A DNA stretch of 64,000 nucleotides from Oscillospiraceae bacterium (lineage in GTDB: Bacteria > Bacillota > Clostridia > Oscillospirales > Oscillospiraceae), in NCBI GenBank assembly GCA_902790375.1, contig CADARY010000018.1:1-64000 (forward strand), given 5' to 3'. Shown here piece by piece: positions 1 to 64,000 of the stretch. Position numbers and translations under genes: made by a program. The notes under the pieces were generated by a model that saw nothing but the letters and a program-made list of their open reading frames with translations, did no database searches and had not been told where the DNA came from. Numbering within the stretch: the stretch's first letter is position 1; each line of letters starts with the position of its first letter.

Positions 1-76
<76 letters not shown>

Positions 77-202
77 GTATCCAAACAAGCTCTCGCTTGC
101 TCAAATCTTATTGAAGCTTACTAGCTCTCAAAGAAATCTTTATAGTCATTTCTGACTTTAAGAACCCTTTTCTTGGTGCTTATTTAGCATAAGCTGTTCT
201 TA

Positions 203-220
203 CATTGTTCAATTTTCAAG
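203..220 (-). promoter_or_regulatory. rRNA leader boxA-like motif
   Basis: On the minus strand the leader contains CTTGAAAATTGAACAATG between the nearest promoter and the 16S start. Similar CTTTGAAAACTGAACAA motifs are typical of Firmicute rRNA leaders and spacers, where they take part in antitermination and processing. Assignment is by resemblance only. Confidence 0.45.
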
Positions 221-258
221 GTACTCTCTGCGCTCGCCTTTTCGGCGGCAGCTTTGTT

Positions 259-287
259 ATTATAGCAAAGCTTTTTGAGTTTGTCAA
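259..287 (-). promoter_or_regulatory. rRNA promoter 1 (nearest to 16S)
   Basis: On the minus strand: TTGACA, a 17-bp spacer, TATAAT. This is a perfect sigma-A consensus and the closest of four tandem promoters to the 16S gene. Confidence 0.9.
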
Positions 288-366
288 GAACTTTTTTCAA
301 ATTCTTTCGAATTTTTTGAAGCTCTTTGCGGCTCGCTCGCTTGCCTCTTGGCTGAGCAGCTTTGCT

Positions 367-395
367 ATTTTAGCAGATCTGCTTGAGTTTGTCAA
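367..395 (-). promoter_or_regulatory. rRNA promoter 2
   Basis: On the minus strand: TTGACA, 17 bp, TAAAAT. It lies 108 bp upstream of promoter 1 and shares the flanking AAAAAAGTTCTTGACAAACT sequence with it, so the two arose by duplication. Confidence 0.88.
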
Positions 396-477
396 GAACT
401 TTTTTCGGATTCGCCAGAATCTTTTTTCAAGCCCTCTTTGACTTCCTCGTTCCGCCTCTCAGGTGTGTAGCTTTGTT

Positions 478-506
478 ATTATAGCAAAGCTGTCTGGTTT
501 TGTCAA
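478..506 (-). promoter_or_regulatory. rRNA promoter 3
   Basis: On the minus strand: TTGACA, 17 bp, TATAAT, 111 bp upstream of promoter 2. The TTCTGGCGAATCCGAAAAAA segment upstream of promoter 2 recurs here. Confidence 0.9.
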
Positions 507-582
507 GAGCTTTTTTCGGATTCGCCAGAATCTTTTATCTGCTCTTTGTAATCAAAACCGCCCTTCTCTCGAGCGCCAACGT

Positions 583-611
583 AATATAGCACCGAAAACG
601 GTGAAAGTCAA
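583..611 (-). promoter_or_regulatory. rRNA promoter 4 (most distal)
   Basis: On the minus strand: TTGACT, 17 bp, TATATT, 105 bp upstream of promoter 3. It is slightly off consensus, but spacing and phasing match the other three. It lies back to back with the gerA promoter region. Confidence 0.75.
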
Positions 612-650
612 CACTTTTTTGCAAGTTTTTTCAAGATCTTTTTTTGCCCT

Positions 651-679
651 AAATATTGTGCTTCTTTTGGGATATACTA
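651..679 (+). promoter_or_regulatory. possible sporulation-type promoter of gerA
   Basis: AAATA, 17 bp, TATACTA resembles a forespore sigma-G promoter (-10 consensus CATWMTA), the sigma factor that normally transcribes gerA operons. No good sigma-A -35 box is seen at the right distance. If used, transcription would begin near 686. Confidence 0.35.
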
Positions 680-685
680 CACTAC

Positions 686-2176
686 ATGTATACGAACACT
701 TTTCAATCCGCCGCGGCCCTGCATACGCACCGCGCGCCGGTCTATCCCTTTATGATTTCGCTTGTCTCTCTTGAGGAGATCTTCTCTGCCTGTGCTGATT
801 TCCAGACCCGCTCCCTGCGTCTGGGTCTCGATTCCGGGCGTCTCGTCACACTCTGCTGGGTAGAAGGCCTTGTCTCCGCCCAGATGCTGACGGAGGATGT
901 GATCCGCCCGCTCACGAGCCTTGCCCGTCTCCCGGAGGGAGACAGCCAGCGGCAGAGCCTGCTGCGCATTCTGGCAGGCGCTGTCTACAACTGCTCCGCC
1001 CGTTACCGGGAGACCATGGACGAGGTGGTGGAGGACCTGACCCATGGCTGCTGCGTGCTGCTGTTTGAAAACGCGGGGCAGGCCGTAAGCTTCGAGGCCC
1101 GCAGCGATGCGCGGCGCGCAATTGCGGAGCCGACGCTGGAGAAGTCCATCAAGGGCGCGAAGGACGCCTTCGTAGAAACGCTGCGCGTGAACACGGCGCT
1201 TGTGCGCCGGAAGCTCTGCACCCCGGAGCTCAAGCTTGTGGAGGCGCAGCTCGGGCGCACAAGCCGCACAACGGTGGCGCTGTTTTACCTGGACGGCGCA
1301 GCCGACCCCGAGACGGCCGCGGCGCTTGGACGCCGTCTCGACGCGCTGGATGTGGAGGGCCTGCTTGCCGCCGGCATCCTGGAGGAGCGGCTGGCGGACG
1401 CGCCCGCTTCTCCCTTCCCGCAGCTGCTGCACACGGAGCGTCCGGATCGCTTCGCTCAATATATAATGGAAGGGCGCATCGGTCTGCTGGTGGACGGGCT
1501 GCCCATCGGCCTGTGTACACCGGTGACGCTTGCGGACTTTCTGCGTGGCACAGGCGACGGGAACAGCAACCGGCTCGCTGCCAGCGCCCTGACCCTGCTG
1601 CGCTGGCTGGCCTTCTTCCTGAGCATGCTGCTGCCCGCCCTCTACGTCGCCATCGCCCTCTACCACCAGGAGATGATCCCCACGCGTCTGCTCCTGAGCG
1701 TCATCGAGGCCAAGCAGAAGGTACCCTTTTCCACGGCGCTGGAGGTGATCGGGATGCTTTTGAGCTTTGAACTTCTGCAGGAAGCCGGACTGCATCTGCC
1801 AAATCCCATCGGCGACACCGTCTCCATCATCGGCGCGCTGATCGTGGGCCAGTCCGCGGTAGAGGCGCGGGTGGTCTCCCCCATTGCCATCATTGTGGTC
1901 GCCTTTGCCGGCATTGCGGGCTACACGCTGCCGAGCCAGGATCTGGGCGCGGCGGTGCGCCTGATCCGCATGGCCCTGGTGTTCGCCGCGGTGGCGGCGG
2001 GTCTTTTCGGCGTGGGGGCGGCGCTCTGCCTGCTGCTGCTGCATCTGGCCGAGCTGGACAGTCTGGGCCATAACTACACCGCGCCTCTCTCCGACGGGGA
2101 ACCGCTGCCGTTCAGCCGCCTGATCCTGCGGGGCCTCGGGCAGGAGACAAACCCGGACAGGAGCCGAACGCCATGA
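686..2176 (+). CDS. gerA: spore germination receptor subunit A (GerA family)
   Basis: Membrane subunit of a germinant receptor, acting in the inner spore membrane to start germination when a nutrient binds. The N-terminal half is soluble; the C-terminal half has several hydrophobic segments. The family signature LPNPIGDTVSIIGALIVGQ and the following AVEARVVSP mark it clearly as GerA. The start is unsure: neither ATG 686 nor ATG 752 has a Shine-Dalgarno sequence, and similarity to the family appears to begin near the second, so 752 may be the true start. It overlaps gerC by 4 bases (ATGA), implying translational coupling. It lies divergently from the rRNA promoters. Confidence 0.9.
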   Translation: MYTNTFQSAAALHTHRAPVYPFMISLVSLEEIFSACADFQTRSLRLGLDSGRLVTLCWVEGLVSAQMLTEDVIRPLTSLARLPEGDSQRQSLLRILAGAVYNCSARYRETMDEVVEDLTHGCCVLLFENAGQAVSFEARSDARRAIAEPTLEKSIKGAKDAFVETLRVNTALVRRKLCTPELKLVEAQLGRTSRTTVALFYLDGAADPETAAALGRRLDALDVEGLLAAGILEERLADAPASPFPQLLHTERPDRFAQYIMEGRIGLLVDGLPIGLCTPVTLADFLRGTGDGNSNRLAASALTLLRWLAFFLSMLLPALYVAIALYHQEMIPTRLLLSVIEAKQKVPFSTALEVIGMLLSFELLQEAGLHLPNPIGDTVSIIGALIVGQSAVEARVVSPIAIIVVAFAGIAGYTLPSQDLGAAVRLIRMALVFAAVAAGLFGVGAALCLLLLHLAELDSLGHNYTAPLSDGEPLPFSRLILRGLGQETNPDRSRTP

Positions 2177-3321
2177 GAAAGGCTCTGATCACGCTGCTGT
2201 GCGCAGCTGAGCTTCTGCTCTTTACCGGCAAAACCGGGCTCAGGCACAATTACCGCGAGGTGGAGCAGCTCCTCGTGATCCAGACCATGGGCCTTGACGC
2301 CCTGCGCGGCGGCGTGACGCTCTCCCTCGCAGCGGCGGGAGAGGAGGATCGGGGCGTGGCCAGGATGAGGGCGGACGGAATCTCGATCTCGGCAGCCATG
2401 GACCGCATCCGCGGCTATTCCTATGAGGAGGAGCTCTTCTGCCCGCACATCGGGCAGCTCCTGCTCGGGGAGAAGGCGGCGGAGCAGGGCATTGAGAGCG
2501 CGCTTGCCTATATCAGCCGCTCGCCGGATCTGCGGCTGGATATGCCGCTCTTTGTTGTGCGCGGCGGCACGGCGGCCGACGCGCTGATGAACGTCGGCAC
2601 CGGGGAGAAGGGCATCAGCGATGTGATGCAGATCGTGGAGCAGGACGTGAAGCGCCGGGGTGAGAGCGGCCTGACCACTGCGGCCCAGATCCTGCGGGAC
2701 ACGGCCCGCTGCGGCAGCGCGCTGATCTGCGCCCTGAACCCCGGCCCCGCGGCGGAGACGCTCAGCGGGGCGGACGAGCAAAAGGAAGCCTCCGACGATC
2801 TCAGCATCGCCCCGCTGGGCTACGCGATCCTGCGGGAGGGGCGCTTGTGCCGCTACCTGACCGAGGAGCAGGGCATTGCCGTGGGCTTTCTGAAAAACCG
2901 GGTCGGCCGCTCCACCGTACAGCTCCGGGACAGCCACGGCAATAACGCCGTGCTGGAGCTCAACGGCGGCTCCTGCCGCATCCGCCCTCTCTGGGAGGGG
3001 GATGTGCTCCGGGGTCTGGAGATACACGCCGACGCCCGGGCCAGCATCCTGGAGCTTGGCGGGCGCAGCGCCCTGAAGGGGGCGCAGGACGCAGACTACC
3101 TGACCGCGCAGCTGGAGGCCCGCCTCGCCCGCTATCTCAGCGAAGCCCTGCAGGCCTCGAAGGACCTGAAGGCAGACTATCTCTGCCTTGCCGAGCAGGT
3201 CGAGCGCGCCGATCCCAAAGCCTACCGCGCTCTGGGCCGGGACTTCGTGGATCTGCTGCCGGAGCTGGAGCTGGAGATCACGGTCAGCGCAAGGCTGAAC
3301 CAGATGAGCGATATGATGTGA
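2173..3321 (+). CDS. gerC: spore germination protein, Ger(x)C family
   Basis: Third component of the germinant receptor, normally a lipoprotein on the outer face of the inner spore membrane. The 382-residue protein has the family opening: a hydrophobic leader followed by REVEQLLVIQTMGLD (compare REIEELAIVQGIGID in relatives). The usual lipobox cysteine is absent: after LLLFTG comes K rather than C, so lipidation as in normal GerC is not expected. The only Cys in the leader is at residue 10, inside the hydrophobic core. It overlaps gerA by 4 bp and is followed 12 bp later by gerB. Family assignment is firm; the consequence of the missing Cys is inference. Confidence 0.88.
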   Translation: MRKALITLLCAAELLLFTGKTGLRHNYREVEQLLVIQTMGLDALRGGVTLSLAAAGEEDRGVARMRADGISISAAMDRIRGYSYEEELFCPHIGQLLLGEKAAEQGIESALAYISRSPDLRLDMPLFVVRGGTAADALMNVGTGEKGISDVMQIVEQDVKRRGESGLTTAAQILRDTARCGSALICALNPGPAAETLSGADEQKEASDDLSIAPLGYAILREGRLCRYLTEEQGIAVGFLKNRVGRSTVQLRDSHGNNAVLELNGGSCRIRPLWEGDVLRGLEIHADARASILELGGRSALKGAQDADYLTAQLEARLARYLSEALQASKDLKADYLCLAEQVERADPKAYRALGRDFVDLLPELELEITVSARLNQMSDMM

Positions 3322-3333
3322 GGTGGTGACCCC

Positions 3334-4485
3334 ATGCGCGAGCAATACAACATGCGGCAGCTTTTGAGTCTCGGCACGGTGATCGCGCTGACGCCCGCGC
3401 TGCGGCTCTTCCCGGCACGGGCCGCGCAGCTTGCCGGCAGGGCCGGGTGGCTGGCGGGGCTCGCGGCGCTGCCGCTGGCGCTGGGCTGGGCCTGGGCCAT
3501 GGCCCGCTTCCTGGAGGCCATGCAGCCCGGGGAGCAGCTCCCCGATCTGCTGCTGCGCCTGGGCGGGAAGGGCTTCGGCCGGCCAGCTCTCTGTGTTTTC
3601 GCTCTCTGGTGCCTGGTCTATGCGGGCTTTGTGCTGCGCTCGGGCGCGGACCGGCTTGTGGGGACCATCTATCCCGGCGCCTCCCCGTGGCTTCTGAGCC
3701 AGCTCATGGGGCTCACGGCCCTGATGGCGGCGCTCTCCACGCCGCGGAGCCTCGTGCGCATGGGGCGGATGCTGCTGGGCCTTCTGCTGGGAGTCCTGCT
3801 GGCGCTGCTGACGGCTGCTTTTTTCTCTGCGGCTCCGGACAATCTCCTGCCGGTAGGGCAGCCGGATCTGTGGCCGCTCATCAAGGCCGCGCCCATCCCG
3901 CTGGACATTGTGTCCGGGGCGGGCACCGCCCTGTGCATGCTCGCCGGCGGGCTGAAGGATCGCTCCCGTCTCTTCCCCGCCCTGGGGCTCTGGAGCGCGG
4001 GCCTGTGCGCCCTGCTCTCGCTTCTGAGCGCCGCGGTGATCGGGGTCTTCGGCGACGCCCTCACCGCGCAGCTTGCCCGCCCCTTCTTTGTGCTGGTGCG
4101 CACACTGACCTTCTTCCGCACACTGGAGCGGGTGGAGGCGCTGGTGGTGATGCTCTGGATCTTCCCGGATTTTCTGATCACGGCCCTCTTTCTCTGGGCC
4201 GGGCAGTACAGCCTGCGGCTTCTGTGCGGCTACCGGCCGGATACCGCGCAGCATGCGCGCCTTGATATGGGCGAAGGGCGCTTTCTCATCTGGGTCTGTG
4301 GCGCGGCGGCGACAGTCCTCTCCCTCTTCCTCGGCCGGGAGCCTGCTGCGCTGGAGCGCTGGTCCGCCGCCTTCATCCCGGCGGGAAACCTCTGTATGGT
4401 ATTTGTGTTTCTCCCCCTGGTATATCTTGCCGGGCGCAGGCAAAAGCCGGACAGCGGCGGCACGCCGTCCGCGTCCCGCAGTTGA
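3334..4485 (+). CDS. gerB: spore germination receptor subunit B (GerAB permease-like)
   Basis: Integral membrane protein of 383 residues with about ten hydrophobic segments, of the endospore germination permease family within the APC superfamily. This subunit is thought to hold the germinant-binding site of the receptor. A GGTGG ribosome-binding site precedes the ATG. Gene order here is A-C-B; A-B-C is the commonest order in bacilli. Residues such as EERVEALVVMLWIFPDFL match the C-terminal half of the family. It is the last gene of the operon; the next gene has its own promoter. Confidence 0.87.
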   Translation: MREQYNMRQLLSLGTVIALTPALRLFPARAAQLAGRAGWLAGLAALPLALGWAWAMARFLEAMQPGEQLPDLLLRLGGKGFGRPALCVFALWCLVYAGFVLRSGADRLVGTIYPGASPWLLSQLMGLTALMAALSTPRSLVRMGRMLLGLLLGVLLALLTAAFFSAAPDNLLPVGQPDLWPLIKAAPIPLDIVSGAGTALCMLAGGLKDRSRLFPALGLWSAGLCALLSLLSAAVIGVFGDALTAQLARPFFVLVRTLTFFRTLERVEALVVMLWIFPDFLITALFLWAGQYSLRLLCGYRPDTAQHARLDMGEGRFLIWVCGAAATVLSLFLGREPAALERWSAAFIPAGNLCMVFVFLPLVYLAGRRQKPDSGGTPSASRS

Positions 4486-4510
4486 CGTCTCTGCGCCTCT
4501 GTGGTAGAAT
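4482..4510 (+). promoter_or_regulatory. sigma-A promoter of the 70-residue protein
   Basis: TTGACG, 17-bp spacer, TAGAAT, about 50 bp upstream of the start at 4559. The -35 box begins inside the last codon of gerB. Confidence 0.8.
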
Positions 4511-4558
4511 AAGAACAATTCCAACGGAAATCATCCTGCCATGCAAGGAGGCTTTATT

Positions 4559-4771
4559 ATGGATTTCAGACACATGACCGTGAAGGACTGCTTTGCCAAT
4601 CCCGCATGCAAGGCAATCATCCAGGAGTATGCGCCCCAGATCATGAAATACCCCATCAAGCTCTTCAACAGAAAGAGCTGCGGCGAGATCTTTGATCTGG
4701 TGGTCAGCAAGAAGATCGTACCCGAGGATGTGGCCAGGACCATTGAGGCCAAGATCAATGAGATCCTGTAA
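4559..4771 (+). CDS. small conserved-looking protein of unknown function
   Basis: A 70-residue protein beginning MDFRHMTVKDCFANP. The ATG at 4559 is chosen because AAGGAGG lies 7 bases before it; the upstream in-frame ATG at 4541 overlaps that ribosome-binding site. It has its own sigma-A promoter and a strong terminator, so it is a monocistronic, probably well expressed gene. The opening (MTVKDCFANPACKAIIQEY) recalls a short helical module sometimes found at the C-terminus of clostridial beta-glucosidases, but the resemblance is weak and no function is assigned. Confidence 0.75.
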   Translation: MDFRHMTVKDCFANPACKAIIQEYAPQIMKYPIKLFNRKSCGEIFDLVVSKKIVPEDVARTIEAKINEIL

Positions 4772-4781
4772 GGGCAAAAGC

Positions 4782-4823
4782 GCCCTCTTTTCCGCATAAG
4801 GGAAAAGAGGGCGGCTTTTTATT
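4782..4823. terminator. bidirectional intrinsic terminator
   Basis: A perfect 12-bp stem (GCCCTCTTTTCC / GGAAAAGAGGGC) with a 7-base loop, followed on the plus strand by GGCTTTTTATT. It lies between the convergent 70-residue gene and mgtC. Confidence 0.9.
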
Positions 4824-5559
4824 CGTATTTGGTATAAAGGGGACTGTTGCTGACGGAGAGGATATCCTCCCGCTCCGACATGAACTCCTTGATTTCGGCA
4901 TAGGTGAGCGCCTTTTTGCGGCGGATGGTGAGATCGTACTCCGTAGTCCCGTCCTTGCGGCGGGTGATCTTGCTGTCGGAGACCTGGGCCTCCCAGGCCT
5001 TCATCTGCTCCTCCAGCGCCGTGTTGAAATCATAGCCGTTTTTCACCGTAAACTGCATGCGGTTTCCGGTATAGGTGTCCCCAAACACGGTAAAGCGGTG
5101 CAGCAGAAGCTGCATGCCGACCATCATCAGGGTCGAGACGATGCCCACCACGAAAAGCCCGGCGCCCATGGCAAGGCCGATGCCCGCCGTGAGCCAGAGT
5201 CCCGCCGCGGTAGTCAGGCCCTTGACGCTCCCGCCGTTTTTGATGATGACGGCCGAGCACAGAAAGCTGATGCCGCTGACCACCTGGGCCGCCAAACGGG
5301 CCGAGTCTGCCCCGCGGGTGCCCGGGAAGTCGCTGCCGTCCGGCAGTGTGAGGTCGACAAAGCCATATTTGGAAATAATCATGATCAGCGCCGCGGCAAA
5401 GCATACCACCAGATGCGTGCGCACGCCGGCCTCCTTAAAGCGCTTGCTGCGCTCGATGCCGATGACGGCCCCGCAGCCTGCGGCCATCAGAAGGCGGAAC
5501 ATGAAATCCAGCTGCTGCATCGCCGAAAACTGCGTATCCACATATTGTGACAGAACCAT
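4819..5559 (-). CDS. MgtC/SapB family membrane protein
   Basis: A 246-residue inner-membrane protein. The N-terminal half carries the MgtC/SapB segments, including CGAVIGIERS and GVRTHLVVC with the family's GxER and GxRTH signatures and ISFLCSAVIIKNGGSVKGLTTAAGLW. The C-terminal ~90 residues form a soluble domain with the look of an ACT-type fold. The start at 5559 is supported by GGAAGGAGG 6 bases upstream. The gene has a perfect promoter at 5714-5742 and a leader of about 150 nt. MgtC proteins act in magnesium stress and virulence in some bacteria; in Firmicutes the role is not settled. Confidence 0.88.
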   Translation of the reverse strand: MVLSQYVDTQFSAMQQLDFMFRLLMAAGCGAVIGIERSKRFKEAGVRTHLVVCFAAALIMIISKYGFVDLTLPDGSDFPGTRGADSARLAAQVVSGISFLCSAVIIKNGGSVKGLTTAAGLWLTAGIGLAMGAGLFVVGIVSTLMMVGMQLLLHRFTVFGDTYTGNRMQFTVKNGYDFNTALEEQMKAWEAQVSDSKITRRKDGTTEYDLTIRRKKALTYAEIKEFMSEREDILSVSNSPLYTKYE

Positions 5560-5707
5560 ACCATACCTCCTTCCGAGGGAAGATTCAAAACCCTTGCGCG
5601 CAAAATACAGCGCCCCGGCAGAAAGCGAACCCGGCTTTTGCCAAAAGGCTGACACGTTGCGTTCAGGAGTAGCATAAGAGCCGCGGCAAAGCCCCGACTC
5701 TTTTTAT
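5560..5707 (-). other. long structured leader of the mgtC-like gene
   Basis: The leader opens with a strong stem in which GCATAA...AGAG pairs with CTCTTATGC around a GC-rich apical part, and a second hairpin follows. This arrangement suggests RNA-level control. I could not match it to the M-box or the yybP-ykoY riboswitch consensus. Confidence 0.4.
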
Positions 5708-5713
5708 GCACGT

Positions 5714-5742
5714 ATTATAGGGATAAAACAGGGCCTTGTCAA
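5714..5742 (-). promoter_or_regulatory. sigma-A promoter of the mgtC-like gene
   Basis: On the minus strand: TTGACA, 17 bp, TATAAT, a perfect consensus. Transcription should start near 5707, leaving an untranslated leader of about 148 nt. Confidence 0.9.
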
Positions 5743-5790
5743 TTGCCCGCTTTGCCAGTTTCCTCCGCCCCTTTTTGCGCAATTTGCACA

Positions 5791-5819
5791 TTGTGATGCA
5801 CTACATCCTATGATATACT
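5791..5819 (+). promoter_or_regulatory. sigma-A promoter of the DUF1275 gene
   Basis: TTGTGA, 17 bp, TATACT, about 50 bp upstream of the start at 5877. Confidence 0.7.
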
Positions 5820-5876
5820 GTGAACTCCAGGTTCGGTTTTATCCTGGCCTTTTTGATTTTTTTCGAGGAGAACCCT

Positions 5877-6527
5877 ATGAAGAGCAAGCCCGTCCTTTTT
5901 CGCCGATACGGCGTATCCCTCGCCCTTGCCTCCGTGGGCGGATTTCTGGAGGCCTACACCTACGTCACGCGCGACGGGGTCTTTGCCAACGCCCAGACCG
6001 GCAATATCGCCCGCATGGGTCTGAACCTCGCCCAGGGCAATGTGCTGCTGACCCTGCGCTTCCTGATCCCGGTCATCGCCTTCATTGCGGGGGTCACGCT
6101 GTCCCTCCAGCTCAGGCAGCGGCGGCGCGACTGGGAGCGGATCATCCTGCTGCTGGAGATCGCGCTGCTGTTTCTGGTGGGCCTCATCCCCCCGGCCAGG
6201 CTCAGCGTGCTGGCAACGGTGACAGTCTCCTTTGTCTGCGCCATGCAGGTGGAGAGCTTCCGCAAATTCGGGGATAATTCCTTTGCCTCCACCATGTGCA
6301 CCGGCAATCTCCGCATTGCCACCGAGCATCTCAACCGCTATTTTTCAACCAAAGACCCCGAAGCGCTGCATATCAGCCTGCAGTACTACGGCATCGACCT
6401 CATGTTCGCCTGCGCGGTGCTGGTGGGCTACTGGGTCACCCGGGCCTTCGGCACACGCGCCGTCTGGTGGGCGCTGCTGGTGCCGGCGGCGCTGCTGATC
6501 CTGCTGCGCCGGGACGGAAAGGAGTGA
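5877..6527 (+). CDS. DUF1275 (YoaK-like) membrane protein
   Basis: A 216-residue integral membrane protein with about six hydrophobic segments. The opening GGFLEAYTYVTRDGVFANAQ followed by TGNIARMG is the diagnostic start of the DUF1275 family, and ASTMCTGNLRIATEHL is the second family signature. The family is widespread but its substrate is unknown. The ATG at 5877 follows GAGGAG at good spacing. The downstream DUF4250 gene starts 6 bases after the stop, so the two are co-transcribed. Confidence 0.85.
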   Translation: MKSKPVLFRRYGVSLALASVGGFLEAYTYVTRDGVFANAQTGNIARMGLNLAQGNVLLTLRFLIPVIAFIAGVTLSLQLRQRRRDWERIILLLEIALLFLVGLIPPARLSVLATVTVSFVCAMQVESFRKFGDNSFASTMCTGNLRIATEHLNRYFSTKDPEALHISLQYYGIDLMFACAVLVGYWVTRAFGTRAVWWALLVPAALLILLRRDGKE

Positions 6528-6532
6528 GCCCC

Positions 6533-6706
6533 ATGCTGCCGAAGGACCCCATGATCCTGCTGAGTGTGGTCAACACCCATCTGCGGGATGACTGCCCAAG
6601 CCTCGACGCCCTGTGCGAACGCCTGGACATTGAGCGCGAGGAGCTGGAGGCAAGGCTGGAAGCCGTCGGCTTTGCCTATGATGCCGAGCAGAACCGCTTT
6701 CGATAA
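6533..6706 (+). CDS. DUF4250 family small protein
   Basis: A 57-residue protein, MLPKDPMILLSVVNTHLRDD at its start, matching the small clostridial DUF4250 family (MLPKDPMILLS is its hallmark). It is largely helical and acidic in the second half. GGAGTGAGCCCC precedes the ATG, and the ribosome-binding site overlaps the end of the DUF1275 gene, so it is translated as part of the same operon. Function unknown. Confidence 0.85.
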   Translation: MLPKDPMILLSVVNTHLRDDCPSLDALCERLDIEREELEARLEAVGFAYDAEQNRFR

Positions 6707-6770
6707 AGAGTCGCTGTGAACGCCGGCCCCTGCGCCGCAGTGCGCAGGTCTTATACCGCCCGTATAAGAA

Positions 6771-6806
6771 CGTCCCCCGCGCTCTTCGCGCGGGGGACGC
6801 CCGTTT
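6771..6806. terminator. intrinsic terminator
   Basis: A 12-bp GC-rich stem (CGTCCCCCGCGC / GCGCGGGGGACG) with a 5-base loop lies between the DUF4250 gene and the convergent surface-protein gene. The T-rich tail on the plus strand is short (CCCGTTTGTTA). Confidence 0.75.
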
Positions 6807-6829
6807 GTTATGGGGTTTTCAGCCCTTTA

Positions 6830-8584
6830 TCACTCGTGCTTTCTGAGCTTGGGGACCATGACCACGATGGCCGTGCCGGAGAGCAGCAGGAAGGCTGCCC
6901 AGAGGCCGAGATTGCTCTCGTCGCCGGTTCTCGGGCTGGCAGAGCCCTGTGCGGTGGTCAGCACCTGGAAGGTGGTGCTGGCATACTCGCCGCTGGTGGT
7001 GAGCACCTTGATGGTGTAGGTGTTGCCGCCGGAGCGCTTGTTCAGGAACTCATAGCTCAGGGTGACGGTCTGGCCGTCCCAGGACACGCCGAAATCGGCA
7101 GGATCGGTCAGCTCAATGTTGCCGACGTAGACGCGGGCCACGGGGGCGCTGCTGCGGAAGCGCAGGCTTCTGGTGCTGTTGATGACGTGCTTGTCGGTGT
7201 CAAGAGCGCGCAGCGTGGGGCCGACGCGGAAGGAGACCACGTTGGAGTAGAGCATGTTGGGATGACGGGCATCCACGACCTGCATGTAGTAGGTGTGCTC
7301 TGCGGACAGGGAGTTGAGGTAGTTGGTGCCCAGCATGAAGTAACCGTACTCCAGATCCCAGTACTGGTCGATGCGCACGGAGGTCGCGCCCACCATGTCG
7401 CTTCTGGTGCTCACGCGGATGTCAGGAACGATGACGTCCCAGCCATAGCCCTTGTAGTTCCAGTTTCTGCCGGCTGCGTCAAAGATGTCGCAGTAGAAGG
7501 TCAGCGGATCGGTGCCGCCGTACCAGACCTGGCCGTCGGGGGTCAGGAAGCCGAGGGCGTCGTCCATGTTGCTGGAGACTACGCTGAATCTGCCGAGTCT
7601 GACCTGCTCGCTGGTGCTGTACTCCACGGGGAAGCCGATCAGGTAATAGTCGCCGTCGGACAGGGTGTTGAGGTACTTGCGGTCGAGCTCAAGGTAGTTG
7701 CCGGAGACGATGTACTCGCTGGAAGCGAGGATGTGGGTGTAGCCGCCGGAGACAGCCGCGATGCCGAAGCCGCCCTTCTTGAAGCAGTTGGAGATACCCT
7801 CGCCGGTAGCGGTGATGGGATCATCCCAGTCGATAGTGGTGTCATAGAGGCCGGGCTTGATGTAGGGGCTGTTGTAAATCTCAGCCTTCCACTTGGTGTC
7901 TTCGGAATAGCTGCCCGGATTGATCTGGATGTGGCCGAGCTCGATGGGCATGCCGTTGCTGTTGAGGATGCCCCAGATGGTGTAGTAACCGGTCTCGCGC
8001 TGCAGCAGCCAGTCCTTGTTGATCTTCAGGGAGGTGGACTCGCGCTTCATGGCGTTGTCGGGCATGTAGTCGGCGTAGTCGAAGTTGGTGCCCTTCACGT
8101 ATTTGAAGCGGGTGAAGGTATCAAACTCAGCCTTGTTGATGGTGATGTCCTTCGGGTCGCTCTTGGAGAAGACGGCCTCGGTGATCTCCACCTTGACATC
8201 CTTCTTGTCTGCGTCGCTCTTGTCCTCGTAGGCCGTTTCGAACTCGAAGGTCTGGGAGGCCGAGAGCGTGTTGTTGTTCTCCGTCTTCGCCTCTGCAGCG
8301 GCGTTCTCGTTCAGATTAAAGGAATCCGAAGCGGCGGGCGCAGCCACGGCAGGATCGTTGAACTCAACATTGTTGGGAGTGAAGCTGTCGGAAGCGGTGC
8401 TGGAAAAACTGGAATTGCCCTGGAAATCAAAGCCGTCATTCCCCGCAGCGGGAGCTGCGGCAGGAGCTGCAGCGGCATCGTTCTGGCCAAAGTCGAAGTT
8501 GGTCGCAAATGCGCTTGTGCTGAAGAGGCCGAAGCACATCACGACGACCAGGAACATTGACAAGACCTTGGAAATAGTTTTCAT
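6830..8584 (-). CDS. secreted, wall-anchored surface protein of unknown function
   Basis: A 584-residue protein with a signal peptide (cleavage after TSAFA, residue 27), then an Ala/Asn/Phe-rich low-complexity stretch to about residue 100, a large beta-rich ectodomain full of Tyr, Trp and Asp, and a C-terminal sorting signal. The sorting signal reads SPRTGDE near residue 550, a hydrophobic span, then KLRKHE, so it has the LPXTG layout with Ser at the first position. Sortase anchoring is inferred. GGAGAGGAC precedes the ATG. It is monocistronic. No enzyme motif was recognised; a role in adhesion or carbohydrate contact is possible. Confidence 0.85.
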   Translation of the reverse strand: MKTISKVLSMFLVVVMCFGLFSTSAFATNFDFGQNDAAAAPAAAPAAGNDGFDFQGNSSFSSTASDSFTPNNVEFNDPAVAAPAASDSFNLNENAAAEAKTENNNTLSASQTFEFETAYEDKSDADKKDVKVEITEAVFSKSDPKDITINKAEFDTFTRFKYVKGTNFDYADYMPDNAMKRESTSLKINKDWLLQRETGYYTIWGILNSNGMPIELGHIQINPGSYSEDTKWKAEIYNSPYIKPGLYDTTIDWDDPITATGEGISNCFKKGGFGIAAVSGGYTHILASSEYIVSGNYLELDRKYLNTLSDGDYYLIGFPVEYSTSEQVRLGRFSVVSSNMDDALGFLTPDGQVWYGGTDPLTFYCDIFDAAGRNWNYKGYGWDVIVPDIRVSTRSDMVGATSVRIDQYWDLEYGYFMLGTNYLNSLSAEHTYYMQVVDARHPNMLYSNVVSFRVGPTLRALDTDKHVINSTRSLRFRSSAPVARVYVGNIELTDPADFGVSWDGQTVTLSYEFLNKRSGGNTYTIKVLTTSGEYASTTFQVLTTAQGSASPRTGDESNLGLWAAFLLLSGTAIVVMVPKLRKHE

Positions 8585-8676
8585 GTTGTCCTCTCCTTAT
8601 GTTAATTTGCTGAAATTACTTTATGATACAGCGCAAACAGGGAGCCTGCAGTTCACCCCGTCCGCGGTGCAGCTAT

Positions 8677-8705
8677 AATGTAACACGGTCTTTCACAAAT
8701 TGCAA
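8677..8705 (-). promoter_or_regulatory. promoter of the surface-protein gene
   Basis: On the minus strand: TTGCAA, 17 bp, TACATT, about 90 bp upstream of the start. Confidence 0.6.
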
Positions 8706-9058
8706 GAGTTTTTTCATAATTTTGCGGTAAATTTTTTCCTGTTTGTTACCGCTTTGAAATCTGCTGTTTTCTGCATCCGTCCTGTTTTTCGCGTCTTCCG
8801 CGGAAAAGCTGTCACTTTTTGCGGGTCTTTTGCGTTTCGGACCCGCCCCGGCGCCGTTCTCTGCGGAAGAATGCGGCAGGCCGTCCGGCCCCCTGCTTTG
8901 GTCTTTGTGCTTACTATGACGATGGGCGTGCCGCGTTTGTTCCCTGTATTTTTAAGAAAAAATAATTCTTTTTAGGGGCGCCCTCCGCCTTTCAGCAGGA
9001 GCAAAAACGGCAAAGCCTTTCTTTTTGTACCAGTTTTTTAAGCTATACGGGATTTTGC
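8706..9058. other. intergenic stretch, no gene recognised
   Basis: T-rich on the left, GC-rich in the middle. An open frame of 91 codons at 8700-8975 starts inside the promoter of the neighbouring gene and has no ribosome-binding site, so it is not called. No tRNA or known riboswitch pattern was seen. Confidence 0.5.
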
Positions 9059-9087
9059 TTGTACTTTCCCGGAAGCTGTGTTAGACT
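9059..9087 (+). promoter_or_regulatory. promoter of the phosphopantetheinyl transferase operon
   Basis: TTGTAC, 17 bp, TAGACT, followed 24 bp later by the ATG. Confidence 0.65.
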
Positions 9088-9111
9088 AAAAAATAACAAG
9101 ATTGGTGGGAG

Positions 9112-9792
9112 ATGGGACGCATACAGACAAAGCTTTACCTCGCCTCTGCCGACGTGCTGGAGGATGCCTCGCTATTTGCGCGGCTGCTGGAGACGGTGCC
9201 GCGTGAGCGGCAGGAGAAGGTCCGCGCCTTTCGAAACACGGGGGCGGCGCGGCTGTCTCTTGCGGCGGGCCTGCTGCTGAACCTTGCCCTTCGGGACTGC
9301 GGCCTGCAGGCCGGGGAGATCCGGACCGGCGAATACGGAAAGCCCTGTTTCCCCGCGCTGCCGGGCTTCCATTTCAGCCTCTCTCACAGCGGGAGCATGG
9401 CCCTGTGCGCTGTCTCGGACAGGGCGCTCGGCTGCGATATCGAGCAGATCCGGGGAGACCGGCTCCGCCTTGCCGCGCGCTTCTTCCACCCGCAGGAGTA
9501 CGCCTGGCTCCTGGCGCTTCCCGAGGAAGAACGGCAGGAGGGCTTTTTCCGGCTCTGGACGAGCAAGGAGAGCTTTATCAAGGCCATCGGCCGGGGGCTC
9601 AGCCTGCCGCTGGACAGCTTTTGCGTCCTGCCCGGAGAAGAGCCCGCCCTCCGCCAGACGGCGGATGCAAGGCCATGGTTCCTGCGGAGCTTCCTGACGG
9701 GAGAATACGCCTGCGCTCTGTGCACACAGACGCCCGCCGGGGACGCGCCGCTGGTCACCGTGGCGCTGGATAAAATTCAACTGGGGGACTGA
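9112..9792 (+). CDS. 4'-phosphopantetheinyl transferase, Sfp type
   Basis: Transfers phosphopantetheine from CoA to a serine of a carrier protein (ACP or PCP). The 226-residue length is typical of the two-lobed Sfp class rather than the short AcpS class. Key motifs are present: FHFSLSHSG, the metal-binding GCDIEQ at residues 107-112, and FFRLWTSKESFIKAIG with W149, K153 and E154. The start is at ATG 9112 after GGTGGGAG. It overlaps nothing and is followed 2 bp later by the DUF364 gene. No NRPS or PKS is in the window, so the carrier-protein partner is unknown. Confidence 0.92.
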   Translation: MGRIQTKLYLASADVLEDASLFARLLETVPRERQEKVRAFRNTGAARLSLAAGLLLNLALRDCGLQAGEIRTGEYGKPCFPALPGFHFSLSHSGSMALCAVSDRALGCDIEQIRGDRLRLAARFFHPQEYAWLLALPEEERQEGFFRLWTSKESFIKAIGRGLSLPLDSFCVLPGEEPALRQTADARPWFLRSFLTGEYACALCTQTPAGDAPLVTVALDKIQLGD

Positions 9793-9794
9793 AC

Positions 9795-10529
9795 ATGAGA
9801 AAAGACTATCGCGCGCTCTATGAAGCGCTGATCGACGGCGTCAGAAGCGAGGCCCCCGTTCTGGAGACTGCCGGGGGCGACTGCTGGGCCATGACCGAGG
9901 CTGCCGACGGCATGGGCCTCGGCATGATGACGAAGGGCGAGAGCATCCCGGCCCTCTATCCGCGCGGGCTGAAGGGTCTCGCGCTCAGGGAGGCGGCAAA
10001 GGCCGCATCCTCCTGGAACCTGCGGGAGGCCAGCTTCGGCCTTGCCGCCGCAAACGCCTGGTACAATACGACCGCCCGCATGGCGGCGCTGGACTGCCGT
10101 GTCTCTTATGACACCTATGCCACCGTTGGGCTTGAGCTGCGGGGCAGGACCGTGGGCATCGTGGGCCACATGCGCGGCCCCGCCGGCCTGCGGGAGCAGG
10201 CGCGCGCCGTACACATCATCGAGCGCGTCCCGAAGGCCGGGGACTATCCCGACGCCGCCTGCGACTGGATCCTGCCGCGCTGCGACCTTGTGATCATCAC
10301 AGGCAGCAGCCTCATCAACAAGACCCTGCCGCACCTGCTGAGCCTGTGCGAGGACGCCACCACGATCCTGACCGGCCCCTCGGTGCCCATGTGCCCGGCG
10401 CTGCTGGATTTTGGGATCGACCGTCTGGCCGGCATGGTGGTGACCGATCGGCAGGCCATGGCGGAGCATGTGCGCCTCAGCCGCCACGGCTCCCCCTACG
10501 GCTGCGGCCAGGCGTTTCTCATTAAATAG
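9795..10529 (+). CDS. DUF364 (putative heavy-metal chelation) protein
   Basis: A 244-residue cytoplasmic protein with the DUF4213/DUF364 arrangement: an N-terminal domain ending around EASFGLAAANAWYNT, then a Rossmann-like domain beginning RTVGIVGHM and including DLVIITGSSLINKTLP and TTILTGPSVPMCPALL. The last motifs are characteristic of the family. Structures of relatives suggest metal or small-molecule binding; the reaction is unknown. The gene starts 2 bp after the phosphopantetheinyl transferase stop, so the two form an operon, and a functional link is possible but unproven. Confidence 0.82.
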   Translation: MRKDYRALYEALIDGVRSEAPVLETAGGDCWAMTEAADGMGLGMMTKGESIPALYPRGLKGLALREAAKAASSWNLREASFGLAAANAWYNTTARMAALDCRVSYDTYATVGLELRGRTVGIVGHMRGPAGLREQARAVHIIERVPKAGDYPDAACDWILPRCDLVIITGSSLINKTLPHLLSLCEDATTILTGPSVPMCPALLDFGIDRLAGMVVTDRQAMAEHVRLSRHGSPYGCGQAFLIK

Positions 10530-10539
10530 GTATAAAAAA

Positions 10540-10626
10540 GCGGCTGTCTCAAAAGGCATAAGCATACAAATCCGCAGGGGCCGACGGCCCCTGCGATTTT
10601 GCAACCATATACGTTTTGAGACCGCC
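10540..10626. repeat. palindromic intergenic element D, copy 1 (acts as bidirectional terminator)
   Basis: An 87-bp imperfect palindrome: outer arms GCGGCTGTCTCAAAA and TTTTGAGACCGCC, inner stem CGCAGGGGCC / GGCCCCTGCG (10573-10595) followed by ATTTTG. It separates two convergent genes. The opening CGGCTGTCTCAA and the ACAAATC-CGCAGGGGCCGA core recur in modified form at 38054-38203. Confidence 0.7.
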
Positions 10627-10630
10627 CCTT

Positions 10631-12427
10631 TTAATCCTCCCAGCCCTGCATGCGGTCGAGGATTTCGTCGATGGGCAGGTACGGGTCTGTGTGCATCTCC
10701 TGCGTGACGCCGAGGAACATGAGATTTGTCCCGTCCGTGCTCCGCTCCCAGCGCGGCAGGCCCTCGCCGTTGGGGTCGCCCGTGCGGATGAAGTTCACAA
10801 AGTAGTCGCTGAAAAGATCGGCGAGCTGGCGGTCCGCCTCGTCATAGAGCTTCGAGTCCGCCGGGATGTTGTTGTAGCAGTAGACCTCTTCCCCGCTGTG
10901 CCAGGCCGAGAGGCGGCCGTTTTCCTTGGCGAAGAAGTACTCCCACACCGGCTCCCCGGCCCGGATCGCCTGACGGCTCAGGCAATAGTGCCCGTGGGTG
11001 AAGTAGACGCCGGAATAGAGCTGCATCCACATGGTTCTGGCCTGCTCGTCCGTTGTCGGCGCATAGAGGGAGAGCACCTCGTCGGCATATTCCCTGAAAT
11101 AGCCGCGTAACTTGCCCTCGTAGTTTTTCAGGTTCGCCTGCTCGAAGAGGATGAAGGGCGTCCCCTCCTCCGCGTTGAAGCCGTGGAGCACGGCCTCCTC
11201 GTTATGTTCGCCCGCCTTGTACGCCTCATAGGGGGTCCGGGTCAGGACATAGCCGTCGACCGTGATGTGGTGGTTTGTGTCCGCAGCCTCCACGAGCTTT
11301 TCCGCGGGCAGGGCGCGCAGCTCGGCGATGTTCTCCGCGCCGAAGCGCGCCATGGTCTCCCGCCCGGTCTGAAGCGCCTCGTCCATCAGGCGGAAGGAGT
11401 GCTGCGGCACGGGGGCCGTGGTGGTGGAGCTCTCGGCAATGGCCCTCCTGAACAGTCCCTTCGCCGCCGGAGAGGTGCAAAGCGCCGTCACGCACGCAGC
11501 GCCTGCGGATTCGCCCGTGAGGGTCACGTTCTCCGGATCTCCGCCGAAGGCGGCAATATTGTCGCGCACCCACTCCAGGGCCTTGATCTGATCCATAAGC
11601 CCGTAGTTGCCGGTGCTGCCGTGGGGATCCTCCGCCATGAGCTCCTCTGCGGCGAGAAAGCCGAACACCCCAAGCCGATAGCCGAAGTTCACGACAATGA
11701 CGCCCTTGCGGGCAAGGCCCTCCCCGCTGTAGTCGGCATACCAGGGCTGGCCGGTCTGCAGAGAGCCGCCGTGGATATACACCAGCACCGGCAGCTTCTC
11801 CCCGGCCTCCGCCGGTCTCCAGAGGTTCAGATAGAGCGAGTCCTCGCTCACCGCGTCACGGAAATTGTCGTGCAGGCTCAGCTCATAGTCGTGAAAGCCC
11901 ACGATCCGGGACAGGGAGTTATAGATCTCGGAATTGCGCGGCTGCATGGACATGGGCGCAAACTGCACGCAGGTGCGCACACCGCTCCAGGGCTCCGGGT
12001 CCTCCGGCGCCCGCCATCGCAGCTCTCCCACCGGGGGCTTGGCATAGGGGATGCCGGTGAAGACCTCCACCGCCCCGTCCGCCGTCTTGACGCCCTGCAC
12101 CTTGCCGTCGCGCAGGGAAAGCGTCTCGGTCATGCCGCCGCTTTTTTCCACCGCCGGGCGGCGCTTATAGGGGCGCCCGACGCCCCACATCGCCTGGCTG
12201 AGCAGCGCGAGCAGGGCAAGCAGCGCCGCAAGGCGCAGATATAAATGCCTGCCGCGCAGAAAGCGCTGCCGCAGGAAGGCATAGAGCCCCAGCAGCGCAA
12301 GGCACACCGCCCACGCCGCGAGGTTATTCTTGTTCAGCTCCAGGATCGTGAGCGTTGTGAGCGTCAGCAGCGCAAAGAAGATCCAGAAAAACAAATCCTG
12401 CGTTTTGGCTTTTGCCGTTCGGTTCAT
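10631..12427 (-). CDS. carboxylesterase type B (para-nitrobenzyl esterase-like), membrane-anchored
   Basis: An alpha/beta-hydrolase of 598 residues. The esterase domain starts near residue 100, with GIPYAKPPVGELRWRAPE, the oxyanion-hole HGGSLQTG and the nucleophile elbow GESAGA. About 95 residues at the N-terminus hold three hydrophobic segments, an unusual addition that should anchor the enzyme in the membrane with the catalytic domain probably outside. Substrate unknown; pNB esterases accept many esters. It has no operon partner. A TATAAT box lies about 20 bp upstream of the start, without a clear -35. Confidence 0.88.
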   Translation of the reverse strand: MNRTAKAKTQDLFFWIFFALLTLTTLTILELNKNNLAAWAVCLALLGLYAFLRQRFLRGRHLYLRLAALLALLALLSQAMWGVGRPYKRRPAVEKSGGMTETLSLRDGKVQGVKTADGAVEVFTGIPYAKPPVGELRWRAPEDPEPWSGVRTCVQFAPMSMQPRNSEIYNSLSRIVGFHDYELSLHDNFRDAVSEDSLYLNLWRPAEAGEKLPVLVYIHGGSLQTGQPWYADYSGEGLARKGVIVVNFGYRLGVFGFLAAEELMAEDPHGSTGNYGLMDQIKALEWVRDNIAAFGGDPENVTLTGESAGAACVTALCTSPAAKGLFRRAIAESSTTTAPVPQHSFRLMDEALQTGRETMARFGAENIAELRALPAEKLVEAADTNHHITVDGYVLTRTPYEAYKAGEHNEEAVLHGFNAEEGTPFILFEQANLKNYEGKLRGYFREYADEVLSLYAPTTDEQARTMWMQLYSGVYFTHGHYCLSRQAIRAGEPVWEYFFAKENGRLSAWHSGEEVYCYNNIPADSKLYDEADRQLADLFSDYFVNFIRTGDPNGEGLPRWERSTDGTNLMFLGVTQEMHTDPYLPIDEILDRMQGWED

Positions 12428-12490
12428 ACTATCCCGCCTTGCATTATATCGTTATCCTATTCATACCCCCGCGCCGTGCCTTTGTCAAGC

Positions 12491-12536
12491 AGAAGAAAAG
12501 CCGCCCGCCGGATCTCCGGTGAGCGGCTGCTCTTCT
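12491..12536 (-). terminator. intrinsic terminator of fakA
   Basis: On the minus strand a long interrupted stem (AGAAGA-GCCGC-CCGG / CCGG-GCGGC-TCTTCT) directly follows the fakA stop, with a T-rich 3' arm. Confidence 0.65.
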
Positions 12537-12538
12537 CT

Positions 12539-14236
12539 TTATTCCACGCTGATCATGTAGTAGTACACCGGCTGTCCGCCGTTGACCACGCTCAGCTCCG
12601 CCTGGGGGAAGCTGCCCGTCAGCACTGCGGCCACGCCGTCGGCGCTGGCTTCGTCCACGCCCTCGCCGTAATAAATGGTGATGAACTCCGGGGAATACTG
12701 GCCGAAGGCCCCCTTCAGCTCCTCCAGCAGCGCATCCTCGCTCTTGAAGCTGCCGAGCAGCGCCCCGTCCAGCAGGGCCAGATACTCGCCGGCATGGATG
12801 TCGTGCCCGTCAAAGTCGGAATCCCGGGCCGCATAGGTCACCATTGCGGTGTGGACCCTGGCGGCCGCCTCCTTCATGGCCTCGACAATGGGCTCCTCAT
12901 TTTCGTCGATATTGAAGTTCAAAAGTGCCGAGATGCCCTGGGGCACGGTTTTGGTGGGGATCACGATGACCCGCTTGTCTCTGCACAGCTCCGCGCTCTG
13001 CTCGGCGGCCATGATGATGTTCTTGTTGTTCGGCAGGACGAAGACCGTCTCCGCCGGGGTGCGGTTGATCTCCCGCAGGATATCGTCGGTGGAGGGGTTC
13101 ATGGTCTGCCCGCCGGTGACCACGCGGTCGGCGCCAAGCTCGCGGAAGAGGTTCTGCATGCCCGCGCCCGCGGCCACGACCACCGCGCCGAACTGCTTTT
13201 CGGGAGCGGCAAGCTCCGGCTCCTCCTCCATGGCCTCCAGCTCCTGCCCGACCTTCTCGAGATCGTCGGTGCTGATGACGGCCACGCCGGCCTTCTGCTG
13301 CTCGGCCTGGATGACCATGTTTTCGATCTTGGCAAGCTCCAGCGTGCCGTATTTCTGGCTCTCGGTCAGCACTGCGCCCGGGGTGTCGGTGTGGACGTGG
13401 ACCTTGAAGATCTCATCGTCCTCGCTGATGACCAGGCTGTCGCCGACGCTGCCCAGATAGCTGCGCAGGGGCGTGAGATCCACATTGGGGTCGTTCTTGC
13501 GCACGATGTAGACCGTGTCGAAGGCGAAGGTGATCACATCCTGCACGCCGTCCTTCTCGAACACGCGCCCGCTCTCCTGCACGACCTCCTCGATGCGCAT
13601 CTGGTCCCGGGGTGCAAAGACCTCCCCGCGCAGGGAGGAGAGCATGGCCTTGAGTATGACCATGTAGCCCATGCCGCCCGCGTCCACGACGCCGGCCTTT
13701 TTGAGCACGGGATTGAGATTGATGGTGTCGGCCAGGGCCTCATCCCCGGCGGCAATGGCGGCCTCCATGGTCGCCTCCATACCGGCGCCGCTCTCGGCCG
13801 CCCGGACGGCAGCCTCGGAGGCCAGGCGCGACACGGTGAGGATCGTACCCTCGGCCGGCTTCATGACGGCCTTGTAAGCGGCGTTGACGCCCTCCTGCAT
13901 GGCGGCGGCAAAGCTCTTGGGGTCGGCCTCATGCAGGCCCTTGAGTTTTTTGGAGATCCCGCGAAACAGCAGGCTCAGAATGACGCCGGAGTTGCCGCGG
14001 GCTCCCCGCAGCAGGGCGGAGGCCACACAGTCGGCCGCGGCGGTGATGGTGGGAAAATCGTTCTTTCTCAGCTCGGCGGCAGCCTTTTCCATGGTCAGGC
14101 CCATATTGGTGCCGGTGTCGCCGTCGGGAACGGGAAAGACGTTCAGATCGTTGATGGTCTGGATGTTGGCTTGCAGCGCGGCGTATGCACACAGGATGCA
14201 TTCCTTGAAGGCCGCGGCATTTATCATATCTCTCAA
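12539..14236 (-). CDS. fakA: DAK2-domain protein YloV/FakA (fatty acid kinase catalytic subunit)
   Basis: A 565-residue cytoplasmic ATP-dependent kinase. In characterised Firmicutes it phosphorylates fatty acids bound to FakB, feeding them into phospholipid synthesis. The N-terminal DAK2 nucleotide domain has DLNVFPVPDGDTGTNMG near residues 29-45 and RGARGNSGVILS; the C-terminal half is the FakA-specific region. The start is TTG at 14236 with GAGAGG 9 bases upstream; ATG 14227 is an alternative. It follows yloU by 21 bp, the classic yloU-yloV pair. No fakB gene is in the window. Confidence 0.93.
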   Translation of the reverse strand: MRDMINAAAFKECILCAYAALQANIQTINDLNVFPVPDGDTGTNMGLTMEKAAAELRKNDFPTITAAADCVASALLRGARGNSGVILSLLFRGISKKLKGLHEADPKSFAAAMQEGVNAAYKAVMKPAEGTILTVSRLASEAAVRAAESGAGMEATMEAAIAAGDEALADTINLNPVLKKAGVVDAGGMGYMVILKAMLSSLRGEVFAPRDQMRIEEVVQESGRVFEKDGVQDVITFAFDTVYIVRKNDPNVDLTPLRSYLGSVGDSLVISEDDEIFKVHVHTDTPGAVLTESQKYGTLELAKIENMVIQAEQQKAGVAVISTDDLEKVGQELEAMEEEPELAAPEKQFGAVVVAAGAGMQNLFRELGADRVVTGGQTMNPSTDDILREINRTPAETVFVLPNNKNIIMAAEQSAELCRDKRVIVIPTKTVPQGISALLNFNIDENEEPIVEAMKEAAARVHTAMVTYAARDSDFDGHDIHAGEYLALLDGALLGSFKSEDALLEELKGAFGQYSPEFITIYYGEGVDEASADGVAAVLTGSFPQAELSVVNGGQPVYYYMISVE

Positions 14237-14257
14237 GTGACAGTTCCTCTCTTCGCC

Positions 14258-14608
14258 TTATCCGATGATGGAATCGATGTACACATCGACGCGGCGTACG
14301 GGCACGCCCGCGGATTTGGACAGCTTGTAGCTGACCTCGTTGACGATGCTCTTTGCCACAGCGCTCATATTCACGCCGCGGTCCACACCGATGTGCAGCT
14401 CGAGCGCAATGGCGCCGTCATCGTCAAAATGCACGGTGACGCCCTTGGACATGGACTCCCTGCGCAGCAGCTGCCACGCGCCGCCGTCCTTGCTGCGTCC
14501 GATCATCCCCTTGACGCCGAAGCAGCTTGTCGCCGCCACGCCGGCCAGGTAGGTCAGAACCTCGCTTGTGATGCTGATCGTTCCTTTATCGCTCTTGATG
14601 TTAACCAC
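14258..14608 (-). CDS. Asp23/Gls24 family protein (YloU-like)
   Basis: A 116-residue alkaline-shock type protein, small and alpha/beta, usually membrane-associated through partners. The sequence from VVNIKSDKGTISITSEVL to RRVDVYIDSIIG spans the whole family domain. GTG 14608 is chosen as start because AAAGGGGG lies 10 bases upstream and relatives begin at this point; ATG 14629 lacks a ribosome-binding site. It shares a strong promoter with fakA. Its exact role beside FakA is not known. Confidence 0.88.
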   Translation of the reverse strand: MVNIKSDKGTISITSEVLTYLAGVAATSCFGVKGMIGRSKDGGAWQLLRRESMSKGVTVHFDDDGAIALELHIGVDRGVNMSAVAKSIVNEVSYKLSKSAGVPVRRVDVYIDSIIG

Positions 14609-14670
14609 GTGATGGGCGCCCCCTTTCATGGCTTGTGATTTCGCGCCCCGCAGGCGCAAACCGAGATGGT

Positions 14671-14699
14671 ATTATACTATACTTATAATAAAAAGACAA
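14671..14699 (-). promoter_or_regulatory. sigma-A promoter of the yloU-fakA operon
   Basis: On the minus strand: TTGTCT, 17 bp, TATAAT. Confidence 0.85.
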
Positions 14700-14779
14700 G
14701 GTTTTTATTTCAGTTTGGAGTTTTCAGTGCGGAGTGTGGAGTTGATAAGCGTGCCGGGGCACCGCGGCTCCCGACCGTA

Positions 14780-16581
<1,802 letters not shown>

Positions 16582-16585
<4 letters not shown>

Positions 16586-16908
16586 CGGTCGGCCTCCTTC
16601 GCTTCGTTTTCACCGAGGGATGCGCGCGCCTCGTCAATGACGGCGCGCAGCTTGTCGAGATAGCCCACCGCCGTCTTCACGGCGCTGCGGACGGCGTCAG
16701 GCCGGTCGCTGCGGCCCAGCAGATAGTCGGCGCTCACGCCGTAGTAGTCGCAGGCGCGGCAGACGAAGCCGAGCCCCGGCTCGCGCGCGCCGTTTTCGTA
16801 GTGACTCAGAAGCGCCTGGCTGATGCCGAGATCCTTCGCCGCCGTGCGCTGGCTGATATTCCTTTCCCGCCGAAGGGCGGAGAGGATTTCGGGAAAGCTC
16901 CTGTCCAT
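16582..16908 (-). CDS. XRE-family transcriptional regulator
   Basis: A 108-residue DNA-binding protein. Residues 6-62 form a Cro/CI helix-turn-helix ([20 protein letters not shown] is the core), ending in the common [13 protein letters not shown]. The C-terminal 40 residues are a predicted helix, probably for dimerisation. The start is ATG 16908, 7 bases after AAGGGG; the ATG 6 bases upstream is too close. It is the first gene of an operon with lepA and is divergent from pta. Confidence 0.88.
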
Positions 16909-16950
16909 GGTCATGCCCCTTGTCGTTCCGAATTTGATTACAGTTTGTAT

Positions 16951-16979
16951 ATTATATATAGGGAGAGCATTTTTGTAAA
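16951..16979 (-). promoter_or_regulatory. sigma-A promoter of the XRE regulator-lepA operon
   Basis: On the minus strand: TTTACA, 17 bp, TATAAT. Confidence 0.8.
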
Positions 16980-17033
16980 GGGGAAGATCATGAAAAAATC
17001 GGACGCCGCGCCCCCATATTTTGTGTCATTATC

Positions 17034-17062
17034 TTGAAATCGAACGGTGTTCGTGTTATCTT
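17034..17062 (+). promoter_or_regulatory. putative promoter of pta with an operator-like palindrome in its spacer
   Basis: TTGAAA, 17 bp, TATCTT. The spacer contains the inverted repeat CGAAC-GGT-GTTCG (17041-17053), placed so that a bound repressor would block the promoter. The -10 match is moderate. Confidence 0.5.
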
Positions 17063-17101
17063 TATAGTACCAAACAAAAAATAATGCTGGAGGTAGATTC
17101 C

Positions 17102-18100
17102 ATGTTTGAAAACCTGGTAGAAATTCTCAAGGCCAATCCCCGCAAGATCGTCTATCCCGAAGGCACCGACGCCCGCATCCTCGAGGCCGCCGCGCGGCTG
17201 AAGAAGGACGGCTTCCTGACTCCTGTGCTCATCGGCAATGTGGATGAGGTCAAGGCTGCGGCCGCAAAGGGCGGCTTCGACATTGACGGGCTTGAGATCC
17301 TCGATCCCGCGACCTATCCCGAGATGGACAAGTTCGTGGATGATTTCGTGGCGCTGCGCAAGGGCAAGGCCACGCCCGAGGATGCCCGCGCCATGCTTCT
17401 CAAGTCCAACTACTTCGGCACCATGCTGGTCAAGGAGGGCCTGGCCGACTCCCTGCTCGGCGGCGCCACCTATTCCACGGCCGACACCGTGCGCCCTGCC
17501 CTGCAGCTTGTCAAGACCAAAAAGGGCTCGAACCTCGTCTCCTCCTGCTTCATTCTCGCCCGCGGGGATGAGATGATCGCCATGGGCGACTGCGCCATCA
17601 ACATCTCCTACGAGGACAAGAAGGACAAGGACGGCAACGTCGTCCTGACCGCCGCCCAGCAGGTGGCCGAGGTCGCCGTTGAGACCGCGCGCACCGCCAA
17701 GGTCTTCGGCATCGACCCGAAGATCGCCATGCTCTCCTTCTCCACCAAGGGCTCCGGCAAGGGCCCTGGCCCGGAGCTGATGCGCAACGCCACCGCCATC
17801 GTCAAGGAGACCCATCCGGAGCTCGCCTGCGACGGCGAAATGCAGTTTGACGCCGCCGTCTCCCCCGTTGTCGGCCAGCTCAAGTTCCCCGGCAGCCCCG
17901 TCGCCGGCTATGCCAACACCTTCATCTTCCCCGAGATCCAGTCCGGCAACATCGGCTACAAGATCGCCCAGCGCCTGGGCGGCTACATGGCCTTCGGCCC
18001 CATCCTGCAGGGCCTGAACGCCCCCATCAACGACCTCTCCCGCGGCTGCAACGCCGAGGAGGTCTATCTGATGAGCATCATCACCGCCGCGCTGGTCTGA
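17102..18100 (+). CDS. pta: phosphate acetyltransferase
   Basis: Interconverts acetyl-CoA plus phosphate and acetyl phosphate plus CoA; with acetate kinase it makes ATP during acetate fermentation. The 332-residue single-domain form starts at ATG 17102 after GGAGG. Family motifs include RKIVYPEGTDARILEAA, GMLVKEGLADSLLGGA-like sequence around residue 110, and the C-terminal SGNIGYKIAQRLGG. No ackA lies next to it here. The strong codon bias and own promoter fit a highly expressed central-metabolism gene. Confidence 0.95.
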   Translation: MFENLVEILKANPRKIVYPEGTDARILEAAARLKKDGFLTPVLIGNVDEVKAAAAKGGFDIDGLEILDPATYPEMDKFVDDFVALRKGKATPEDARAMLLKSNYFGTMLVKEGLADSLLGGATYSTADTVRPALQLVKTKKGSNLVSSCFILARGDEMIAMGDCAINISYEDKKDKDGNVVLTAAQQVAEVAVETARTAKVFGIDPKIAMLSFSTKGSGKGPGPELMRNATAIVKETHPELACDGEMQFDAAVSPVVGQLKFPGSPVAGYANTFIFPEIQSGNIGYKIAQRLGGYMAFGPILQGLNAPINDLSRGCNAEEVYLMSIITAALV

Positions 18101-18103
18101 TCG

Positions 18104-18132
18104 TCAATTGAATGGCAAGGCCATTCAATTGA
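18104..18132. repeat. perfect 13-bp inverted repeat after pta
   Basis: TCAATTGAATGGC / GCCATTCAATTGA with a 3-base loop, starting 4 bases after the pta stop codon. There is no T-tract, so it is more likely an RNA-stabilising hairpin than a terminator. Confidence 0.7.
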
Positions 18133-18242
18133 GAATTGCAGCCCTCTGCGCGCACTCGCTTGCGGGGGGGACGCTCGCACACTTGAGGGCTGAGAAGTGT
18201 TTTTTCCGAGGTACACGCCCCCGGAAAAAACGGATTTGAATG

Positions 18243-18276
18243 ATAAGGCCGCCGTTTTCGGCGGCCTTATTTCTTC
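18243..18276 (+). terminator. intrinsic terminator of pta
   Basis: 12-bp perfect stem ATAAGGCCGCCG / CGGCGGCCTTAT, TTTT loop, then TTTCTT. It lies 45 bp before tadA. Confidence 0.85.
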
Positions 18277-18320
18277 CCGCTCCACACGCCAAACTCCACA
18301 CTCTCTCAGGAGGCTCTGCC

Positions 18321-18770
18321 ATGACTGACCACGAAAGCAACATGTCCCTCGCCCTTGCCCTTGCGCGCGAGGCGTATGCGCACGGGGAGGTGCCGGTCGG
18401 CGCCGTCGTTGTCGGGCCGGACGGCGTGATCCTCGGGCGCGGGCGCAACCGGCGGCAGGAGACCGGGGACGCCACCGCCCATGCCGAGCTCGAGGCCATC
18501 CGTGAGGCCTGCCGGACCCTCGGCGACTGGCGGCTTTCAGGCTGTACGCTCTATGTCACGCTGGAGCCCTGCCCCATGTGCGCCGGGGCCGTCATCAACG
18601 CCCGTCTCCCCGCGCTGGTCTACGGCGCGCGGGAGCCCCTGACCGGCTCCTGCGGCAGTGTCATCGACCTGTTTTTTGAGCGCTACGGCCACCGCCCGGC
18701 GGTCTATCCGGGCATTTTGGAGGCGGAGTGCGCCGGGCTGCTGCAGGCCTTTTTTCGGGACAAGCGCTGA
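18321..18770 (+). CDS. tadA: tRNA-specific adenosine deaminase
   Basis: Deaminates A34 to inosine in tRNA-Arg(ACG). A 149-residue cytidine-deaminase-fold enzyme with the zinc motifs HAELEAI (H and catalytic E) and PCPMCAGA (two Cys). The start is ATG 18321 after CAGGAGG. Neighbouring dnaX and SRP RNA, common beside tadA in Firmicutes, are absent here. Confidence 0.95.
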   Translation: MTDHESNMSLALALAREAYAHGEVPVGAVVVGPDGVILGRGRNRRQETGDATAHAELEAIREACRTLGDWRLSGCTLYVTLEPCPMCAGAVINARLPALVYGAREPLTGSCGSVIDLFFERYGHRPAVYPGILEAECAGLLQAFFRDKR

Positions 18771-18820
18771 AATTGTCAAAGGTCTGACAGGGATTTTTTG
18801 AATATTTTGCACATTTCCTC

Positions 18821-18849
18821 TTGCATTGCGGAGCTTTTTCCTGTAATAT
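18821..18849 (+). promoter_or_regulatory. promoter of the FMN-repeat protein
   Basis: TTGCAT, 17 bp, TAATAT, 55 bp upstream of the ATG at 18905. Confidence 0.7.
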
Positions 18850-18904
18850 TTTATAGATGATATGATTCCCGATTCCCGTCACTACAATCAGGGAGGACTC
18901 CGCC

Positions 18905-20659
18905 ATGAAACACAACCTGGAAAAAAAGTTCAGCTCCTTTGACCTGATCCTGGTTCTGGTGCTGATTGCCGTACTGCTGATCAACATTTTCGTGATCGGC
19001 AATCTCCGCGGCCCCGGTGAACGCAAGGCCTCCAAGGACGCCGTCACCGTGACCGGCAGCGCCCCCGGCAAGGTCGGGGACGTGACCGTTGAGGTCGTGG
19101 CCGACGCGAACAACATCTATTCCGTCACCGTGACCGGGCAGAACGAGACCCCGGGCATCGGCTCGCTCGCGGTTGAACAGCTCCCCGCCGCCATAGGCAA
19201 GGCCAACTCCCTTGACGTGGACAGCGTCTCCACCGCCACCGTGACGAGCGACGCCATCAAGGCCGCTGTCGCCGCCGCCCTGGAGAGCGCCGGCTTTGAC
19301 CCGGCAAGCTTCGGCTACACGGCTCCGGCTCCCGAGCCCGCAGCTGAGGCTGCCGTCGCGGAGACCGCAGCGCCTGTGGTTCAGGAGGACGGCAAGGTCA
19401 CCGCCACCGGCAAGGGCGCCGGCATCGACGGCGACGTGCTCGTTGAGGTCGTCGCCGACGCGAACACCATCTATGAGGTCAACATTCTCCAGCAGAACGA
19501 GACCCCGGGCATCGGCTCGGTCGCGGTAGAAAAGCTCCCCGCCGCCATCGTGGAGGCAAACTCCATCTCGGTCGACGGCATCACCGGCGCAACGGTGACC
19601 AGCACCGCCATCAAGACCGCCGTCACCGAGGCCCTCACCGCCGCCGGCTTTGATCCGGCGAACTTCGGCGCCGGCGCGGAGGCCGCCCCTGAGGCCGCCC
19701 CCGCCGAAGAGCCTGCGCCTGCAGAGGAAGCCGCCACCGCTCAGGAAGCAGCGCCTGTTGAGATCCCTGCCGACGCTGTCACCGTGACCGGCAAGGGCGC
19801 CGGCATCGGCGGCGACGTGGTGGTCGAGGTCGTGACCGACGGCGCCAACATCTACGCCGTCACTGTCCTTGAGCAGAACGAGACCCCGGGCATCGGCTCG
19901 GTCGCTGCTGAAAAGCTCCCCGCCGCGATTGTCGCGGCCAACTCCGTCGAGGTTGACGCCATCACCGGCGCGACCGTGACAAGCACGGCCATCAAGACCG
20001 CCGTCACCGAGGCGCTGGCAAGCCTCAATGCCGCGCCTGCCGAAGAAGCCGCTCCCGCCGAAGAGCCTGCCGCGGCAGCTCCCGCCGGAGAGAAGACCTA
20101 CAGCGGCTCCGCCGCGCTGCAGGCCAAGGTGGACGGCAGGAACGGCCCGATGATCGTCGAGGTCATTGTGAAGGACGGCGTTATCACCAGGGTGGATGTC
20201 CTTGAGCACAGCGAGACCCAGGGCGTCGGCTCCGTCGCCGTTGACTGGATGCCGGGCCGCATCGTCGAGGCGAACTCCCCCGACGTGGACGGCGTGACCG
20301 GCGCCACCATCACCTCCGACGCCATCAAGGCCGCTGTCCGCCAGGCCCTGGAGCTTGCGGAAAACGGCCTGCCCGCAGCGGAAGCCGCGGCCCCCGCTGA
20401 GGCTGTCGCCGTGCGGGCCACCGCCGACGGCAGAAACGGCCCCATCACCGTGGAGGTCACCACCGACGGAAAGAACATCACTGACGTGAAGGTGCTGGAG
20501 AGCAGCGAGACCCAGGGCGTCGGCTCCGTCGCTGTCGAGTGGCTGCCCGGGCGCATCGTCGAGGCAAACTCCGTCGACATTGACGGAATTACCGGCGCGA
20601 CCGTCACCTCCGACGCCATCAAGGCCGCCGTCACCGAGGCCATGGGCAAGGCCTCCTGA
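18905..20659 (+). CDS. membrane-anchored protein with five FMN-binding domain repeats
   Basis: A 584-residue protein with one transmembrane helix (about residues 13-35) and five FMN-binding domains of 80-100 residues joined by Ala/Pro/Glu-rich linkers. In this family FMN is attached to the Thr of a D-x-x-T-G-A-T-x-T-S motif by the flavin transferase ApbE, outside the membrane. Motifs lie near residues 106 (degenerate, DSVSTATVTS), 224, 351, 462 and 560. So four sites look competent and the first does not. The last two domains form a subclass (DGRNGP, ETQGVGSVAV). The helix has no cleavage site, so the protein probably stays tethered and relays electrons between membrane and a secreted reductase. 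Start ATG follows GGGAGG. Confidence 0.85.
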   Translation: MKHNLEKKFSSFDLILVLVLIAVLLINIFVIGNLRGPGERKASKDAVTVTGSAPGKVGDVTVEVVADANNIYSVTVTGQNETPGIGSLAVEQLPAAIGKANSLDVDSVSTATVTSDAIKAAVAAALESAGFDPASFGYTAPAPEPAAEAAVAETAAPVVQEDGKVTATGKGAGIDGDVLVEVVADANTIYEVNILQQNETPGIGSVAVEKLPAAIVEANSISVDGITGATVTSTAIKTAVTEALTAAGFDPANFGAGAEAAPEAAPAEEPAPAEEAATAQEAAPVEIPADAVTVTGKGAGIGGDVVVEVVTDGANIYAVTVLEQNETPGIGSVAAEKLPAAIVAANSVEVDAITGATVTSTAIKTAVTEALASLNAAPAEEAAPAEEPAAAAPAGEKTYSGSAALQAKVDGRNGPMIVEVIVKDGVITRVDVLEHSETQGVGSVAVDWMPGRIVEANSPDVDGVTGATITSDAIKAAVRQALELAENGLPAAEAAAPAEAVAVRATADGRNGPITVEVTTDGKNITDVKVLESSETQGVGSVAVEWLPGRIVEANSVDIDGITGATVTSDAIKAAVTEAMGKAS

Positions 20660-20685
20660 GCGGGACAGCTGAATATAGCATTTGA

Positions 20686-20720
20686 TTTCCGGCAGTCATA
20701 ACAACTGCCGGAAATTTTTT
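20686..20720 (+). terminator. intrinsic terminator after the FMN-repeat gene
   Basis: 11-bp stem TTTCCGGCAGT / ACTGCCGGAAA, 7-base loop, then TTTTTT. Confidence 0.9.
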
Positions 20721-20755
20721 CGGGAATTTTTTGAACAGTTTGACAGCATTCTCAA

Positions 20756-20784
20756 TTGACGATGAAAGGTGGAGATGATATACT
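20756..20784 (+). promoter_or_regulatory. sigma-A promoter of the double flavoprotein reductase
   Basis: TTGACG, 17 bp, TATACT. The leader of about 90 nt contains two small hairpins (CGCTGACC/GGTTAGCG and TAAGCT/AGCTTA), the second just before the AGGAGG site. Confidence 0.85.
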
Positions 20785-20879
20785 TTTCACAGAATGCCCG
20801 GAGGCGCTGACCTCGCCTTCGGTTAGCGGACAATCCTATTTATATTAAGCTTCGGGAGGAGCTTAAAAGGAGGAAGACT

Positions 20880-23800
20880 ATGAAGAAGACACTGTCCCTG
20901 CTTTTGGCCCTGATGATGCTTCTGTCCCTCGCGGTTCCCGTTTACGCGGATGACGCGCAGACCGCCCAGGGCAAGGGCACCGGCATCGACGGCGAAGTCG
21001 TCGTCGAGGTCAAGGCCGACGCGAACACCATCTATGAAGTGAATGTAATCCAGCAGAACGAGACCCCGGGCATCGGCTCCGTCGCGGTCGAGAAGCTGCC
21101 CGGCGCGATCGTCGCGGCAAACTCCCTCGAGGTCGACGGCATCACCGGCGCAACGGTGACCAGCACCGCCATCAAGGCTGCCGTCACCGAGGCCTTGACC
21201 GCCATGGGCTTTGATCCCGCAGGCTATCAGGGCGCTGCCACAGCAGCCGCTCCCGCGGGCGGCGACGCGCAGACCGCCCAGGGCAAGGGCACTGGCATCG
21301 ACGGCGAAGTCGTCGTCGAGGTCAAGGCCGACGCGAACACCATCTATGAAGTGAATGTGCTCCAGCAGAACGAGACCCCGGGCATCGGCTCCGTCGCGGT
21401 TGAGAAGCTGCCCGGCGCGATCGTCGCGGCAAACTCCCTCGAGGTCGACGGCATCACCGGCGCAACGGTGACCAGCACCGCCATCAAGGCTGCCGTCACT
21501 GAGGCCCTGACCGCCATGGGCTTTGATCCGGCGAGCTATCAGGGCGCTGCCGCCTCTGAGGGCGGCGCCGGCGCGAAGACCGAGGAGACCCTTGACTGCG
21601 ACGTGGTCGTGGTCGGCGCGGGCGGCGCGGGCCTGACCGCCGCCATCACCGCCTCCGATGAGGGCGCGAACGTCATCATCCTTGAGAGCACCAGCTTCCC
21701 CGGCGGCAACTCTGTCCGCTCCACCGGCGGTATGAACGCCGGCCCCACCGAGTGGCGCAACATGAACGAGTTCGGCGAAGCCGCGGGCGTTGAGGCCACC
21801 CTCAAGAAGGTCGCCAACTTCCCCGATAACGCGCGCATTCAGGAGCTGGGCAAGATCGTTGAAGAGCAGTGGGCCGCCTACCAGGCCGATCCCCAGGGCT
21901 ACTTTGATACCTCTGAGCTCTTCCAGCTCGATACCCTTATCGGCGGCGGCGGTATGAACGATCCCGCCCTGGTCAAGAAGCTCGTCGAGTCCAGCCCCGC
22001 CGCCATTGACTGGCTCGATTCCCTCGATCCTGAGATCATCCTGCACGACGTGGCTGCATTCGGCGGCGCGTCCGTCAAGCGCATCCACCGCCCGGTGGAC
22101 GAAAACGGCAAGTCCCTCTCCGTCGGCGCGTACGTCGTTCCCCTGCTCCAGGAGAACCTTGAAAAGCGCGGCATCAAACTCCTGACCGACACCCCCGCCA
22201 CCGAGATCCTGATGGATAACGGCACGGCTGTCGGCGTGAAGGCCGAGAGCGCAGATACCTCCTACACCATTAACGCCAAGGCGGTAGTCATCGCCTCCGG
22301 CGGCTTCGGCGCGAACAACGACATGATCAAGGCTGTCCGCCCCGAGCTTGACGGCTTCATCACCACCAACGCTCCCGGCATCCAGGGCCAGGGCATCCAG
22401 ATGGCCCAGGCCGTCGGTGCCGACACCGTCGATATGGAGCAGATCCAGCTCCACCCGACCGTCCATGTGGAAGGCACCAGCGCAAACCTCATCACCGAGG
22501 GTCTGCGCGGCGACGGCGCCATCCTGGTCAACCAGGAAGGCGAGCGCTTCTTCGACGAAGTCTCCACCCGCGACAAGGTCTCCGCTGCCGAGTTTGAGCA
22601 GACCGGCGGCTATGCCTGGCTCATCATCGACAGCCGCATGTATGACAAGTCCAACGTCATCCAGGGCTATGTCAAGAAGGGTTTTGCCGAGACCGGCGAC
22701 ACCTACGTCGCCCTGGCTGATGCCATCGGTGCTCCCGCTGAGGCGCTTGTCAACACCTTGATCAATTGGAACGCGTGCGTGGAGCAGAAGTCCGATCCCG
22801 AGTTCGGCCGCGTTTCCTTCGCCAATCCCCTTGATCAGGCTCCCTTCTACGCCATCAAGGTTCAGCCCGGTGTCCACCACACCATGGGCGGTATCAAGAT
22901 CAACGACAACGCGCAGGTCATCGACACCGAAGGCAATGTGATCCCCGCCCTCTTCGCAGCGGGCGAAGTCACCGGCGGCGTGCACGGCAACAACCGTCTG
23001 GGCGGCAACGCTGTGGCCGACTTCACCATCTTCGGCCGCATCGCCGGCCAGAGCGCGAGCGCCTTCGCCGCGGCAGCCAACGAGACCGTCCTTGACTGCG
23101 ACGTGGTCGTCATCGGCGCGGGCGGCGCGGGCATGACCGCTGCCATCACCGCCTCCGACGCGGGCAGGAACGTCATCGTCCTCGAGAGCACCAGCTTCCC
23201 CGGCGGCAACTCCGTGCGCTCCACCGGCGGCATGAACGCCGGTCCCACCGAATGGCGCAACCAGAATGAGTTCAAGGAGGGCGCAGGCGTTGAGGCCACC
23301 CTCAAGAAGGTCGCCAATTACCCTGACAATGCCCGCATCCAGGAGCTGGGCAAGATCGTCGAGGAGCAGTGGGCCGCCTACCAGGCCAATCCCGAGGGCT
23401 ACTTCGACACCGCCGAGCTCTTCCAGCTCGATACCCTCATCGGCGGCGGCGGAATGAACGACCCCGCCCTCGTGAAGAAGCTCGTGGAATCCAGCGCCGA
23501 CGCCATCGCCTGGCTTGACTCCCTCGATCCCGAGATCGTGCTGCATAACGTCGCCGCCTTCGGCGGCGCCTCCGTCAAGCGCATCCACCGTCCCGTGGAC
23601 GCAGACGGCAAGGTCGTCTCCGTCGGCGCCTACGTCGTTCCTCTGCTCCAGGAGAACCTGGAAAAGCGCGGCATCACCCTTATGACCGACACCCCCGCTA
23701 CCGAGATCCTCACCGATAACGGCGCTGTCGTCGGCGTGAAGGCCAAGAGCGCGGACCATACCTACACCATCAATGCAAACGCTGTCGTCATCGCCTCCGG

Positions 23801-24596
23801 CGGCTTCGGCGCGAACAACGACATGATCGCCTCCATCCGCCCCGAGCTTGACGGCTTCATCACCACCAACGCCCCCGGCATCCAGGGCCAGGGCATCCAG
23901 ATGGCCCAGGCCATCGGCGCGGACACGGTCGACATGGAGCAGATCCAGCTTCACCCGACCGTCCATGTGGAAGGCACCAGCGCAAACCTCATCACCGAGG
24001 GTCTGCGCGGCGACGGCGCGATCCTGGTCAACCAGGAGGGCAAGCGTTTCTTTGACGAAGTTTCCACCCGCGACAAGGTCTCCGCTGCCGAGTTTGAGCA
24101 GACCGGCGGCTACGCCTGGCTGATCGTTGACAGCCGCATGTCCGAGGCCTCCAACGTCATCCAGGGCTATATCAAGAAGGGCTTTGCCGAGACCGGCGAC
24201 AGCTATGAAGCGCTGGCCGAGGCCATCGGCGCCCCCGCCGACGCCCTTGTTGAAACCATGAACGCCTGGAACGCCTGCGTGGAAGCCAAGTCCGATCCCG
24301 ATTTCAACCGTGTCTCCTTCGCCAACCCCCTCGATCAGGCTCCCTTCTACGCCATCAAGGTGCAGCCCGGTATCCACCACACCATGGGCGGCATCAGGAT
24401 CAACGACAACGCTGAGGTCATCAGCACCGACGGCAGTGTGATCCCCGGCCTCTTCGCAGCGGGCGAGGTCACCGGCGGCGTACACGGCAACAACCGCCTG
24501 GGCGGCAACGCCGTGGCCGACTTCACCATCTTCGGCCGCATCGCCGGTCAGGCTGCCGCGGACTACCAGGCCGCAGCCCTTGATCAGGCCGCGTAA
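20880..24596 (+). CDS. secreted flavoprotein reductase: two FMN-binding domains plus two tandem fumarate-reductase-type FAD domains
   Basis: A 1238-residue exported protein: signal peptide (cleavage after PVYA, residue 23), FMN-binding domains with VDGITGATVTS motifs at about residues 85 and 189 (104 residues apart), then two FAD_binding_2 (flavocytochrome c/soluble fumarate reductase) units of 499 residues each, from about residues 236 and 735. Each has the dinucleotide motif GAGGAG, QLHPTV, LITEGLRGDGAILVN, TRDKVS (Arg564 and 1063, matching the proton-donor Arg of fumarate reductase), HHTMGG and GNNRLGGNA. Both active sites therefore look intact. Relatives reduce fumarate, urocanate or other enoates with electrons passed through FMN; one FAD unit is the norm. 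Substrate unknown. Confidence 0.88.
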   Translation: MKKTLSLLLALMMLLSLAVPVYADDAQTAQGKGTGIDGEVVVEVKADANTIYEVNVIQQNETPGIGSVAVEKLPGAIVAANSLEVDGITGATVTSTAIKAAVTEALTAMGFDPAGYQGAATAAAPAGGDAQTAQGKGTGIDGEVVVEVKADANTIYEVNVLQQNETPGIGSVAVEKLPGAIVAANSLEVDGITGATVTSTAIKAAVTEALTAMGFDPASYQGAAASEGGAGAKTEETLDCDVVVVGAGGAGLTAAITASDEGANVIILESTSFPGGNSVRSTGGMNAGPTEWRNMNEFGEAAGVEATLKKVANFPDNARIQELGKIVEEQWAAYQADPQGYFDTSELFQLDTLIGGGGMNDPALVKKLVESSPAAIDWLDSLDPEIILHDVAAFGGASVKRIHRPVDENGKSLSVGAYVVPLLQENLEKRGIKLLTDTPATEILMDNGTAVGVKAESADTSYTINAKAVVIASGGFGANNDMIKAVRPELDGFITTNAPGIQGQGIQMAQAVGADTVDMEQIQLHPTVHVEGTSANLITEGLRGDGAILVNQEGERFFDEVSTRDKVSAAEFEQTGGYAWLIIDSRMYDKSNVIQGYVKKGFAETGDTYVALADAIGAPAEALVNTLINWNACVEQKSDPEFGRVSFANPLDQAPFYAIKVQPGVHHTMGGIKINDNAQVIDTEGNVIPALFAAGEVTGGVHGNNRLGGNAVADFTIFGRIAGQSASAFAAAANETVLDCDVVVIGAGGAGMTAAITASDAGRNVIVLESTSFPGGNSVRSTGGMNAGPTEWRNQNEFKEGAGVEATLKKVANYPDNARIQELGKIVEEQWAAYQANPEGYFDTAELFQLDTLIGGGGMNDPALVKKLVESSADAIAWLDSLDPEIVLHNVAAFGGASVKRIHRPVDADGKVVSVGAYVVPLLQENLEKRGITLMTDTPATEILTDNGAVVGVKAKSADHTYTINANAVVIASGGFGANNDMIASIRPELDGFITTNAPGIQGQGIQMAQAIGADTVDMEQIQLHPTVHVEGTSANLITEGLRGDGAILVNQEGKRFFDEVSTRDKVSAAEFEQTGGYAWLIVDSRMSEASNVIQGYIKKGFAETGDSYEALAEAIGAPADALVETMNAWNACVEAKSDPDFNRVSFANPLDQAPFYAIKVQPGIHHTMGGIRINDNAEVISTDGSVIPGLFAAGEVTGGVHGNNRLGGNAVADFTIFGRIAGQAAADYQAAALDQAA

Positions 24597-24652
24597 AGCC
24601 CCGGGCAGCTCTCCTTTCAGGGGCAGCATTGCCTGAAAAGAATTTGCATCTT

Positions 24653-24695
24653 TTCCCCCTTTTTGCACACCCTAATGCAAAAAGGGGGAATTTTC
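24653..24695 (+). terminator. 15-bp hairpin that is both terminator and cover for the ypeB ribosome-binding site
   Basis: A perfect stem (24653-24667 with 24676-24690; TTCCCCCTTTTTGCA on the left) followed by TTTTC. Its right arm contains the AAAAAGGGGG that serves as the ribosome-binding site of the gene starting at 24696, so folding would both end upstream transcription and hide that site. Confidence 0.75.
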
Positions 24696-25955
24696 ATGTC
24701 CATAAAGCTGAAACGTCTGCTTGTGATCTATACCGCCGCCGCGCTGATCGCCCTGTCCGGCTACGCCTTTGCCGCATCAGAGCAGCTCCGGCGCGTGCGC
24801 CTTACGGCGGGCTATGAGTCCGCCCGGGCCTTTGAGGCGGCGGTGAGCGCGGCGGAGGATCTGAGCGCGGTCTTCAAAAAGCTCCGCTTCGCCACGGACG
24901 ACGCCCTGGGCAAGGCCCTCTGCGCCCGCGCTCTGGCCGACGCCCAGTCGGCGGAGACAGCCCTTTCGATCCTGCCCTTTGAGACGCAGGAGCTTGAAAA
25001 GCTGCAGGGCTTTCTGGGCCGCGCCGGAGACTATGCCGGGAGTCTCTGCGCCCTGACGGACCGGAGCCTGCCCGCTGAGCACCGGGAGCACCTGCTGGCC
25101 TTCGGAGAGGCGGCGGCGGATTTTGCCGAGCATCTGCGGCAGGCGCAGGGGAAGCTGCATGAGGGCAGCATTCAGATGGACACGCTGGAGAAGCCGGTGC
25201 GCAACGTGACGGACGGGGACACGCAGCTCCTCTCCGCCCTCCTTCTGGGCTATGAGAGCAGCTTTGCCGCCCCGGAGGAATTTCAGTACGAAGGCCGCTA
25301 CAGCCCCGCGGCGGCCCCGACAGCGGGCAGTCTCAAGGAGGAGGAGGCCCTCGCCGTCGCGGCGAAGGCCGTCGGGGTGGAGCCCCGGGAGCTGCGGGAG
25401 GAATACAGCTACGAAGGGCCGGAAGGCCGACGCTGCTACAGCGCGGGCGGAACGCTGCTGGGGGTGAGCAGCCGTGGCCTGGAGTTCATGGGGCAGTCCC
25501 GCCTCGTAAGCCGGGCGGAGCTTAGCAGGGACGAGGCGCAGAAGCGGGCGGAGGATTTTCTTGCGCGCATGGGCTATACGGAGCTGCAGCTCTATGCGTC
25601 CGGCGGCAGCGAGACCATCGCCGTCTTCCGCTACGCGCCGCAGCAGGACGGCGTCATGCGGCCGGATGACGCGCTCAGCCTCTCCATTGCCCTGGATGAC
25701 GGGAGCGTCTACGCCCTGGACGCCACGAAATACAGCCCCTGGGTTGTGGATGTGAGCTGGAACACGGATGAGCAGGAGGCCCTTGCCACCCTGCCGGAGG
25801 GCGCGGAGCCCGGCGAGGCGCGGCGGCTGATCCTCAAAACCCTCAGTGGGGCCTATCTCCCCTGCTGGGAGCTCACATGCACAGACGAAGCCGGCGAGAG
25901 CGCCCGGATCTACGTGGACGCCGGGACAGGGAGACAGTACAGGGTCGAGATATAG
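24696..25955 (+). CDS. ypeB: germination protein YpeB-like
   Basis: A 419-residue protein with an N-terminal membrane anchor (LLVIYTAAALIALSGYAFA), a helical N-terminal domain and C-terminal PepSY-type repeats (about residues 215-419). YpeB is needed for localisation and stability of the cortex-lytic enzyme SleB in spores. Usually it is adjacent to sleB; here it is not, but a SleB-like gene lies at 47028. ATG 24696 follows AAAGGGGGAATTTTC; the longer frame from 24663 starts inside the upstream hairpin and is not used. Confidence 0.85.
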   Translation: MSIKLKRLLVIYTAAALIALSGYAFAASEQLRRVRLTAGYESARAFEAAVSAAEDLSAVFKKLRFATDDALGKALCARALADAQSAETALSILPFETQELEKLQGFLGRAGDYAGSLCALTDRSLPAEHREHLLAFGEAAADFAEHLRQAQGKLHEGSIQMDTLEKPVRNVTDGDTQLLSALLLGYESSFAAPEEFQYEGRYSPAAAPTAGSLKEEEALAVAAKAVGVEPRELREEYSYEGPEGRRCYSAGGTLLGVSSRGLEFMGQSRLVSRAELSRDEAQKRAEDFLARMGYTELQLYASGGSETIAVFRYAPQQDGVMRPDDALSLSIALDDGSVYALDATKYSPWVVDVSWNTDEQEALATLPEGAEPGEARRLILKTLSGAYLPCWELTCTDEAGESARIYVDAGTGRQYRVEI

Positions 25956-26034
25956 TGCGGAGTTTTTTCGCTCTTCACTTTCAATACTCCTCTCTCCACG
26001 CTCCTGACTATTTAAAAAATGCTGCTCGGCATGC

Positions 26035-26064
26035 TTGAAGAATTGAAAAGACCTGTGCTATAAT
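26035..26064 (+). promoter_or_regulatory. promoter of the V-type ATPase operon
   Basis: TTGAAG, 18 bp, TATAAT, about 35 bp upstream of the first gene. Confidence 0.75.
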
Positions 26065-26099
26065 GAGGTGTAATGCAAAAAAACAAGGGGGGTGTGCCA

Positions 26100-26414
26100 A
26101 TGTCATTTGAAGCGATCAGCAATATTTCCCAGGCCGAGGCCATGGCCAAGTCCCAGGTTGCCAATGCCGAGGTCCGGGCAAAGCAGCTCGCCGCCGACGC
26201 GGAGAGCGCCGGAAAGCTTGCCGTGGAGGCAGCCGTCCAGAAGGCGGAAGCAGAGCTCAAGGAGCTCAGCCGCCAGGTCAACGACAAGGCCAGAGGCCAG
26301 GCCGGGGAGCTGGCAAAGAAGCTTGAAAACCAGAAGGCCGCGCTGCGTGCCAGGGCGGAAGGAAAGCTGGATGCGGCGGCTGCGATTGTAGTGGAAAGGA
26401 TAGTGAACAGCTGA
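26100..26414 (+). CDS. ntpF: V-type ATP synthase subunit H/F (peripheral-stalk coiled coil)
   Basis: A 104-residue Ala/Glu/Lys-rich coiled-coil protein (about residues 10-95). It is the small peripheral-stalk subunit that pairs with subunit E, as expected directly upstream of subunit I in V-type (A/V) ATPase operons. The start at 26100 follows AAGGGGGGTG; the in-frame ATG at 26073 lies at the -10 region and is not used. The subunit I gene starts 1 base after its stop. Confidence 0.8.
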   Translation: MSFEAISNISQAEAMAKSQVANAEVRAKQLAADAESAGKLAVEAAVQKAEAELKELSRQVNDKARGQAGELAKKLENQKAALRARAEGKLDAAAAIVVERIVNS

Positions 26415-26415
26415 G

Positions 26416-28401
26416 ATGGCCATTGTACAAATGAAAAAGCTCCGGCTGCTGGCTGTCCGCGACAGAAAGGAAGAGCTGCTGCGAGAGCTGATGCGCTGCG
26501 GCTGCGTGGAGATCACGGAGCTGGAGCCGAAGCTTGCCGGGACGGAGGCTGAGGGCCTTGTCCGCCCGGAGAGCAGCGAGCTCGCCGCCCTCAAGAGCCG
26601 TCACAGCTCCCTTGTCCACGCTGTCGAGCTGCTGGACCGTTACGCGCCGAAGAAGACAAAGCTGCTGTCGGCCAAGCCCGAGCTGGAGGGCCGGGTCCTG
26701 CTGGACGATACGGGCCTTGCCGGCGCCCTGCGCATTGCCGAAGCGCTGGAGGGCTATGACGCGCGCATCAAGCGCATCGGCGCCGAGGAGAGCCGTGAGC
26801 GCTCTCTCATCGAGTCGCTGCAGCCCTGGCTCACGCTGGACCTGCCGCTGAATTTTGAGGGCACGGAGCGCTGCAGCGTGCTGACAGGCTCCCTCCCCGC
26901 CCGCTTCTCGCCGGATACGGTAAGCGCGGCGATCGCGGCTGTGGATGAGGAGGCCGAGCTTTTCCTGATTCACGAGGAGAAAAAGGCAAATTACGTGCTG
27001 CTCGTGTGCATGAAGGGGCAGCTTCCCGCCATGCAGGACGCGCTGCGCCCCTTCGGCTTCACGCCCTCGGCGCTGAGCGGTCTCAGCGGCACGGCGCGCG
27101 AGTGCCAGCTCAACGCCGAGCAGCATCTCAAGGAGCTCGCGGCGGAGAAGGAAAACTGCGTGCGCTATATCGTGGACGACGCGGTACATAGGGACGAGCT
27201 CAAGCTCGCCGCCGACCGGATGAACGTCAAAATTTCCCTGGCCGAGGCGGAGGAACGCATGTGCGGCACCGACAGCACCGTGGTCCTGCAGGGCTGGCTC
27301 CCCGCAGACCGGGAGGAGGAGCTGGGTCAGCTCTTTGACCGCTTCGGCTGTGCCTGGGAGACCGAGGATCCGGCCGAGGATGAATATCCCGAGGTCCCGG
27401 TCAGCCTCAAAAACAACAAATTTACCGACGCCATGAACATGGTGACCAACATGTACTCGCTGCCGGCCTACGGCACCGTGGACCCCAACCCGCTTATGGC
27501 CCCCTTCTTCATCCTGTTTTACGGGCTGATGATGGCGGACATGGGCTACGGGATCCTGATGATCCTCGCAGCGCTCATTGCCATGAAGCGAATCAAGCCC
27601 CGGGCAGGCACCCTCTCGTTCTGCAGGCTGCTGCTCTACGGCGGCATCTCCACGCTGGTGATGGGCGCGCTCACCGGCTCCTTCTTCGGCAACGCCCCGG
27701 AGATCATCGCCGGCATGATGGGCCGCGACTGGCCGGGCCTGCCCAGCCTCTTCAGCCCGGTGCGCGACAGCACCCTCGTGCTCTACGGCTCCATGGTCCT
27801 GGGCCTGATCCACCTGAACACCGGCATGGCGGTCAACTTCCACCAGCGCTGGAAGCACGGGGACAAGGCCGGCGCCATCCTGGAGGAGGGAGCCCAGTGG
27901 ATCATCCTCCTGGGCGGTATCGTGCTGATTGCGCAGATGCTTGTTTTCAAGGAGAACGCCATGCTTAAAAACGCGGGCCTCGGGATCATCGGTCTCGGCG
28001 TGGGGATGCTGCTCGTCGGCTCCACCCGCGGCGCGACCGGTATCGGTAAGCTCACGGCCCCCTTCTCCTGTATCTACAACACCCTGACCGGCTGGTTCGG
28101 CGACGTGCTGAGCTATTCGCGTATCATGGCGCTGATGCTGGCCGGCGGCGTCGTGGCCCAGGTGTTCAACACCATCGCGGCCATGCCCTCGGCAAACGGC
28201 GTGACGGTTTTTTCGGGCATCGTCTTCCTCGTGATCTTCCTGATCGGCCACGCGCTGAACTTCGGCCTGAACCTGCTGGGCTGCTTTGTGCACGACCTGA
28301 GGCTGCAGTGCCTGGAGTTCTTCGGCAAGTTCTATCACGACGGCGGCAAGCCCTTCGAGCCTCTGCGCATTCGTACCCAGTACATTAACCCGCAGGAATA
28401 A
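26416..28401 (+). CDS. ntpI: V-type ATP synthase subunit I
   Basis: The 661-residue membrane stator (a-subunit homologue) that forms the ion half-channels against the K ring. The N-terminal cytoplasmic half (to about residue 340) is alpha/beta with coiled-coil parts; the C-terminal half has seven to eight helices, beginning NPLMAPFFILFYGLMMADMG, a diagnostic family motif, and including YSRIMALMLAGGVVAQVFN with the key Arg. Length is normal. It is part of the operon 26100-35805. Confidence 0.95.
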   Translation: MAIVQMKKLRLLAVRDRKEELLRELMRCGCVEITELEPKLAGTEAEGLVRPESSELAALKSRHSSLVHAVELLDRYAPKKTKLLSAKPELEGRVLLDDTGLAGALRIAEALEGYDARIKRIGAEESRERSLIESLQPWLTLDLPLNFEGTERCSVLTGSLPARFSPDTVSAAIAAVDEEAELFLIHEEKKANYVLLVCMKGQLPAMQDALRPFGFTPSALSGLSGTARECQLNAEQHLKELAAEKENCVRYIVDDAVHRDELKLAADRMNVKISLAEAEERMCGTDSTVVLQGWLPADREEELGQLFDRFGCAWETEDPAEDEYPEVPVSLKNNKFTDAMNMVTNMYSLPAYGTVDPNPLMAPFFILFYGLMMADMGYGILMILAALIAMKRIKPRAGTLSFCRLLLYGGISTLVMGALTGSFFGNAPEIIAGMMGRDWPGLPSLFSPVRDSTLVLYGSMVLGLIHLNTGMAVNFHQRWKHGDKAGAILEEGAQWIILLGGIVLIAQMLVFKENAMLKNAGLGIIGLGVGMLLVGSTRGATGIGKLTAPFSCIYNTLTGWFGDVLSYSRIMALMLAGGVVAQVFNTIAAMPSANGVTVFSGIVFLVIFLIGHALNFGLNLLGCFVHDLRLQCLEFFGKFYHDGGKPFEPLRIRTQYINPQE

Positions 28402-28439
28402 GATGCTCCTGTGTAAAAAAGAAAGGATTCACAAGCAAC

Positions 28440-29345
28440 ATGAAAAAGGTATTTGCTCTTCTGATCGCACTCTCCCTGATGCTCAGCCTCTCCGCCGGGT
28501 TCTCCGCTTATGCCGACGAGGCTTTTGATCCCGGCCTGACCGGCGCATGGGTCATCGACAAGGCCGAAAGCAGCAAGGACGACAGCGACGAGCTGGAAGA
28601 TCTCTTCAACGATCTCTTCTTCCTGCCCGACGGCAGCTTCTCCTGCGCGGCGCTGCCCTTCCCCTACGTTGCGGCCATGGGTCTTGAAGCCCCGAAGGCG
28701 ATCACCGCCGACAAGACCATCATCCTCAACTCTCTGGCCGACGTACTGTCTGACGCCGCCAATTCCCTCTTCAGCATTCTGCCGGAGGCCAACAAGCAGT
28801 ATGCCGAGAAGGTCAAGATGATCACCGACCTGCGCATCGGCTATGAGTTCTTTGACATCCCCGAGGAGGGCAGCAATGATTATGTCCCGCGCAACGATCT
28901 GGAGAAGACCCTCTTCAAAGCCAGCGACAAGGACGGCCTGAAGCTCCATATCGCGGCGATCGTATCTGAGGACGGCCTCAACCGCAGGTCCCTGGAGGGC
29001 GACTGCGTCCTGCACAAGACCATCAATGAGGACTTCATGAACGCCTATCTGACCGGCTCTTGGTCCGACAGCAACAAGAACTTCTGGACCTTCGGCTACG
29101 GCGCCAAGGACGGCGTCCCCTACTACCAGTACTCCGTGCTGACCTCCACCGGCAGTCTCCTTACGAGCGATCCCGGCTGCAGCCCCTGGGTCCATTACGC
29201 AGGCGACACCGTCTTCGGCAGCCTGGAAACCGATTTTGACGGAGCAAATACCATCTATAAAATCATCGACCTGAACGCGGACACCATGTCCCTGCGCGAT
29301 GAGGTCGGCGAGATCATCATGACCCGTGAGTGGAGTCTTTTCTAA
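28440..29345 (+). CDS. secreted protein of unknown function inside the V-ATPase operon
   Basis: A 301-residue protein with a clear signal peptide (cleavage near GFSAYA, residue 25) and no transmembrane helix or lipobox. The mature part is acidic, with FDPGLTGAWVIDKAESSKD at its start and a second similar block GSWSDSNKNFWTFGYG near residue 200, which suggests two lipocalin-like or beta-barrel repeats (inference). It has its own GAAAGGATT site and lies between subunits I and K with no sign of a separate promoter. No known V-ATPase subunit is exported, so its place here is unexplained. Confidence 0.8.
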   Translation: MKKVFALLIALSLMLSLSAGFSAYADEAFDPGLTGAWVIDKAESSKDDSDELEDLFNDLFFLPDGSFSCAALPFPYVAAMGLEAPKAITADKTIILNSLADVLSDAANSLFSILPEANKQYAEKVKMITDLRIGYEFFDIPEEGSNDYVPRNDLEKTLFKASDKDGLKLHIAAIVSEDGLNRRSLEGDCVLHKTINEDFMNAYLTGSWSDSNKNFWTFGYGAKDGVPYYQYSVLTSTGSLLTSDPGCSPWVHYAGDTVFGSLETDFDGANTIYKIIDLNADTMSLRDEVGEIIMTREWSLF

Positions 29346-29373
29346 ACAGCGAATCCGTTCAATAATGAAATAG

Positions 29374-30407
<1,034 letters not shown>

Positions 30408-30433
30408 CGATCCCCATCAAGGGAGGGAAAACA

Positions 30434-31426
30434 TTGTCAACGAAAAAAGAAGCGTATCTGTGCTTATCGGCCATGCTGCGCGCGAGGGAGCCGAAGCTCC
30501 TGAACAACGAGCGGGCCGAGCGCATGCTGGACGCCGCCTCCTTTGAGGACGCCGCCAAGATCCTGACGGACTGCGGATATCCCGACATGTCCCAGATGAC
30601 GGCGGCCGAGGTGGAGCAGGCTCTTGCCGAACGCCGCTCGGAGATCTTCGAGGAGCTCGGCAGGCTCTCCCCCGACAAGGAGCTGGTGGATGTCTTCAAG
30701 CTCAAATACGATTATCACAATGCCAAGGCCATCATCAAGGCCGAGGCCATGGGCAGCGACGCGAAACGCCTTTTGTCCGATGCCGGCCGCGTGAGCGGCG
30801 CGGAGCTTCTGGAGCTCTATCACGCAGAGCGCTACAGCCAGCTTCCCCCCGTCTTCGGCAAGGCCACGGCGGAGGCCAGGTCGGTCCTCGCAAGGACGGC
30901 CAACCCCCAGCTTTCGGATTTTGTGCTGGACAGGGCGTACTTTGAGGAGCTCAAGGCAGTAGCCGACAAGCTCAACAACGCTTTTCTGCGGGGCTATGCG
31001 GAGGTGCTCAGCGACAGCGCCAATCTCAAGAGCGCTGTGAGGACCCTGCGCATGGGCAAGAACCAGGATTTCCTGGCGGAGGTGCTGGTGGACGGCGGCG
31101 AAATCGAGCCCCGGCGCATCATTGCCGCGGCGGATAAGGAGGGCCTTGCCGCCCTCTACGCTCACACCGTCCTGGAAAAGGCCGCCCAGCTTGGGGCGGA
31201 GGCTCTCTCTGGCGGCAGCATGACCGACTTTGAGCGCGCCTGCGACAACGCCGTAAACACCACCCTGCGCGCGGCCAAGCTTGTCAGCTACGGTCCCGAG
31301 GCGGTGGTGGCCTATCTCGCCGCGGTCGAGGGAGAGATCCAGGCGGCGCGCATGATTCTGACGGGCAGACTTGCCGGCGTGAGGCCGCAGGTCATCCGGG
31401 AAAGGCTGCGTGATCTGTATGCTTAA
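30434..31426 (+). CDS. ntpC: V-type ATP synthase subunit C
   Basis: The 330-residue central-axis subunit linking the K ring to the D/F stalk. All-helical sequence with the family features DVFKLKYDYHNAKAIIKAEA and EPRRIIAAADKEG. The start is TTG at 30434 with GGGAGGG 6 bases upstream. Its stop overlaps the start of subunit F/G (ATGCTTAA), so the two are coupled. Confidence 0.92.
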   Translation: MSTKKEAYLCLSAMLRAREPKLLNNERAERMLDAASFEDAAKILTDCGYPDMSQMTAAEVEQALAERRSEIFEELGRLSPDKELVDVFKLKYDYHNAKAIIKAEAMGSDAKRLLSDAGRVSGAELLELYHAERYSQLPPVFGKATAEARSVLARTANPQLSDFVLDRAYFEELKAVADKLNNAFLRGYAEVLSDSANLKSAVRTLRMGKNQDFLAEVLVDGGEIEPRRIIAAADKEGLAALYAHTVLEKAAQLGAEALSGGSMTDFERACDNAVNTTLRAAKLVSYGPEAVVAYLAAVEGEIQAARMILTGRLAGVRPQVIRERLRDLYA

Positions 31427-31742
31427 AATTGCGGTAATAGGAAGCCGCGACACGGTCATGGGCTTCAAGGCTCTGGGGCTGGATACCTTCCCCGCCGAGA
31501 CCCCCGGCGAGGCCGGCAAGCTTCTCCGGCAGCTCACCCGTGAGAGCGAGGCGGAGTATGCCATCATCTACATTGAGGAGAACTTTGCCGCGCAGATCCA
31601 GAACGAGATCGACCGCTTCAAGGACAGCCCCAGTCCCGCCATCATCCTGATTCCGGGCCGCGAGGGCAGCATCGGTCTCGGCCTGCAGGCCCTGCACGAC
31701 GCGGTGGAACGCGCCGTCGGCACGAACATTCTGGGAGACTAA
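31419..31742 (+). CDS. ntpG: V-type ATP synthase subunit F (NtpG)
   Basis: A 107-residue small alpha/beta stalk subunit starting MLKIAVIGSRDTVMGFKALG, the family hallmark. ATG 31419 overlaps the end of ntpC by 8 bases. A 308-bp gap carrying a palindromic repeat separates it from ntpA, an unusual break in an otherwise tight operon. Confidence 0.93.
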   Translation: MLKIAVIGSRDTVMGFKALGLDTFPAETPGEAGKLLRQLTRESEAEYAIIYIEENFAAQIQNEIDRFKDSPSPAIILIPGREGSIGLGLQALHDAVERAVGTNILGD

Positions 31743-31798
31743 AATTTTACTCCGTCGGAGCGGTATGCCATAGAAGCAATGGAGAGAACGTCCGTTTC

Positions 31799-31962
31799 TG
31801 TCATTGCGAACCAGTGACCGACGTCACTTAAGTGAGCGTCCAAAGCTTTGATTTGGTCAACGCGAACTTACACCTCAGGTGGGTGTGGCAATCCGCATCT
31901 CCCGGCGACCTGTAAAGAAAACGGATTGCCACGCCAGTGTGCGCACTGGCTCGCAATGACAG
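31799..31962. repeat. palindromic repeat family B, copy 1, with inserted module
   Basis: Outer arms TGTCATTGCGAACCAGTG and CACTGGCTCGCAATGACA are near-perfect inverted repeats; inner arms GTGTGGCAATCCG and CGGATTGCCACGCC also pair. A segment of about 53 bp starting TTAAGTGAGCGTCCAAAGC splits the left side, compared with copy 2 at 41251. The same segment occurs inverted in the mobile element at 60935-61161. Confidence 0.75.
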
Positions 31963-32050
31963 GTCTTGGGAGATGGCGGCGCGCTTTCCGGCAAGCGTAT
32001 AAAAATTCCCGCTCTTGTTCTGCGGAACAAAGAGCGGAAGGAGGAAACTA

Positions 32051-33751
32051 ATGAGCGGAACAATTACCAAGGTATCCGGACCGCTTGTCGTGGCCGAGGG
32101 CCTGGCGGACGCCAACGTCTCCGACGTTGTGCGCGTGGGCTCTCAGCGCCTGATCGGCGAGATCCTGAACGCCACCACCGGTATGCCCATGTCCGTGGAA
32201 CTCGGACCCGGCATGCTGGACAATATCTATGACGGCATTCAGCGTCCGCTGCCCGAGATGCGCGCCCTCACCGGCGACTGCATCACGAGGGGCACCGACG
32301 TGCCCGCCCTGAACCGCGAAAAGAAATGGACCTTCGTCCCGGTCGCAAAGCCCGGCGCAAAGGTCGTCCCCGGCGACGTGCTCGGCACCGTTCAGGAGAC
32401 CAGCGCCATCCTCCACAAGATCATGGTCCCGAACGGCGTCTCCGGTGAGGTCAGCTGGGTCATCAAGCAGGGCGACTACACCGTGGACGAGACCATTGCA
32501 AAGCTCAAGACCGACAAGGGTGAAAAAGCCCTCACCATGGTGCAGCGCTGGCCCGTGCGTATCCAGCGCCCCTACGCCAGAAAGTTTGTCCCGGCGCGGC
32601 CCATGAACTCCGGCCAGCGCATCATCGACACGCTCTTCCCCATCGCAAAGGGCGGCACCGCGGCTGTCCCCGGCCCCTTCGGCTCAGGCAAGACCGTCGT
32701 GCAGCACCAGCTTGCCAAGTGGTCGGACGTGGACATCGTGGTCTACATCGGCTGCGGCGAGCGCGGCAATGAGATGACCGACGTTCTGATGGAGTTCCCC
32801 GAACTCAAAGACCCCAGAAACGGCGAGCCGCTGATGAAGCGCACCGTCCTGATCGCCAACACCTCCGACATGCCCGTGGCGGCCCGCGAGGCCTCCATCT
32901 ACACCGGCATCACCATTGCCGAGTACTTCCGTGACATGGGCTACGATGTGGCGGTTCTGGCCGACTCCACCTCCCGCTGGGCCGAGGCTCTGCGTGAGAT
33001 GTCCGGCCGTCTCGAGGAGATGCCCGGCGAAGAGGGCTACCCCGCCTACCTCGCCTCAAGACTTGCCCAGTTCTATGAGCGCGCCGGCGTCGTGCAGTGC
33101 ATGGGCTCCGAGGAGCGGCGCGGCTCCGTCACCGCCATCGGCGCAGTGTCGCCTCCGGGCGGCGATATTTCCGAGCCGGTCTCCCAGGCCACCATGCGTA
33201 TTGTGAAGGTGTTCTGGGCGCTGGACTCCAGCCTCGCCTATGCCCGCCACTTCCCCGCCATCAACTGGCTGACCTCCTACTCGCTGTACATGGACACCCT
33301 TAAAGGCTGGTACGGCGAACAGTTCGGCCCCAAGTACATGCAGAACCGGGAGAAGGCCATGCATATTCTCCAGGAGGAGAACGAGCTGCAGGAGATCGTG
33401 CGCCTGGTCGGCCAGGACGCGCTGAGCCCCAGCGACCGGCTCACCATGGAGACCGCCAAGATGATCCGCGAGGACTTTCTGCAGCAGAACGCCTTTGTGG
33501 ACGAGGACGCCTTTTCCTCCTACGCCAAGCAGTACAGGCTTCTTGACATGGTGCTGGAGTATGATCTGGCCTGCCGCGAGGCGCTGGATAAGCACGCCGA
33601 TATCGAAGCGCTCTTTGCCATCGACGCACGCGAAAAGATCGGCCGCGCCAAGATGGCCGCAGCCGACAGCTTCGGCGCCGACTACGACGCCATTATCGCC
33701 GAGATGAGACAGCAGATCGAGGCCGTTGCCGCCGGAGGTGAGGAAGAATGA
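32051..33751 (+). CDS. ntpA: V-type ATP synthase subunit A (catalytic)
   Basis: The 566-residue catalytic subunit. The Walker A loop GPFGSGKT lies near residue 208, followed by [31 protein letters not shown] and [11 protein letters not shown]. Shorter than some relatives at the N-terminus but complete. ATG 32051 follows GGAAGGAGG. It overlaps subunit B by 4 bases. Confidence 0.97.
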
Positions 33752-35121
33752 TCAAAGAATACAAAACCATCCGTGAAATCGCAAGCCCCCTGATGGTGGT
33801 CGAAAACGTCGAGGGCGTCACCTATGACGAGCTGGGCGAGATCGAGCTGCCGAACGGGGAGCTCAGACGCTGCAAGGTGCTGGAGGTCGAGGGCAGCCGC
33901 GCCGTCGTGCAGCTCTTTGAATCCGCCCAGGGCATCAACCTTGCCGAGTCGAAGGTTCGCTTCCTGGGCCATCCCCAGCAGCTCGCCGTAAGCGAGGATA
34001 TGCTGGGCCGCGTCTTCAACGGCATGGGCCAGCCCATCGACGGCGGCCCCGCCATCCTGGCCGACGCCCATATGGACATCAACGGCCTGCCCATGAACCC
34101 CGCAGCCCGCGCCTACCCCGCCGAGTTTATCCAGACGGGCGTGTCCACCATCGACGGCCTGAACACCCTGGTGCGCGGCCAGAAGCTGCCGATCTTCTCC
34201 GGCTCCGGCCTGCCCCACGCAGCTCTGGCCGCCCAGATCGCCCGCCAGGCCAAGGTGCTGGGCGACAACGAGACCTTCGCCGTCGTCTTCGCCGCCATCG
34301 GCATCACCTTCGAGGAGTCCGAGTACTTCATCAACGACTTCCGCCGCACCGGCGCCATCGACCGCACCGTCGTCTTCTCCAACCTCGCAAACGACCCTGC
34401 CGTCGAGCGTATCGCCACCCCGCGCATGGCCCTGACCGCCGCAGAGTATCTGGCCTTTGAGAAGGACATGCACGTGCTGGTCATCCTGACCGATATCACC
34501 AACTACGCCGAAGCCCTGCGTGAGATCTCCGCCGCAAAGAAAGAGGTCCCGGGCCGCCGCGGCTACCCCGGCTACATGTACACCGACCTTGCCACCATGT
34601 ATGAGCGCGCAGGCCGCCGCATCGGCCACAAGGGCTCGATCACCATGATCCCGATCCTCACCATGCCCGAGGACGACAAGACCCACCCCATCCCTGACCT
34701 CACCGGCTACATCACGGAGGGTCAGATCATCCTGAGCCGTGAGCTGCACCGCAAGGGCATCGTGCCCCCGGTGAACGTGCTGCCCTCTCTGAGCAGGCTT
34801 AAGGACAAGGGCATCGGCGAGGGCAAGACCCGCGAAGACCACGCCGGCACCATGAACCAGCTCTTCGCCGCCTATTCCCGCGGCAAGGACGCCAAGGAGC
34901 TCATGACCATCCTGGGCGAGGCCGCGCTGAGTGAGGACGACAAGCTCTTCGCCAAATTCGCTGAGGAGTTTGAGAAGGTCTATGTCAGCCAGGGCAACGA
35001 GACCAACCGCTCCATCGAGGAGACGCTGACCATCGGCTGGGAGCTTCTGAGCATCCTGCCCAAGCGTGAGCTCAAGCGCATCAAGCCCGAGTACATTGAG
35101 AAGTACCTTCCCAAGAAGTAA
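33748..35121 (+). CDS. ntpB: V-type ATP synthase subunit B
   Basis: The 457-residue non-catalytic nucleotide-binding subunit. The P-loop is altered as usual ([19 protein letters not shown]), and FERAGRR-type and [20 protein letters not shown] motifs are present. ATGA overlap with ntpA implies coupled translation in equal amounts. Confidence 0.97.
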
Positions 35122-35154
35122 AACTGAATCGAATAATATTGGAGGTGATGCTTT

Positions 35155-35805
35155 TTGGCAGGTACTGCAATAATCCCGACCAGAATGGTCCTCAACCAGC
35201 TCAAGGGTCGGCTCCGCACCGCGCGGCGCGGCCACAAGCTGCTGAAGGATAAGCGGGATGAGCTGATGCGCCAGTTCATGGACGTGGTCAAGCGCAACAA
35301 GATTCTGCGTGAGCGCGTCGAAGAGGGGCTGACAGAGGCCTTTGCCTCCCTGCAGGTGGCAAGCTCCATCATGTCCCCGGAGATGCTGGAGCAGGCGCTG
35401 CTGTACCCCCGGCAGAGCGTGGAGCTGAGCATGAAGTACAAAAACATTATGTCGGTCAACGTCCCGCTCTACAGCTTCCAGACCCAGAGCAGCGATCCCG
35501 CGGAGATCTATCCCTATGGCTTTGCGCAGACCAGCGGCGAGCTGGACGACGCGCTGGAGCACATGGCGAAGGTCTTCGAGGACATGCTGGAGCTGGCCGA
35601 GGTGGAGAAGACCATGCAGCTTCTCGCGGAGGAGATCGAGAAGACCCGCCGCCGCGTCAACGCTCTGGAGTACGTTATGATCCCCGACCTGGAGTCGAAC
35701 ATCAAGTACATCACCATGAAGCTTGAGGAGAACGAAAACGCCACCAAGGTTCGCCTTCTCAAGGTCAAGGAAATGGTGCTGCAGCAGGCCCACAATTTCA
35801 AATAG
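35155..35805 (+). CDS. ntpD: V-type ATP synthase subunit D
   Basis: The 216-residue central rotor shaft, two long helices in a coiled coil. It begins with the family motif PTRMVLNQLKGRL and LKDKRDELMRQF and includes TRRRVNALEYVMIPDLE. The start is TTG 35155 after GGAGGTG; the nearby ATG 35148 is out of frame. It is the last gene of the operon. A decayed partial copy lies at 37565-37723. Confidence 0.96.
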   Translation: MAGTAIIPTRMVLNQLKGRLRTARRGHKLLKDKRDELMRQFMDVVKRNKILRERVEEGLTEAFASLQVASSIMSPEMLEQALLYPRQSVELSMKYKNIMSVNVPLYSFQTQSSDPAEIYPYGFAQTSGELDDALEHMAKVFEDMLELAEVEKTMQLLAEEIEKTRRRVNALEYVMIPDLESNIKYITMKLEENENATKVRLLKVKEMVLQQAHNFK

Positions 35806-35832
35806 TTGTCAAAATTCATCGGAACGACAATG

Positions 35833-35865
35833 CCCGGAGAAGCACAGTGCTTCTCCGGGTTTTTT
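35833..35865 (+). terminator. intrinsic terminator of the V-ATPase operon
   Basis: Perfect 12-bp stem CCCGGAGAAGCA / TGCTTCTCCGGG, 3-base loop, then TTTTTT. Confidence 0.95.
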
Positions 35866-35913
35866 CGGCGCGGCGGCGTTTTTCTTCCCTGCCGGTGCGG
35901 CGCTAAAATATTG

Positions 35914-35942
35914 TTGCAAAAATAACACTGATTAAGTATAAT
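35914..35942 (+). promoter_or_regulatory. sigma-A promoter of the diguanylate cyclase gene
   Basis: TTGCAA, 17 bp, TATAAT, leaving a leader of about 145 nt. Confidence 0.85.
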
Positions 35943-35949
35943 GAAGCTT

Positions 35950-36095
35950 ATCAGCCCTTCCCGGGCAGAGAAAAAGCTGTGCCGGAAACAGACGCCGCAC
36001 AGCGAAGACGATTCACCGATGAAGTAAGCGATGAGGAAACGCGGCAGGCTCCGAAGGCGGTTGAATCAGCGTTTACGAAAGGGGAGAAATAAGCT
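35950..36095 (+). other. structured leader of the diguanylate cyclase gene
   Basis: Two long-range pairings can be seen: GCTGTGC with GCACAGC, and CGATTCACCG with CGGTTGAATC enclosing an internal GAGGAAACGCGGCAGGCTCC loop region. The leader is purine-rich and has the size of a riboswitch. I cannot fit it to the c-di-GMP-I or -II consensus from memory. Confidence 0.4.
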
Positions 36096-37532
36096 GTGAA
36101 ACACTCTTTGCGGTCAAAGACAGTTCTGCTGATCGTCATGATCGCTTTGACTTTCAGCATCGTTTCCATGGTGGCAAGCGGTCAGATTATTCAGCGCCTG
36201 ATTAATTTGAGCTATCAGGGAAGAGCGACTGACGTGTCAAAAACCGTGGCCGCCATCATGGATGCGGAGCAGGCCGACACACTGAAAAACGCAGTCATGG
36301 AGATCTATCGCGCCACGGACGAAAAGGTGATGAGCGATGCGTGGGGAACGCCGGAATTTGACGCGTACTGCGCAAGGTATTCCCATCTTGAACAGTCCGG
36401 GGAATTTGTCTCCCTGCGTCAGACGCTGCGGCGCATTCAGGACGCCAATGACGTCGACTGCGTGTATCTGGTCACGATCGACATTCCCACAGAATCTTTT
36501 ATTTATCTCGTTGACGCCGCCTATGAGGACGCCTGTCCCCCCGGCTGCGTCGACCCGCTGTATGAGGAAAACAGGGAGCTGCTCAAGGATCCGAACATCG
36601 GCTTCCGACCCTATATCACCAACACGGAGCCTTACGGCTGGCTTGTCACGGCAGGCGTACCGGTCTACACGGCGCAGGGGGCCATCGCCTGCTATGCGCT
36701 TGTCGATATCTCCATGGAGCAGATCCGCGCGCAGCAGAGCCGCTTTACGCTGATATGCAGCCTTGTCCTTGCAGCTCTGACAGCGCTGATCAGCCTCATC
36801 GCCATCTGGGTCGTTGACCGGGAGATCCTCAAGCCCATCAATCTGCTGAGCAACGCCGCGGCAAATTACAGCGCCCGGCAGGAGGACAGCAATGAATTGG
36901 ACAATCTGCCGATCAAATCCAAGGACGAGATTCAGCTCCTGTATTCTTCCCTTTTGAAGATGGCGCACAACACCCGCAGCTATATTGAAAGCCTGAAGCA
37001 GACCCGGCAGGTGCTGACCGAAACCAGGCGCGAAGCGGACGAGATGAACGAGCTTGCGCTCAGGGATCCGCTGACGGGCGTGGGCAGCAAGCTGGCCTAT
37101 GACCGGCAGGTCATAAGGCTGACGGAGGAGGTGCGCCGGGGAGAGGCGCGCTTCGGCATCGTCATGATCGACATGAACGACCTGAAGAAGCTGAACGACT
37201 CCTACGGTCACGAGAAGGGCAATATTGCGATCCGCAAAACCTGCTCCGTCATCTGCGAGGTGTTTGCCCATTCTCCCGTGTACCGCTTCGGCGGAGACGA
37301 GTTTGTCGTCATTGTCAAAGACAGGGATTACGACAATATCGAAGCGCTGGTCGAACAATTCCGCTCGCTTGCGCAGGCCAGCGACGGCCAGCCCTGGGAA
37401 AAGGTCAACGCGGCGATCGGATATGCCCTGTATAACGGGGAGGATACCGTTGACGACGTCTTCCGCAAGGCTGATTACCGTATGTACGAGCGCAAGAAAG
37501 ACATGAAATCCACGCAGCAAACCGAAGCGTAA
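36096..37532 (+). CDS. membrane diguanylate cyclase with HAMP and GGDEF domains
   Basis: Makes cyclic di-GMP from two GTP. The 478-residue protein has an N-terminal helix (about residues 9-30), an extracellular sensor domain (to about 215), a second helix, a HAMP-like linker and a C-terminal GGDEF domain with an intact FGGDEF active site (GGDEF at residues 399-403) and RDPLTGVGSKLAYD at its start. No RxxD inhibitory site is seen at the usual place upstream of GGDEF. The start is GTG 36096, 9 bases after GGGGAG. It has its own promoter and long leader. Confidence 0.92.
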   Translation: MKHSLRSKTVLLIVMIALTFSIVSMVASGQIIQRLINLSYQGRATDVSKTVAAIMDAEQADTLKNAVMEIYRATDEKVMSDAWGTPEFDAYCARYSHLEQSGEFVSLRQTLRRIQDANDVDCVYLVTIDIPTESFIYLVDAAYEDACPPGCVDPLYEENRELLKDPNIGFRPYITNTEPYGWLVTAGVPVYTAQGAIACYALVDISMEQIRAQQSRFTLICSLVLAALTALISLIAIWVVDREILKPINLLSNAAANYSARQEDSNELDNLPIKSKDEIQLLYSSLLKMAHNTRSYIESLKQTRQVLTETRREADEMNELALRDPLTGVGSKLAYDRQVIRLTEEVRRGEARFGIVMIDMNDLKKLNDSYGHEKGNIAIRKTCSVICEVFAHSPVYRFGGDEFVVIVKDRDYDNIEALVEQFRSLAQASDGQPWEKVNAAIGYALYNGEDTVDDVFRKADYRMYERKKDMKSTQQTEA

Positions 37533-37564
37533 AGCACGAAGCTCCCGCGGAGAGCTGTCCCTAA

Positions 37565-37723
37565 GACTTTGCGCAGACCGGCGGCGAGCCGGTCGACGCG
37601 CTTGCGCATAGGGCGAAGGTCTTTGAGGACATGCCGGAGCCGGTCGAGGTCGAAAAGACCCGCCGCCGCGTCAACGCTCTCGAGTACGCCATGATCCCCG
37701 ACCCGGAGAGCAGCATCAAGTAA
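37565..37723 (+). pseudogene. decayed fragment of ntpD
   Basis: Reads FAQTGGEPVDALAHRAKVFE and then DMPEPVEVEKTRRRVNALEY up to DPESSIK and a stop, clearly derived from residues ~122-183 of subunit D. Eleven codons are cleanly missing between two copies of GAGAAGACC. Four Leu codons of the intact gene (CTG) are Pro (CCG) here. It has no start and sits 33 bases after the diguanylate cyclase stop. Confidence 0.85.
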
Positions 37724-37732
37724 CATTGCCGC

Positions 37733-37761
37733 TTGATTATCCTACCTTTCTGCGGTATAAT
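37733..37761 (+). promoter_or_regulatory. promoter of the zinc-ribbon-like small gene
   Basis: TTGATT, 17 bp, TATAAT, 30 bp upstream of the GTG start. Confidence 0.75.
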
Positions 37762-37791
37762 CGCAGCATCCAGACAGAGGGGGGATACACC

Positions 37792-38007
37792 GTGCTCACA
37801 GCAGCCAGAATCCGAAAAGACAACGGCGCCGATCTATGCCGCCGCTGCATCAGCGTCCGCTACGGTCTCGCTCTCAAGCCCACCGACTGTAAGTACTATC
37901 CGGGGATGGACGTGTGTCCGTGCTGCCACGAGATGCACCACATAGTCTCGGGCCTCCGCTTCAGCGGAAGCCTGAAGTCGCTGTTTATATCGGAACCTCA
38001 TGATTAA
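37792..38007 (+). CDS. small Cys-rich (zinc-ribbon-like) protein
   Basis: A 71-residue protein with two Cys pairs, LCRRC near residue 15 and DVCPCC near residue 43, plus an intervening Cys and His-His. This spacing suggests zinc binding. GTG 37792 is chosen because GAGGGGGG lies just upstream. It has its own promoter and is followed by palindromic element D. The family is not recognised; function unknown. Confidence 0.65.
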   Translation: MLTAARIRKDNGADLCRRCISVRYGLALKPTDCKYYPGMDVCPCCHEMHHIVSGLRFSGSLKSLFISEPHD

Positions 38008-38053
38008 TTCCTTAGCATATGAGACGTGTTTTCAGCGTTTTCCGCCGAAAACG

Positions 38054-38203
38054 GGGCTGAGTCATAAGGCATGTTGCACCAAAACCATAGGGGTCGATAC
38101 CCGGATCGACCCGCTGCATTACGCACATTGTCGTAAAGCAGCGGGCCGATGAGGGCATCGGCCCCTGTGATTTCGCATGGTTCTGTATCTTGAGACAGCG
38201 GCT
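38054..38203. repeat. palindromic intergenic element D, copy 2
   Basis: About 150 bp with nested inverted repeats: AGGGGTCGAT / ATCGGCCCCT and CCCGCTGC-TTACG / CGTAA-GCAGCGGG. Its right end (minus strand AGCCGCTGTCTCAAGATAC) matches the left end of copy 1 at 10540. It separates two convergent genes. Confidence 0.6.
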
Positions 38204-38236
38204 TTCTTGATGAAAGAGTTGAATCAAGAAACCGTA

Positions 38237-39184
38237 TCAGATCAGCCCCAGGCTCCGCAGCAGGACGATCCAGCCGAAGAGCGTGAGACAGGAGAGCGCC
38301 GTGTCGACCACGACGATGCCGGCGGCAAGCTCGCTGTCGCCGCCAAGCTCACGCGCCATGGTGTAGGAGTTGACCGCCGTGGGTGCGCCGAAGCTGATCA
38401 TCACCACCGCAAGGCCCACGCCCCGTATGCCGAGCGCCGCGGCCGCGGCCAGGGCCAGGCCCGGGATCACCAGCAGCTTGAAGGCCACCGTGATCCAGAG
38501 GCTCCTGGCGTAGCCGTGCATGTTTGCCGGAGTAAAGGAGGCGCCCAGAATGAACAGGCACAGCGGCGTCGCCACCCCCGCAAGCGATTTGAGCGCACTG
38601 CCGATGGGCGGCAGAGCATAGACCGGCAGGTTCACCGCCTTGGCAAGCAGTCCGACCAGCGTTGCGTCGATGAGGGGGTTGGTGACGATGTCCTTCGCCA
38701 TCTTGCGCACGTTGATCTCGCCCCCGGCATAGAGCTCCAGGAAGATGACCGACAGCACATTATAGATCGGGATGTTGACGGCGATCATCAGAGCCGCAAG
38801 CCCCGACCCGCTTGAGCCGAACAGGGATTCGACCAGCGGCATGCCCAGCAGCACATAGTTGCCGCGGAACATGCCCTGGGCCATGACGCCCCTGCGGTCC
38901 AGCCGCGGCTCAGTGAGGATGGCAGTCAGCAGCGCAAGGCCTCCCGCGAGCAGCAGACCCACCGCGCCGAAGACCAGCAGCTTCAGATCAAAGGCCTCGC
39001 CCATGGGCGAGTCATAGATATTCTTGAAAATCTGAAAGGGCAGGAACACCCGGAAGGCGAGGGAGTTGAACTTACCGAGGGACTTGTCGTCCAGCTTTCC
39101 GCGCGAACGGATGTAGAGGCCCAGCGCGATGATCAGGAAGCTCGGCAGCACCGCGTTGACTGCCGTAATCATATGGTTCACCAT
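38237..39184 (-). CDS. AEC family transporter (auxin efflux carrier-like permease)
   Basis: A 315-residue protein with about ten membrane helices in two five-helix halves. GLYIRSRGKLDDKSLGKFN near residue 22 and GVATPLCLFILGASF near residue 203 are family landmarks. Bacterial members export or import carboxylates and amino acids such as malate. It overlaps the upstream racemase by 7 bases (ATGGTGA), so the pair is one operon and the substrate may be an amino acid (inference). Confidence 0.88.
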   Translation of the reverse strand: MVNHMITAVNAVLPSFLIIALGLYIRSRGKLDDKSLGKFNSLAFRVFLPFQIFKNIYDSPMGEAFDLKLLVFGAVGLLLAGGLALLTAILTEPRLDRRGVMAQGMFRGNYVLLGMPLVESLFGSSGSGLAALMIAVNIPIYNVLSVIFLELYAGGEINVRKMAKDIVTNPLIDATLVGLLAKAVNLPVYALPPIGSALKSLAGVATPLCLFILGASFTPANMHGYARSLWITVAFKLLVIPGLALAAAAALGIRGVGLAVVMISFGAPTAVNSYTMARELGGDSELAAGIVVVDTALSCLTLFGWIVLLRSLGLI

Positions 39185-39855
39185 GCTTTTTCCTCCTCCG
39201 GCCTGAGAAGCAGGCGCACCATTTCCTCCGCCGGGTCAAGCAGCGGCAGCCTTGTATAGCTTTCGAGCGCTCCGGCCAGATACGGGAAATGGGTGCAGCC
39301 GAGCACCAGAGCCTCACAGCCGCAGTCCTCGACATAGCGCAGCAGGGCATCGATGTGATTGCGGTGGATGATTGCGTCCGGGTCCAGGCCCTCCTCAATA
39401 TCAAAGGTGACGGTGGGCGTGCCTGCGGGCATGAGCACAAGCTTCGGATTTGCCCGCACCATGGCGGTGTCGATCCCGGCGAGAGCCTGTCCGTTGTAGC
39501 CGATCACGGCGAGGCGGGAATACCGCCCTGCATAGAGGCCGTAGGCGTCCATGGGCGTCACGATGCGCAGGCCGAGCTCCTTTGAAAGCGCAGGGAAATC
39601 CGCAGAGCCGGACAGAGAATTGCAGTAGATAAAGGCGCTGCCGCAGCCCTTCTCCATGGCGTCGCGCAGGATGCCCCGCAGCACCGCGTGCTTTTCCTCC
39701 CGGCTCTTCACCTGAAAGGCAGCCTGCTCCAGCGGGAAGCGGGATACCGGGCAGCTCCAGGGCTCCAGCGCGTGCCTGCGCAGGATCTCAGCCCCCATCT
39801 CGGTATCCACCGGCGTCCCGGCCAGCACGGCCACGGGCTTGTCTTGCATGGACAT
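39178..39855 (-). CDS. aspartate/glutamate racemase family protein
   Basis: A 225-residue cofactor-independent racemase-like enzyme. The two catalytic Cys are seen in FIYCNSLSGS (about residue 70) and LVLGCTHFPYL (about residue 190), at the usual spacing, with the family fold start VAVLAGTPVDTEMG. The start at ATG 39855 has AGAAGGAAA upstream; a mobile element directly upstream (39891-40005) offers an in-frame GTG at 39951 that would add 32 residues, judged not native. It is co-transcribed with the AEC transporter. Confidence 0.85.
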   Translation of the reverse strand: MSMQDKPVAVLAGTPVDTEMGAEILRRHALEPWSCPVSRFPLEQAAFQVKSREEKHAVLRGILRDAMEKGCGSAFIYCNSLSGSADFPALSKELGLRIVTPMDAYGLYAGRYSRLAVIGYNGQALAGIDTAMVRANPKLVLMPAGTPTVTFDIEEGLDPDAIIHRNHIDALLRYVEDCGCEALVLGCTHFPYLAGALESYTRLPLLDPAEEMVRLLLRPEEEKAW

Positions 39856-39890
39856 GGTGTCGTTTCCTTCTCTCTTGTCGTTTTCTTTCA

Positions 39891-40005
39891 GGCAACACCG
39901 CACAATCCGCCTTCGGCATCTCCTGGAAAATTTGTGCCCTGATTTCGTCACTTTTTCTTGAGGTACACAAAGTACATCTGCGAAAAAGAATTATGCGGTG
40001 TTGCC
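39891..40005 (-). mobile_element. MITE-like element family A, copy 1
   Basis: 115 bp with terminal inverted repeats GGCAACACCGCA(C/T)AAT and a perfect 4-bp target duplication TTCA on each side (39887-39890 and 40006-40009). It has no coding capacity for a transposase. It lies immediately downstream of the -10 box of the racemase gene promoter. Confidence 0.85.
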
Positions 40006-40008
40006 TTC

Positions 40009-40037
40009 ATGATACCATATGCCGCGCCCATTTGAAA
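40009..40037 (-). promoter_or_regulatory. promoter of the racemase-AEC operon
   Basis: On the minus strand: TTTCAA, 17 bp, TATCAT. The last base of the -10 box is also the first base of the target duplication of element A1. Confidence 0.6.
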
Positions 40038-40046
40038 AGCCCTTTC

Positions 40047-40075
40047 TTGACAAGCCTCCGCGCCGGTGATACAAT
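40047..40075 (+). promoter_or_regulatory. sigma-A promoter of thiT
   Basis: TTGACA, 17 bp, TACAAT, just upstream of the TPP riboswitch. Confidence 0.9.
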
Positions 40076-40087
40076 GTGGTCACAATC

Positions 40088-40181
40088 GAAAGGGGTGCTG
40101 GGATTCTCCCGGCTGAGACGAGGTAAACGAGCCTTGAAACCCTGGAACCTGATCCGGGTAATGCCGGCGTAGGAAACAGAG
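40088..40181 (+). ncRNA. TPP riboswitch (THI box)
   Basis: The conserved core is present in order: GGGGTGCTGGGATT, GGCTGAGACGAG, CCTGGAACCTGATCCGGGTA and ATGCCGGCGTAGG. It senses thiamine pyrophosphate and controls thiT. A terminator hairpin follows at 40195-40226, so control is by transcription termination. Confidence 0.97.
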
Positions 40182-40194
40182 TGCGCAAGCTGCC

Positions 40195-40226
40195 GCAGGT
40201 TCATTTGTCATGAGCCTGCTTTTTTG
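40195..40226 (+). terminator. riboswitch-controlled terminator
   Basis: 10-bp stem GCAGGTTCAT / ATGAGCCTGC (one G-U pair), 5-base loop, then seven T. It lies between the TPP aptamer and thiT. Confidence 0.9.
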
Positions 40227-40263
40227 CGCCGCTGCTTCCCAAATGAAAAGGGAGGAAAGAAAC

Positions 40264-40824
40264 ATGAATCAGAACAAATCCAAGCTCTCTCTGCGCTGCC
40301 TGACCGAGGGGGCCGTCTTCGTGGCCCTGGCCCAGGTGCTCAGCTATGTCAAGCTCTTCGAGCTGCCCCAGGGCGGGGCGGTCGATCTCGCGATGCTGCC
40401 GATCTTCATCTTCTGCGCCCGCTGGGGCCTCGGCCCCGGTATCCTCGCGAGCTTTGTGTTCGGGCTTTTGCAGCTCACGCTCGACGGGGCCTACGCCTGG
40501 GGCTGGCAGTCCATGCTGGGCGACTATCTGATCGCCTTCACCATGCTGGGACTGGCGGGCCTTTTCAAGGGCAAAAAGAACGGTTTCTTCATCGGCATGG
40601 TCGTCGGCGCCTTCGCCCGCTTTCTGGTGCACTATATCGTGGGCGCGACCGTCTGGGCCGAGTATATGCCCGAACAATTCTTCGGCATGACCATGACGAG
40701 CCCCTGGTTCTATTCCCTGCTTTATAACGGCAGCTTCATCTTCATCAACACCATTCTCTGTCTGCTCGTCGGCGCGCTTCTCTGGAAGCCCATGGGCAAA
40801 TACCTGCGGGGCGAAGATTTATAA
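40264..40824 (+). CDS. thiT: energy-coupled thiamine transporter ThiT (S component)
   Basis: Substrate-binding membrane subunit of an ECF thiamine transporter; it needs the shared EcfA/A'/T module, which is not in this window. The 186-residue protein has six helices, and GWQSMLGDYLIAFTMLGLAG and FARFLVHYIVGATVWAEYMP carry the thiamine-site residues of the family. ATG 40264 follows GGGAGGAAAG. Control by the upstream TPP riboswitch confirms the substrate. Confidence 0.95.
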   Translation: MNQNKSKLSLRCLTEGAVFVALAQVLSYVKLFELPQGGAVDLAMLPIFIFCARWGLGPGILASFVFGLLQLTLDGAYAWGWQSMLGDYLIAFTMLGLAGLFKGKKNGFFIGMVVGAFARFLVHYIVGATVWAEYMPEQFFGMTMTSPWFYSLLYNGSFIFINTILCLLVGALLWKPMGKYLRGEDL

Positions 40825-40869
40825 CCCCCTCATTTTTGTGAAATGACGACGGTCTACATAAAATAACAG

Positions 40870-40899
40870 TTGACAAAACCCTTACATTTCCTATATAAT
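40870..40899 (+). promoter_or_regulatory. sigma-A promoter of rpmH
   Basis: TTGACA, 18 bp, TATAAT. Transcription should start near 40906, about 120 nt upstream of rpmH. Confidence 0.8.
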
Positions 40900-40901
40900 A
40901 G

Positions 40902-40936
40902 TCACTCGGCGGCACCCTGTCGCCGGGTGATTTTTT
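40902..40936 (+). terminator. terminator of thiT overlapping the rpmH start site
   Basis: 10-bp stem TCACTCGGCG / CGCCGGGTGA (one T-G pair), 9-base loop, then TTTTTT. A transcript from thiT can form the full stem; one starting at the rpmH promoter (about 40906) lacks the outer left arm. Confidence 0.75.
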
Positions 40937-41028
40937 CACCGCGCACACGTCAACTACTTTCCCGGTTCTGCCGGGGATGTTGAGTATTATACGGGTACCT
41001 GACTGACCCGAAGAAAGGAGTGCACCCC

Positions 41029-41163
41029 ATGCTTCGTACCTATCAGCCCAAGAAGCTCCAGCGCAAGAAAGAGCACGGCTTCCGCAAGAGAATGAAGACC
41101 GCGAACGGCCGCAAGGTTCTTGCCCGCCGCAGAGCAAAAGGCAGAGCTCAGCTCAGCGCCTGA
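41029..41163 (+). CDS. rpmH: 50S ribosomal protein L34
   Basis: A 44-residue, highly basic protein, [20 protein letters not shown] at its start and [12 protein letters not shown] at its end, matching L34 over its whole length. AAAGGAG precedes ATG 41029. It opens the conserved rpmH-rnpA-yidD-yidC-jag cluster near the chromosomal origin in many Firmicutes. Confidence 0.98.
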
Positions 41164-41200
41164 GGCGCACCGTGAACAGGGTTCGGAAATAACGGATTTT

Positions 41201-41223
41201 AGGGCGGAGCGATCCGCCCTTTA
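41201..41223 (+). terminator. hairpin after rpmH
   Basis: 8-bp stem AGGGCGGA / TCCGCCCT with a GCGA loop and only a short T tail; probably a partial terminator or processing site between rpmH and rnpA. Confidence 0.5.
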
Positions 41224-41250
41224 GGTGCTTATGGAGCTTTTTGCTCCGCT

Positions 41251-41377
41251 TGTCATTGCGAACCAGTGACCGATGTCACTGGTGTGGCAATCCGTTGTCT
41301 TTGCGGCGCATGTGCTAATATGTGCCTCCGGCGGGCGGATTCCCACGCCAGTGTTGCGACACTGGCTCGGAATGACA
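41251..41377. repeat. palindromic repeat family B, copy 2
   Basis: TGTCATTGCGAACCAGTGAC on the left pairs with CACTGGCTCGGAATGACA on the right; GTGTGGCAATCCG pairs imperfectly with CGGATTCCCACGCC. It lacks the extra module present in copy 1. It lies between rpmH and rnpA. Confidence 0.75.
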
Positions 41378-41402
41378 GAGGACGGTTTGAAGGAGGCACG
41401 GC

Positions 41403-41750
41403 GTGAAGCAGCATTACAGCCTGAAAAAGAACAGCGACTTCCGTCGTCTCTACGACAAGGGCAAGAGCGCGGCCACGCCCTATCTGGTGCTCTATTGCCG
41501 GAAAAACCGGCTGGGGCACAACCGGGCGGGCTATACCGTGTCCGTCAAGCTCGGCCACGCGGTGGTGAGAAACCGGGTGCGCCGCCGCCTGCGGGAGATC
41601 GTGCGTCTCAACCGGGAGGCGGTCAGGCCGGGCTATGACCTGGTGCTGGTCGCGCGCTCGCGTGCCGTGGACGCCGAATACCGCAAGCTGGAGCAGGCCT
41701 ATCTCACGGCCTGCGAAAGGCTCGGCCTCCGGCGGGAGGCGCAGGGATGA
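41403..41750 (+). CDS. rnpA: ribonuclease P protein component
   Basis: A 115-residue basic protein that binds RNase P RNA for tRNA 5' processing. [18 protein letters not shown] opens it and the RNR motif reads [18 protein letters not shown] 41403 follows GGAGGCACGGC. It overlaps yidD by 4 bases. Confidence 0.96.
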
Positions 41751-41965
41751 AGAAGCTCCTGCTCGCCGCCATTCGCTTTTACCGCCACGCGATCTCTCCG
41801 TACCGGCAGCCCTGTTGCCGCTTTACACCGACCTGTTCCCAGTACGCCATGGAGGCCATCGAAAAATACGGCGCCCTCAGGGGCGGCTGGATGGCCCTCC
41901 GCCGGATCTGCTGCTGCCACCCCTTCTATCACGGAAAGCGCGGCATCTACGATCCTGTCCCCTAA
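41747..41965 (+). CDS. yidD: membrane protein insertion efficiency factor YidD
   Basis: A 72-residue protein with [24 protein letters not shown] and [15 protein letters not shown], the complete HCxx-type family core. It assists YidC-dependent insertion. ATGA overlap with rnpA implies translational coupling. Confidence 0.95.
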
Positions 41966-42014
41966 GGCAAGACCGCACAGTCCGCCATCGGCGCCGAATG
42001 CTGCGGCATTGTCC
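41966..42014 (+). repeat. internally deleted relic of element family A
   Basis: GGCAAGACCGCACAGTCCGCC at the left end and TGCGGCATTGTCC at the right resemble the ends of the 114-bp family A elements, joined by 15 bases. It starts at the base after the yidD stop codon and lies upstream of yidC. Confidence 0.5.
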
Positions 42015-42045
42015 TGAAGAAAACAAAAGAACTGAGGAATGAACT

Positions 42046-43384
42046 ATGTCATTTGGGGAAATCATTACCTGGCCCTTCGCAAAGCTCATGGTCTGGCTGT
42101 ACAACCTGACCGGCAACTACGGCTTGGCCCTGATCTTTTTCGCCCTGGCCGTAAACCTCATCATGACGCCCTTCATGGCCAAGAGCAAGAAGAGCATGAT
42201 GCGCTCCTCCCGCCTCCAGCCCCGCATCCAGGAGCTGCAGCGGCGGCATGAGGGCAACCCCCAGAAGCTCAACGCCGAGATGCAGAAGCTGTACCAGGAA
42301 GAGGGCATCAACCCCATGTCCGGCTGCCTCTGGTCTCTGATCCCCTTCCCCATCCTGATCGCGCATGATGTTTGTGGCCAGGGACTTCGTCACGACCCTG
42401 CAGGACTACTACGTTTCCCACGGCCTGTATGAGCTTGCCTCCGGCCGTGCCAGCGCCTATCAGGAGATCGAGCTTGCCAAGCTCAACCACGCCAACTGGA
42501 GCACGATGACCACGGATCTGGCCGGAAAGCTCGATCCCAATCTCTTCGACCTGGACTTCAGCTTCCTCGGGCTGAACCTCGGCGACCAGCCCCAGTGGAA
42601 TTTCTTCGCCAAGACCGACTGGTCCGATCCCCATGTCTGGGGCCCCGCTTTCGGCCTGTTCCTGATTCCCTTCATCTCCGCCGGCCTGTCGTGGCTGTCG
42701 ATGAAGATCAGCTCCGCCACCAACCCCACCACGGGCGACGCCCAGTCCCAGGCGACCATGAACACCATGAACATGATGATGCCCCTCATGAGCGTGTGGA
42801 TCTGCTTTGTCATGCCCGCCGCCATGGGTATCTACTGGATTGCCAACTCTGTCTTCGGCATGATCCGCGACTATCTGCTCACCAAAAAGTATAAGGCCGA
42901 GCTGGACGCGGAGGACGCCGTCAAGGCCGCCGAGCGCGCTGAGCGTGACGCGGAGATGGAAGCCAAGAAGGCCGAATACGAGCGCCTGAAGGCCGAGGGC
43001 AAGACCCCTCTCAACGCCAACACAAGCAAGAAAAAGCTGCAGGCCAGCGAGAAGCAGAAGCTGGACGAGCGCAAGGCCGCTCTGGACCGGGCCGACCGCG
43101 CCGCCAGACGCGAACGCCTCGGCATCAAGGAGGCGGAAAAGCCGGCCTCTCAGGTGGGCAACCGCCGCTTCGCCAGAGGCCGCGCCTACGTGCCCGACCG
43201 CTTCTCGAATCCCGAGAACGCCGAGGCTGCGACCCTTGCCGCCGCTGCCGCCTCTGAGGACGCCGCCGCCATTGACGAGGACGTTCTGGAGGAGACCGTC
43301 CTCCCGGAGGCCGCTGCTGAGAACGCCGCGGTCGAGGCTCCCGCAGAGGAGAGCACGGATACCCGCGAGACCGAACAAGAGTAA
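42046..43384 (+). pseudogene. yidC: membrane protein insertase YidC, frameshifted by an internal deletion
   Basis: The first part (42046 to about 42360) reads SFGEIITWPFAKLMVWLYNL and continues to LWSLIPFPILIA, standard YidC with the family Arg-containing helix region. Immediately after this the frame is lost; the rest of the protein (from RMMFVARDFVTTLQDYY, about 42365, to 43384) continues in the next frame, with SWLSMKISSATNP, MMPLMSVWICFVMPAAMGIY and a long charged tail. About eleven codons that normally follow LIAL are missing, a deletion of 3n-1 bases at a GCGC or CGC repeat. YidC is essential, so a sequencing or assembly error is likely. Confidence 0.85.
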
Positions 43385-43402
43385 ACAGGAGAGTCTGAGT
43401 AT

Positions 43403-44296
43403 ATGATCAATACACTGGAAAAGTCCGCCCGCACGGTGGACGCCGCCATTGACGAGGCCCTCAAGGAGCTGGGGCTCAGCCGGGATGATGTCTCCGTCGA
43501 GATCCTGGAGATGGGCAAGTCCGGCTTTCTCGGCTTCGGGGCCGTACCGGCCCGCGTTCGCGTGAGCTATGAGACCCCGGACCCCGAGCCTGTAAAGCCC
43601 GCGCCGAAGAAGGCTGCGGCAAGCGCCCCTGCCAGGGCCGAAAAGCCTGCACCCGCCAGGGCTGAAAAGCCTGCCCCTGCCAGAGCCGAAAAGCCCGTGA
43701 GAACCGAAAAGCCCGCACCCGCCAAGGCTGACAAGCCCGCGGCCCAGCCCGAGGAAAAGCCCGCGGCAGTCCCTGCCGCAGCGGATGGTGAGAATCCCGA
43801 CTACACCGCGATCCGCAGCTTCCTCACGGGGCTTCTGGAGCGCATGGGCGTCAGCGCCGACATTGAGATCGGCCCCCGCGACAACGGCGGCATCAACGTC
43901 AATCTCACCGGCGCCTCCATGGGCGCGATCATCGGCCGCCGGGGCGAAACCCTGGACGCCATTCAGCACCTGACCAACTATGTGGTCAACAAGGACAGCG
44001 AGAAGCACCTGCACATCTCTGTGGATGCCGAGGCCTACCGCTCCAAGCGGGAGGAGTCGCTGACCAGGCTTGCCGAGAAGATGGCGGAGAAGGCTATCAA
44101 GTACAAGCGCAGCATGGCCCTCGAGCCCATGAACTCCTATGAGCGCCATGTGATCCACACCGCCCTGCAGAATTACGAGGGCGTGACCACCAGCTCCACC
44201 GGTGTTGAGCCCAACCGCCGCGTCGTGGTTGCCTACGTCAAGCCCGACAAGGCCGAAAAGCCCGACAACAAGCCCCGGAGCCGCGAGTGGGCCTGA
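43403..44296 (+). CDS. jag: RNA-binding protein Jag/KhpB (SpoIIIJ-associated)
   Basis: A 297-residue protein: N-terminal Jag-N domain (residues 1-55, SGFLGFGAVPARVRV), a Lys/Pro/Ala repeat linker with several copies of PAPARAEK (about 65-125), then KH (IGRRGETLDAIQHLTNYVV) and R3H (NSYERHVIHTAL) domains. It binds RNA and influences cell elongation; its place after yidC is conserved. The start at 43403 follows CAGGAGAG at a fair distance. Confidence 0.95.
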   Translation: MINTLEKSARTVDAAIDEALKELGLSRDDVSVEILEMGKSGFLGFGAVPARVRVSYETPDPEPVKPAPKKAAASAPARAEKPAPARAEKPAPARAEKPVRTEKPAPAKADKPAAQPEEKPAAVPAAADGENPDYTAIRSFLTGLLERMGVSADIEIGPRDNGGINVNLTGASMGAIIGRRGETLDAIQHLTNYVVNKDSEKHLHISVDAEAYRSKREESLTRLAEKMAEKAIKYKRSMALEPMNSYERHVIHTALQNYEGVTTSSTGVEPNRRVVVAYVKPDKAEKPDNKPRSREWA

Positions 44297-44307
44297 TTAT
44301 ATTAAGC

Positions 44308-44352
44308 AAAAATATCCCTCCCGCTTCGCATTGAAACGGGAGGGATATTTTT
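44308..44352. terminator. bidirectional intrinsic terminator
   Basis: A perfect 16-bp stem AAAAATATCCCTCCCG / CGGGAGGGATATTTTT with a 13-base loop, giving T-runs on both strands between convergent jag and putP. Confidence 0.95.
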
Positions 44353-44367
44353 TGGATTGATTGCGGT

Positions 44368-45894
44368 TCACACGCTCTCGAACTCGCTGACGACCGCCTT
44401 GTCGGGCTCCTTTGTGCAGAGGGACACGACCACGATGAAGATTGCAGAGACGATGAAGGCGGGCAGCAGCTCATAGATATTCCACGCGCCGCCGAGAGGG
44501 CGCACCAGGTACTTCCAGAGGAAGATCGTCGCGCCGCCTGCAACCATGCCGGCAATCGCACCGTACTTGTTGCAGCGCTTCCAGAACAGGGCGAAGAGCA
44601 TCAAGGGGCCGAAGGCCGCGCCAAAACCCGCCCAGGCGAAGGACACGATGCCGAAGACGGAGCTGTTGGGGTCGCGGGCGAAGAAAGCCGCGATGACGGC
44701 GATGCACAGCACCGCGATACGGGCGATGGTGATCTCCTGCTTGTTGCCGAGCTCCTTGTGGAAGACGCCGCGGATGATGTTGTGGGACACGCTCGACGCC
44801 GCAGCCAGCAGCTGCGCGTCGGATGTAGACATGGTGGAGGACAGGATGCCGGCCAGCACCACGCCCGCCAGCAGCGCGGGGATCACGCCATAGGTGCTCA
44901 TCAGCGCGGAGATGCGAACCAGAATGGCTTCGGCGGCGGAGTTGCTGTCAAAGGGGGCGATGACACCCTTGCTGCTCATGGCAAAGCCGACGATGCCGAT
45001 GATGATCGCAACGCTCATGGAGATGACCACCCAGATCGTACCGATGCGACGGGAGATCTTGAGCTTTTCGCCGTCGTCAATGGCCATGAAGTGGTTGAGG
45101 ATATGGGGCATGCCGAAGTAGCCAAGGCCCCAGGCCATGGTGGAGATAATGGTGATAAAGCCGTACTTGCCGGGTTCGGTGCTCAGAATCGTGGTGTTCG
45201 AGAAAAGATCCAGATAGCCGGGGACGGTTTTTGCGTTTGCAATCACGGCGTCCCAGCCGCCGGCTGAGCGGATGCCGAAAATGAGGATCACGAACAGCGC
45301 AATCGTCATGACGATGGACTGAATAAGACTCGTGATCGACGCGGCGAGGAAGCCGCCCATGGCGCAGTAGCCGACGATGACCGCCGCGGAAAGCAGCATC
45401 GCGCCGATGTAGCTCGTGCCGGGGAAGAGGTTGGTGAACAGCTTGCCACAGGCCGCAAAGCCCGAGGCAGTGTAGGGCACAAAGAAGATAATGATGATCA
45501 GCGCCGCGACGCCTTCGATCAGGCCGCTGCTGTCGCCGAAGCGGTGGGCAAAGAAGTCGGGGATCGTGATGGCACCGAGCTTCTGGGAGTAGATACGCAG
45601 ACGCTTGGCCACGATCAGCCAGTTGAGATAGGTGCCGAGCGCAAGGCCGACGACCGTCCAGGTTGCGTCCGCAAGGCCGCAGAAGTAGGCCAGACCGGGC
45701 ACGCCCATCAGCAGCCAGCTCGACATGTCGGAGGCTTCCGTGCTCATCGCAATGACAACGGGGCCGAGCTTGCGTCCGCCGAGATAGAAGTCGCTGGAGG
45801 TCTTGTTGCGTTTGGAGTAGGCAGCGCCGATTGCCAGCATGCCGATCAGATAGACCGCAATCGCGATCATCACAATAACGGTGGAAGATGTCAT
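44368..45894 (-). CDS. putP: sodium/proline symporter PutP (SSS family)
   Basis: A 508-residue protein with thirteen predicted membrane helices. DFYLGGRKLGPVVIAMSTEA and SDMSSWLLMGVPGLAYFCG contain the sodium-site residues of PutP (Asp55/Ser57 region), and GILSSTMSTSDAQLLAAASS is the second sodium-binding helix. Proline specificity is by family resemblance. ATG 45894 follows AGAGAGGAC. It is divergent from a LysR gene that may regulate it. Confidence 0.92.
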   Translation of the reverse strand: MTSSTVIVMIAIAVYLIGMLAIGAAYSKRNKTSSDFYLGGRKLGPVVIAMSTEASDMSSWLLMGVPGLAYFCGLADATWTVVGLALGTYLNWLIVAKRLRIYSQKLGAITIPDFFAHRFGDSSGLIEGVAALIIIIFFVPYTASGFAACGKLFTNLFPGTSYIGAMLLSAAVIVGYCAMGGFLAASITSLIQSIVMTIALFVILIFGIRSAGGWDAVIANAKTVPGYLDLFSNTTILSTEPGKYGFITIISTMAWGLGYFGMPHILNHFMAIDDGEKLKISRRIGTIWVVISMSVAIIIGIVGFAMSSKGVIAPFDSNSAAEAILVRISALMSTYGVIPALLAGVVLAGILSSTMSTSDAQLLAAASSVSHNIIRGVFHKELGNKQEITIARIAVLCIAVIAAFFARDPNSSVFGIVSFAWAGFGAAFGPLMLFALFWKRCNKYGAIAGMVAGGATIFLWKYLVRPLGGAWNIYELLPAFIVSAIFIVVVSLCTKEPDKAVVSEFESV

Positions 45895-45929
45895 AACAGT
45901 TGTCCTCTCTTTTTTATGGGATGCTTTGC

Positions 45930-45957
45930 ATTATATCGGTCGGGGCGTTTTCTTCAA
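45930..45957 (-). promoter_or_regulatory. promoter of putP
   Basis: On the minus strand: TTGAAG, 16 bp, TATAAT. Confidence 0.75.
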
Positions 45958-45979
45958 GCGTCATTTTTCCCAAAAGATC

Positions 45980-46007
45980 TTGATTATTCAAAAATTTTTC
46001 ATATAAT
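45980..46007 (+). promoter_or_regulatory. promoter of the LysR gene
   Basis: TTGATT, 16 bp, TATAAT. It lies back to back with the putP promoter, about 22 bp apart. Confidence 0.75.
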
Positions 46008-46036
46008 AGAAAGGCTCAACATTCTTTTCATATATG

Positions 46037-46053
46037 CATGAATCATTTTCATG
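46037..46053. promoter_or_regulatory. possible LysR-type operator
   Basis: CATGAA-TCATT-TTCATG, an inverted repeat containing the T-N11-A pattern of LysR boxes (TGAATCATTTTCA), between the LysR promoter and its start codon. Confidence 0.45.
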
Positions 46054-46070
46054 TATGAGGGAGGCGCCGC

Positions 46071-46946
46071 ATGGCTCTGGATAAATACCACACCCTCATG
46101 ACCGTGGTGGACGCAGGCAGTCTCACCCGGGCATCGGAACAGCTCGGCTGCACCCAGTCGGCGGTCAGCCACTGCCTGGACGCGCTGGAGAAGGAGCTGG
46201 GCTTCACCGTCCTTACGCGCAGCCGCGCGGGCGTAAAGCTCACCGGCGAGGGGGAGCGGCTGCTGCCTGCGGTGCGCGGCTTCCTTTCGGCGGCCGAGCA
46301 GCTTCGGCAGACGGCCTCCTCCATCCGGGGTCTGGAGTCCGGCACCGTGCGCATCGGGGCCTTCACCTCCGTGGCCGTGCACTGGCTGCCCGCAGTTCTG
46401 AAGGAGTTTCAGCACGACTACCCCAGGGTGGACTTCAAGCTCCTGAACGGCGACTATCACGATGTGGAGCAGTGGCTCACCGATGGGAGCGTGGACGTGG
46501 GCTTTGTGACCCTGCCCTCTCCCGTGGGCTGTGAGTGCATCCCGCTGCTGGAGGACCGGCTGCTGGCCATCCTGCCGAAGCACAGCCGCTTTGAGCACTA
46601 TCCGAAGTTTCCCCTCGTGGAGTGCGAGACAGAGCCCTTCATCAGCCTGCTGGAGCGCTCCGACCATGACGCCCGCCGCGCTCTGGACGCGGCAGGCGTC
46701 AGGCCCAACGTGCGTTTCTACACCAAGGACGACTACGCCGTCATCGCCATGGTGGAGCAGGGCCTGGGCATGAGCATCATGCCGGAGCTGCTTTTGAAGG
46801 GCCGGCAGTACGACCTGCAGATCCTGCCCCTGGTGCCGGAGGCAAAGCGCATCATCGGCCTTGCCATCGCCGCCGGGGACAAGGCCGGCCCCGCCACAAG
46901 GCGCTTTGCCGATTACGTGGTGCGCTACGTCACGGCTCAAAAGTGA
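46071..46946 (+). CDS. LysR-family transcriptional regulator
   Basis: A 291-residue regulator. Residues 1-60 are the winged helix (SLTRASEQLGCTQSAVSHCL is the helix-turn-helix), followed by the periplasmic-binding-protein-like effector domain (GTVRIGAFTSVAVHWLPAVL onwards). GGGAGG lies upstream of ATG 46071. Divergent placement from putP suggests control of proline uptake, which is inference. Confidence 0.92.
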   Translation: MALDKYHTLMTVVDAGSLTRASEQLGCTQSAVSHCLDALEKELGFTVLTRSRAGVKLTGEGERLLPAVRGFLSAAEQLRQTASSIRGLESGTVRIGAFTSVAVHWLPAVLKEFQHDYPRVDFKLLNGDYHDVEQWLTDGSVDVGFVTLPSPVGCECIPLLEDRLLAILPKHSRFEHYPKFPLVECETEPFISLLERSDHDARRALDAAGVRPNVRFYTKDDYAVIAMVEQGLGMSIMPELLLKGRQYDLQILPLVPEAKRIIGLAIAAGDKAGPATRRFADYVVRYVTAQK

Positions 46947-47027
46947 GGCTTTTCCCCCGCATTTCCCTCCCGCTTACGACCTTTTTCGCAGTCTCCCGCC
47001 GCTATAATGGGCGTCGGGAGGTGGGAA

Positions 47028-47786
47028 ATGATGAGAAAGCGCAGAAGGCTGATCGCGGCGCTCTGTCTGCTGCTGACCCTGCCCCTGCACGGCTATGCGG
47101 AGCAGGAGCTGCTGCCGGCGCACATGAACGTCCGCACTCTGTACCCGAGGGAGGAGGCGTCTGCCGAGACTCCCGCACCGCCGCAGGACAGTCCGGCTCC
47201 GTCTCCGACGCCGGCTCCGCCCCCGCCGGAGGAGGGCGACTTCGTCCTGCTCGGCCATCGCAGCCGGAGTGTGCCGCTGGACATGGCAGGCTACTATCTT
47301 GAAGAGATGCGCGAGGCCGCCGTCAGAGGCAGCATGAGCGCGGGCCGGGCGGCGGAGCAGTCCCGGAACGCGGCGCTGGCAGCCGGGGGCATGGGCACGG
47401 CCGTCTCCTTTGACGATCTGTACCTGCTCGCCCGGGTCATCGACGCCATGGCGGGCAGCGACTGGCTGACGGACGATTTCCGCATGTGCGTGGGCGAGGT
47501 GGTGCTGAACCGCGTAGCGTCCCCGGAGTTTCCCAACACCATCCGCGACGTGGTCTATCAGCGCGGACAGTACGCCGTGGTCAACACCGCGCACTTTGCT
47601 GCGCTCACGCCGCGGTGGGAGTGCGTGGACTGCGCCCTGCGCCTTCTGCAGGGCGAGCGGCACATGGTGGCCGCGGTGGTCTACCAGGCTGACTATCTGC
47701 AGGGGGAGCTGTTCACCATGTTCCCCGACCGGCAGCTCGGCAGCACCTACTTCTGTCTCAGCGACAGGCTGGAGCTTTACAGCTGA
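47028..47786 (+). CDS. SleB/CwlJ-type cell wall hydrolase, altered catalytic motif
   Basis: A 252-residue exported protein: signal peptide (cleavage after HGYA), a Pro-rich linker (residues 45-70) and a Hydrolase_2 domain (about 125-252). In germination enzymes of this family the catalytic Glu sits in LLAR-x-x-x-AEA-x-GE. Here the motif reads LLARVIDAMAGSDW, so the Glu is Met141. VVLNRVASPEFPNTIRDVVYQ and the following part are normal. It may be inactive, or use another residue. ATG 47028 follows GGGAGGTGG. A TATAAT box lies about 20 bp upstream. YpeB, the usual SleB partner, is 21 kb away. Confidence 0.82.
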   Translation: MMRKRRRLIAALCLLLTLPLHGYAEQELLPAHMNVRTLYPREEASAETPAPPQDSPAPSPTPAPPPPEEGDFVLLGHRSRSVPLDMAGYYLEEMREAAVRGSMSAGRAAEQSRNAALAAGGMGTAVSFDDLYLLARVIDAMAGSDWLTDDFRMCVGEVVLNRVASPEFPNTIRDVVYQRGQYAVVNTAHFAALTPRWECVDCALRLLQGERHMVAAVVYQADYLQGELFTMFPDRQLGSTYFCLSDRLELYS

Positions 47787-47898
47787 TATGATGCCCTGAC
47801 AGGCATCGTTTGAGGGCGCAGAAATACCGCGCCTGCTTTCTGCTCCAACGCTCCCCCGGAAGGAGAGGCCGGTCTGCGAATGCAGGCACGGTATTCCG

Positions 47899-48333
47899 TT
47901 ACTTCTCCTCTTCCGCCTGCTTCTTCGCGCGCTCATTGGTGTCGATGCTGTCGCGGAAGACCACATAGCGGTCATAGAGATACTCTGTGATCAGGTTCAG
48001 GCCCATGTTGATGGCCGTCGCCAGATACTCGTTCCAGCCGAGCTTCTCGGTCAGAACGTGCTCCAGCAGGGTGCTCAGCGGGGTGAAGACCGCGTAGAAC
48101 AGCGCCACCTGCAGCATGGCCTTTGGCACGTTGTTGGCGCTCTGGAAGGTGAACTTGCGGTTAAGGGTAAAGTTCCACAGCACCGAGGCTGCCAGCGCCG
48201 CCAGATAGCTCAGCCAGTAGGGCAGTCGCAGCAGTTCGTTGAGCAGGGCAAAGACCACGATCTCGATGATCCCCGCCGAGGCGGAAAACAGCACGAATTT
48301 CACGGCCCGCCAGAATTCCTTTTTCTTCTCCAT
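47899..48333 (-). CDS. GtrA family membrane protein
   Basis: A 144-residue protein with four membrane helices. FVLFSASAGIIEIVVFALLN and the NFTLNRKFTFQ motif near residue 55 are diagnostic of GtrA, a family linked to transfer of lipid-linked sugars across the membrane, often with a glycosyltransferase; none is adjacent here. The start follows GAAAGGAGAG. Confidence 0.88.
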   Translation of the reverse strand: MEKKKEFWRAVKFVLFSASAGIIEIVVFALLNELLRLPYWLSYLAALAASVLWNFTLNRKFTFQSANNVPKAMLQVALFYAVFTPLSTLLEHVLTEKLGWNEYLATAINMGLNLITEYLYDRYVVFRDSIDTNERAKKQAEEEK

Positions 48334-48573
48334 GGGAATCTCTCCTTTCAGGCAAGGGCAGTATAGCAGAAATCATTTGCTTTGAAAAGCTGTTATTGAT
48401 GTGCCGATTCAATCTTGAATCAAGACACGGTGTTGCCCTAAGTTTCGCTCGCCCCTCAGCGGGGTAAGCGAAGCGCGGCAAAACCGCTCCCCGATCATTC
48501 AGCATTTTTATTGGGCGAGCAAAATATTTTCCTTTCACACTGCATAGGCTTTTTCGGAAAAGGAGGGGATGCC

Positions 48574-49851
48574 ATGCGAATTTTACGGATGGGGAGCACC
48601 GGCCCCGCGGTGGAGCTGCTTCAGCTCGCGCTGAACCGGGCAGGCTTCGGGGAGCCGGAGACCGACGGGGTCTTCGGCCCTGTAACGGATCAGGCTCTGC
48701 GCCGCTTTCAGCGCGCCCACGAGCTCGTCTCCGACGGCGTTGCCGGCCGGGAGACTCACCGGGCGCTGCTGCCCTGGTACACGGGCTTTCTGCTGCACCG
48801 CATCGAAAAGGGGGATACGCTCTGGGCTCTGGCGGAGAAATACGGCAGCGCCGTGGAGGCCATTACCCTGGCAAACCCCGGCGTCGAGCCGGAGAATCTG
48901 CAGATCGGCGCAAGCCTTGTGATCCCGCTGCCGTTCCCGGTGGTGCCGACGAGCATCCGCTACAGCGCGGCGCTGGTGGGATACATCGTCCGCGGGCTCT
49001 CGGCTCGCTACCCCTTTCTTGAGGCGGGGGAGATCGGGCAGAGCGTCATGGGCAAGCCCCTGTGGCGTCTGCGGCTGGGCGCCGGGGAGAACCGCGTCCT
49101 GTATAACGCGGCTCACCACGCCAATGAGTGGATCTGCACGCCGCTGCTGCTGAAGTTTGCCGAGGAGCTGGCCGCGGCCTCCGCCTCCGGCGGCACGATC
49201 TTTGACCGCAGCGCCGCAGAGCTCCTGGATTACGCCCAGATCACCCTGATCCCGGCGGTGAATCCGGACGGCCTGGATCTTGCGACAGGCGAGCTGCAGC
49301 AGGGGGAGTTCTACCGCGGCGCCATGAACATAGCGAAGCTCTGGCCCCGCATTCCCTTCCCCACCGGCTGGAAGGCCAACATCCGGGGCACGGATCTGAA
49401 CCTCCAGTATCCGGCCGGCTGGCAGCGTGCCAAGGAGATAAAATACGCCCTCGGTGTGCGGGGGCCCGCCCCGGCAAACTACGTGGGCACAGCGCCCCTC
49501 TCCGCCCCGGAAAGCCGGGTCCTCTATGACTACACCCTCGCGACAGCGCCGCGCCTCACGCTGAGCTTCCACACCCAGGGGGAGGAGATCTACTGGCGCT
49601 ACGGAGAGTGCGAGCCGGAAAACGCAAAGCAGATCGGAGAGCTCTTCGCCCGCCTTTCCGGTTACAAGCTCGCAGATCCCGTGCCGGGTTCCTCCAACGC
49701 CGGCTATAAGGACTGGTTCCTCGAAGCCTTTGACCGCCCCGGCTATACCATTGAGGCCGGCCTCGGCGTCAATCCCCTGCCGCTGACGGATTTCGACGGG
49801 CTTTATGAGAAAAGCCTGCCGATCCTGGTCTATGGCGCGCTGGTTACATAA
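48574..49851 (+). CDS. M14 peptidoglycan endopeptidase with peptidoglycan-binding and LysM domains
   Basis: A 425-residue enzyme resembling gamma-D-glutamyl-L-diamino-acid endopeptidase I, which cuts stem peptides in spore or vegetative walls. Residues 1-65 are a peptidoglycan-binding domain (GPVTDQALRRFQRAH), 72-118 a LysM domain (HRIEKGDTLWALAEKYGS), and 125-425 the zinc carboxypeptidase domain with ligands H182 and E185 (HHANE), a later His in LSFHTQGEE, and the catalytic Glu in YTIEAGLG. No signal peptide is seen, as in relatives packaged in the spore. ATG 48574 follows AAGGAGGGG. Confidence 0.93.
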   Translation: MRILRMGSTGPAVELLQLALNRAGFGEPETDGVFGPVTDQALRRFQRAHELVSDGVAGRETHRALLPWYTGFLLHRIEKGDTLWALAEKYGSAVEAITLANPGVEPENLQIGASLVIPLPFPVVPTSIRYSAALVGYIVRGLSARYPFLEAGEIGQSVMGKPLWRLRLGAGENRVLYNAAHHANEWICTPLLLKFAEELAAASASGGTIFDRSAAELLDYAQITLIPAVNPDGLDLATGELQQGEFYRGAMNIAKLWPRIPFPTGWKANIRGTDLNLQYPAGWQRAKEIKYALGVRGPAPANYVGTAPLSAPESRVLYDYTLATAPRLTLSFHTQGEEIYWRYGECEPENAKQIGELFARLSGYKLADPVPGSSNAGYKDWFLEAFDRPGYTIEAGLGVNPLPLTDFDGLYEKSLPILVYGALVT

Positions 49852-49945
49852 AGCTGCAGCGGAAGAACCCGCTTCGCGCTGAGCAGATCAGGCCATGCTT
49901 TCCCGAAGACCATGTCCGGCTCGCGGAATCGTCCGCAAGCAAAAA

Positions 49946-49973
49946 CGTGCGGTTTATCACCGCACGCTTTTTT
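49946..49973. terminator. bidirectional terminator
   Basis: 8-bp stem CGTGCGGT / ACCGCACG, followed by CTTTTTTG on the plus strand and CTTTTTG-like sequence on the minus strand; the left part overlaps the last codons region of the dtxR-like gene. Confidence 0.75.
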
Positions 49974-50346
49974 GTTTTTCATGCTGCTGCCTGACATAGC
50001 GCTTCATGGCCTGGAAGGTCTCATCGCTGATGTCGTGCTCGATCTTGCAGGCGTCCTGGGCTGCGATCTCCTTGTCCACGCCGATGGAGACGAAGAAATC
50101 CGTCAGGAACAGGTGTCTCTCATAGGTTCGCCCGGCGACACGTTTGCCCTCCTCCGTCAGCACGAGATAGCCGTTCTCATCCAGCTCCAGATAGCCGCCG
50201 CTGCGCAGCAGGCCCACCGCCCGGCTCACACTCGGCTTGGAAAAGCCCATATACTCAGCCACATCCACCGCGCGCACGCCTTTTCCGTGCTGGGACAGGA
50301 TGTGGATCGTCTCCAGATACATTTCACCGGATTCCTGTAATTGCAC
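49957..50346 (-). CDS. DtxR/MntR-family metal-dependent repressor (iron-type site)
   Basis: A 129-residue two-domain regulator: winged helix (about 8-60, VDVAEYMGFSKPSVSRAVGLL) and dimerisation domain. The primary metal site has Met9 (GEMYLETI), Cys100, Glu103 and His104 (ACKIEH), matching DtxR Met10, Cys102, Glu105, His106 rather than the Asp/Glu set of MntR. The ancillary His equivalent to DtxR His98 is missing and there is no SH3 domain. Iron sensing is inferred. Start: GTG 50346 with GAGGAG 9 bases upstream; TTG 50355 is too close to that site. Confidence 0.88.
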   Translation of the reverse strand: MQLQESGEMYLETIHILSQHGKGVRAVDVAEYMGFSKPSVSRAVGLLRSGGYLELDENGYLVLTEEGKRVAGRTYERHLFLTDFFVSIGVDKEIAAQDACKIEHDISDETFQAMKRYVRQQHEKQKSVR

Positions 50347-50477
50347 AGTCGTCAACTCCTCATACTCAAAAATCGCTCATACAGCAAATTGTCATACGCC
50401 GTCTCTCCTGCTTCCAGCATACCATCCCGGCGGTTTTTTTGCAAGGGAGTTTCACGCCGCCTGCCGGTTTTTGGGAC

Positions 50478-50506
50478 TTGTAAAGCGGCTGCTTTCCCTG
50501 TATAAT
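50478..50506 (+). promoter_or_regulatory. promoter of the E2-like gene
   Basis: TTGTAA, 17 bp, TATAAT, about 55 bp upstream of the start. Confidence 0.8.
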
Positions 50507-50560
50507 AGGCGGGACCCAGCCGTTTATTCGATTTCAGACAGAAAAAAGGAGCTTTTCGTC

Positions 50561-51442
50561 ATGGCCAAAAACGACAAGCGCCGCTTCGGCGACCGCAAGG
50601 ATGGGCGCCTGATCCGATCCCTGCCCGGCTTTTCCCGGTTTATTCCCTATATCATGCCCACCCGCAACGACGCCACCAATCTCTATGAGGAGCGCATGGA
50701 GGTCAGCGAGGTGGACCGCCGCCTGCGCAGGCTGCGGGTAGAGGGCTATAAGGGCATCGGCATCCTGCACTTTCTGATCGCGGCCTATATCCGCCTGGTC
50801 TCCATGCTGCCGGGCCTCAACCGCTTTGTGGCGGGCCGGCGCATCTATGCCGCAAACGACATCGTTGTGGTCATGGTGGTCAAGCGCGCCCTGTCCATCG
50901 ACGCAAGCGAGACCACCATCAAGCTCCACTTTGAGCCGACAGACACCATCTTCGACGTCTACCGCAAGATGAATGAGAAGATCGACGAGATCAAGGCCAG
51001 CGACGAGCACAACAATACCGAGGATGTAGCCGAGGCGCTGAGTCACCTGCCCCGCTTCCTGCTGCGCTTTGTCATTCTGGTGCTGCGCATCCTGGACTAT
51101 TTCGGCTGGCTTCCCGAGAGTCTGACCGAGGCCAGCCCCTTCCACGGCTCCCTGATCATCACGGATCTGGGCTCGCTGCGCATCGGGCCGGTGTTCCACC
51201 ACATTTACAACTTCGGCACCCTGCCGATTTTCATCGCCTTCGGGGCCAAGCACCATGTCTATGAGCTGGACCGCCACGGCAACATGGTGGACAACAAGTA
51301 TGTGGATCTGAAGTTCAGCCTGGATGAGCGCACCGTGGACGGGCACTATATGGCCCAGGCCTTCCAGGCCTGGCGCTACCTCTTCCAGCACCCGGAGATT
51401 CTGGAGCAGCCCCCCACAAGAATCGTGGACGATATCTATTGA
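50561..51442 (+). CDS. lone 2-oxoacid dehydrogenase E2-like acyltransferase domain
   Basis: A 293-residue protein resembling the catalytic (CAT-fold) domain of dihydrolipoyl acyltransferases, without lipoyl or E1-binding domains. ILHFLIAAYIRLVSMLP, SLIITDLGSLRIGP and PIFIAFGAKHH fit the fold. At the C-terminus the usual DHR-x-x-DG active-site motif reads DERTVDG (residues 255-261), so the catalytic His is Glu256. Two hydrophobic stretches (about 168-180) are unusual. It is a single gene with its own promoter. It may have a different or lost acyltransferase activity. Confidence 0.78.
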   Translation: MAKNDKRRFGDRKDGRLIRSLPGFSRFIPYIMPTRNDATNLYEERMEVSEVDRRLRRLRVEGYKGIGILHFLIAAYIRLVSMLPGLNRFVAGRRIYAANDIVVVMVVKRALSIDASETTIKLHFEPTDTIFDVYRKMNEKIDEIKASDEHNNTEDVAEALSHLPRFLLRFVILVLRILDYFGWLPESLTEASPFHGSLIITDLGSLRIGPVFHHIYNFGTLPIFIAFGAKHHVYELDRHGNMVDNKYVDLKFSLDERTVDGHYMAQAFQAWRYLFQHPEILEQPPTRIVDDIY

Positions 51443-52016
51443 ACGCAAACGCCCCGGTCACAGGGACCGGGACATCTTCATGACGCACACCTTTTTTATC
51501 ATAGGTGTTTTCCGTCAAAATGTCAATAGCGCAGGGGCTGTAGATCAAATTTTTGATGCAAGTTTGGCAGTTTCGCACAAATGCGCCTGTGCTTTTTCAG
51601 GAACTATCCCATCTTGCAAAAGCCCCTTCCCTCTGCTATATTATAACCAGAAAGGGAAATCAAAACATTCCACTTTCCTCTATCCCCGGATCGAACATCG
51701 GAGCGATCAAACATGGGGAGCGCACTGCAGGCCCAAAATATGAGGAGGACGACAGCCACTTTGTTGATCCCACATTTGGGAGTATCGTGAATCGATTGAT
51801 TGCTGTGAGCTGAAGAAAAAGGTCCCGTTGGCGAGGCAGTGCTCCGAAATACGAGAAAGCGAGGTAACCAGGATGTTAGATACTAAGAATTCAATGAAAT
51901 GACCCTTGACTGCTGAAGAGGCGAACGGGAAAAAATCGCCGCAGTCAAGGGTTGTTTCTATTTTAAATATTTTTGTCGCTGCCGGGGGATGCGGATCCCA
52001 GGGCGGCTTTTTTTAT
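51443..52016. other. intergenic stretch with a promoter but no clear gene
   Basis: It begins with a CCCGGTC/GACCGGG hairpin after the E2-like gene. A good promoter follows (51614-51642). Downstream there is an open frame ending PTFGSIVNRLIAVS at 51813 but without a start codon and ribosome-binding site, and a 9-codon frame at 51872. A TGACTGC...GCAGTCA hairpin lies near 51904-51949. Nothing could be identified with a known family. Confidence 0.4.
51614..51642 (+). promoter_or_regulatory. orphan sigma-A promoter
   Basis: TTGCAA, 17 bp, TATATT. No recognisable gene follows within 400 bp, so it may drive a small RNA or a short peptide. Confidence 0.55.
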
Positions 52017-52129
52017 GGCAATACCGCATAATTCGGCAAGAGCAGATCCTGAGAAAATTTGGGTTCTGATAAAGGCACTTTTTCGCAGATGTACTTTGTG
52101 TACCTCAAGAAGGATTGTGCGGTGTTGCC
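52017..52129 (+). mobile_element. MITE-like element family A, copy 3 (opposite orientation)
   Basis: 113 bp with ends GGCAATACCGCATAATTC and GGATTGTGCGGTGTTGCC and a perfect 4-bp duplication TTAT on both sides (52013-52016, 52130-52133). It is more diverged from copies 1 and 2 than they are from each other. Its right-hand duplication includes the stop codon of rsmE. Confidence 0.85.
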
Positions 52130-52861
52130 TTATGCCAGATTTCCGGTGGCGTACATGGTCGCGGTCAGCGCCACGATCGGCGCCGTCTCGCAGCGGAGGA
52201 TCCGCTCCCCCATGGAGCAAACGTGCAGCCCGCAGGATTTGGCAAGCTTTGCCTCATATTCCGCAAAGCCGCCCTCGGGCCCGGTGATGATGGCGGCAGT
52301 CTTCGCCTCCTTGTTGGCCTCCAGCACGGTGTTCAGAGCTTCGCGCTCACCGGTCTCGTACATGAACAGGCCCAGCTCCTTCTTGATCGCAGCATCCAAG
52401 GCCTGGACAAAATCACCGGCCCAGGCGACCTGCGGGATGATGCCGCGGCCGGACTGCTTGGCGGCCTCCTCGGCAATTCGCTGCCAGCGCTCAAGCTTCT
52501 TCTCCGGTGTCTCCGGCCGGGCGATGCAGCGCTCGCAGTTGAAAAAGCGGATCTCGTCGGCGCCGGCCTCCACGCCCTTCTGGATGATGTAGTCCACCCG
52601 GTCCCCCTTGGGCAGGCCGCACAGCAGCATGACCTTGACCGTCGGCTCGGCAGGGCAGCGGACGACCTCCAGCACCTCGGCCTCGGCCTGCTCCTTATCC
52701 GCGTACACGAGGCGGCATTTGTAATCCGTCCCCTCGCCGTCGCAGATGATGACATCCTCGCCCGGGCGCAGGCGCAGCACGCGCACATGCTCGGCATCCC
52801 GGCCGCGGATAATTGCCATGCCGCCCTCGATGTTGGTTCCGGCCATGAAAAATCTCGCCAT
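52130..52861 (-). CDS. rsmE: 16S rRNA m3U1498 methyltransferase
   Basis: A 243-residue SPOUT-class enzyme: N-terminal PUA-like domain (AEHVRVLRLRPGEDVIICDG), C-terminal knotted methyltransferase with IITGPEGGFAEYE and MGERILRCETAPIVAL, the SAM-binding knot. ATG 52861 follows GGAGGGATC. In many Firmicutes it lies next to prmA; it does not here. The stop codon lies in the target-site duplication of element A3. Confidence 0.96.
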   Translation of the reverse strand: MARFFMAGTNIEGGMAIIRGRDAEHVRVLRLRPGEDVIICDGEGTDYKCRLVYADKEQAEAEVLEVVRCPAEPTVKVMLLCGLPKGDRVDYIIQKGVEAGADEIRFFNCERCIARPETPEKKLERWQRIAEEAAKQSGRGIIPQVAWAGDFVQALDAAIKKELGLFMYETGEREALNTVLEANKEAKTAAIITGPEGGFAEYEAKLAKSCGLHVCSMGERILRCETAPIVALTATMYATGNLA

Positions 52862-52952
52862 AGCGATCCCTCCGTTTTCTTTCTTTCGGTGATTATCGCA
52901 TACTTTTCACATCTTTGCAAGAGCGGGCGTAGAATGGAGCGGTGATGCTCCA

Positions 52953-53213
52953 TTGAAAAACGAATTTCACAAACATGACTGGGAGCGCAGGCTTCGCCCC
53001 TTCCCGGATGTCTGGGAGCGGATCACAAGTGACCGGGGCCGCCCCTTTCCGCCGCCGATGCCGCCCCCGCCAATGGGTCCGCCGCCCCCGCCTCCGGTCA
53101 GGCCGCCGATGCCGGGGCCTCCGCCCCCGCCGGGTATGCGCCCGCCCCTCATGCCGGGGCGCGGCTGCTGCACAAAGGCGGTGCGCTTCAATCCCCACCG
53201 CCGGGGACGCTGA
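52953..53213 (+). CDS. small proline-rich protein
   Basis: An 86-residue reading frame: a charged N-terminus (KNEFHKHDWERRLRPFPDVW), then about 35 residues of almost pure Pro/Met/Gly, then a Cys-Cys pair and a basic end. The TTG start at 52953 has GGAGCGG upstream at a loose spacing, and a possible promoter (TTCACA-18-TAGAAT) ends at about 52935. Composition is biased, so a chance frame cannot be excluded, though spore-coat-like proteins can look like this. Confidence 0.45.
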   Translation: MKNEFHKHDWERRLRPFPDVWERITSDRGRPFPPPMPPPPMGPPPPPPVRPPMPGPPPPPGMRPPLMPGRGCCTKAVRFNPHRRGR

Positions 53214-53260
53214 GAGAGTGCGGAGCAGAGCGGAGCGCGGAGTGATTGAAACACTGCTCT

Positions 53261-53863
53261 TTAATTGAGCTCCAAACTCTCCAGGAGCTCTCCCCAGAGC
53301 TCCACGATGCGGAAGCGGATCTGCCAGCCCTCCTCGCGGGTGATGAGGGCATAGTCCTCCGGATTCATCACGGGCCGCACCGCCTCCCGCTGCACTGCCG
53401 CCAGGCAGACCGGCGGGAAGACCACGCACCACCAGTTGTGGCCTGCCCCCTCGCCCAGCACCACGCGCAGCGAGCGGTAGCGGCCCGCCGGCAGGCTGAA
53501 GCCCGTGTACTCGCGGGTGGGGTAGCGCTCCTCCCCCAGCGTCACGCGCACGGCACGCCCCTGCGCCGCTCCCTCGGCGGCGGCGCGGATGCCCTCCAGC
53601 TCTCCGGCAAGGATGGCCTCGGCCTCTCCGGCGCTGGCAGCGTCCGCAAGGCGCGGCCTGAGATAGGCAAGCACCGCGTCCCGCACCCGCAGCTTGACAG
53701 CCTGCTCCTCCGCCGCGTCCGATGCCGCCAGCACATGCAGCCGCACAAGGCTCCCGGCAATGCGCCGCTGCCGCCCCTCGGCCCAGAGGCCCGCCGTCAG
53801 GCACACGCAGAGCGTGATGAGCGCCGCGAGCTCCCAGATCCGCAAGCATCTGCTTTTCTCCAT
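53261..53863 (-). CDS. spoIIR: stage II sporulation protein R
   Basis: Made in the forespore and exported to trigger SpoIIGA to cleave pro-sigma-E in the mother cell. The 200-residue protein has an N-terminal export helix (ELAALITLCVCLTAGLW), then LVRLHVLAASDAAEEQAVKL and RVRDAVLAYL, and GAGHNWWCVVFPPVCL, all SpoIIR signatures. ATG 53863 follows GAAGGGCGG; the longer frame from 53896 starts inside the promoter. A sigma-F-like promoter lies upstream at 53899-53927, as expected. Confidence 0.93.
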   Translation of the reverse strand: MEKSRCLRIWELAALITLCVCLTAGLWAEGRQRRIAGSLVRLHVLAASDAAEEQAVKLRVRDAVLAYLRPRLADAASAGEAEAILAGELEGIRAAAEGAAQGRAVRVTLGEERYPTREYTGFSLPAGRYRSLRVVLGEGAGHNWWCVVFPPVCLAAVQREAVRPVMNPEDYALITREEGWQIRFRIVELWGELLESLELN

Positions 53864-53898
53864 AAAAATATCCGCCCTTCCGTATGTTTGATGCATAC

Positions 53899-53927
53899 AG
53901 TATGGGCGGTATTTTTCGGTTTTAAAC
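53899..53927 (-). promoter_or_regulatory. sigma-F-like promoter of spoIIR
   Basis: On the minus strand: GTTTA, 15 bp, GCCCATACT. This fits the forespore sigma-F pattern (GYWTA, 15, GGNNANANT) with one mismatch. Confidence 0.55.
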
Positions 53928-53984
53928 AGGGCAGGGCCGCACGGGCCTTTTCTGTGTCCGGGTTCAGCGGAGGCCGCCGCGCTG

Positions 53985-54851
53985 TCAGATCTGTCTGCCC
54001 ACGCTCACGGCTTTCTCGCAGAAGCCGTATTCCCTGCGGAGGGAAGCGATGGCCTGCTCCGGGGCGGCGCCGGGGCGGAAAACGCCGAAGACCGCCGAGC
54101 CTGTGCCCGTCATCACGGCGCCGAGAGCGCCATGATCCAGCAGGCAGCCCTTGATCTCCTTCACGATCCGCATGCGCCGGTCGTCGATATCCTCAAAGAC
54201 ATTGTACATGCGCCGGCACAGCTGGTCGAGATTCCCCTCCTCCAGCGCCGCAAGGAGCCCTGCGGTGTCCGGATGGCAGCGGGCGCTGCACTGGTCCAGC
54301 TTCCGGAAAAGCTCCGGCGTGGAGATGGAAAAATCCGGCTTGCAGATGACGAAGTCGCACGGCGGCATGTCCGGCAGGGTCTCCAGCTTCTCGCCCCGGC
54401 CGGTGGCGAGGGCTGTGCCGCAGCGCACGCAGAAGGGCACGTCCGAGCCCACCGAGGCGGAGAGCTCCTCCAGCGCTGCCGGGCTCATCGCCCCGTAATG
54501 GCGGTTGAGCGCGCGCAGCACCGCCGCCGCGTCCGAGGAGCCGCCGCCCATTCCGGCGCCCACCGGCACCCTTTTGTCAAGGGTGATGAGCATGCCCTGA
54601 CCTTCCTTTCCGGCGGCGCGCAGATAGCACACAGCCGCGCGCACGGCCAGGTTCCGCTCGTCCCCCGGGACGAAGGAGAGGTTGCTTTTGGCCTGTATGC
54701 AGCCGCTTTCGTTGAAGCTGATGCATACCTCGTCACACAGGGACACGGCCTGCATCACCATGGTCATATCATGATAGCCGTCTGCGCGCCGCTCCGCCAC
54801 ATCCAGGGAGATGTTGAGCTTGGCCCAGGCTTTTTCATGCAGTGTAGTCAA
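53985..54851 (-). CDS. ispE: 4-diphosphocytidyl-2-C-methyl-D-erythritol kinase
   Basis: ATP-dependent kinase of the MEP isoprenoid pathway. The 288-residue GHMP kinase has AWAKLNISLDVAERRADGYHD at its start, the ATP loop VGAGMGGGSSDAAA near residues 97-110, and MTGTGSAVFGVF near the end. It follows the GH13 gene by 27 bp and is probably co-transcribed with it, an unrelated function. Confidence 0.96.
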   Translation of the reverse strand: MTTLHEKAWAKLNISLDVAERRADGYHDMTMVMQAVSLCDEVCISFNESGCIQAKSNLSFVPGDERNLAVRAAVCYLRAAGKEGQGMLITLDKRVPVGAGMGGGSSDAAAVLRALNRHYGAMSPAALEELSASVGSDVPFCVRCGTALATGRGEKLETLPDMPPCDFVICKPDFSISTPELFRKLDQCSARCHPDTAGLLAALEEGNLDQLCRRMYNVFEDIDDRRMRIVKEIKGCLLDHGALGAVMTGTGSAVFGVFRPGAAPEQAIASLRREYGFCEKAVSVGRQI

Positions 54852-54878
54852 AAATCGTTCCTCCGTTGTTGAAATGGA

Positions 54879-56561
54879 TCATTCCAAAATATACACCCGC
54901 AGCTCGTAGGGCCTTGCGGTGAAGCCGTTGCCGATGGTAAAGCAGGTTTCATAATTGCTGAGGGCAAGACGCCACTGGTCGAGATTGATGTCCTCCGGCG
55001 CGTTGAAGCGCTGCAGCTCCTGGGCGAAGCTGCACACCACCAGCAGGCGCTGGTCGAAATAGCGCCGCTCATACACATAGAAGTTCTTATCCCGGGGATA
55101 GAGCTCCCGATAGTCGCCCCGCAGCACCACGGGCGTCGATTTGCGAAAGGCGATGAGCTTCCGGTAAAAATGCAGCAGGGAGCCGGGGTCCTCCTCCGCC
55201 GCGCGCACGTTGACCTCGTGATAATTGCCGTTGACGAAGAACCAGGGTCTGCCCGTAGTGAAGCCGGCATTGGGTCCGTCGTCCCACTGCATGGGGCTGC
55301 GGGCATTCTCGCGGCTCCCCTCCTGGATGAGGGAGAGCACCTTCTTCTGCGGCAGGACTTTGGAGAGGGTCCGGACCGCGTTGTAGGTCGCCACGTCCTT
55401 GTACATGCTCAGCTCCGGCAGGCGCAGATTGGTCATGCCGATCTCCTGGCCCTGATAGATGAAGGGCGTGCCCTTTTGCAGCATATACATGGCGGCCAGC
55501 ATTTTCCCGCTCTCCACCCGGTATTTCTCGCTGCCGTAGCGGCTGATGATGCGCGGGTGGTCGTGGTTCTCAATATACAGGGCGTTCCAGCCGCGGCCCT
55601 GCAGCTTGTACTGCCACTCGCTGAAGGCCCGTTTCATCTTGAGCAGATTGAATGGCCGGCGGATCACATCTGTCATGAAGCAGTCGGCCTCCATATGGGA
55701 GAAGGCGATCATCTCGTCGAGCACCTGATCCGGCCCCTCGGTGACATAGCGCAGGGCGGTATCTGCGCTGGTGGCAGGGCTTTCGCCCACGACAAAGCAG
55801 TCGTACTGGCTCAGAACATCGTGTTTCAATTCCTTGAGATATTTGTAGGCCTCGGGGCGGTTGGAAAAGTACTTGATCCCGTTTGCCACCGGGAGCTTCG
55901 GATATGCGTTCGGCAGTCCCGGGGCCTTGGAGATAAAGGTGATCACATCCTCCCGGAAGCCGTCCACCCCCATGTCAAGCCAGAAGCGGAGGATGCTCTT
56001 GACCTCGTCGCGCACCCTGGGATTGTCCATGTTCAGGTCCGGCTGCTTTTTGGCGAACAGATGCAGGTAGTATTCATCCAGATTGCTGTCGTACTCCCAG
56101 GCATCCCCCTCGAAGATGGAGGTCCAGTTGTTGGGGGGCAGGCTTTTTCCGCCGCTGCCCTTTCTGCCGCTGCGCCAGTAATAATAATTGTGGTAGGGGT
56201 TGTCGCGGCTCTTGCGGCTCTCGATGAACCAGGGATGCTCATCCGAGGTATGGTTGACCACGAGATCCATGAATACGCGCATCCCGCGGTCATGGGCCTC
56301 CTTCAGCACGCGTTTGAAAACCGTGAGATCGCCGAAGTCCGGATGGATGTCCTTATAATTGCTGATGTCATAACCCCAGTCGGCATTGGGCGAGGGGTAG
56401 AGGGGTGAGAACCAGATCGCGTCCACACCCAGGCTCTTGATATAATCCAGGCGGTAGAGCACGCCATAGAGATCGCCGATCCCGTCGCCGTTGCCGTCGC
56501 AGAAGCTGCGGGGCCAGATATGGTAGACCACCATATCCTTGTACCAGGGAGTAAACGCCAT
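54879..56561 (-). CDS. malL: GH13 alpha-glucosidase (oligo-1,6-glucosidase/trehalose-6-P hydrolase class)
   Basis: A 560-residue cytoplasmic glycoside hydrolase of subfamily 31. Catalytic residues are visible: nucleophile Asp205 in GFREDV, acid/base Glu260 in VGESPA, and Asp334 in ENHDHPR. The (beta/alpha)8 barrel opens WYKDMVVYHIWPRSFCDGNG. The TPxx/VGE context fits alpha-1,4/alpha-1,6 glucosidases; exact substrate is not decided. AGGAGGGCG precedes the ATG. Its leader consists almost entirely of mobile element A2, inserted just after the promoter. Confidence 0.9.
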   Translation of the reverse strand: MAFTPWYKDMVVYHIWPRSFCDGNGDGIGDLYGVLYRLDYIKSLGVDAIWFSPLYPSPNADWGYDISNYKDIHPDFGDLTVFKRVLKEAHDRGMRVFMDLVVNHTSDEHPWFIESRKSRDNPYHNYYYWRSGRKGSGGKSLPPNNWTSIFEGDAWEYDSNLDEYYLHLFAKKQPDLNMDNPRVRDEVKSILRFWLDMGVDGFREDVITFISKAPGLPNAYPKLPVANGIKYFSNRPEAYKYLKELKHDVLSQYDCFVVGESPATSADTALRYVTEGPDQVLDEMIAFSHMEADCFMTDVIRRPFNLLKMKRAFSEWQYKLQGRGWNALYIENHDHPRIISRYGSEKYRVESGKMLAAMYMLQKGTPFIYQGQEIGMTNLRLPELSMYKDVATYNAVRTLSKVLPQKKVLSLIQEGSRENARSPMQWDDGPNAGFTTGRPWFFVNGNYHEVNVRAAEEDPGSLLHFYRKLIAFRKSTPVVLRGDYRELYPRDKNFYVYERRYFDQRLLVVCSFAQELQRFNAPEDINLDQWRLALSNYETCFTIGNGFTARPYELRVYILE

Positions 56562-56589
56562 GGGCTCGCCCTCCTAACGAAGTTTCTTG

Positions 56590-56703
56590 GGCAACACCGC
56601 ACAATCCGCCTTCGGCATCTCCTGGAAAATTTGTGCTCTGATTTCGTCACTTTTTCTTGAGGTACACAAAGTACATCTGCGAAAAAGATTATGCGGTGTT
56701 GCC
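56590..56703 (-). mobile_element. MITE-like element family A, copy 2
   Basis: 114 bp, over 95 percent like copy 1 by eye, ends GGCAACACCGCACAATCC and its inverted partner, flanked by a perfect CTTG duplication (56586-56589, 56704-56707). It lies between the promoter and the start codon of the GH13 gene. Confidence 0.87.
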
Positions 56704-56711
56704 CTTGTTGT

Positions 56712-56740
56712 ATTGTATCACAGACCTTTTCGCTTGCCAA
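56712..56740 (-). promoter_or_regulatory. promoter of the GH13 gene
   Basis: On the minus strand: TTGGCA, 17 bp, TACAAT. The start site would fall at about 56705, inside the target duplication of element A2. Confidence 0.7.
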
Positions 56741-56797
56741 CAAAAGGCGGGGATTTTTTCTCTTTTCCCCGGAACTTTTTCAGCGCTTTTGCGTCCT

Positions 56798-56820
56798 GTA
56801 AATTGTCAGGAACAATTTAC
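56798..56820. promoter_or_regulatory. operator-like perfect palindrome
   Basis: GTAAATTGT-CAGGA-ACAATTTAC: perfect 9-bp arms. It sits just upstream of a TTGACA (56834-56839) that may be the -35 box of the large surface-protein gene. Confidence 0.5.
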
Positions 56821-56968
56821 CACAGTGCAATTGTGTTGACAAAAGGCAGATTTTGTGCCATCATTTTCGTCAGAAGACGAAATCCGTTCCGTCGCGCGGC
56901 AGCCTCTGTGCGCCGCGTCTGTATTTCTCAGAGCCCGGCATGCCGCCGGCGCTCGGAAGGGATAAGCT

Positions 56969-59923
56969 ATGAAAAGGAAAAACATACTCGCTTTGGCACT
57001 GGCGCTGCTGATGCTGTTCTCGCTCGCCCCCGCCGCCCTGGCTGCGGAGCTGCCGTTCCCGGCCGAATGGTTTGAGGGGATCGGCAGCGTCTCTCTGCGC
57101 AGCCTCATCGACGGAGACCGCGATCAGATCGACGTAGGCGGCGGCAGCTTCCAGTTGGAAAACGTCCTCTTTTTGGAAGAAAACGTCGTGGATGAGGCGT
57201 TGGAGCTCTGCATCTGCGAGACCACCGAAAACGCCAGGATCGTCGACGAAAAGGCCCTGCCCGCCGGCTGCGAGATCGAGCTGCGCCGGGAGAAGGTGCG
57301 CATCCCCGACGCCAAAACCGGCGTGGAGGTTGCGGAGGAAATCCGCGCCGAAAGAGCCGGCAGACAGCTTGAGCCGAAGGAGAAGCGCATCGACCCTGCC
57401 GATCAGGACCGGGAGACCTGGTATCTCTATCTGACCGGCACACCCACCCAGACCGGCAATTCCATCTTCGTGATCTGGGACGGGGCGATCCGCCTTTGCC
57501 AGGTGGAGGTCCTGTCCGAGAAGCCTGTCCATTACGAGCAGCCTGCCGTTGAGGAGCAGCCTGCCGTTGAGGAGCAGGTCGAGCCCACCGTCCCCGCCGC
57601 GCAGGAGGAGCCGCCTGTGAACCAGGAATGGACCGACCCCTGGGCGCCCGCAGTGCTGCCCCCCGAGGAGCAGGAGACCGCGGCGCCGGCCCCCGCCTTC
57701 GTGCTGCCCACTCCGTCCGTGACGGTCACGGGCGCCGCCGCAGTTGAGCAGGGGGCGAGCGTGCAGCTCGAGGCCCGGGTCACCAACGACTATAACCCCA
57801 GCTATCAGTGGTATGTATGGGAGGAATCCAGCCAGCAGTGGCAGGCGCTCGGCGGCCAGACGGACAGCCGGTACCGGCCCGACACCTCCTCGGCCGGGAA
57901 CCGGGCCTATCTCTGCGAGGTCACGAACCACGGTCCTGACGGTCAGACCACGACCGCCTATTCCGAACCCGCCGCCGTCCAGGTGGAGGCAAAGCAGGAG
58001 CTGCCCACCCCCACCGTTGTGGGCGTGACAGGCGCAACCCGCGTGGAGCAGGGGCAGAGCGCCATGCTGGAGGTGGAGGTGACCAACGCCTTCAACGCAA
58101 GCTATCAATGGTATGAGGCCCAGTCACAGTGGGAGGCTATCGATGGCGCCACCGACAGCCGATACCGGCCGAACACCGACCAGGCCGGTACCCAGACCTA
58201 TCTCTGCCAGGTCACCAACAGCGGCTACGGCCAGACGACCACCGCCTACTCCGAGCCCGTGACCTTCACGGTGGAGGCAAAGCAGGCGCTGCCCACGCCC
58301 ACCGTGGTCATCGCAGGCGCCACCCAGGCGACCGTGGGCGACCTCGTCCAGCTCGAGGCCCGGGTCACCAACGGCCGCAACCTCAGTTACCAGTGGTTTG
58401 CAAGCCTCGGCTATTACGACGCCCCCATCCAGAGCGCCGACGCCGCATCCAGCAGCTTCAGGCCCGACACCTCCCAGGCCGGCACCTTTACTTACTTCTG
58501 CCGCGTCACAAGCTCCGATTACGGCCAGACGGTCACGGTTGACTCCGCTCCCCTGACCCTCACCCTGACCCAGCGGCAGGTGCGGCAGATCAGCTCCGTC
58601 ACCATCGACGCCATGCCCTCCAAGACCAGCTATTACGACGGGGAGCGGCTGGATACCGCAGGACTGCGCCTGCTCGTGTGGTATAACGACGGAACCTATG
58701 AGCGCGTCACCACCGGCTTTACCGCAGAGCCCACCACCGTCCGCTACAACAATTCCGGCATGGTCGACGCCATCGTCCGCTACCAGGGCTATTCCATGAC
58801 CCTGCCCCTCACCGTAAGGCAGATGCAGGAGCGGAAGATCAGCTCCGTCACCATTGATACGCTGCCCCGCAAGACCGCCTACAATGACGGCGACCGGCTG
58901 GATACCACCGGGCTCCAGCTCCTGGTGAAGTACAGCGACGGCAGCTATGAGCGCGTAAGCAGCGGCTTTACCGCAGGCCCCAGCGTCATCAGGTACAACA
59001 ATACCAGCACCGCGAATGTGGCCGTCCGCTATCAGGGCTACACTGCCACCTACCAGATCAGCGTACGCAGCAGCCAGCAGGCAGTCTCGGATCAGGTTCA
59101 GCGCATCGAGATCCTGAGCTCGCCCCGCAAAACCAGCTACACCGTGGGCGAGGCGCTGGATACCACAGGTCTCATGATCCGCGCCTACTCCTACGACGGC
59201 CGGTATCTCGATATCGGCGAGGGCTTTGAGTGCAGCCCCACCCGCTTCAACGGCACCGGCAACCAGGCCGTCATCGTGAGCTTCGCGGGCAAGACCGCGA
59301 CCTTCACCGTGGCGGTGCAGGAGGCGCGGCGCGTCTACGGTCTCACGATCACGAGCATGCCCGCCAACCGCAGCTATGCCGCGGGCGACACCATCAGCGC
59401 TGCGGGCCTCGTGCTGCAGCTTCAGACCAACAGCGGCTATGAGACCATCACCAGCGGCTACAGCATTTCGCCGCGAGTGGCCTCCGGTACGGGCACCCAG
59501 ATGGTCACCGTCTCCTACGAGGGTCTGACCGCGAACTACACCGTTGAGGTGCACGCGAACAACATTCCGCGCGTCAGTCCCACTCCGGCCTCCGTCCCCA
59601 CGCCCGCCGTCCCCACGCCCGCCGTCACGATGCCCGGCGCCTCCCCGGTACCTTCCGGGATGCCGACGCCCGGCGTCAGCGCCTCCCCGGCGCCCTCGGT
59701 CACGCCGCGGCCAATGACCACTCCCGTCCCCGCCCGCCGCAACACCGGCGTCAGCACGTTGATCAAGGTGCTCTTTGTGGTGGCGATCCTGGCCCTCGCC
59801 GGTCTGATCGGCTATGTGCTGTATCTGAGAAAGCACGACGGCGAGGAGGACGCCTTCCAGGAGGAAAGCCCCAGCCAGAAGCTCCGCAATTTCTTCTCGA
59901 AGAAGGACCGGGACGACCGGTAA
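56969..59923 (+). CDS. large membrane-anchored surface protein with Ig-like repeats
   Basis: A 984-residue exported protein. Signal peptide (cleavage after ALA, residue 25), an N-terminal unknown domain to about 190, a Glu/Pro-rich linker, three Ig-like domains of about 95 residues (about 250-535, each with PTP-V-V-GA at its start, SYQWY and a Cys in YLCxVT), then four Big-type repeats of about 80 residues (about 540-870, I-SVTI-PxKTSYxxGexLDTTGL), a Pro/Thr/Val stalk (PTPAVPTPAV) and one C-terminal helix (about 928-950) with a basic cytoplasmic tail. It is anchored by the helix, not by a sortase motif. Likely an adhesin or structural surface protein. Confidence 0.85.
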   Translation: MKRKNILALALALLMLFSLAPAALAAELPFPAEWFEGIGSVSLRSLIDGDRDQIDVGGGSFQLENVLFLEENVVDEALELCICETTENARIVDEKALPAGCEIELRREKVRIPDAKTGVEVAEEIRAERAGRQLEPKEKRIDPADQDRETWYLYLTGTPTQTGNSIFVIWDGAIRLCQVEVLSEKPVHYEQPAVEEQPAVEEQVEPTVPAAQEEPPVNQEWTDPWAPAVLPPEEQETAAPAPAFVLPTPSVTVTGAAAVEQGASVQLEARVTNDYNPSYQWYVWEESSQQWQALGGQTDSRYRPDTSSAGNRAYLCEVTNHGPDGQTTTAYSEPAAVQVEAKQELPTPTVVGVTGATRVEQGQSAMLEVEVTNAFNASYQWYEAQSQWEAIDGATDSRYRPNTDQAGTQTYLCQVTNSGYGQTTTAYSEPVTFTVEAKQALPTPTVVIAGATQATVGDLVQLEARVTNGRNLSYQWFASLGYYDAPIQSADAASSSFRPDTSQAGTFTYFCRVTSSDYGQTVTVDSAPLTLTLTQRQVRQISSVTIDAMPSKTSYYDGERLDTAGLRLLVWYNDGTYERVTTGFTAEPTTVRYNNSGMVDAIVRYQGYSMTLPLTVRQMQERKISSVTIDTLPRKTAYNDGDRLDTTGLQLLVKYSDGSYERVSSGFTAGPSVIRYNNTSTANVAVRYQGYTATYQISVRSSQQAVSDQVQRIEILSSPRKTSYTVGEALDTTGLMIRAYSYDGRYLDIGEGFECSPTRFNGTGNQAVIVSFAGKTATFTVAVQEARRVYGLTITSMPANRSYAAGDTISAAGLVLQLQTNSGYETITSGYSISPRVASGTGTQMVTVSYEGLTANYTVEVHANNIPRVSPTPASVPTPAVPTPAVTMPGASPVPSGMPTPGVSASPAPSVTPRPMTTPVPARRNTGVSTLIKVLFVVAILALAGLIGYVLYLRKHDGEEDAFQEESPSQKLRNFFSKKDRDDR

Positions 59924-59932
59924 GGCGCGCCG

Positions 59933-59969
59933 CCCCTCCCCCAGCCGCTTGCGGCGGCCGGGGGAGGGG
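59933..59969. terminator. GC-rich hairpin after the surface-protein gene
   Basis: 10-bp stem CCCCTCCCCC / GGGGGAGGGG with an inner GCCGC/GCGGC pairing. No T-tract follows, so termination would need another factor. Confidence 0.45.
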
Positions 59970-60002
59970 GACCGCTTCAGCGGCGGAAGACTCCAAAAAG
60001 TC

Positions 60003-60031
60003 TTGCAAATATTCCCGGCATTTTGTATAAT
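60003..60031 (+). promoter_or_regulatory. promoter of the DUF308 gene
   Basis: TTGCAA, 17 bp, TATAAT, 30 bp upstream of the ATG. Confidence 0.85.
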
Positions 60032-60061
60032 CATCTCACCAAAAGAGAGGAGCTGCTGCAC

Positions 60062-60577
60062 ATGTTGTTGAACATTCTGAAAAGCCTTCTTATTGCCATC
60101 GCCGGCGTATTCCTGCTCCTGTTCCCGTCTGAGTCTTTGAATACCGTGCTGTTCTATCTCGGCATCGCAATGGTGTGTTACGGTGCGTTTACCATTATTT
60201 CGTTTTTTACCAGCCGGAGCAAAGAAGCGGCAGAGCAGAGCGAAGCAAGCAAAAACCAGGGAAAGATCATATCTCTTGTTCTGGGGATCCTTGTGCTGAT
60301 CTGCGGTATTGTCGTGCTGGCAAAAACTGAGCTTGTCATACAATTCTTCCCCAGGCTTGCAAGCGTTTTCATCCTCGCGGTGGGTGTGGCGTGTATCGCA
60401 AAAGCATTGTCCAGGCGCAAGGAGGACGACAGCTGGCTCAACCTGCTTGCGACCGCTGTCGCTACGGTGATCCTCGGCGGCATTATTCTGTTCCGGCCCT
60501 TTGACGAGCTTACCATCGTGCGCATCCTCGGAACCGTGATGCTCTACCTGGGCGCAGGCGCCGCTGTAGAGAGATAA
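60062..60577 (+). CDS. DUF308 (HdeD-like) membrane protein
   Basis: A 171-residue protein with six membrane helices in three pairs (LLIAIAGVFLLLFPSESLNT; LGILVLICGIVVL; ILGTVMLYLGAG), the layout of the HdeD/DUF308 family, whose founding member is an acid-resistance protein of enterobacteria. A charged loop (TSRSKEAAEQSEASKNQGK) separates the first two pairs. ATG 60062 follows GAGAGGAG. Codon use is a little less GC-biased than in the left part of the window. Confidence 0.82.
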   Translation: MLLNILKSLLIAIAGVFLLLFPSESLNTVLFYLGIAMVCYGAFTIISFFTSRSKEAAEQSEASKNQGKIISLVLGILVLICGIVVLAKTELVIQFFPRLASVFILAVGVACIAKALSRRKEDDSWLNLLATAVATVILGGIILFRPFDELTIVRILGTVMLYLGAGAAVER

Positions 60578-60663
60578 GTTCCCCGCCTTTCCGAATCCGG
60601 GTCCCGGCGCCGCTGCGGGGGCCGATGCAACGGCCTGCGCGCTGCAGGCCCAAATAAGGCAAA

Positions 60664-60700
60664 CAGCCTCCGGCGAAATCGCCGGAGGCTGATGCATTTT
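60664..60700 (+). terminator. intrinsic terminator
   Basis: 11-bp stem AGCCTCCGGCG / CGCCGGAGGCT, AAAT loop, then GATGCATTTTTT. The stretch just right of it (60718-60750) resembles part of element D (GGTCGATCCCGGGATCG). Confidence 0.8.
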
Positions 60701-60883
60701 TTGGCTTTTCTCTGCCGGGTCGATCCCGGGATCGGCCTCCGCTGCGGTGTAACGACGCTATTCTTTTACGACAAAAAGCATCCTGTTCCCTGTTTCTCCA
60801 AAAAAACAGTGGCATTTTCGGGAAAGCTGTACTATACTGTGCGTTGTGCCTAAAAAACTATGACGATTTTTGGAGGCTTTACC

Positions 60884-61402
60884 CATGAGCTTCATAAAGC
60901 AGGAGAGCCGGGAGATCCGCAAGACCATCCTTAGGGAAACGCTGAATAAATCGCCGCGCACGTCTTGACGGCATCTTTCCCGCCTGATTTTGTCTCGAAA
61001 TCTTGATGTACACAATACGATTCGCTTCGCTCACATGCATAAGTTCGCGTTAGCCAAATCAAAGATTTGGACGCTTACTTAAGTACATCTGCAATTTCTC
61101 GCCTTCATCAGACGAAAAATCTGCTCGTCAATCCGCACACTTCGATTTAATCAGCGCTTCCTTAGCTTTCTCAAATGGCTCCTGATCGCCCATTTCACAG
61201 GCACAGCGGGGGGGCTGGTGGACTCCGCCTCCCGTCTGAGCGTAAGCTGGGCACCTCCTTCCGCACAGCCCAACCCTGGATGCCAGATCTGCTGCCTGCT
61301 GCAGTCATGGTGATCGGGCTGATCCGTCGTTCCAATTTACAGCCGGAAACAACGGCGAAACTGATTGACGAAAACAGCGCAGGGAACCAAAGCAGGAAAT
61401 GA
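60884..61402 (+). pseudogene. remnant of a ClC-family chloride channel, interrupted by a mobile element
   Basis: GGAGG precedes ATG 60884. The frame reads MSFIKQESREIRKTIL, is broken by the element at 60935-61161, then resumes as SFLKWLLIAHFTGTAGGLVD and RLSVSWA, and after a one-base loss near 61248 as TSFRTAQPWM and LLPAAVMVIGLIRR. This is the N-terminal helix region of ClC channels (KWLLLA...GGLVG.AF..SV..A..LR..HPWL). The remaining ~300 residues are absent. Removal of element plus one duplication (231 bp) restores the frame at the insertion point. Confidence 0.8.
60935..61161. mobile_element. small non-coding mobile element C
   Basis: 227 bp with terminal inverted repeats GGAAACGCTGAATAAATCG and (right end inverted) GGAAGCGCTGATTAAATCG, and a 4-bp duplication TTAG (60931-60934 and 61162-61165). 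It encodes nothing. It shares GTACACAA...AGTACATCTGC with family A and an internal segment with repeat B1. Confidence 0.85.
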
Positions 61403-61481
61403 CTGTAAAAACAAACAGCGGCAGGTCACCGTTTCATACGCGGTGGGCGTATTGCTGTTATAGAAAAGAGGCATATTCATA

Positions 61482-62768
61482 ATGGAATCTTTATTGGCTA
61501 CTTCAATTGCGCTCCTGGCAGGGCTTCTTATGACCCGTGTATTCAAGCTGATCCATCTGCATTTCCCGGATGTGACGGCATTTCTTCTGGCAGGGCTTCT
61601 GGTGGGGCCTTACTGCCTTGGACGGCTGGGAATACCGGGGCTTGGTTTTGTCAGCATGGAGGCAGTAGACAGTCTTGATGTACTCAGCAATACCGCCCTC
61701 GGCTTTATTGCATTTGCCATCGGAAACGAATTTCGGCTGTCACAGCTTAAAGCCACCGGTAAGCAGGCTACAGTGATCGGGATCTTTCAGGCGGTAACGG
61801 CTACATTACTGGTGGATCTGGCGCTTGTCGGACTGCATTTCTGCTTCGGAGAAAACGTACTCCCCCTTTCCGCAGCCATTACGCTGGGCGCGATCGCCGC
61901 GGCTACTGCACCCGCGGCCACTTTGATGGTTGTCCGGCAGTATAAGGCAAAGGGTGAAGTAACGGATCTTCTGCTGCCGATCGTCGCTCTTGACGATGCG
62001 GTCGGGCTTATTATCTTCGCCGTATCCTTTGGAATCGCGCAGGCTTTGAAGGGCGGAGAACTGAATGTATACGCCATCATCGTCAACCCGATTCTGAAGA
62101 TCATCTGCTCCCTGATTCTTGGAGCGGTACTCGGCGCTCTTCTCACGGAGCTGGAAAAGCTGTTCTTCTCCAACTCCAACCGTTTGTCTCTTTCGATTGC
62201 CTTTGTTGTGCTGACGATTGCTCTGTCCTCGATCAGGATCCCCCTGGGCGAGACCGAGATATCCTTCTCCTCTCTTCTGGTGTGTATGATGCTGGGAACC
62301 GTGTTCTGCAATATGAGTGATTATTCGGTAGATATCATGAACCGGGCGGACAAATGGACAGCGCCCCTGTTCGCCACGTTCTTTGTCATCAGCGGCGCAG
62401 GGCTGGAGCTCAGTGTTTTCCGGTATCCGGCGGTTCTTTTGATCGGACTTGTCTATATCTTGACCCGGTGTCTGGGAAAGTATTTTGGGGCTTCCTTCAG
62501 CAGCATGATTACGGGATGCAGTGAGAACGTCAGGAAGTATCTGGGGATTACACTGTTTCCACAGGCCGGTGTGGCTCTTGGGATGGTGGTGATGGCACAG
62601 TCTCTGGGCGGGAATGAGGCATCACTGATCCGGAACGTTATCCTCTTCAGTGTGCTGATTTATGAAATTGTAGGCCCGATGCTGACCAAGATGGCGCTCA
62701 CTGCTGCCGGCGAGATCGATTCGATCCCGGCCCAGAAGAAAACGAGGGAGCGTTTTGCACATCGATAA
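61482..62768 (+). CDS. CPA2-type cation:proton antiporter
   Basis: A 428-residue protein with twelve to thirteen helices of the Na+/H+ or K+/H+ exchanger superfamily. FPDVTAFLLAGLLVGPYCLG opens the fold; IVALDDAVGLIIFAVSFG holds the conserved Asp pair of the transport site. There is no RCK/TrkA-N domain, unlike KefB/C. AAGAGG precedes ATG 61482 at a fair distance. Codon use is visibly less GC-rich than in neighbours to the left, so this gene and the clc remnant may have come in together. Confidence 0.88.
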   Translation: MESLLATSIALLAGLLMTRVFKLIHLHFPDVTAFLLAGLLVGPYCLGRLGIPGLGFVSMEAVDSLDVLSNTALGFIAFAIGNEFRLSQLKATGKQATVIGIFQAVTATLLVDLALVGLHFCFGENVLPLSAAITLGAIAAATAPAATLMVVRQYKAKGEVTDLLLPIVALDDAVGLIIFAVSFGIAQALKGGELNVYAIIVNPILKIICSLILGAVLGALLTELEKLFFSNSNRLSLSIAFVVLTIALSSIRIPLGETEISFSSLLVCMMLGTVFCNMSDYSVDIMNRADKWTAPLFATFFVISGAGLELSVFRYPAVLLIGLVYILTRCLGKYFGASFSSMITGCSENVRKYLGITLFPQAGVALGMVVMAQSLGGNEASLIRNVILFSVLIYEIVGPMLTKMALTAAGEIDSIPAQKKTRERFAHR

Positions 62769-62778
62769 AGACCGAAAA

Positions 62779-62809
62779 AGGGGTCTGTCTCATATTGAGG
62801 CAGACCCCT
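62779..62809. terminator. bidirectional terminator overlapping the end of the TagO-like gene
   Basis: 14-bp stem AGGGGTCTGTCTCA / TGAGGCAGACCCCT with a 3-base loop. On the minus strand it is followed by TTTTTCGG. The minus-strand gene stop (62790-62792) lies within it. Confidence 0.85.
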
Positions 62810-63908
62810 GTCCGTTATCTGATTTTGTTTCCTCTCCCTGCTGCTTCTGCAGGCGCTGTTTTTTTCGTTCCTCCCGGGCTTTGGCGCGCCGGGGGTTGCG
62901 GATGAAGACCAGGATTCCGATGCCCAGCAGCGTCACCAGGATCGCCGCAATGCAGAGCGTACGCACCACCGGGCCGCGGCCGGCGATCCAGAGGCTTATG
63001 ACCCCGCCGATGGCGGCAATGCCGTAGAGCACCAGCACGGTCTGCTTCTGACTCAGACCCAGGGCGAGCAGCCGGTGGTGGATGTGGCCCTTGTCCGCAT
63101 GGAAGGGACTCTGCCCGTGGGCCAGGCGCCGGATGACGGCAAAGCCCGTGTCGGCCAGGGGCAGGGCGAAGGCCACCACGGCCTGCAGCTTGAACAGGCC
63201 CAGGATCGAGGCGGTGGCCAGGATGAAGCCCAGGAACTGAGAGCCCACATCCCCCATGAAAATCTTGGCGGGGTTGAAGTTGAAGGGAATAAAGCCCAGG
63301 CACGCGCCGATCAGGGCAGTGAGGATGATGGCGGCGGCAGGCTCAGCCGTGAAGAAGAGGATGGAGCCCGCCAGCAGGAAGAACGAGCAGATGGCCGTGA
63401 CGCCGGCCGCAAGCCCGTCCAGCCCGTCGATCAGGTTGAAGGCGTTGGTGCACAGGACGATCCACAGCATGGTCAGCGGCGGGCCCATCCAGCCGAGATC
63501 CATATAGGTCTGGCTGACGGGCCAGGTGATCGCGTCGATCACGAGGCCGAAGCGCACACACACAAAGGCCGCAAACATCTGCAGCACCAGCTTGACCGAG
63601 GGGCGCAGATTCACGATATCGTCCACGAAGCCCATACCCGCAATGATGACGGCGCCGATCACAATGCCGTAAATCTTCTCCGACACGGGCACAAAGAGCA
63701 GCACCGCGAGGAAAAAGCCCACGATGATCGCAAGACCGCCCATGCGGGGGATGGGATGGTCATGGATGCGGCGCTCATCCTTGGGGATATCCATAGCGCC
63801 GATCCGCTCGGCAAAGCGCTTGACCGGCGGTGTCATGCGGTTGCAGACCACCAGCGCCACCACGAAGGCGGAAAACAACGTCAGCCAGGGGTTTAAGTTC
63901 GGAAACAT
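62790..63908 (-). CDS. tagO: undecaprenyl-phosphate GlcNAc-1-phosphate transferase (TagO/WecA type)
   Basis: Starts teichoic acid or other envelope glycan synthesis by moving GlcNAc-1-P onto undecaprenyl phosphate. The 372-residue protein has about eleven helices. Family motifs: RRIHDHPIPRMGG, MGFVDDIVNL, NAFNLIDGLDGLAAG (Asp-rich), FNFNPAKIFMGDVGSQFLG and DKGHIHHRLLALG. The C-terminal tail is unusually basic and Gln-rich. AGGGAGGACG precedes ATG 63908. A partial gene upstream on the same strand ends 42 bp before it. Confidence 0.93.
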   Translation of the reverse strand: MFPNLNPWLTLFSAFVVALVVCNRMTPPVKRFAERIGAMDIPKDERRIHDHPIPRMGGLAIIVGFFLAVLLFVPVSEKIYGIVIGAVIIAGMGFVDDIVNLRPSVKLVLQMFAAFVCVRFGLVIDAITWPVSQTYMDLGWMGPPLTMLWIVLCTNAFNLIDGLDGLAAGVTAICSFFLLAGSILFFTAEPAAAIILTALIGACLGFIPFNFNPAKIFMGDVGSQFLGFILATASILGLFKLQAVVAFALPLADTGFAVIRRLAHGQSPFHADKGHIHHRLLALGLSQKQTVLVLYGIAAIGGVISLWIAGRGPVVRTLCIAAILVTLLGIGILVFIRNPRRAKAREERKKQRLQKQQGEETKSDNGQGSASI

Positions 63909-63950
63909 AAGCGTCCTCCCTGAAATCAGTTAGGAGTCAGGAGTTTGAAA

Positions 63951-64000
63951 TTAAAACGGCTTCTCTACGAGCCCGATCTTCTTATAGACCTTCCGCAGCG
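63951..64000 (-). CDS. 3' end of an unidentified gene (partial)
   Basis: The last 16 codons read LRKVYKKIGLVEKPF then TAA at 63951-63953. The frame is open to the right edge of the window. Too short to identify; as it lies 42 bp upstream of the TagO-like gene on the same strand, it may share its operon. Confidence 0.45.
   Translation of the reverse strand, partial: LRKVYKKIGLVEKPF

What the first reader, a model, noticed from the sequence alone, without database searches (positions are those of the whole stretch)
20880..24596. One polypeptide with two complete fumarate-reductase-type FAD units in tandem
The second FAD unit starts exactly 1497 bp (499 codons) after the first, and the two are nearly identical, including all catalytic motifs (HPT, TRDKVS, HHTMGG, NRLGGNA). 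FMN-binding/FAD reductases of this class normally carry one FAD unit. This looks like a recent in-frame duplication, and the protein also has two near-identical FMN-binding domains 312 bp apart. An obligate two-active-site extracellular reductase would be new; an alternative is divergence of substrate between the two halves.
Basis: partly seen in the sequence, partly recalled or inferred. Interest (0 to 1): 0.85.

Follow-up and report, generated by a model that had tools for sequence, protein, structure and literature searches.

The report
Two-headed fumarate-type reductase with swappable head
A bacterium related to rumen bacteria codes for a predicted secreted enzyme with two almost identical fumarate-reductase-like heads on one chain; such multi-head enzymes were already reported, but here the first head seems to have been exchanged between related species as a ready-made unit.

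Summary
ORF 20880-24596 (+, 1238 aa) has a signal-peptide-like start, two FMN-binding domains with intact flavinylation motifs, and two complete FAD units, 427/487 residues identical without gaps. The period is 1500 bp, not 1497. All catalytic residues of Shewanella fumarate reductase that I checked are kept in both halves and the pocket loop is identical, so different substrates for the two halves are unlikely.

"Recent in-frame duplication" is not supported: the halves differ at silent sites (dS 0.37) as much as FAD units of different species, and the two halves as sisters are rejected. [quoted passage not shown]

What looks new is the mode of change. At one conserved locus the number and type of FMN and FAD units vary between species, and FAD unit 1 is far more alike between three genomes (dS 0.017-0.035) than FAD unit 2 or the neighbouring genes tested, with edges near the domain borders. 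I read this as exchange of a domain-sized catalytic cassette. Of the 10 two-FAD frames only the window's joins FAD to FAD directly. The genomes are draft assemblies; substrate and activity are untested.

The parts
20880..24596 (+). 1238-aa reductase: signal-peptide-like start, FMN, FMN, FAD1, FAD2
20880..20948 (+). signal-peptide-like N-terminus (residues 1-23, ends ...AVPVYA)
   Evidence: read by eye from the translation; no signal-peptide program was run
20982..21197 (+). FMN_bind domain 1, flavinylation motif DGITGAT at residues 86-92
21294..21509 (+). FMN_bind domain 2, flavinylation motif DGITGAT at residues 190-196
21591..23054 (+). FAD unit 1 (residues 238-725)
   Evidence: borders set by me from the repeat alignment
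23091..24554 (+). FAD unit 2 (residues 738-1225)
21634..23052 (+). tract of FAD unit 1 with only 8 differences from G083 and, in its 3' part, 99% identity to G091; presumed exchanged cassette
23055..23090 (+). short link from FAD1 directly to FAD2; G083 has a linker plus an FMN domain here
18905..20659 (+). 584-aa protein with N-terminal hydrophobic anchor (by eye) and five FMN_bind domains (4 of 5 with the exact flavinylation motif); likely electron donor
   Evidence: role inferred
20684..20716 (+). hairpin leading into a run of six U (two of them in the stem) after the FMN-array gene, terminator-like
   Evidence: picked by eye, folded (-19.6 kcal/mol, z -5.47); the pattern scan did not list it; G083 keeps a like hairpin (by eye)
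20756..20784 (+). sigma-70-like site TTGACG-17-TATACT with TG before the second hexamer, upstream of the reductase
   Evidence: 3 such sites found, 0.7 expected; also in G083 (by eye)
24653..24690 (+). 15-bp-stem terminator-like hairpin after the reductase
   Evidence: 5 terminator-like sites found, 4.7 expected; -25.8 kcal/mol, z -6.64

Best explanation
The protein is a secreted, covalently flavinylated reductase of the FMN/FAD flavocytochrome-c type with two complete catalytic heads of the same predicted substrate type (fumarate or a close unsaturated dicarboxylate). Inferred electron path: the RNF complex or another membrane donor, then the neighbouring membrane-anchored five-FMN protein, then the two N-terminal FMN domains, then either FAD, then the substrate as electron sink. 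Two like heads would raise capacity per FMN input rather than widen the substrate range. The architecture comes from a locus (pta-tadA-flavin genes-ypeB) whose FMN and FAD units are repeatedly duplicated, lost, fused and exchanged; the first head was acquired or replaced as a domain-sized cassette by recombination between related species. Shown: domains, intact residues, synteny, silent-site mosaicism. Inferred: secretion, flavinylation, electron path, substrate, recombination as the cause.
Against: The three genomes with the near-identical FAD1 are draft assemblies (G083 is the metagenome bin RUG10684); G091's contig ends inside FAD1, so only its 3' edge is seen, and G091 is listed at 7% contamination. 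The protein AU test does not reject FAD1+FAD2 of window and G083 as one clade (p 0.135); the DNA test, with G091's FAD1 added, does (p 0.0075). dN/dS of FAD1 between window and G091 is 0.41, on few changes, so selection on FAD1 is less clear there. No ApbE (PF02424) was found in the 88.57% complete own assembly, though 94 of 102 genus genomes including G083 have one. RnfB was not identified and the RnfG-like protein is below its cut-off. A hairpin and a promoter-like site between the FMN-array gene and the reductase suggest separate transcripts. The model has pTM 0.54, so it does not say how the heads and the FMN domain are placed, and FAD1 was not itself covered by most of the listed structure matches. 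No activity or expression data.
Confidence: 0.6

Rival explanations
1. Recent in-frame tandem duplication within this species.
For: 88% protein identity, ungapped, exact 1500-bp period.
Against: dS between halves 0.368; G083 has both halves, each 98% identical in protein to its counterpart in the window, and window FAD1+FAD2 as sisters are rejected, p 6.5e-39.
Confidence: 0.03
2. Older duplication in the common ancestor of window and G083, later divergence, then spread of FAD1 to G091; no outside origin for FAD1.
For: Protein AU test does not reject FAD1+FAD2 of window and G083 as one clade, p 0.135; dS 0.37 fits an old duplication.
Against: DNA AU test p 0.0075 against it, with G091's FAD1 added; FAD1 groups with G037/G092 genes at 97/95 (protein) and 99/99 (DNA); FAD1 dS between window and G083 is over four times lower than FAD2's, so at least one later transfer or conversion is still needed.
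Confidence: 0.25
3. Assembly or binning artefact: strain mixing made the tandem or the shared FAD1.
For: Draft assemblies; exact repeats of 98 and 68 bp inside the gene; contigs of G091, G073, G099 and G081 end inside FAD units.
Against: Two-FAD frames in contigs of differently named series (RUG, RGIG); the window's FAD1-FAD2 linker has no good copy in the held stretch of G083; the G091 junction shares only about 20 bp with both sides; 18,560 aligned bases collinear with G083 on both sides of the gene.
Confidence: 0.1
4. The two halves have diverged to different substrates (dual-specificity enzyme).
For: 51 fixed differences between FAD1 and FAD2 in window and G083. In L017/L018 the first head is a clearly different type (49% identity to window FAD1, T377S, no loop insert), so dual specificity is plausible there.
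Against: In the window 15 of 16 pocket and catalytic positions checked are identical, and the 16th is V/I.
Confidence: 0.12

Closest known systems
[quoted passage not shown] passages and the whole of section 18 read; figures not seen)
   Same: FMN-binding domains and more than one fumarate-reductase-like domain, in multi-flavinylated clusters
   Different: The text read gives no unit order, no near-identical pair and no exchange of units between species; its wording could also mean clusters with several such proteins
Flavinylated extracytosolic reductases: Listeria FrdA, Shewanella UrdA (PMC8238504 and PMC7921117, passages read)
   Same: FMN_bind domain linked to a fumarate-reductase-like FAD unit, extracytosolic
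   Different: One FAD unit there (partly recalled), two here
Shewanella flavocytochrome c3 fumarate reductase (PDB 1qjd, 1p2e)
   Different: Haem domain there (PMC8238504, passages, for the S. oneidensis enzyme), FMN domains here; M375 to L, M236 to F, two-residue insert in the pocket loop
Multi-flavinylated proteins SaFMN3 and CbFMN4 (PMC10339131, abstract and section list read)
   Same: Arrays of covalent FMN domains, like the 584-aa neighbour
   Different: No FAD reductase unit is mentioned in the abstract

Membership tests
Flavocytochrome c / FAD_binding_2 reductases (TIGR01813, PF00890) | Score above the curated cut-off | tested here: met
   878.7 vs 285.45 bits; 551.3 vs 20.4 bits, whole protein
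Fumarate reductase, Fcc3 type | H365, T377, E378, R381, R402, H504, R544 kept (list partly recalled, partly from PMC7921117) | tested here: met
   Both halves
Fumarate reductase, Fcc3 type | Fumarate reduction activity | not testable with these tools
   Needs protein; M375L, M236F and a loop insert leave the exact substrate open
Urocanate reductase (UrdA) | Tyr at the Fcc3 H365 position (Tyr373 in UrdA) | tested here: not met
   His in both halves (PMC7921117 passages)
ApbE-flavinylated proteins | Motif D-x-x-[ST]-G-A-[ST] in an FMN_bind domain | tested here: met
   DGITGAT twice; motif from PMC12052999
ApbE-flavinylated proteins | An ApbE flavin transferase in the genome | tested here: inconclusive
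   0 in the own 88.57% complete assembly; 94 of 102 genus genomes, G083 included
Multi-flavinylated proteins | More than one FMN-binding domain | tested here: met
   Two domains
Multi-flavinylated proteins | Extracytosolic location | not tested
   Signal-peptide-like N-terminus by eye only
[quoted passage not shown]

The most novel reading that the evidence does not exclude
The pta-tadA-ypeB locus of this genus is a natural exchange site for respiratory enzyme heads: repeated FMN domains and conserved linkers act as recombination handles, and whole FAD heads move between species as cassettes, so that the set of terminal reductases changes by domain exchange rather than by gain of genes.
Probability: 0.4. 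Interest if true: 0.7.

Novelty: new variant of a known kind. Interest (0 to 1): 0.48.

Why it matters
If true, a single extracellular respiratory enzyme can be reshaped by exchanging complete catalytic units between species, comparable to module exchange in peptide and polyketide synthases (recalled comparison). It makes a testable system: close relatives carry one head, two like heads, or two unlike heads at the same locus, so the effect of head number and type on use of fumarate-like electron acceptors could be measured directly. The finding as first stated (a double-FAD enzyme as such) is of modest interest because the class is already in print.

Tried and rejected
Recent duplication: rejected by dS and AU tests. 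Urocanate reductase: His, not Tyr, at the diagnostic position. Substrate divergence of the halves: pocket identical. An operon of the FMN-array gene with the reductase: a hairpin and a promoter-like site lie between them, so probably separate transcripts; the scan found 5 terminator-like sites where 4.7 are expected by chance and did not list the hairpin at 20684. Plasmid collection: 845 records matched, all below 60% identity; the 20 listed matches were places of about 1.6 kb, the size of one FAD gene; the other 825 were not looked at. Family-wide search: 17 of 300 genomes matched at E <= 1e-80, 15 of them outside the genus, all 15 with frames of 609-807 aa, too short for two FAD units (the tool scored 5 candidates a genome). 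A first script compared the two halves with the wrong offset and printed meaningless codon identities (end); not used. The tree has very long branches for a few distant rows; conclusions rest on the smaller trees, for which I chose 24 of 98 and 14 FAD units. A typed DNA pattern for the FAD1 region matched none of 211 loci; uninformative. The FAD1 core was chosen after seeing the data; that comparison left out 18901-21550 (FMN-array gene and FMN domains) and unaligned gaps. The count of 10 two-FAD genomes is a lower bound: one search looked only at loci in hand; 3 of the 10 (G091, G073, G099) are cut by a contig end, the second FAD unit of G079 is incomplete in its frame, and the G069 contig is probably misbinned. 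The structure model (residues 128-1238, 37-row alignment, mean pLDDT 80.0, pTM 0.54) did not settle how electrons reach FAD2. The listed structure matches mostly cover model residues 604-1110, that is FAD2, so FAD1 and FMN2 were barely tested there. The Foldseek search proper was not run.
Full report
OBSERVATION. The frame 20880-24596 on the + strand codes for 1238 residues. It starts with a signal-peptide-like stretch (by eye), then two FMN_bind domains and two FAD units. NCBIfam calls it flavocytochrome c (TIGR01813, 878.7 bits, cut-off 285.45). I set the FAD units at residues 238-725 and 738-1225; 427 of 487 aligned residues are identical, without a gap. The FMN repeat at 312 bp is 97% identical over 288 nt. 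Both FMN domains carry DGITGAT, which fits the published motif D-x-x-[ST]-G-A-[ST] (PMC12052999, passages).

SURROUNDINGS. Upstream lies a 584-aa protein with a hydrophobic N-terminal anchor (by eye) and five FMN_bind domains; 4 of 5 carry the exact motif, the first reads DSVSTAT. Between the two genes are a hairpin leading into six U (20684-20716, picked by eye, z -5.47) and a promoter-like site (20756-20784); after the reductase there is a second hairpin (24653-24690, z -6.64). The pattern scan as a whole found 3 promoter-like sites (0.7 expected) and 5 terminator-like sites (4.7 expected), so mainly the folding results and the like layout in G083 (by eye) speak for them. The reductase is probably its own transcript. 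The own genome (G000, 3.1 Mb, 95 contigs, 88.57% complete) has rnfA, C, D and E and an RnfG-like gene below its cut-off on contig 22; rnfB was not identified. No ApbE was found in it, but 94 of 102 genomes of the genus, including the closest relative G083, have one, so I take its absence as a gap in the assembly; this is not shown.

CATALYTIC RESIDUES. On an alignment with Fcc3 (Fcc3 residues copied), H365, T377, E378, R381, R402, H504, H505, R544 and G547 are present in both halves. The histidine at 365 argues against urocanate reductase, which has tyrosine there (PMC7921117, passages). The pocket loop is identical in both window halves and differs from Fcc3 by M375 to L, some other changes and a two-residue insert; M236 is F. 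Of 16 positions checked only 503 differs between halves (V/I). dN/dS between window and G083 is 0.128 and 0.067, as for genes under purifying selection; between window and G091 it is 0.41 for FAD1, on few changes. So both heads look active and of one substrate type, fumarate or a near relative; this is a prediction.

HOW COMMON. Among 75 loci from genome contigs, 6 have two FAD units in one frame: L016, L017, L018, L019, L024, L059. In the genus, 38 of 102 genomes match a 538-residue query holding FAD unit 2 at E <= 1e-100, and at least 10 of 102 have a two-FAD frame: G000, G083 (L016), G054 (L017), G069 (L018), G015 (L019), G079 (L024), G033 (L059), and, cut by a contig end, G091, G073, G099 (contigs equated by length). 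In G079 the second unit is incomplete in its frame, and the G069 contig is probably misbinned (its pta is 97% identical in DNA to that of G091, while another pta and the atpI of G069 are only 80% and 58% like the window's in protein). In 9 of the 10 at least one FMN domain lies between the FAD units; only the window has them directly joined. In 300 genomes of the family 17 matched at E <= 1e-80; the 15 outside the genus have frames of 609-807 aa, room for one FAD unit.

NOT A RECENT DUPLICATION. dS between the two halves of the window is 0.368; between the window's FAD units and those of genomes other than G083 it is 0.294-0.429, G091's FAD1 against the window's FAD1 excepted. G083 has both halves, each nearest its counterpart in the window. 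Window FAD1 and FAD2 as sisters: AU p 6.5e-39. FAD1 and FAD2 of window and G083 as one clade: p 0.135 on protein, p 0.0075 on DNA with G091's FAD1 added. In both trees FAD1 groups with the single-FAD genes of G037 and G092.

A CHANGING LOCUS. In window, L013, L014 and L016 the flavin genes stand between pta-tadA and ypeB-atpG-atpI; in L017, L018, L025 and L096 the pta-tadA side is the same. Between these borders the content varies: FMN array plus FMN-FAD (L014); FMN array plus FMN-FAD-FMN-FAD with like heads (L016) or unlike heads, the first only 49% identical (L017, L018); an FMN-FAD-FMN type gene with an unlike head and a separate FMN-FAD gene (L013, some 3.4 kb apart; L025, cut by the contig end); one FMN-FAD gene with no FMN array seen (L096); FMN array plus FMN-FMN-FAD-FAD (window). 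Against L016 the window has one more FMN domain in front and lacks the one between the FADs.

A DOMAIN-SIZED MOSAIC. Between window and G083, dS is 0.035 in FAD1 but 0.162 in FAD2 and 0.086-0.204 in five neighbouring genes. Over 18,560 aligned bases between 12538 and 34635 (18901-21550 and unaligned gaps left out) there are 775 differences; the FAD1 core (21672-23051, chosen) has 8 in 1380. Of all 1380-base stretches (step 30) that start outside 20400-22900 the lowest has 33; the median of all is 54 (Fisher p 4.8e-17 for the core against the rest, positions treated as independent). The low tract runs from 21634 to 23052, against a domain of 21591-23054. G091 shares it: dS 0.017 over the 261 codons held, against 0.395 in FAD2, 0.325 in pta and 0.253 in 143 codons of atpI. 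In G091 the sequence switches at the end of FAD1 from G083-like to L018-like; 20 bases at the switch match both. L018 and G091 are near relatives (pta 97% over 438 bases; FAD2 dS 0.108) but L018 has the unlike head in first place. A DNA search over 102 genomes found the FAD1 stretch at 99% only in G083 and G091 besides the window; other long matches reach at most 90%, and one 113-base piece at a contig end of G027 is 96%. I read this as recent exchange of the first head between species, with edges near the domain borders. Limits: draft assemblies, three genomes, one of them (G091) seen on one side only.

MECHANISM, INFERRED. Electrons from ferredoxin or NADH through RNF or another membrane donor pass to the membrane-anchored FMN array, to the FMN domains of the reductase and to either FAD, reducing a fumarate-like acceptor outside the cytoplasm. 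The RNF link, secretion and flavinylation are not shown here. The second head has no FMN domain directly in front of it, so it must be served by a flexible FMN domain, by the neighbouring array, or through the first head; the model is not good enough to choose.

LITERATURE. PMC8238504 (section 18 read in full, other passages; [quoted passage not shown] Nine searches of the held library, judged by their listings (in only 20 of 23 and 10 of 63 papers were listed), showed no other paper on tandem or exchanged heads of this kind; the library lacks most subscription journals. So the class is known in outline; the like-headed direct tandem and the silent-site mosaic were not found in print in those searches.

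Noticed in passing
L188:4066-5649 (G000 contig 41, about 11065-12648): A 527-aa protein with an FMN_bind match in its N-terminal part and, from residue 152 on, a match to ammonia-forming cytochrome c nitrite reductase (NF008339, 4.4e-65, 220 bits, below its cut-off of 595); it stands next to a 668-aa FMN/FAD reductase. An FMN_bind-NrfA-like fusion.
   Followed up: partly
own genome G000: No ApbE (PF02424) found although the genome has 12 FMN_bind matches; 8 of 102 genus genomes lack a match, among them G054, listed at 93% complete.
   Followed up: partly
window 18905-20659: The first of five FMN_bind domains has DSVSTAT instead of the flavinylation motif; the separate FMN-array gene has five to seven domains in window, L014, L016, L017 and L018.
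   Followed up: no
window 24663-25955: The ypeB-like gene is called from TTG inside the hairpin 24653-24690; the ATG at 24696 is a more likely start.
   Followed up: no
window 20823-24668, - strand: A 1281-aa frame is open antisense to the whole reductase, most likely a by-product of GC-rich codon use.
   Followed up: no
L018 (G069 contig 134): Contig probably binned into the wrong genome: its pta is 97% identical in DNA to G091's, unlike the other pta and atpI of G069.
   Followed up: partly
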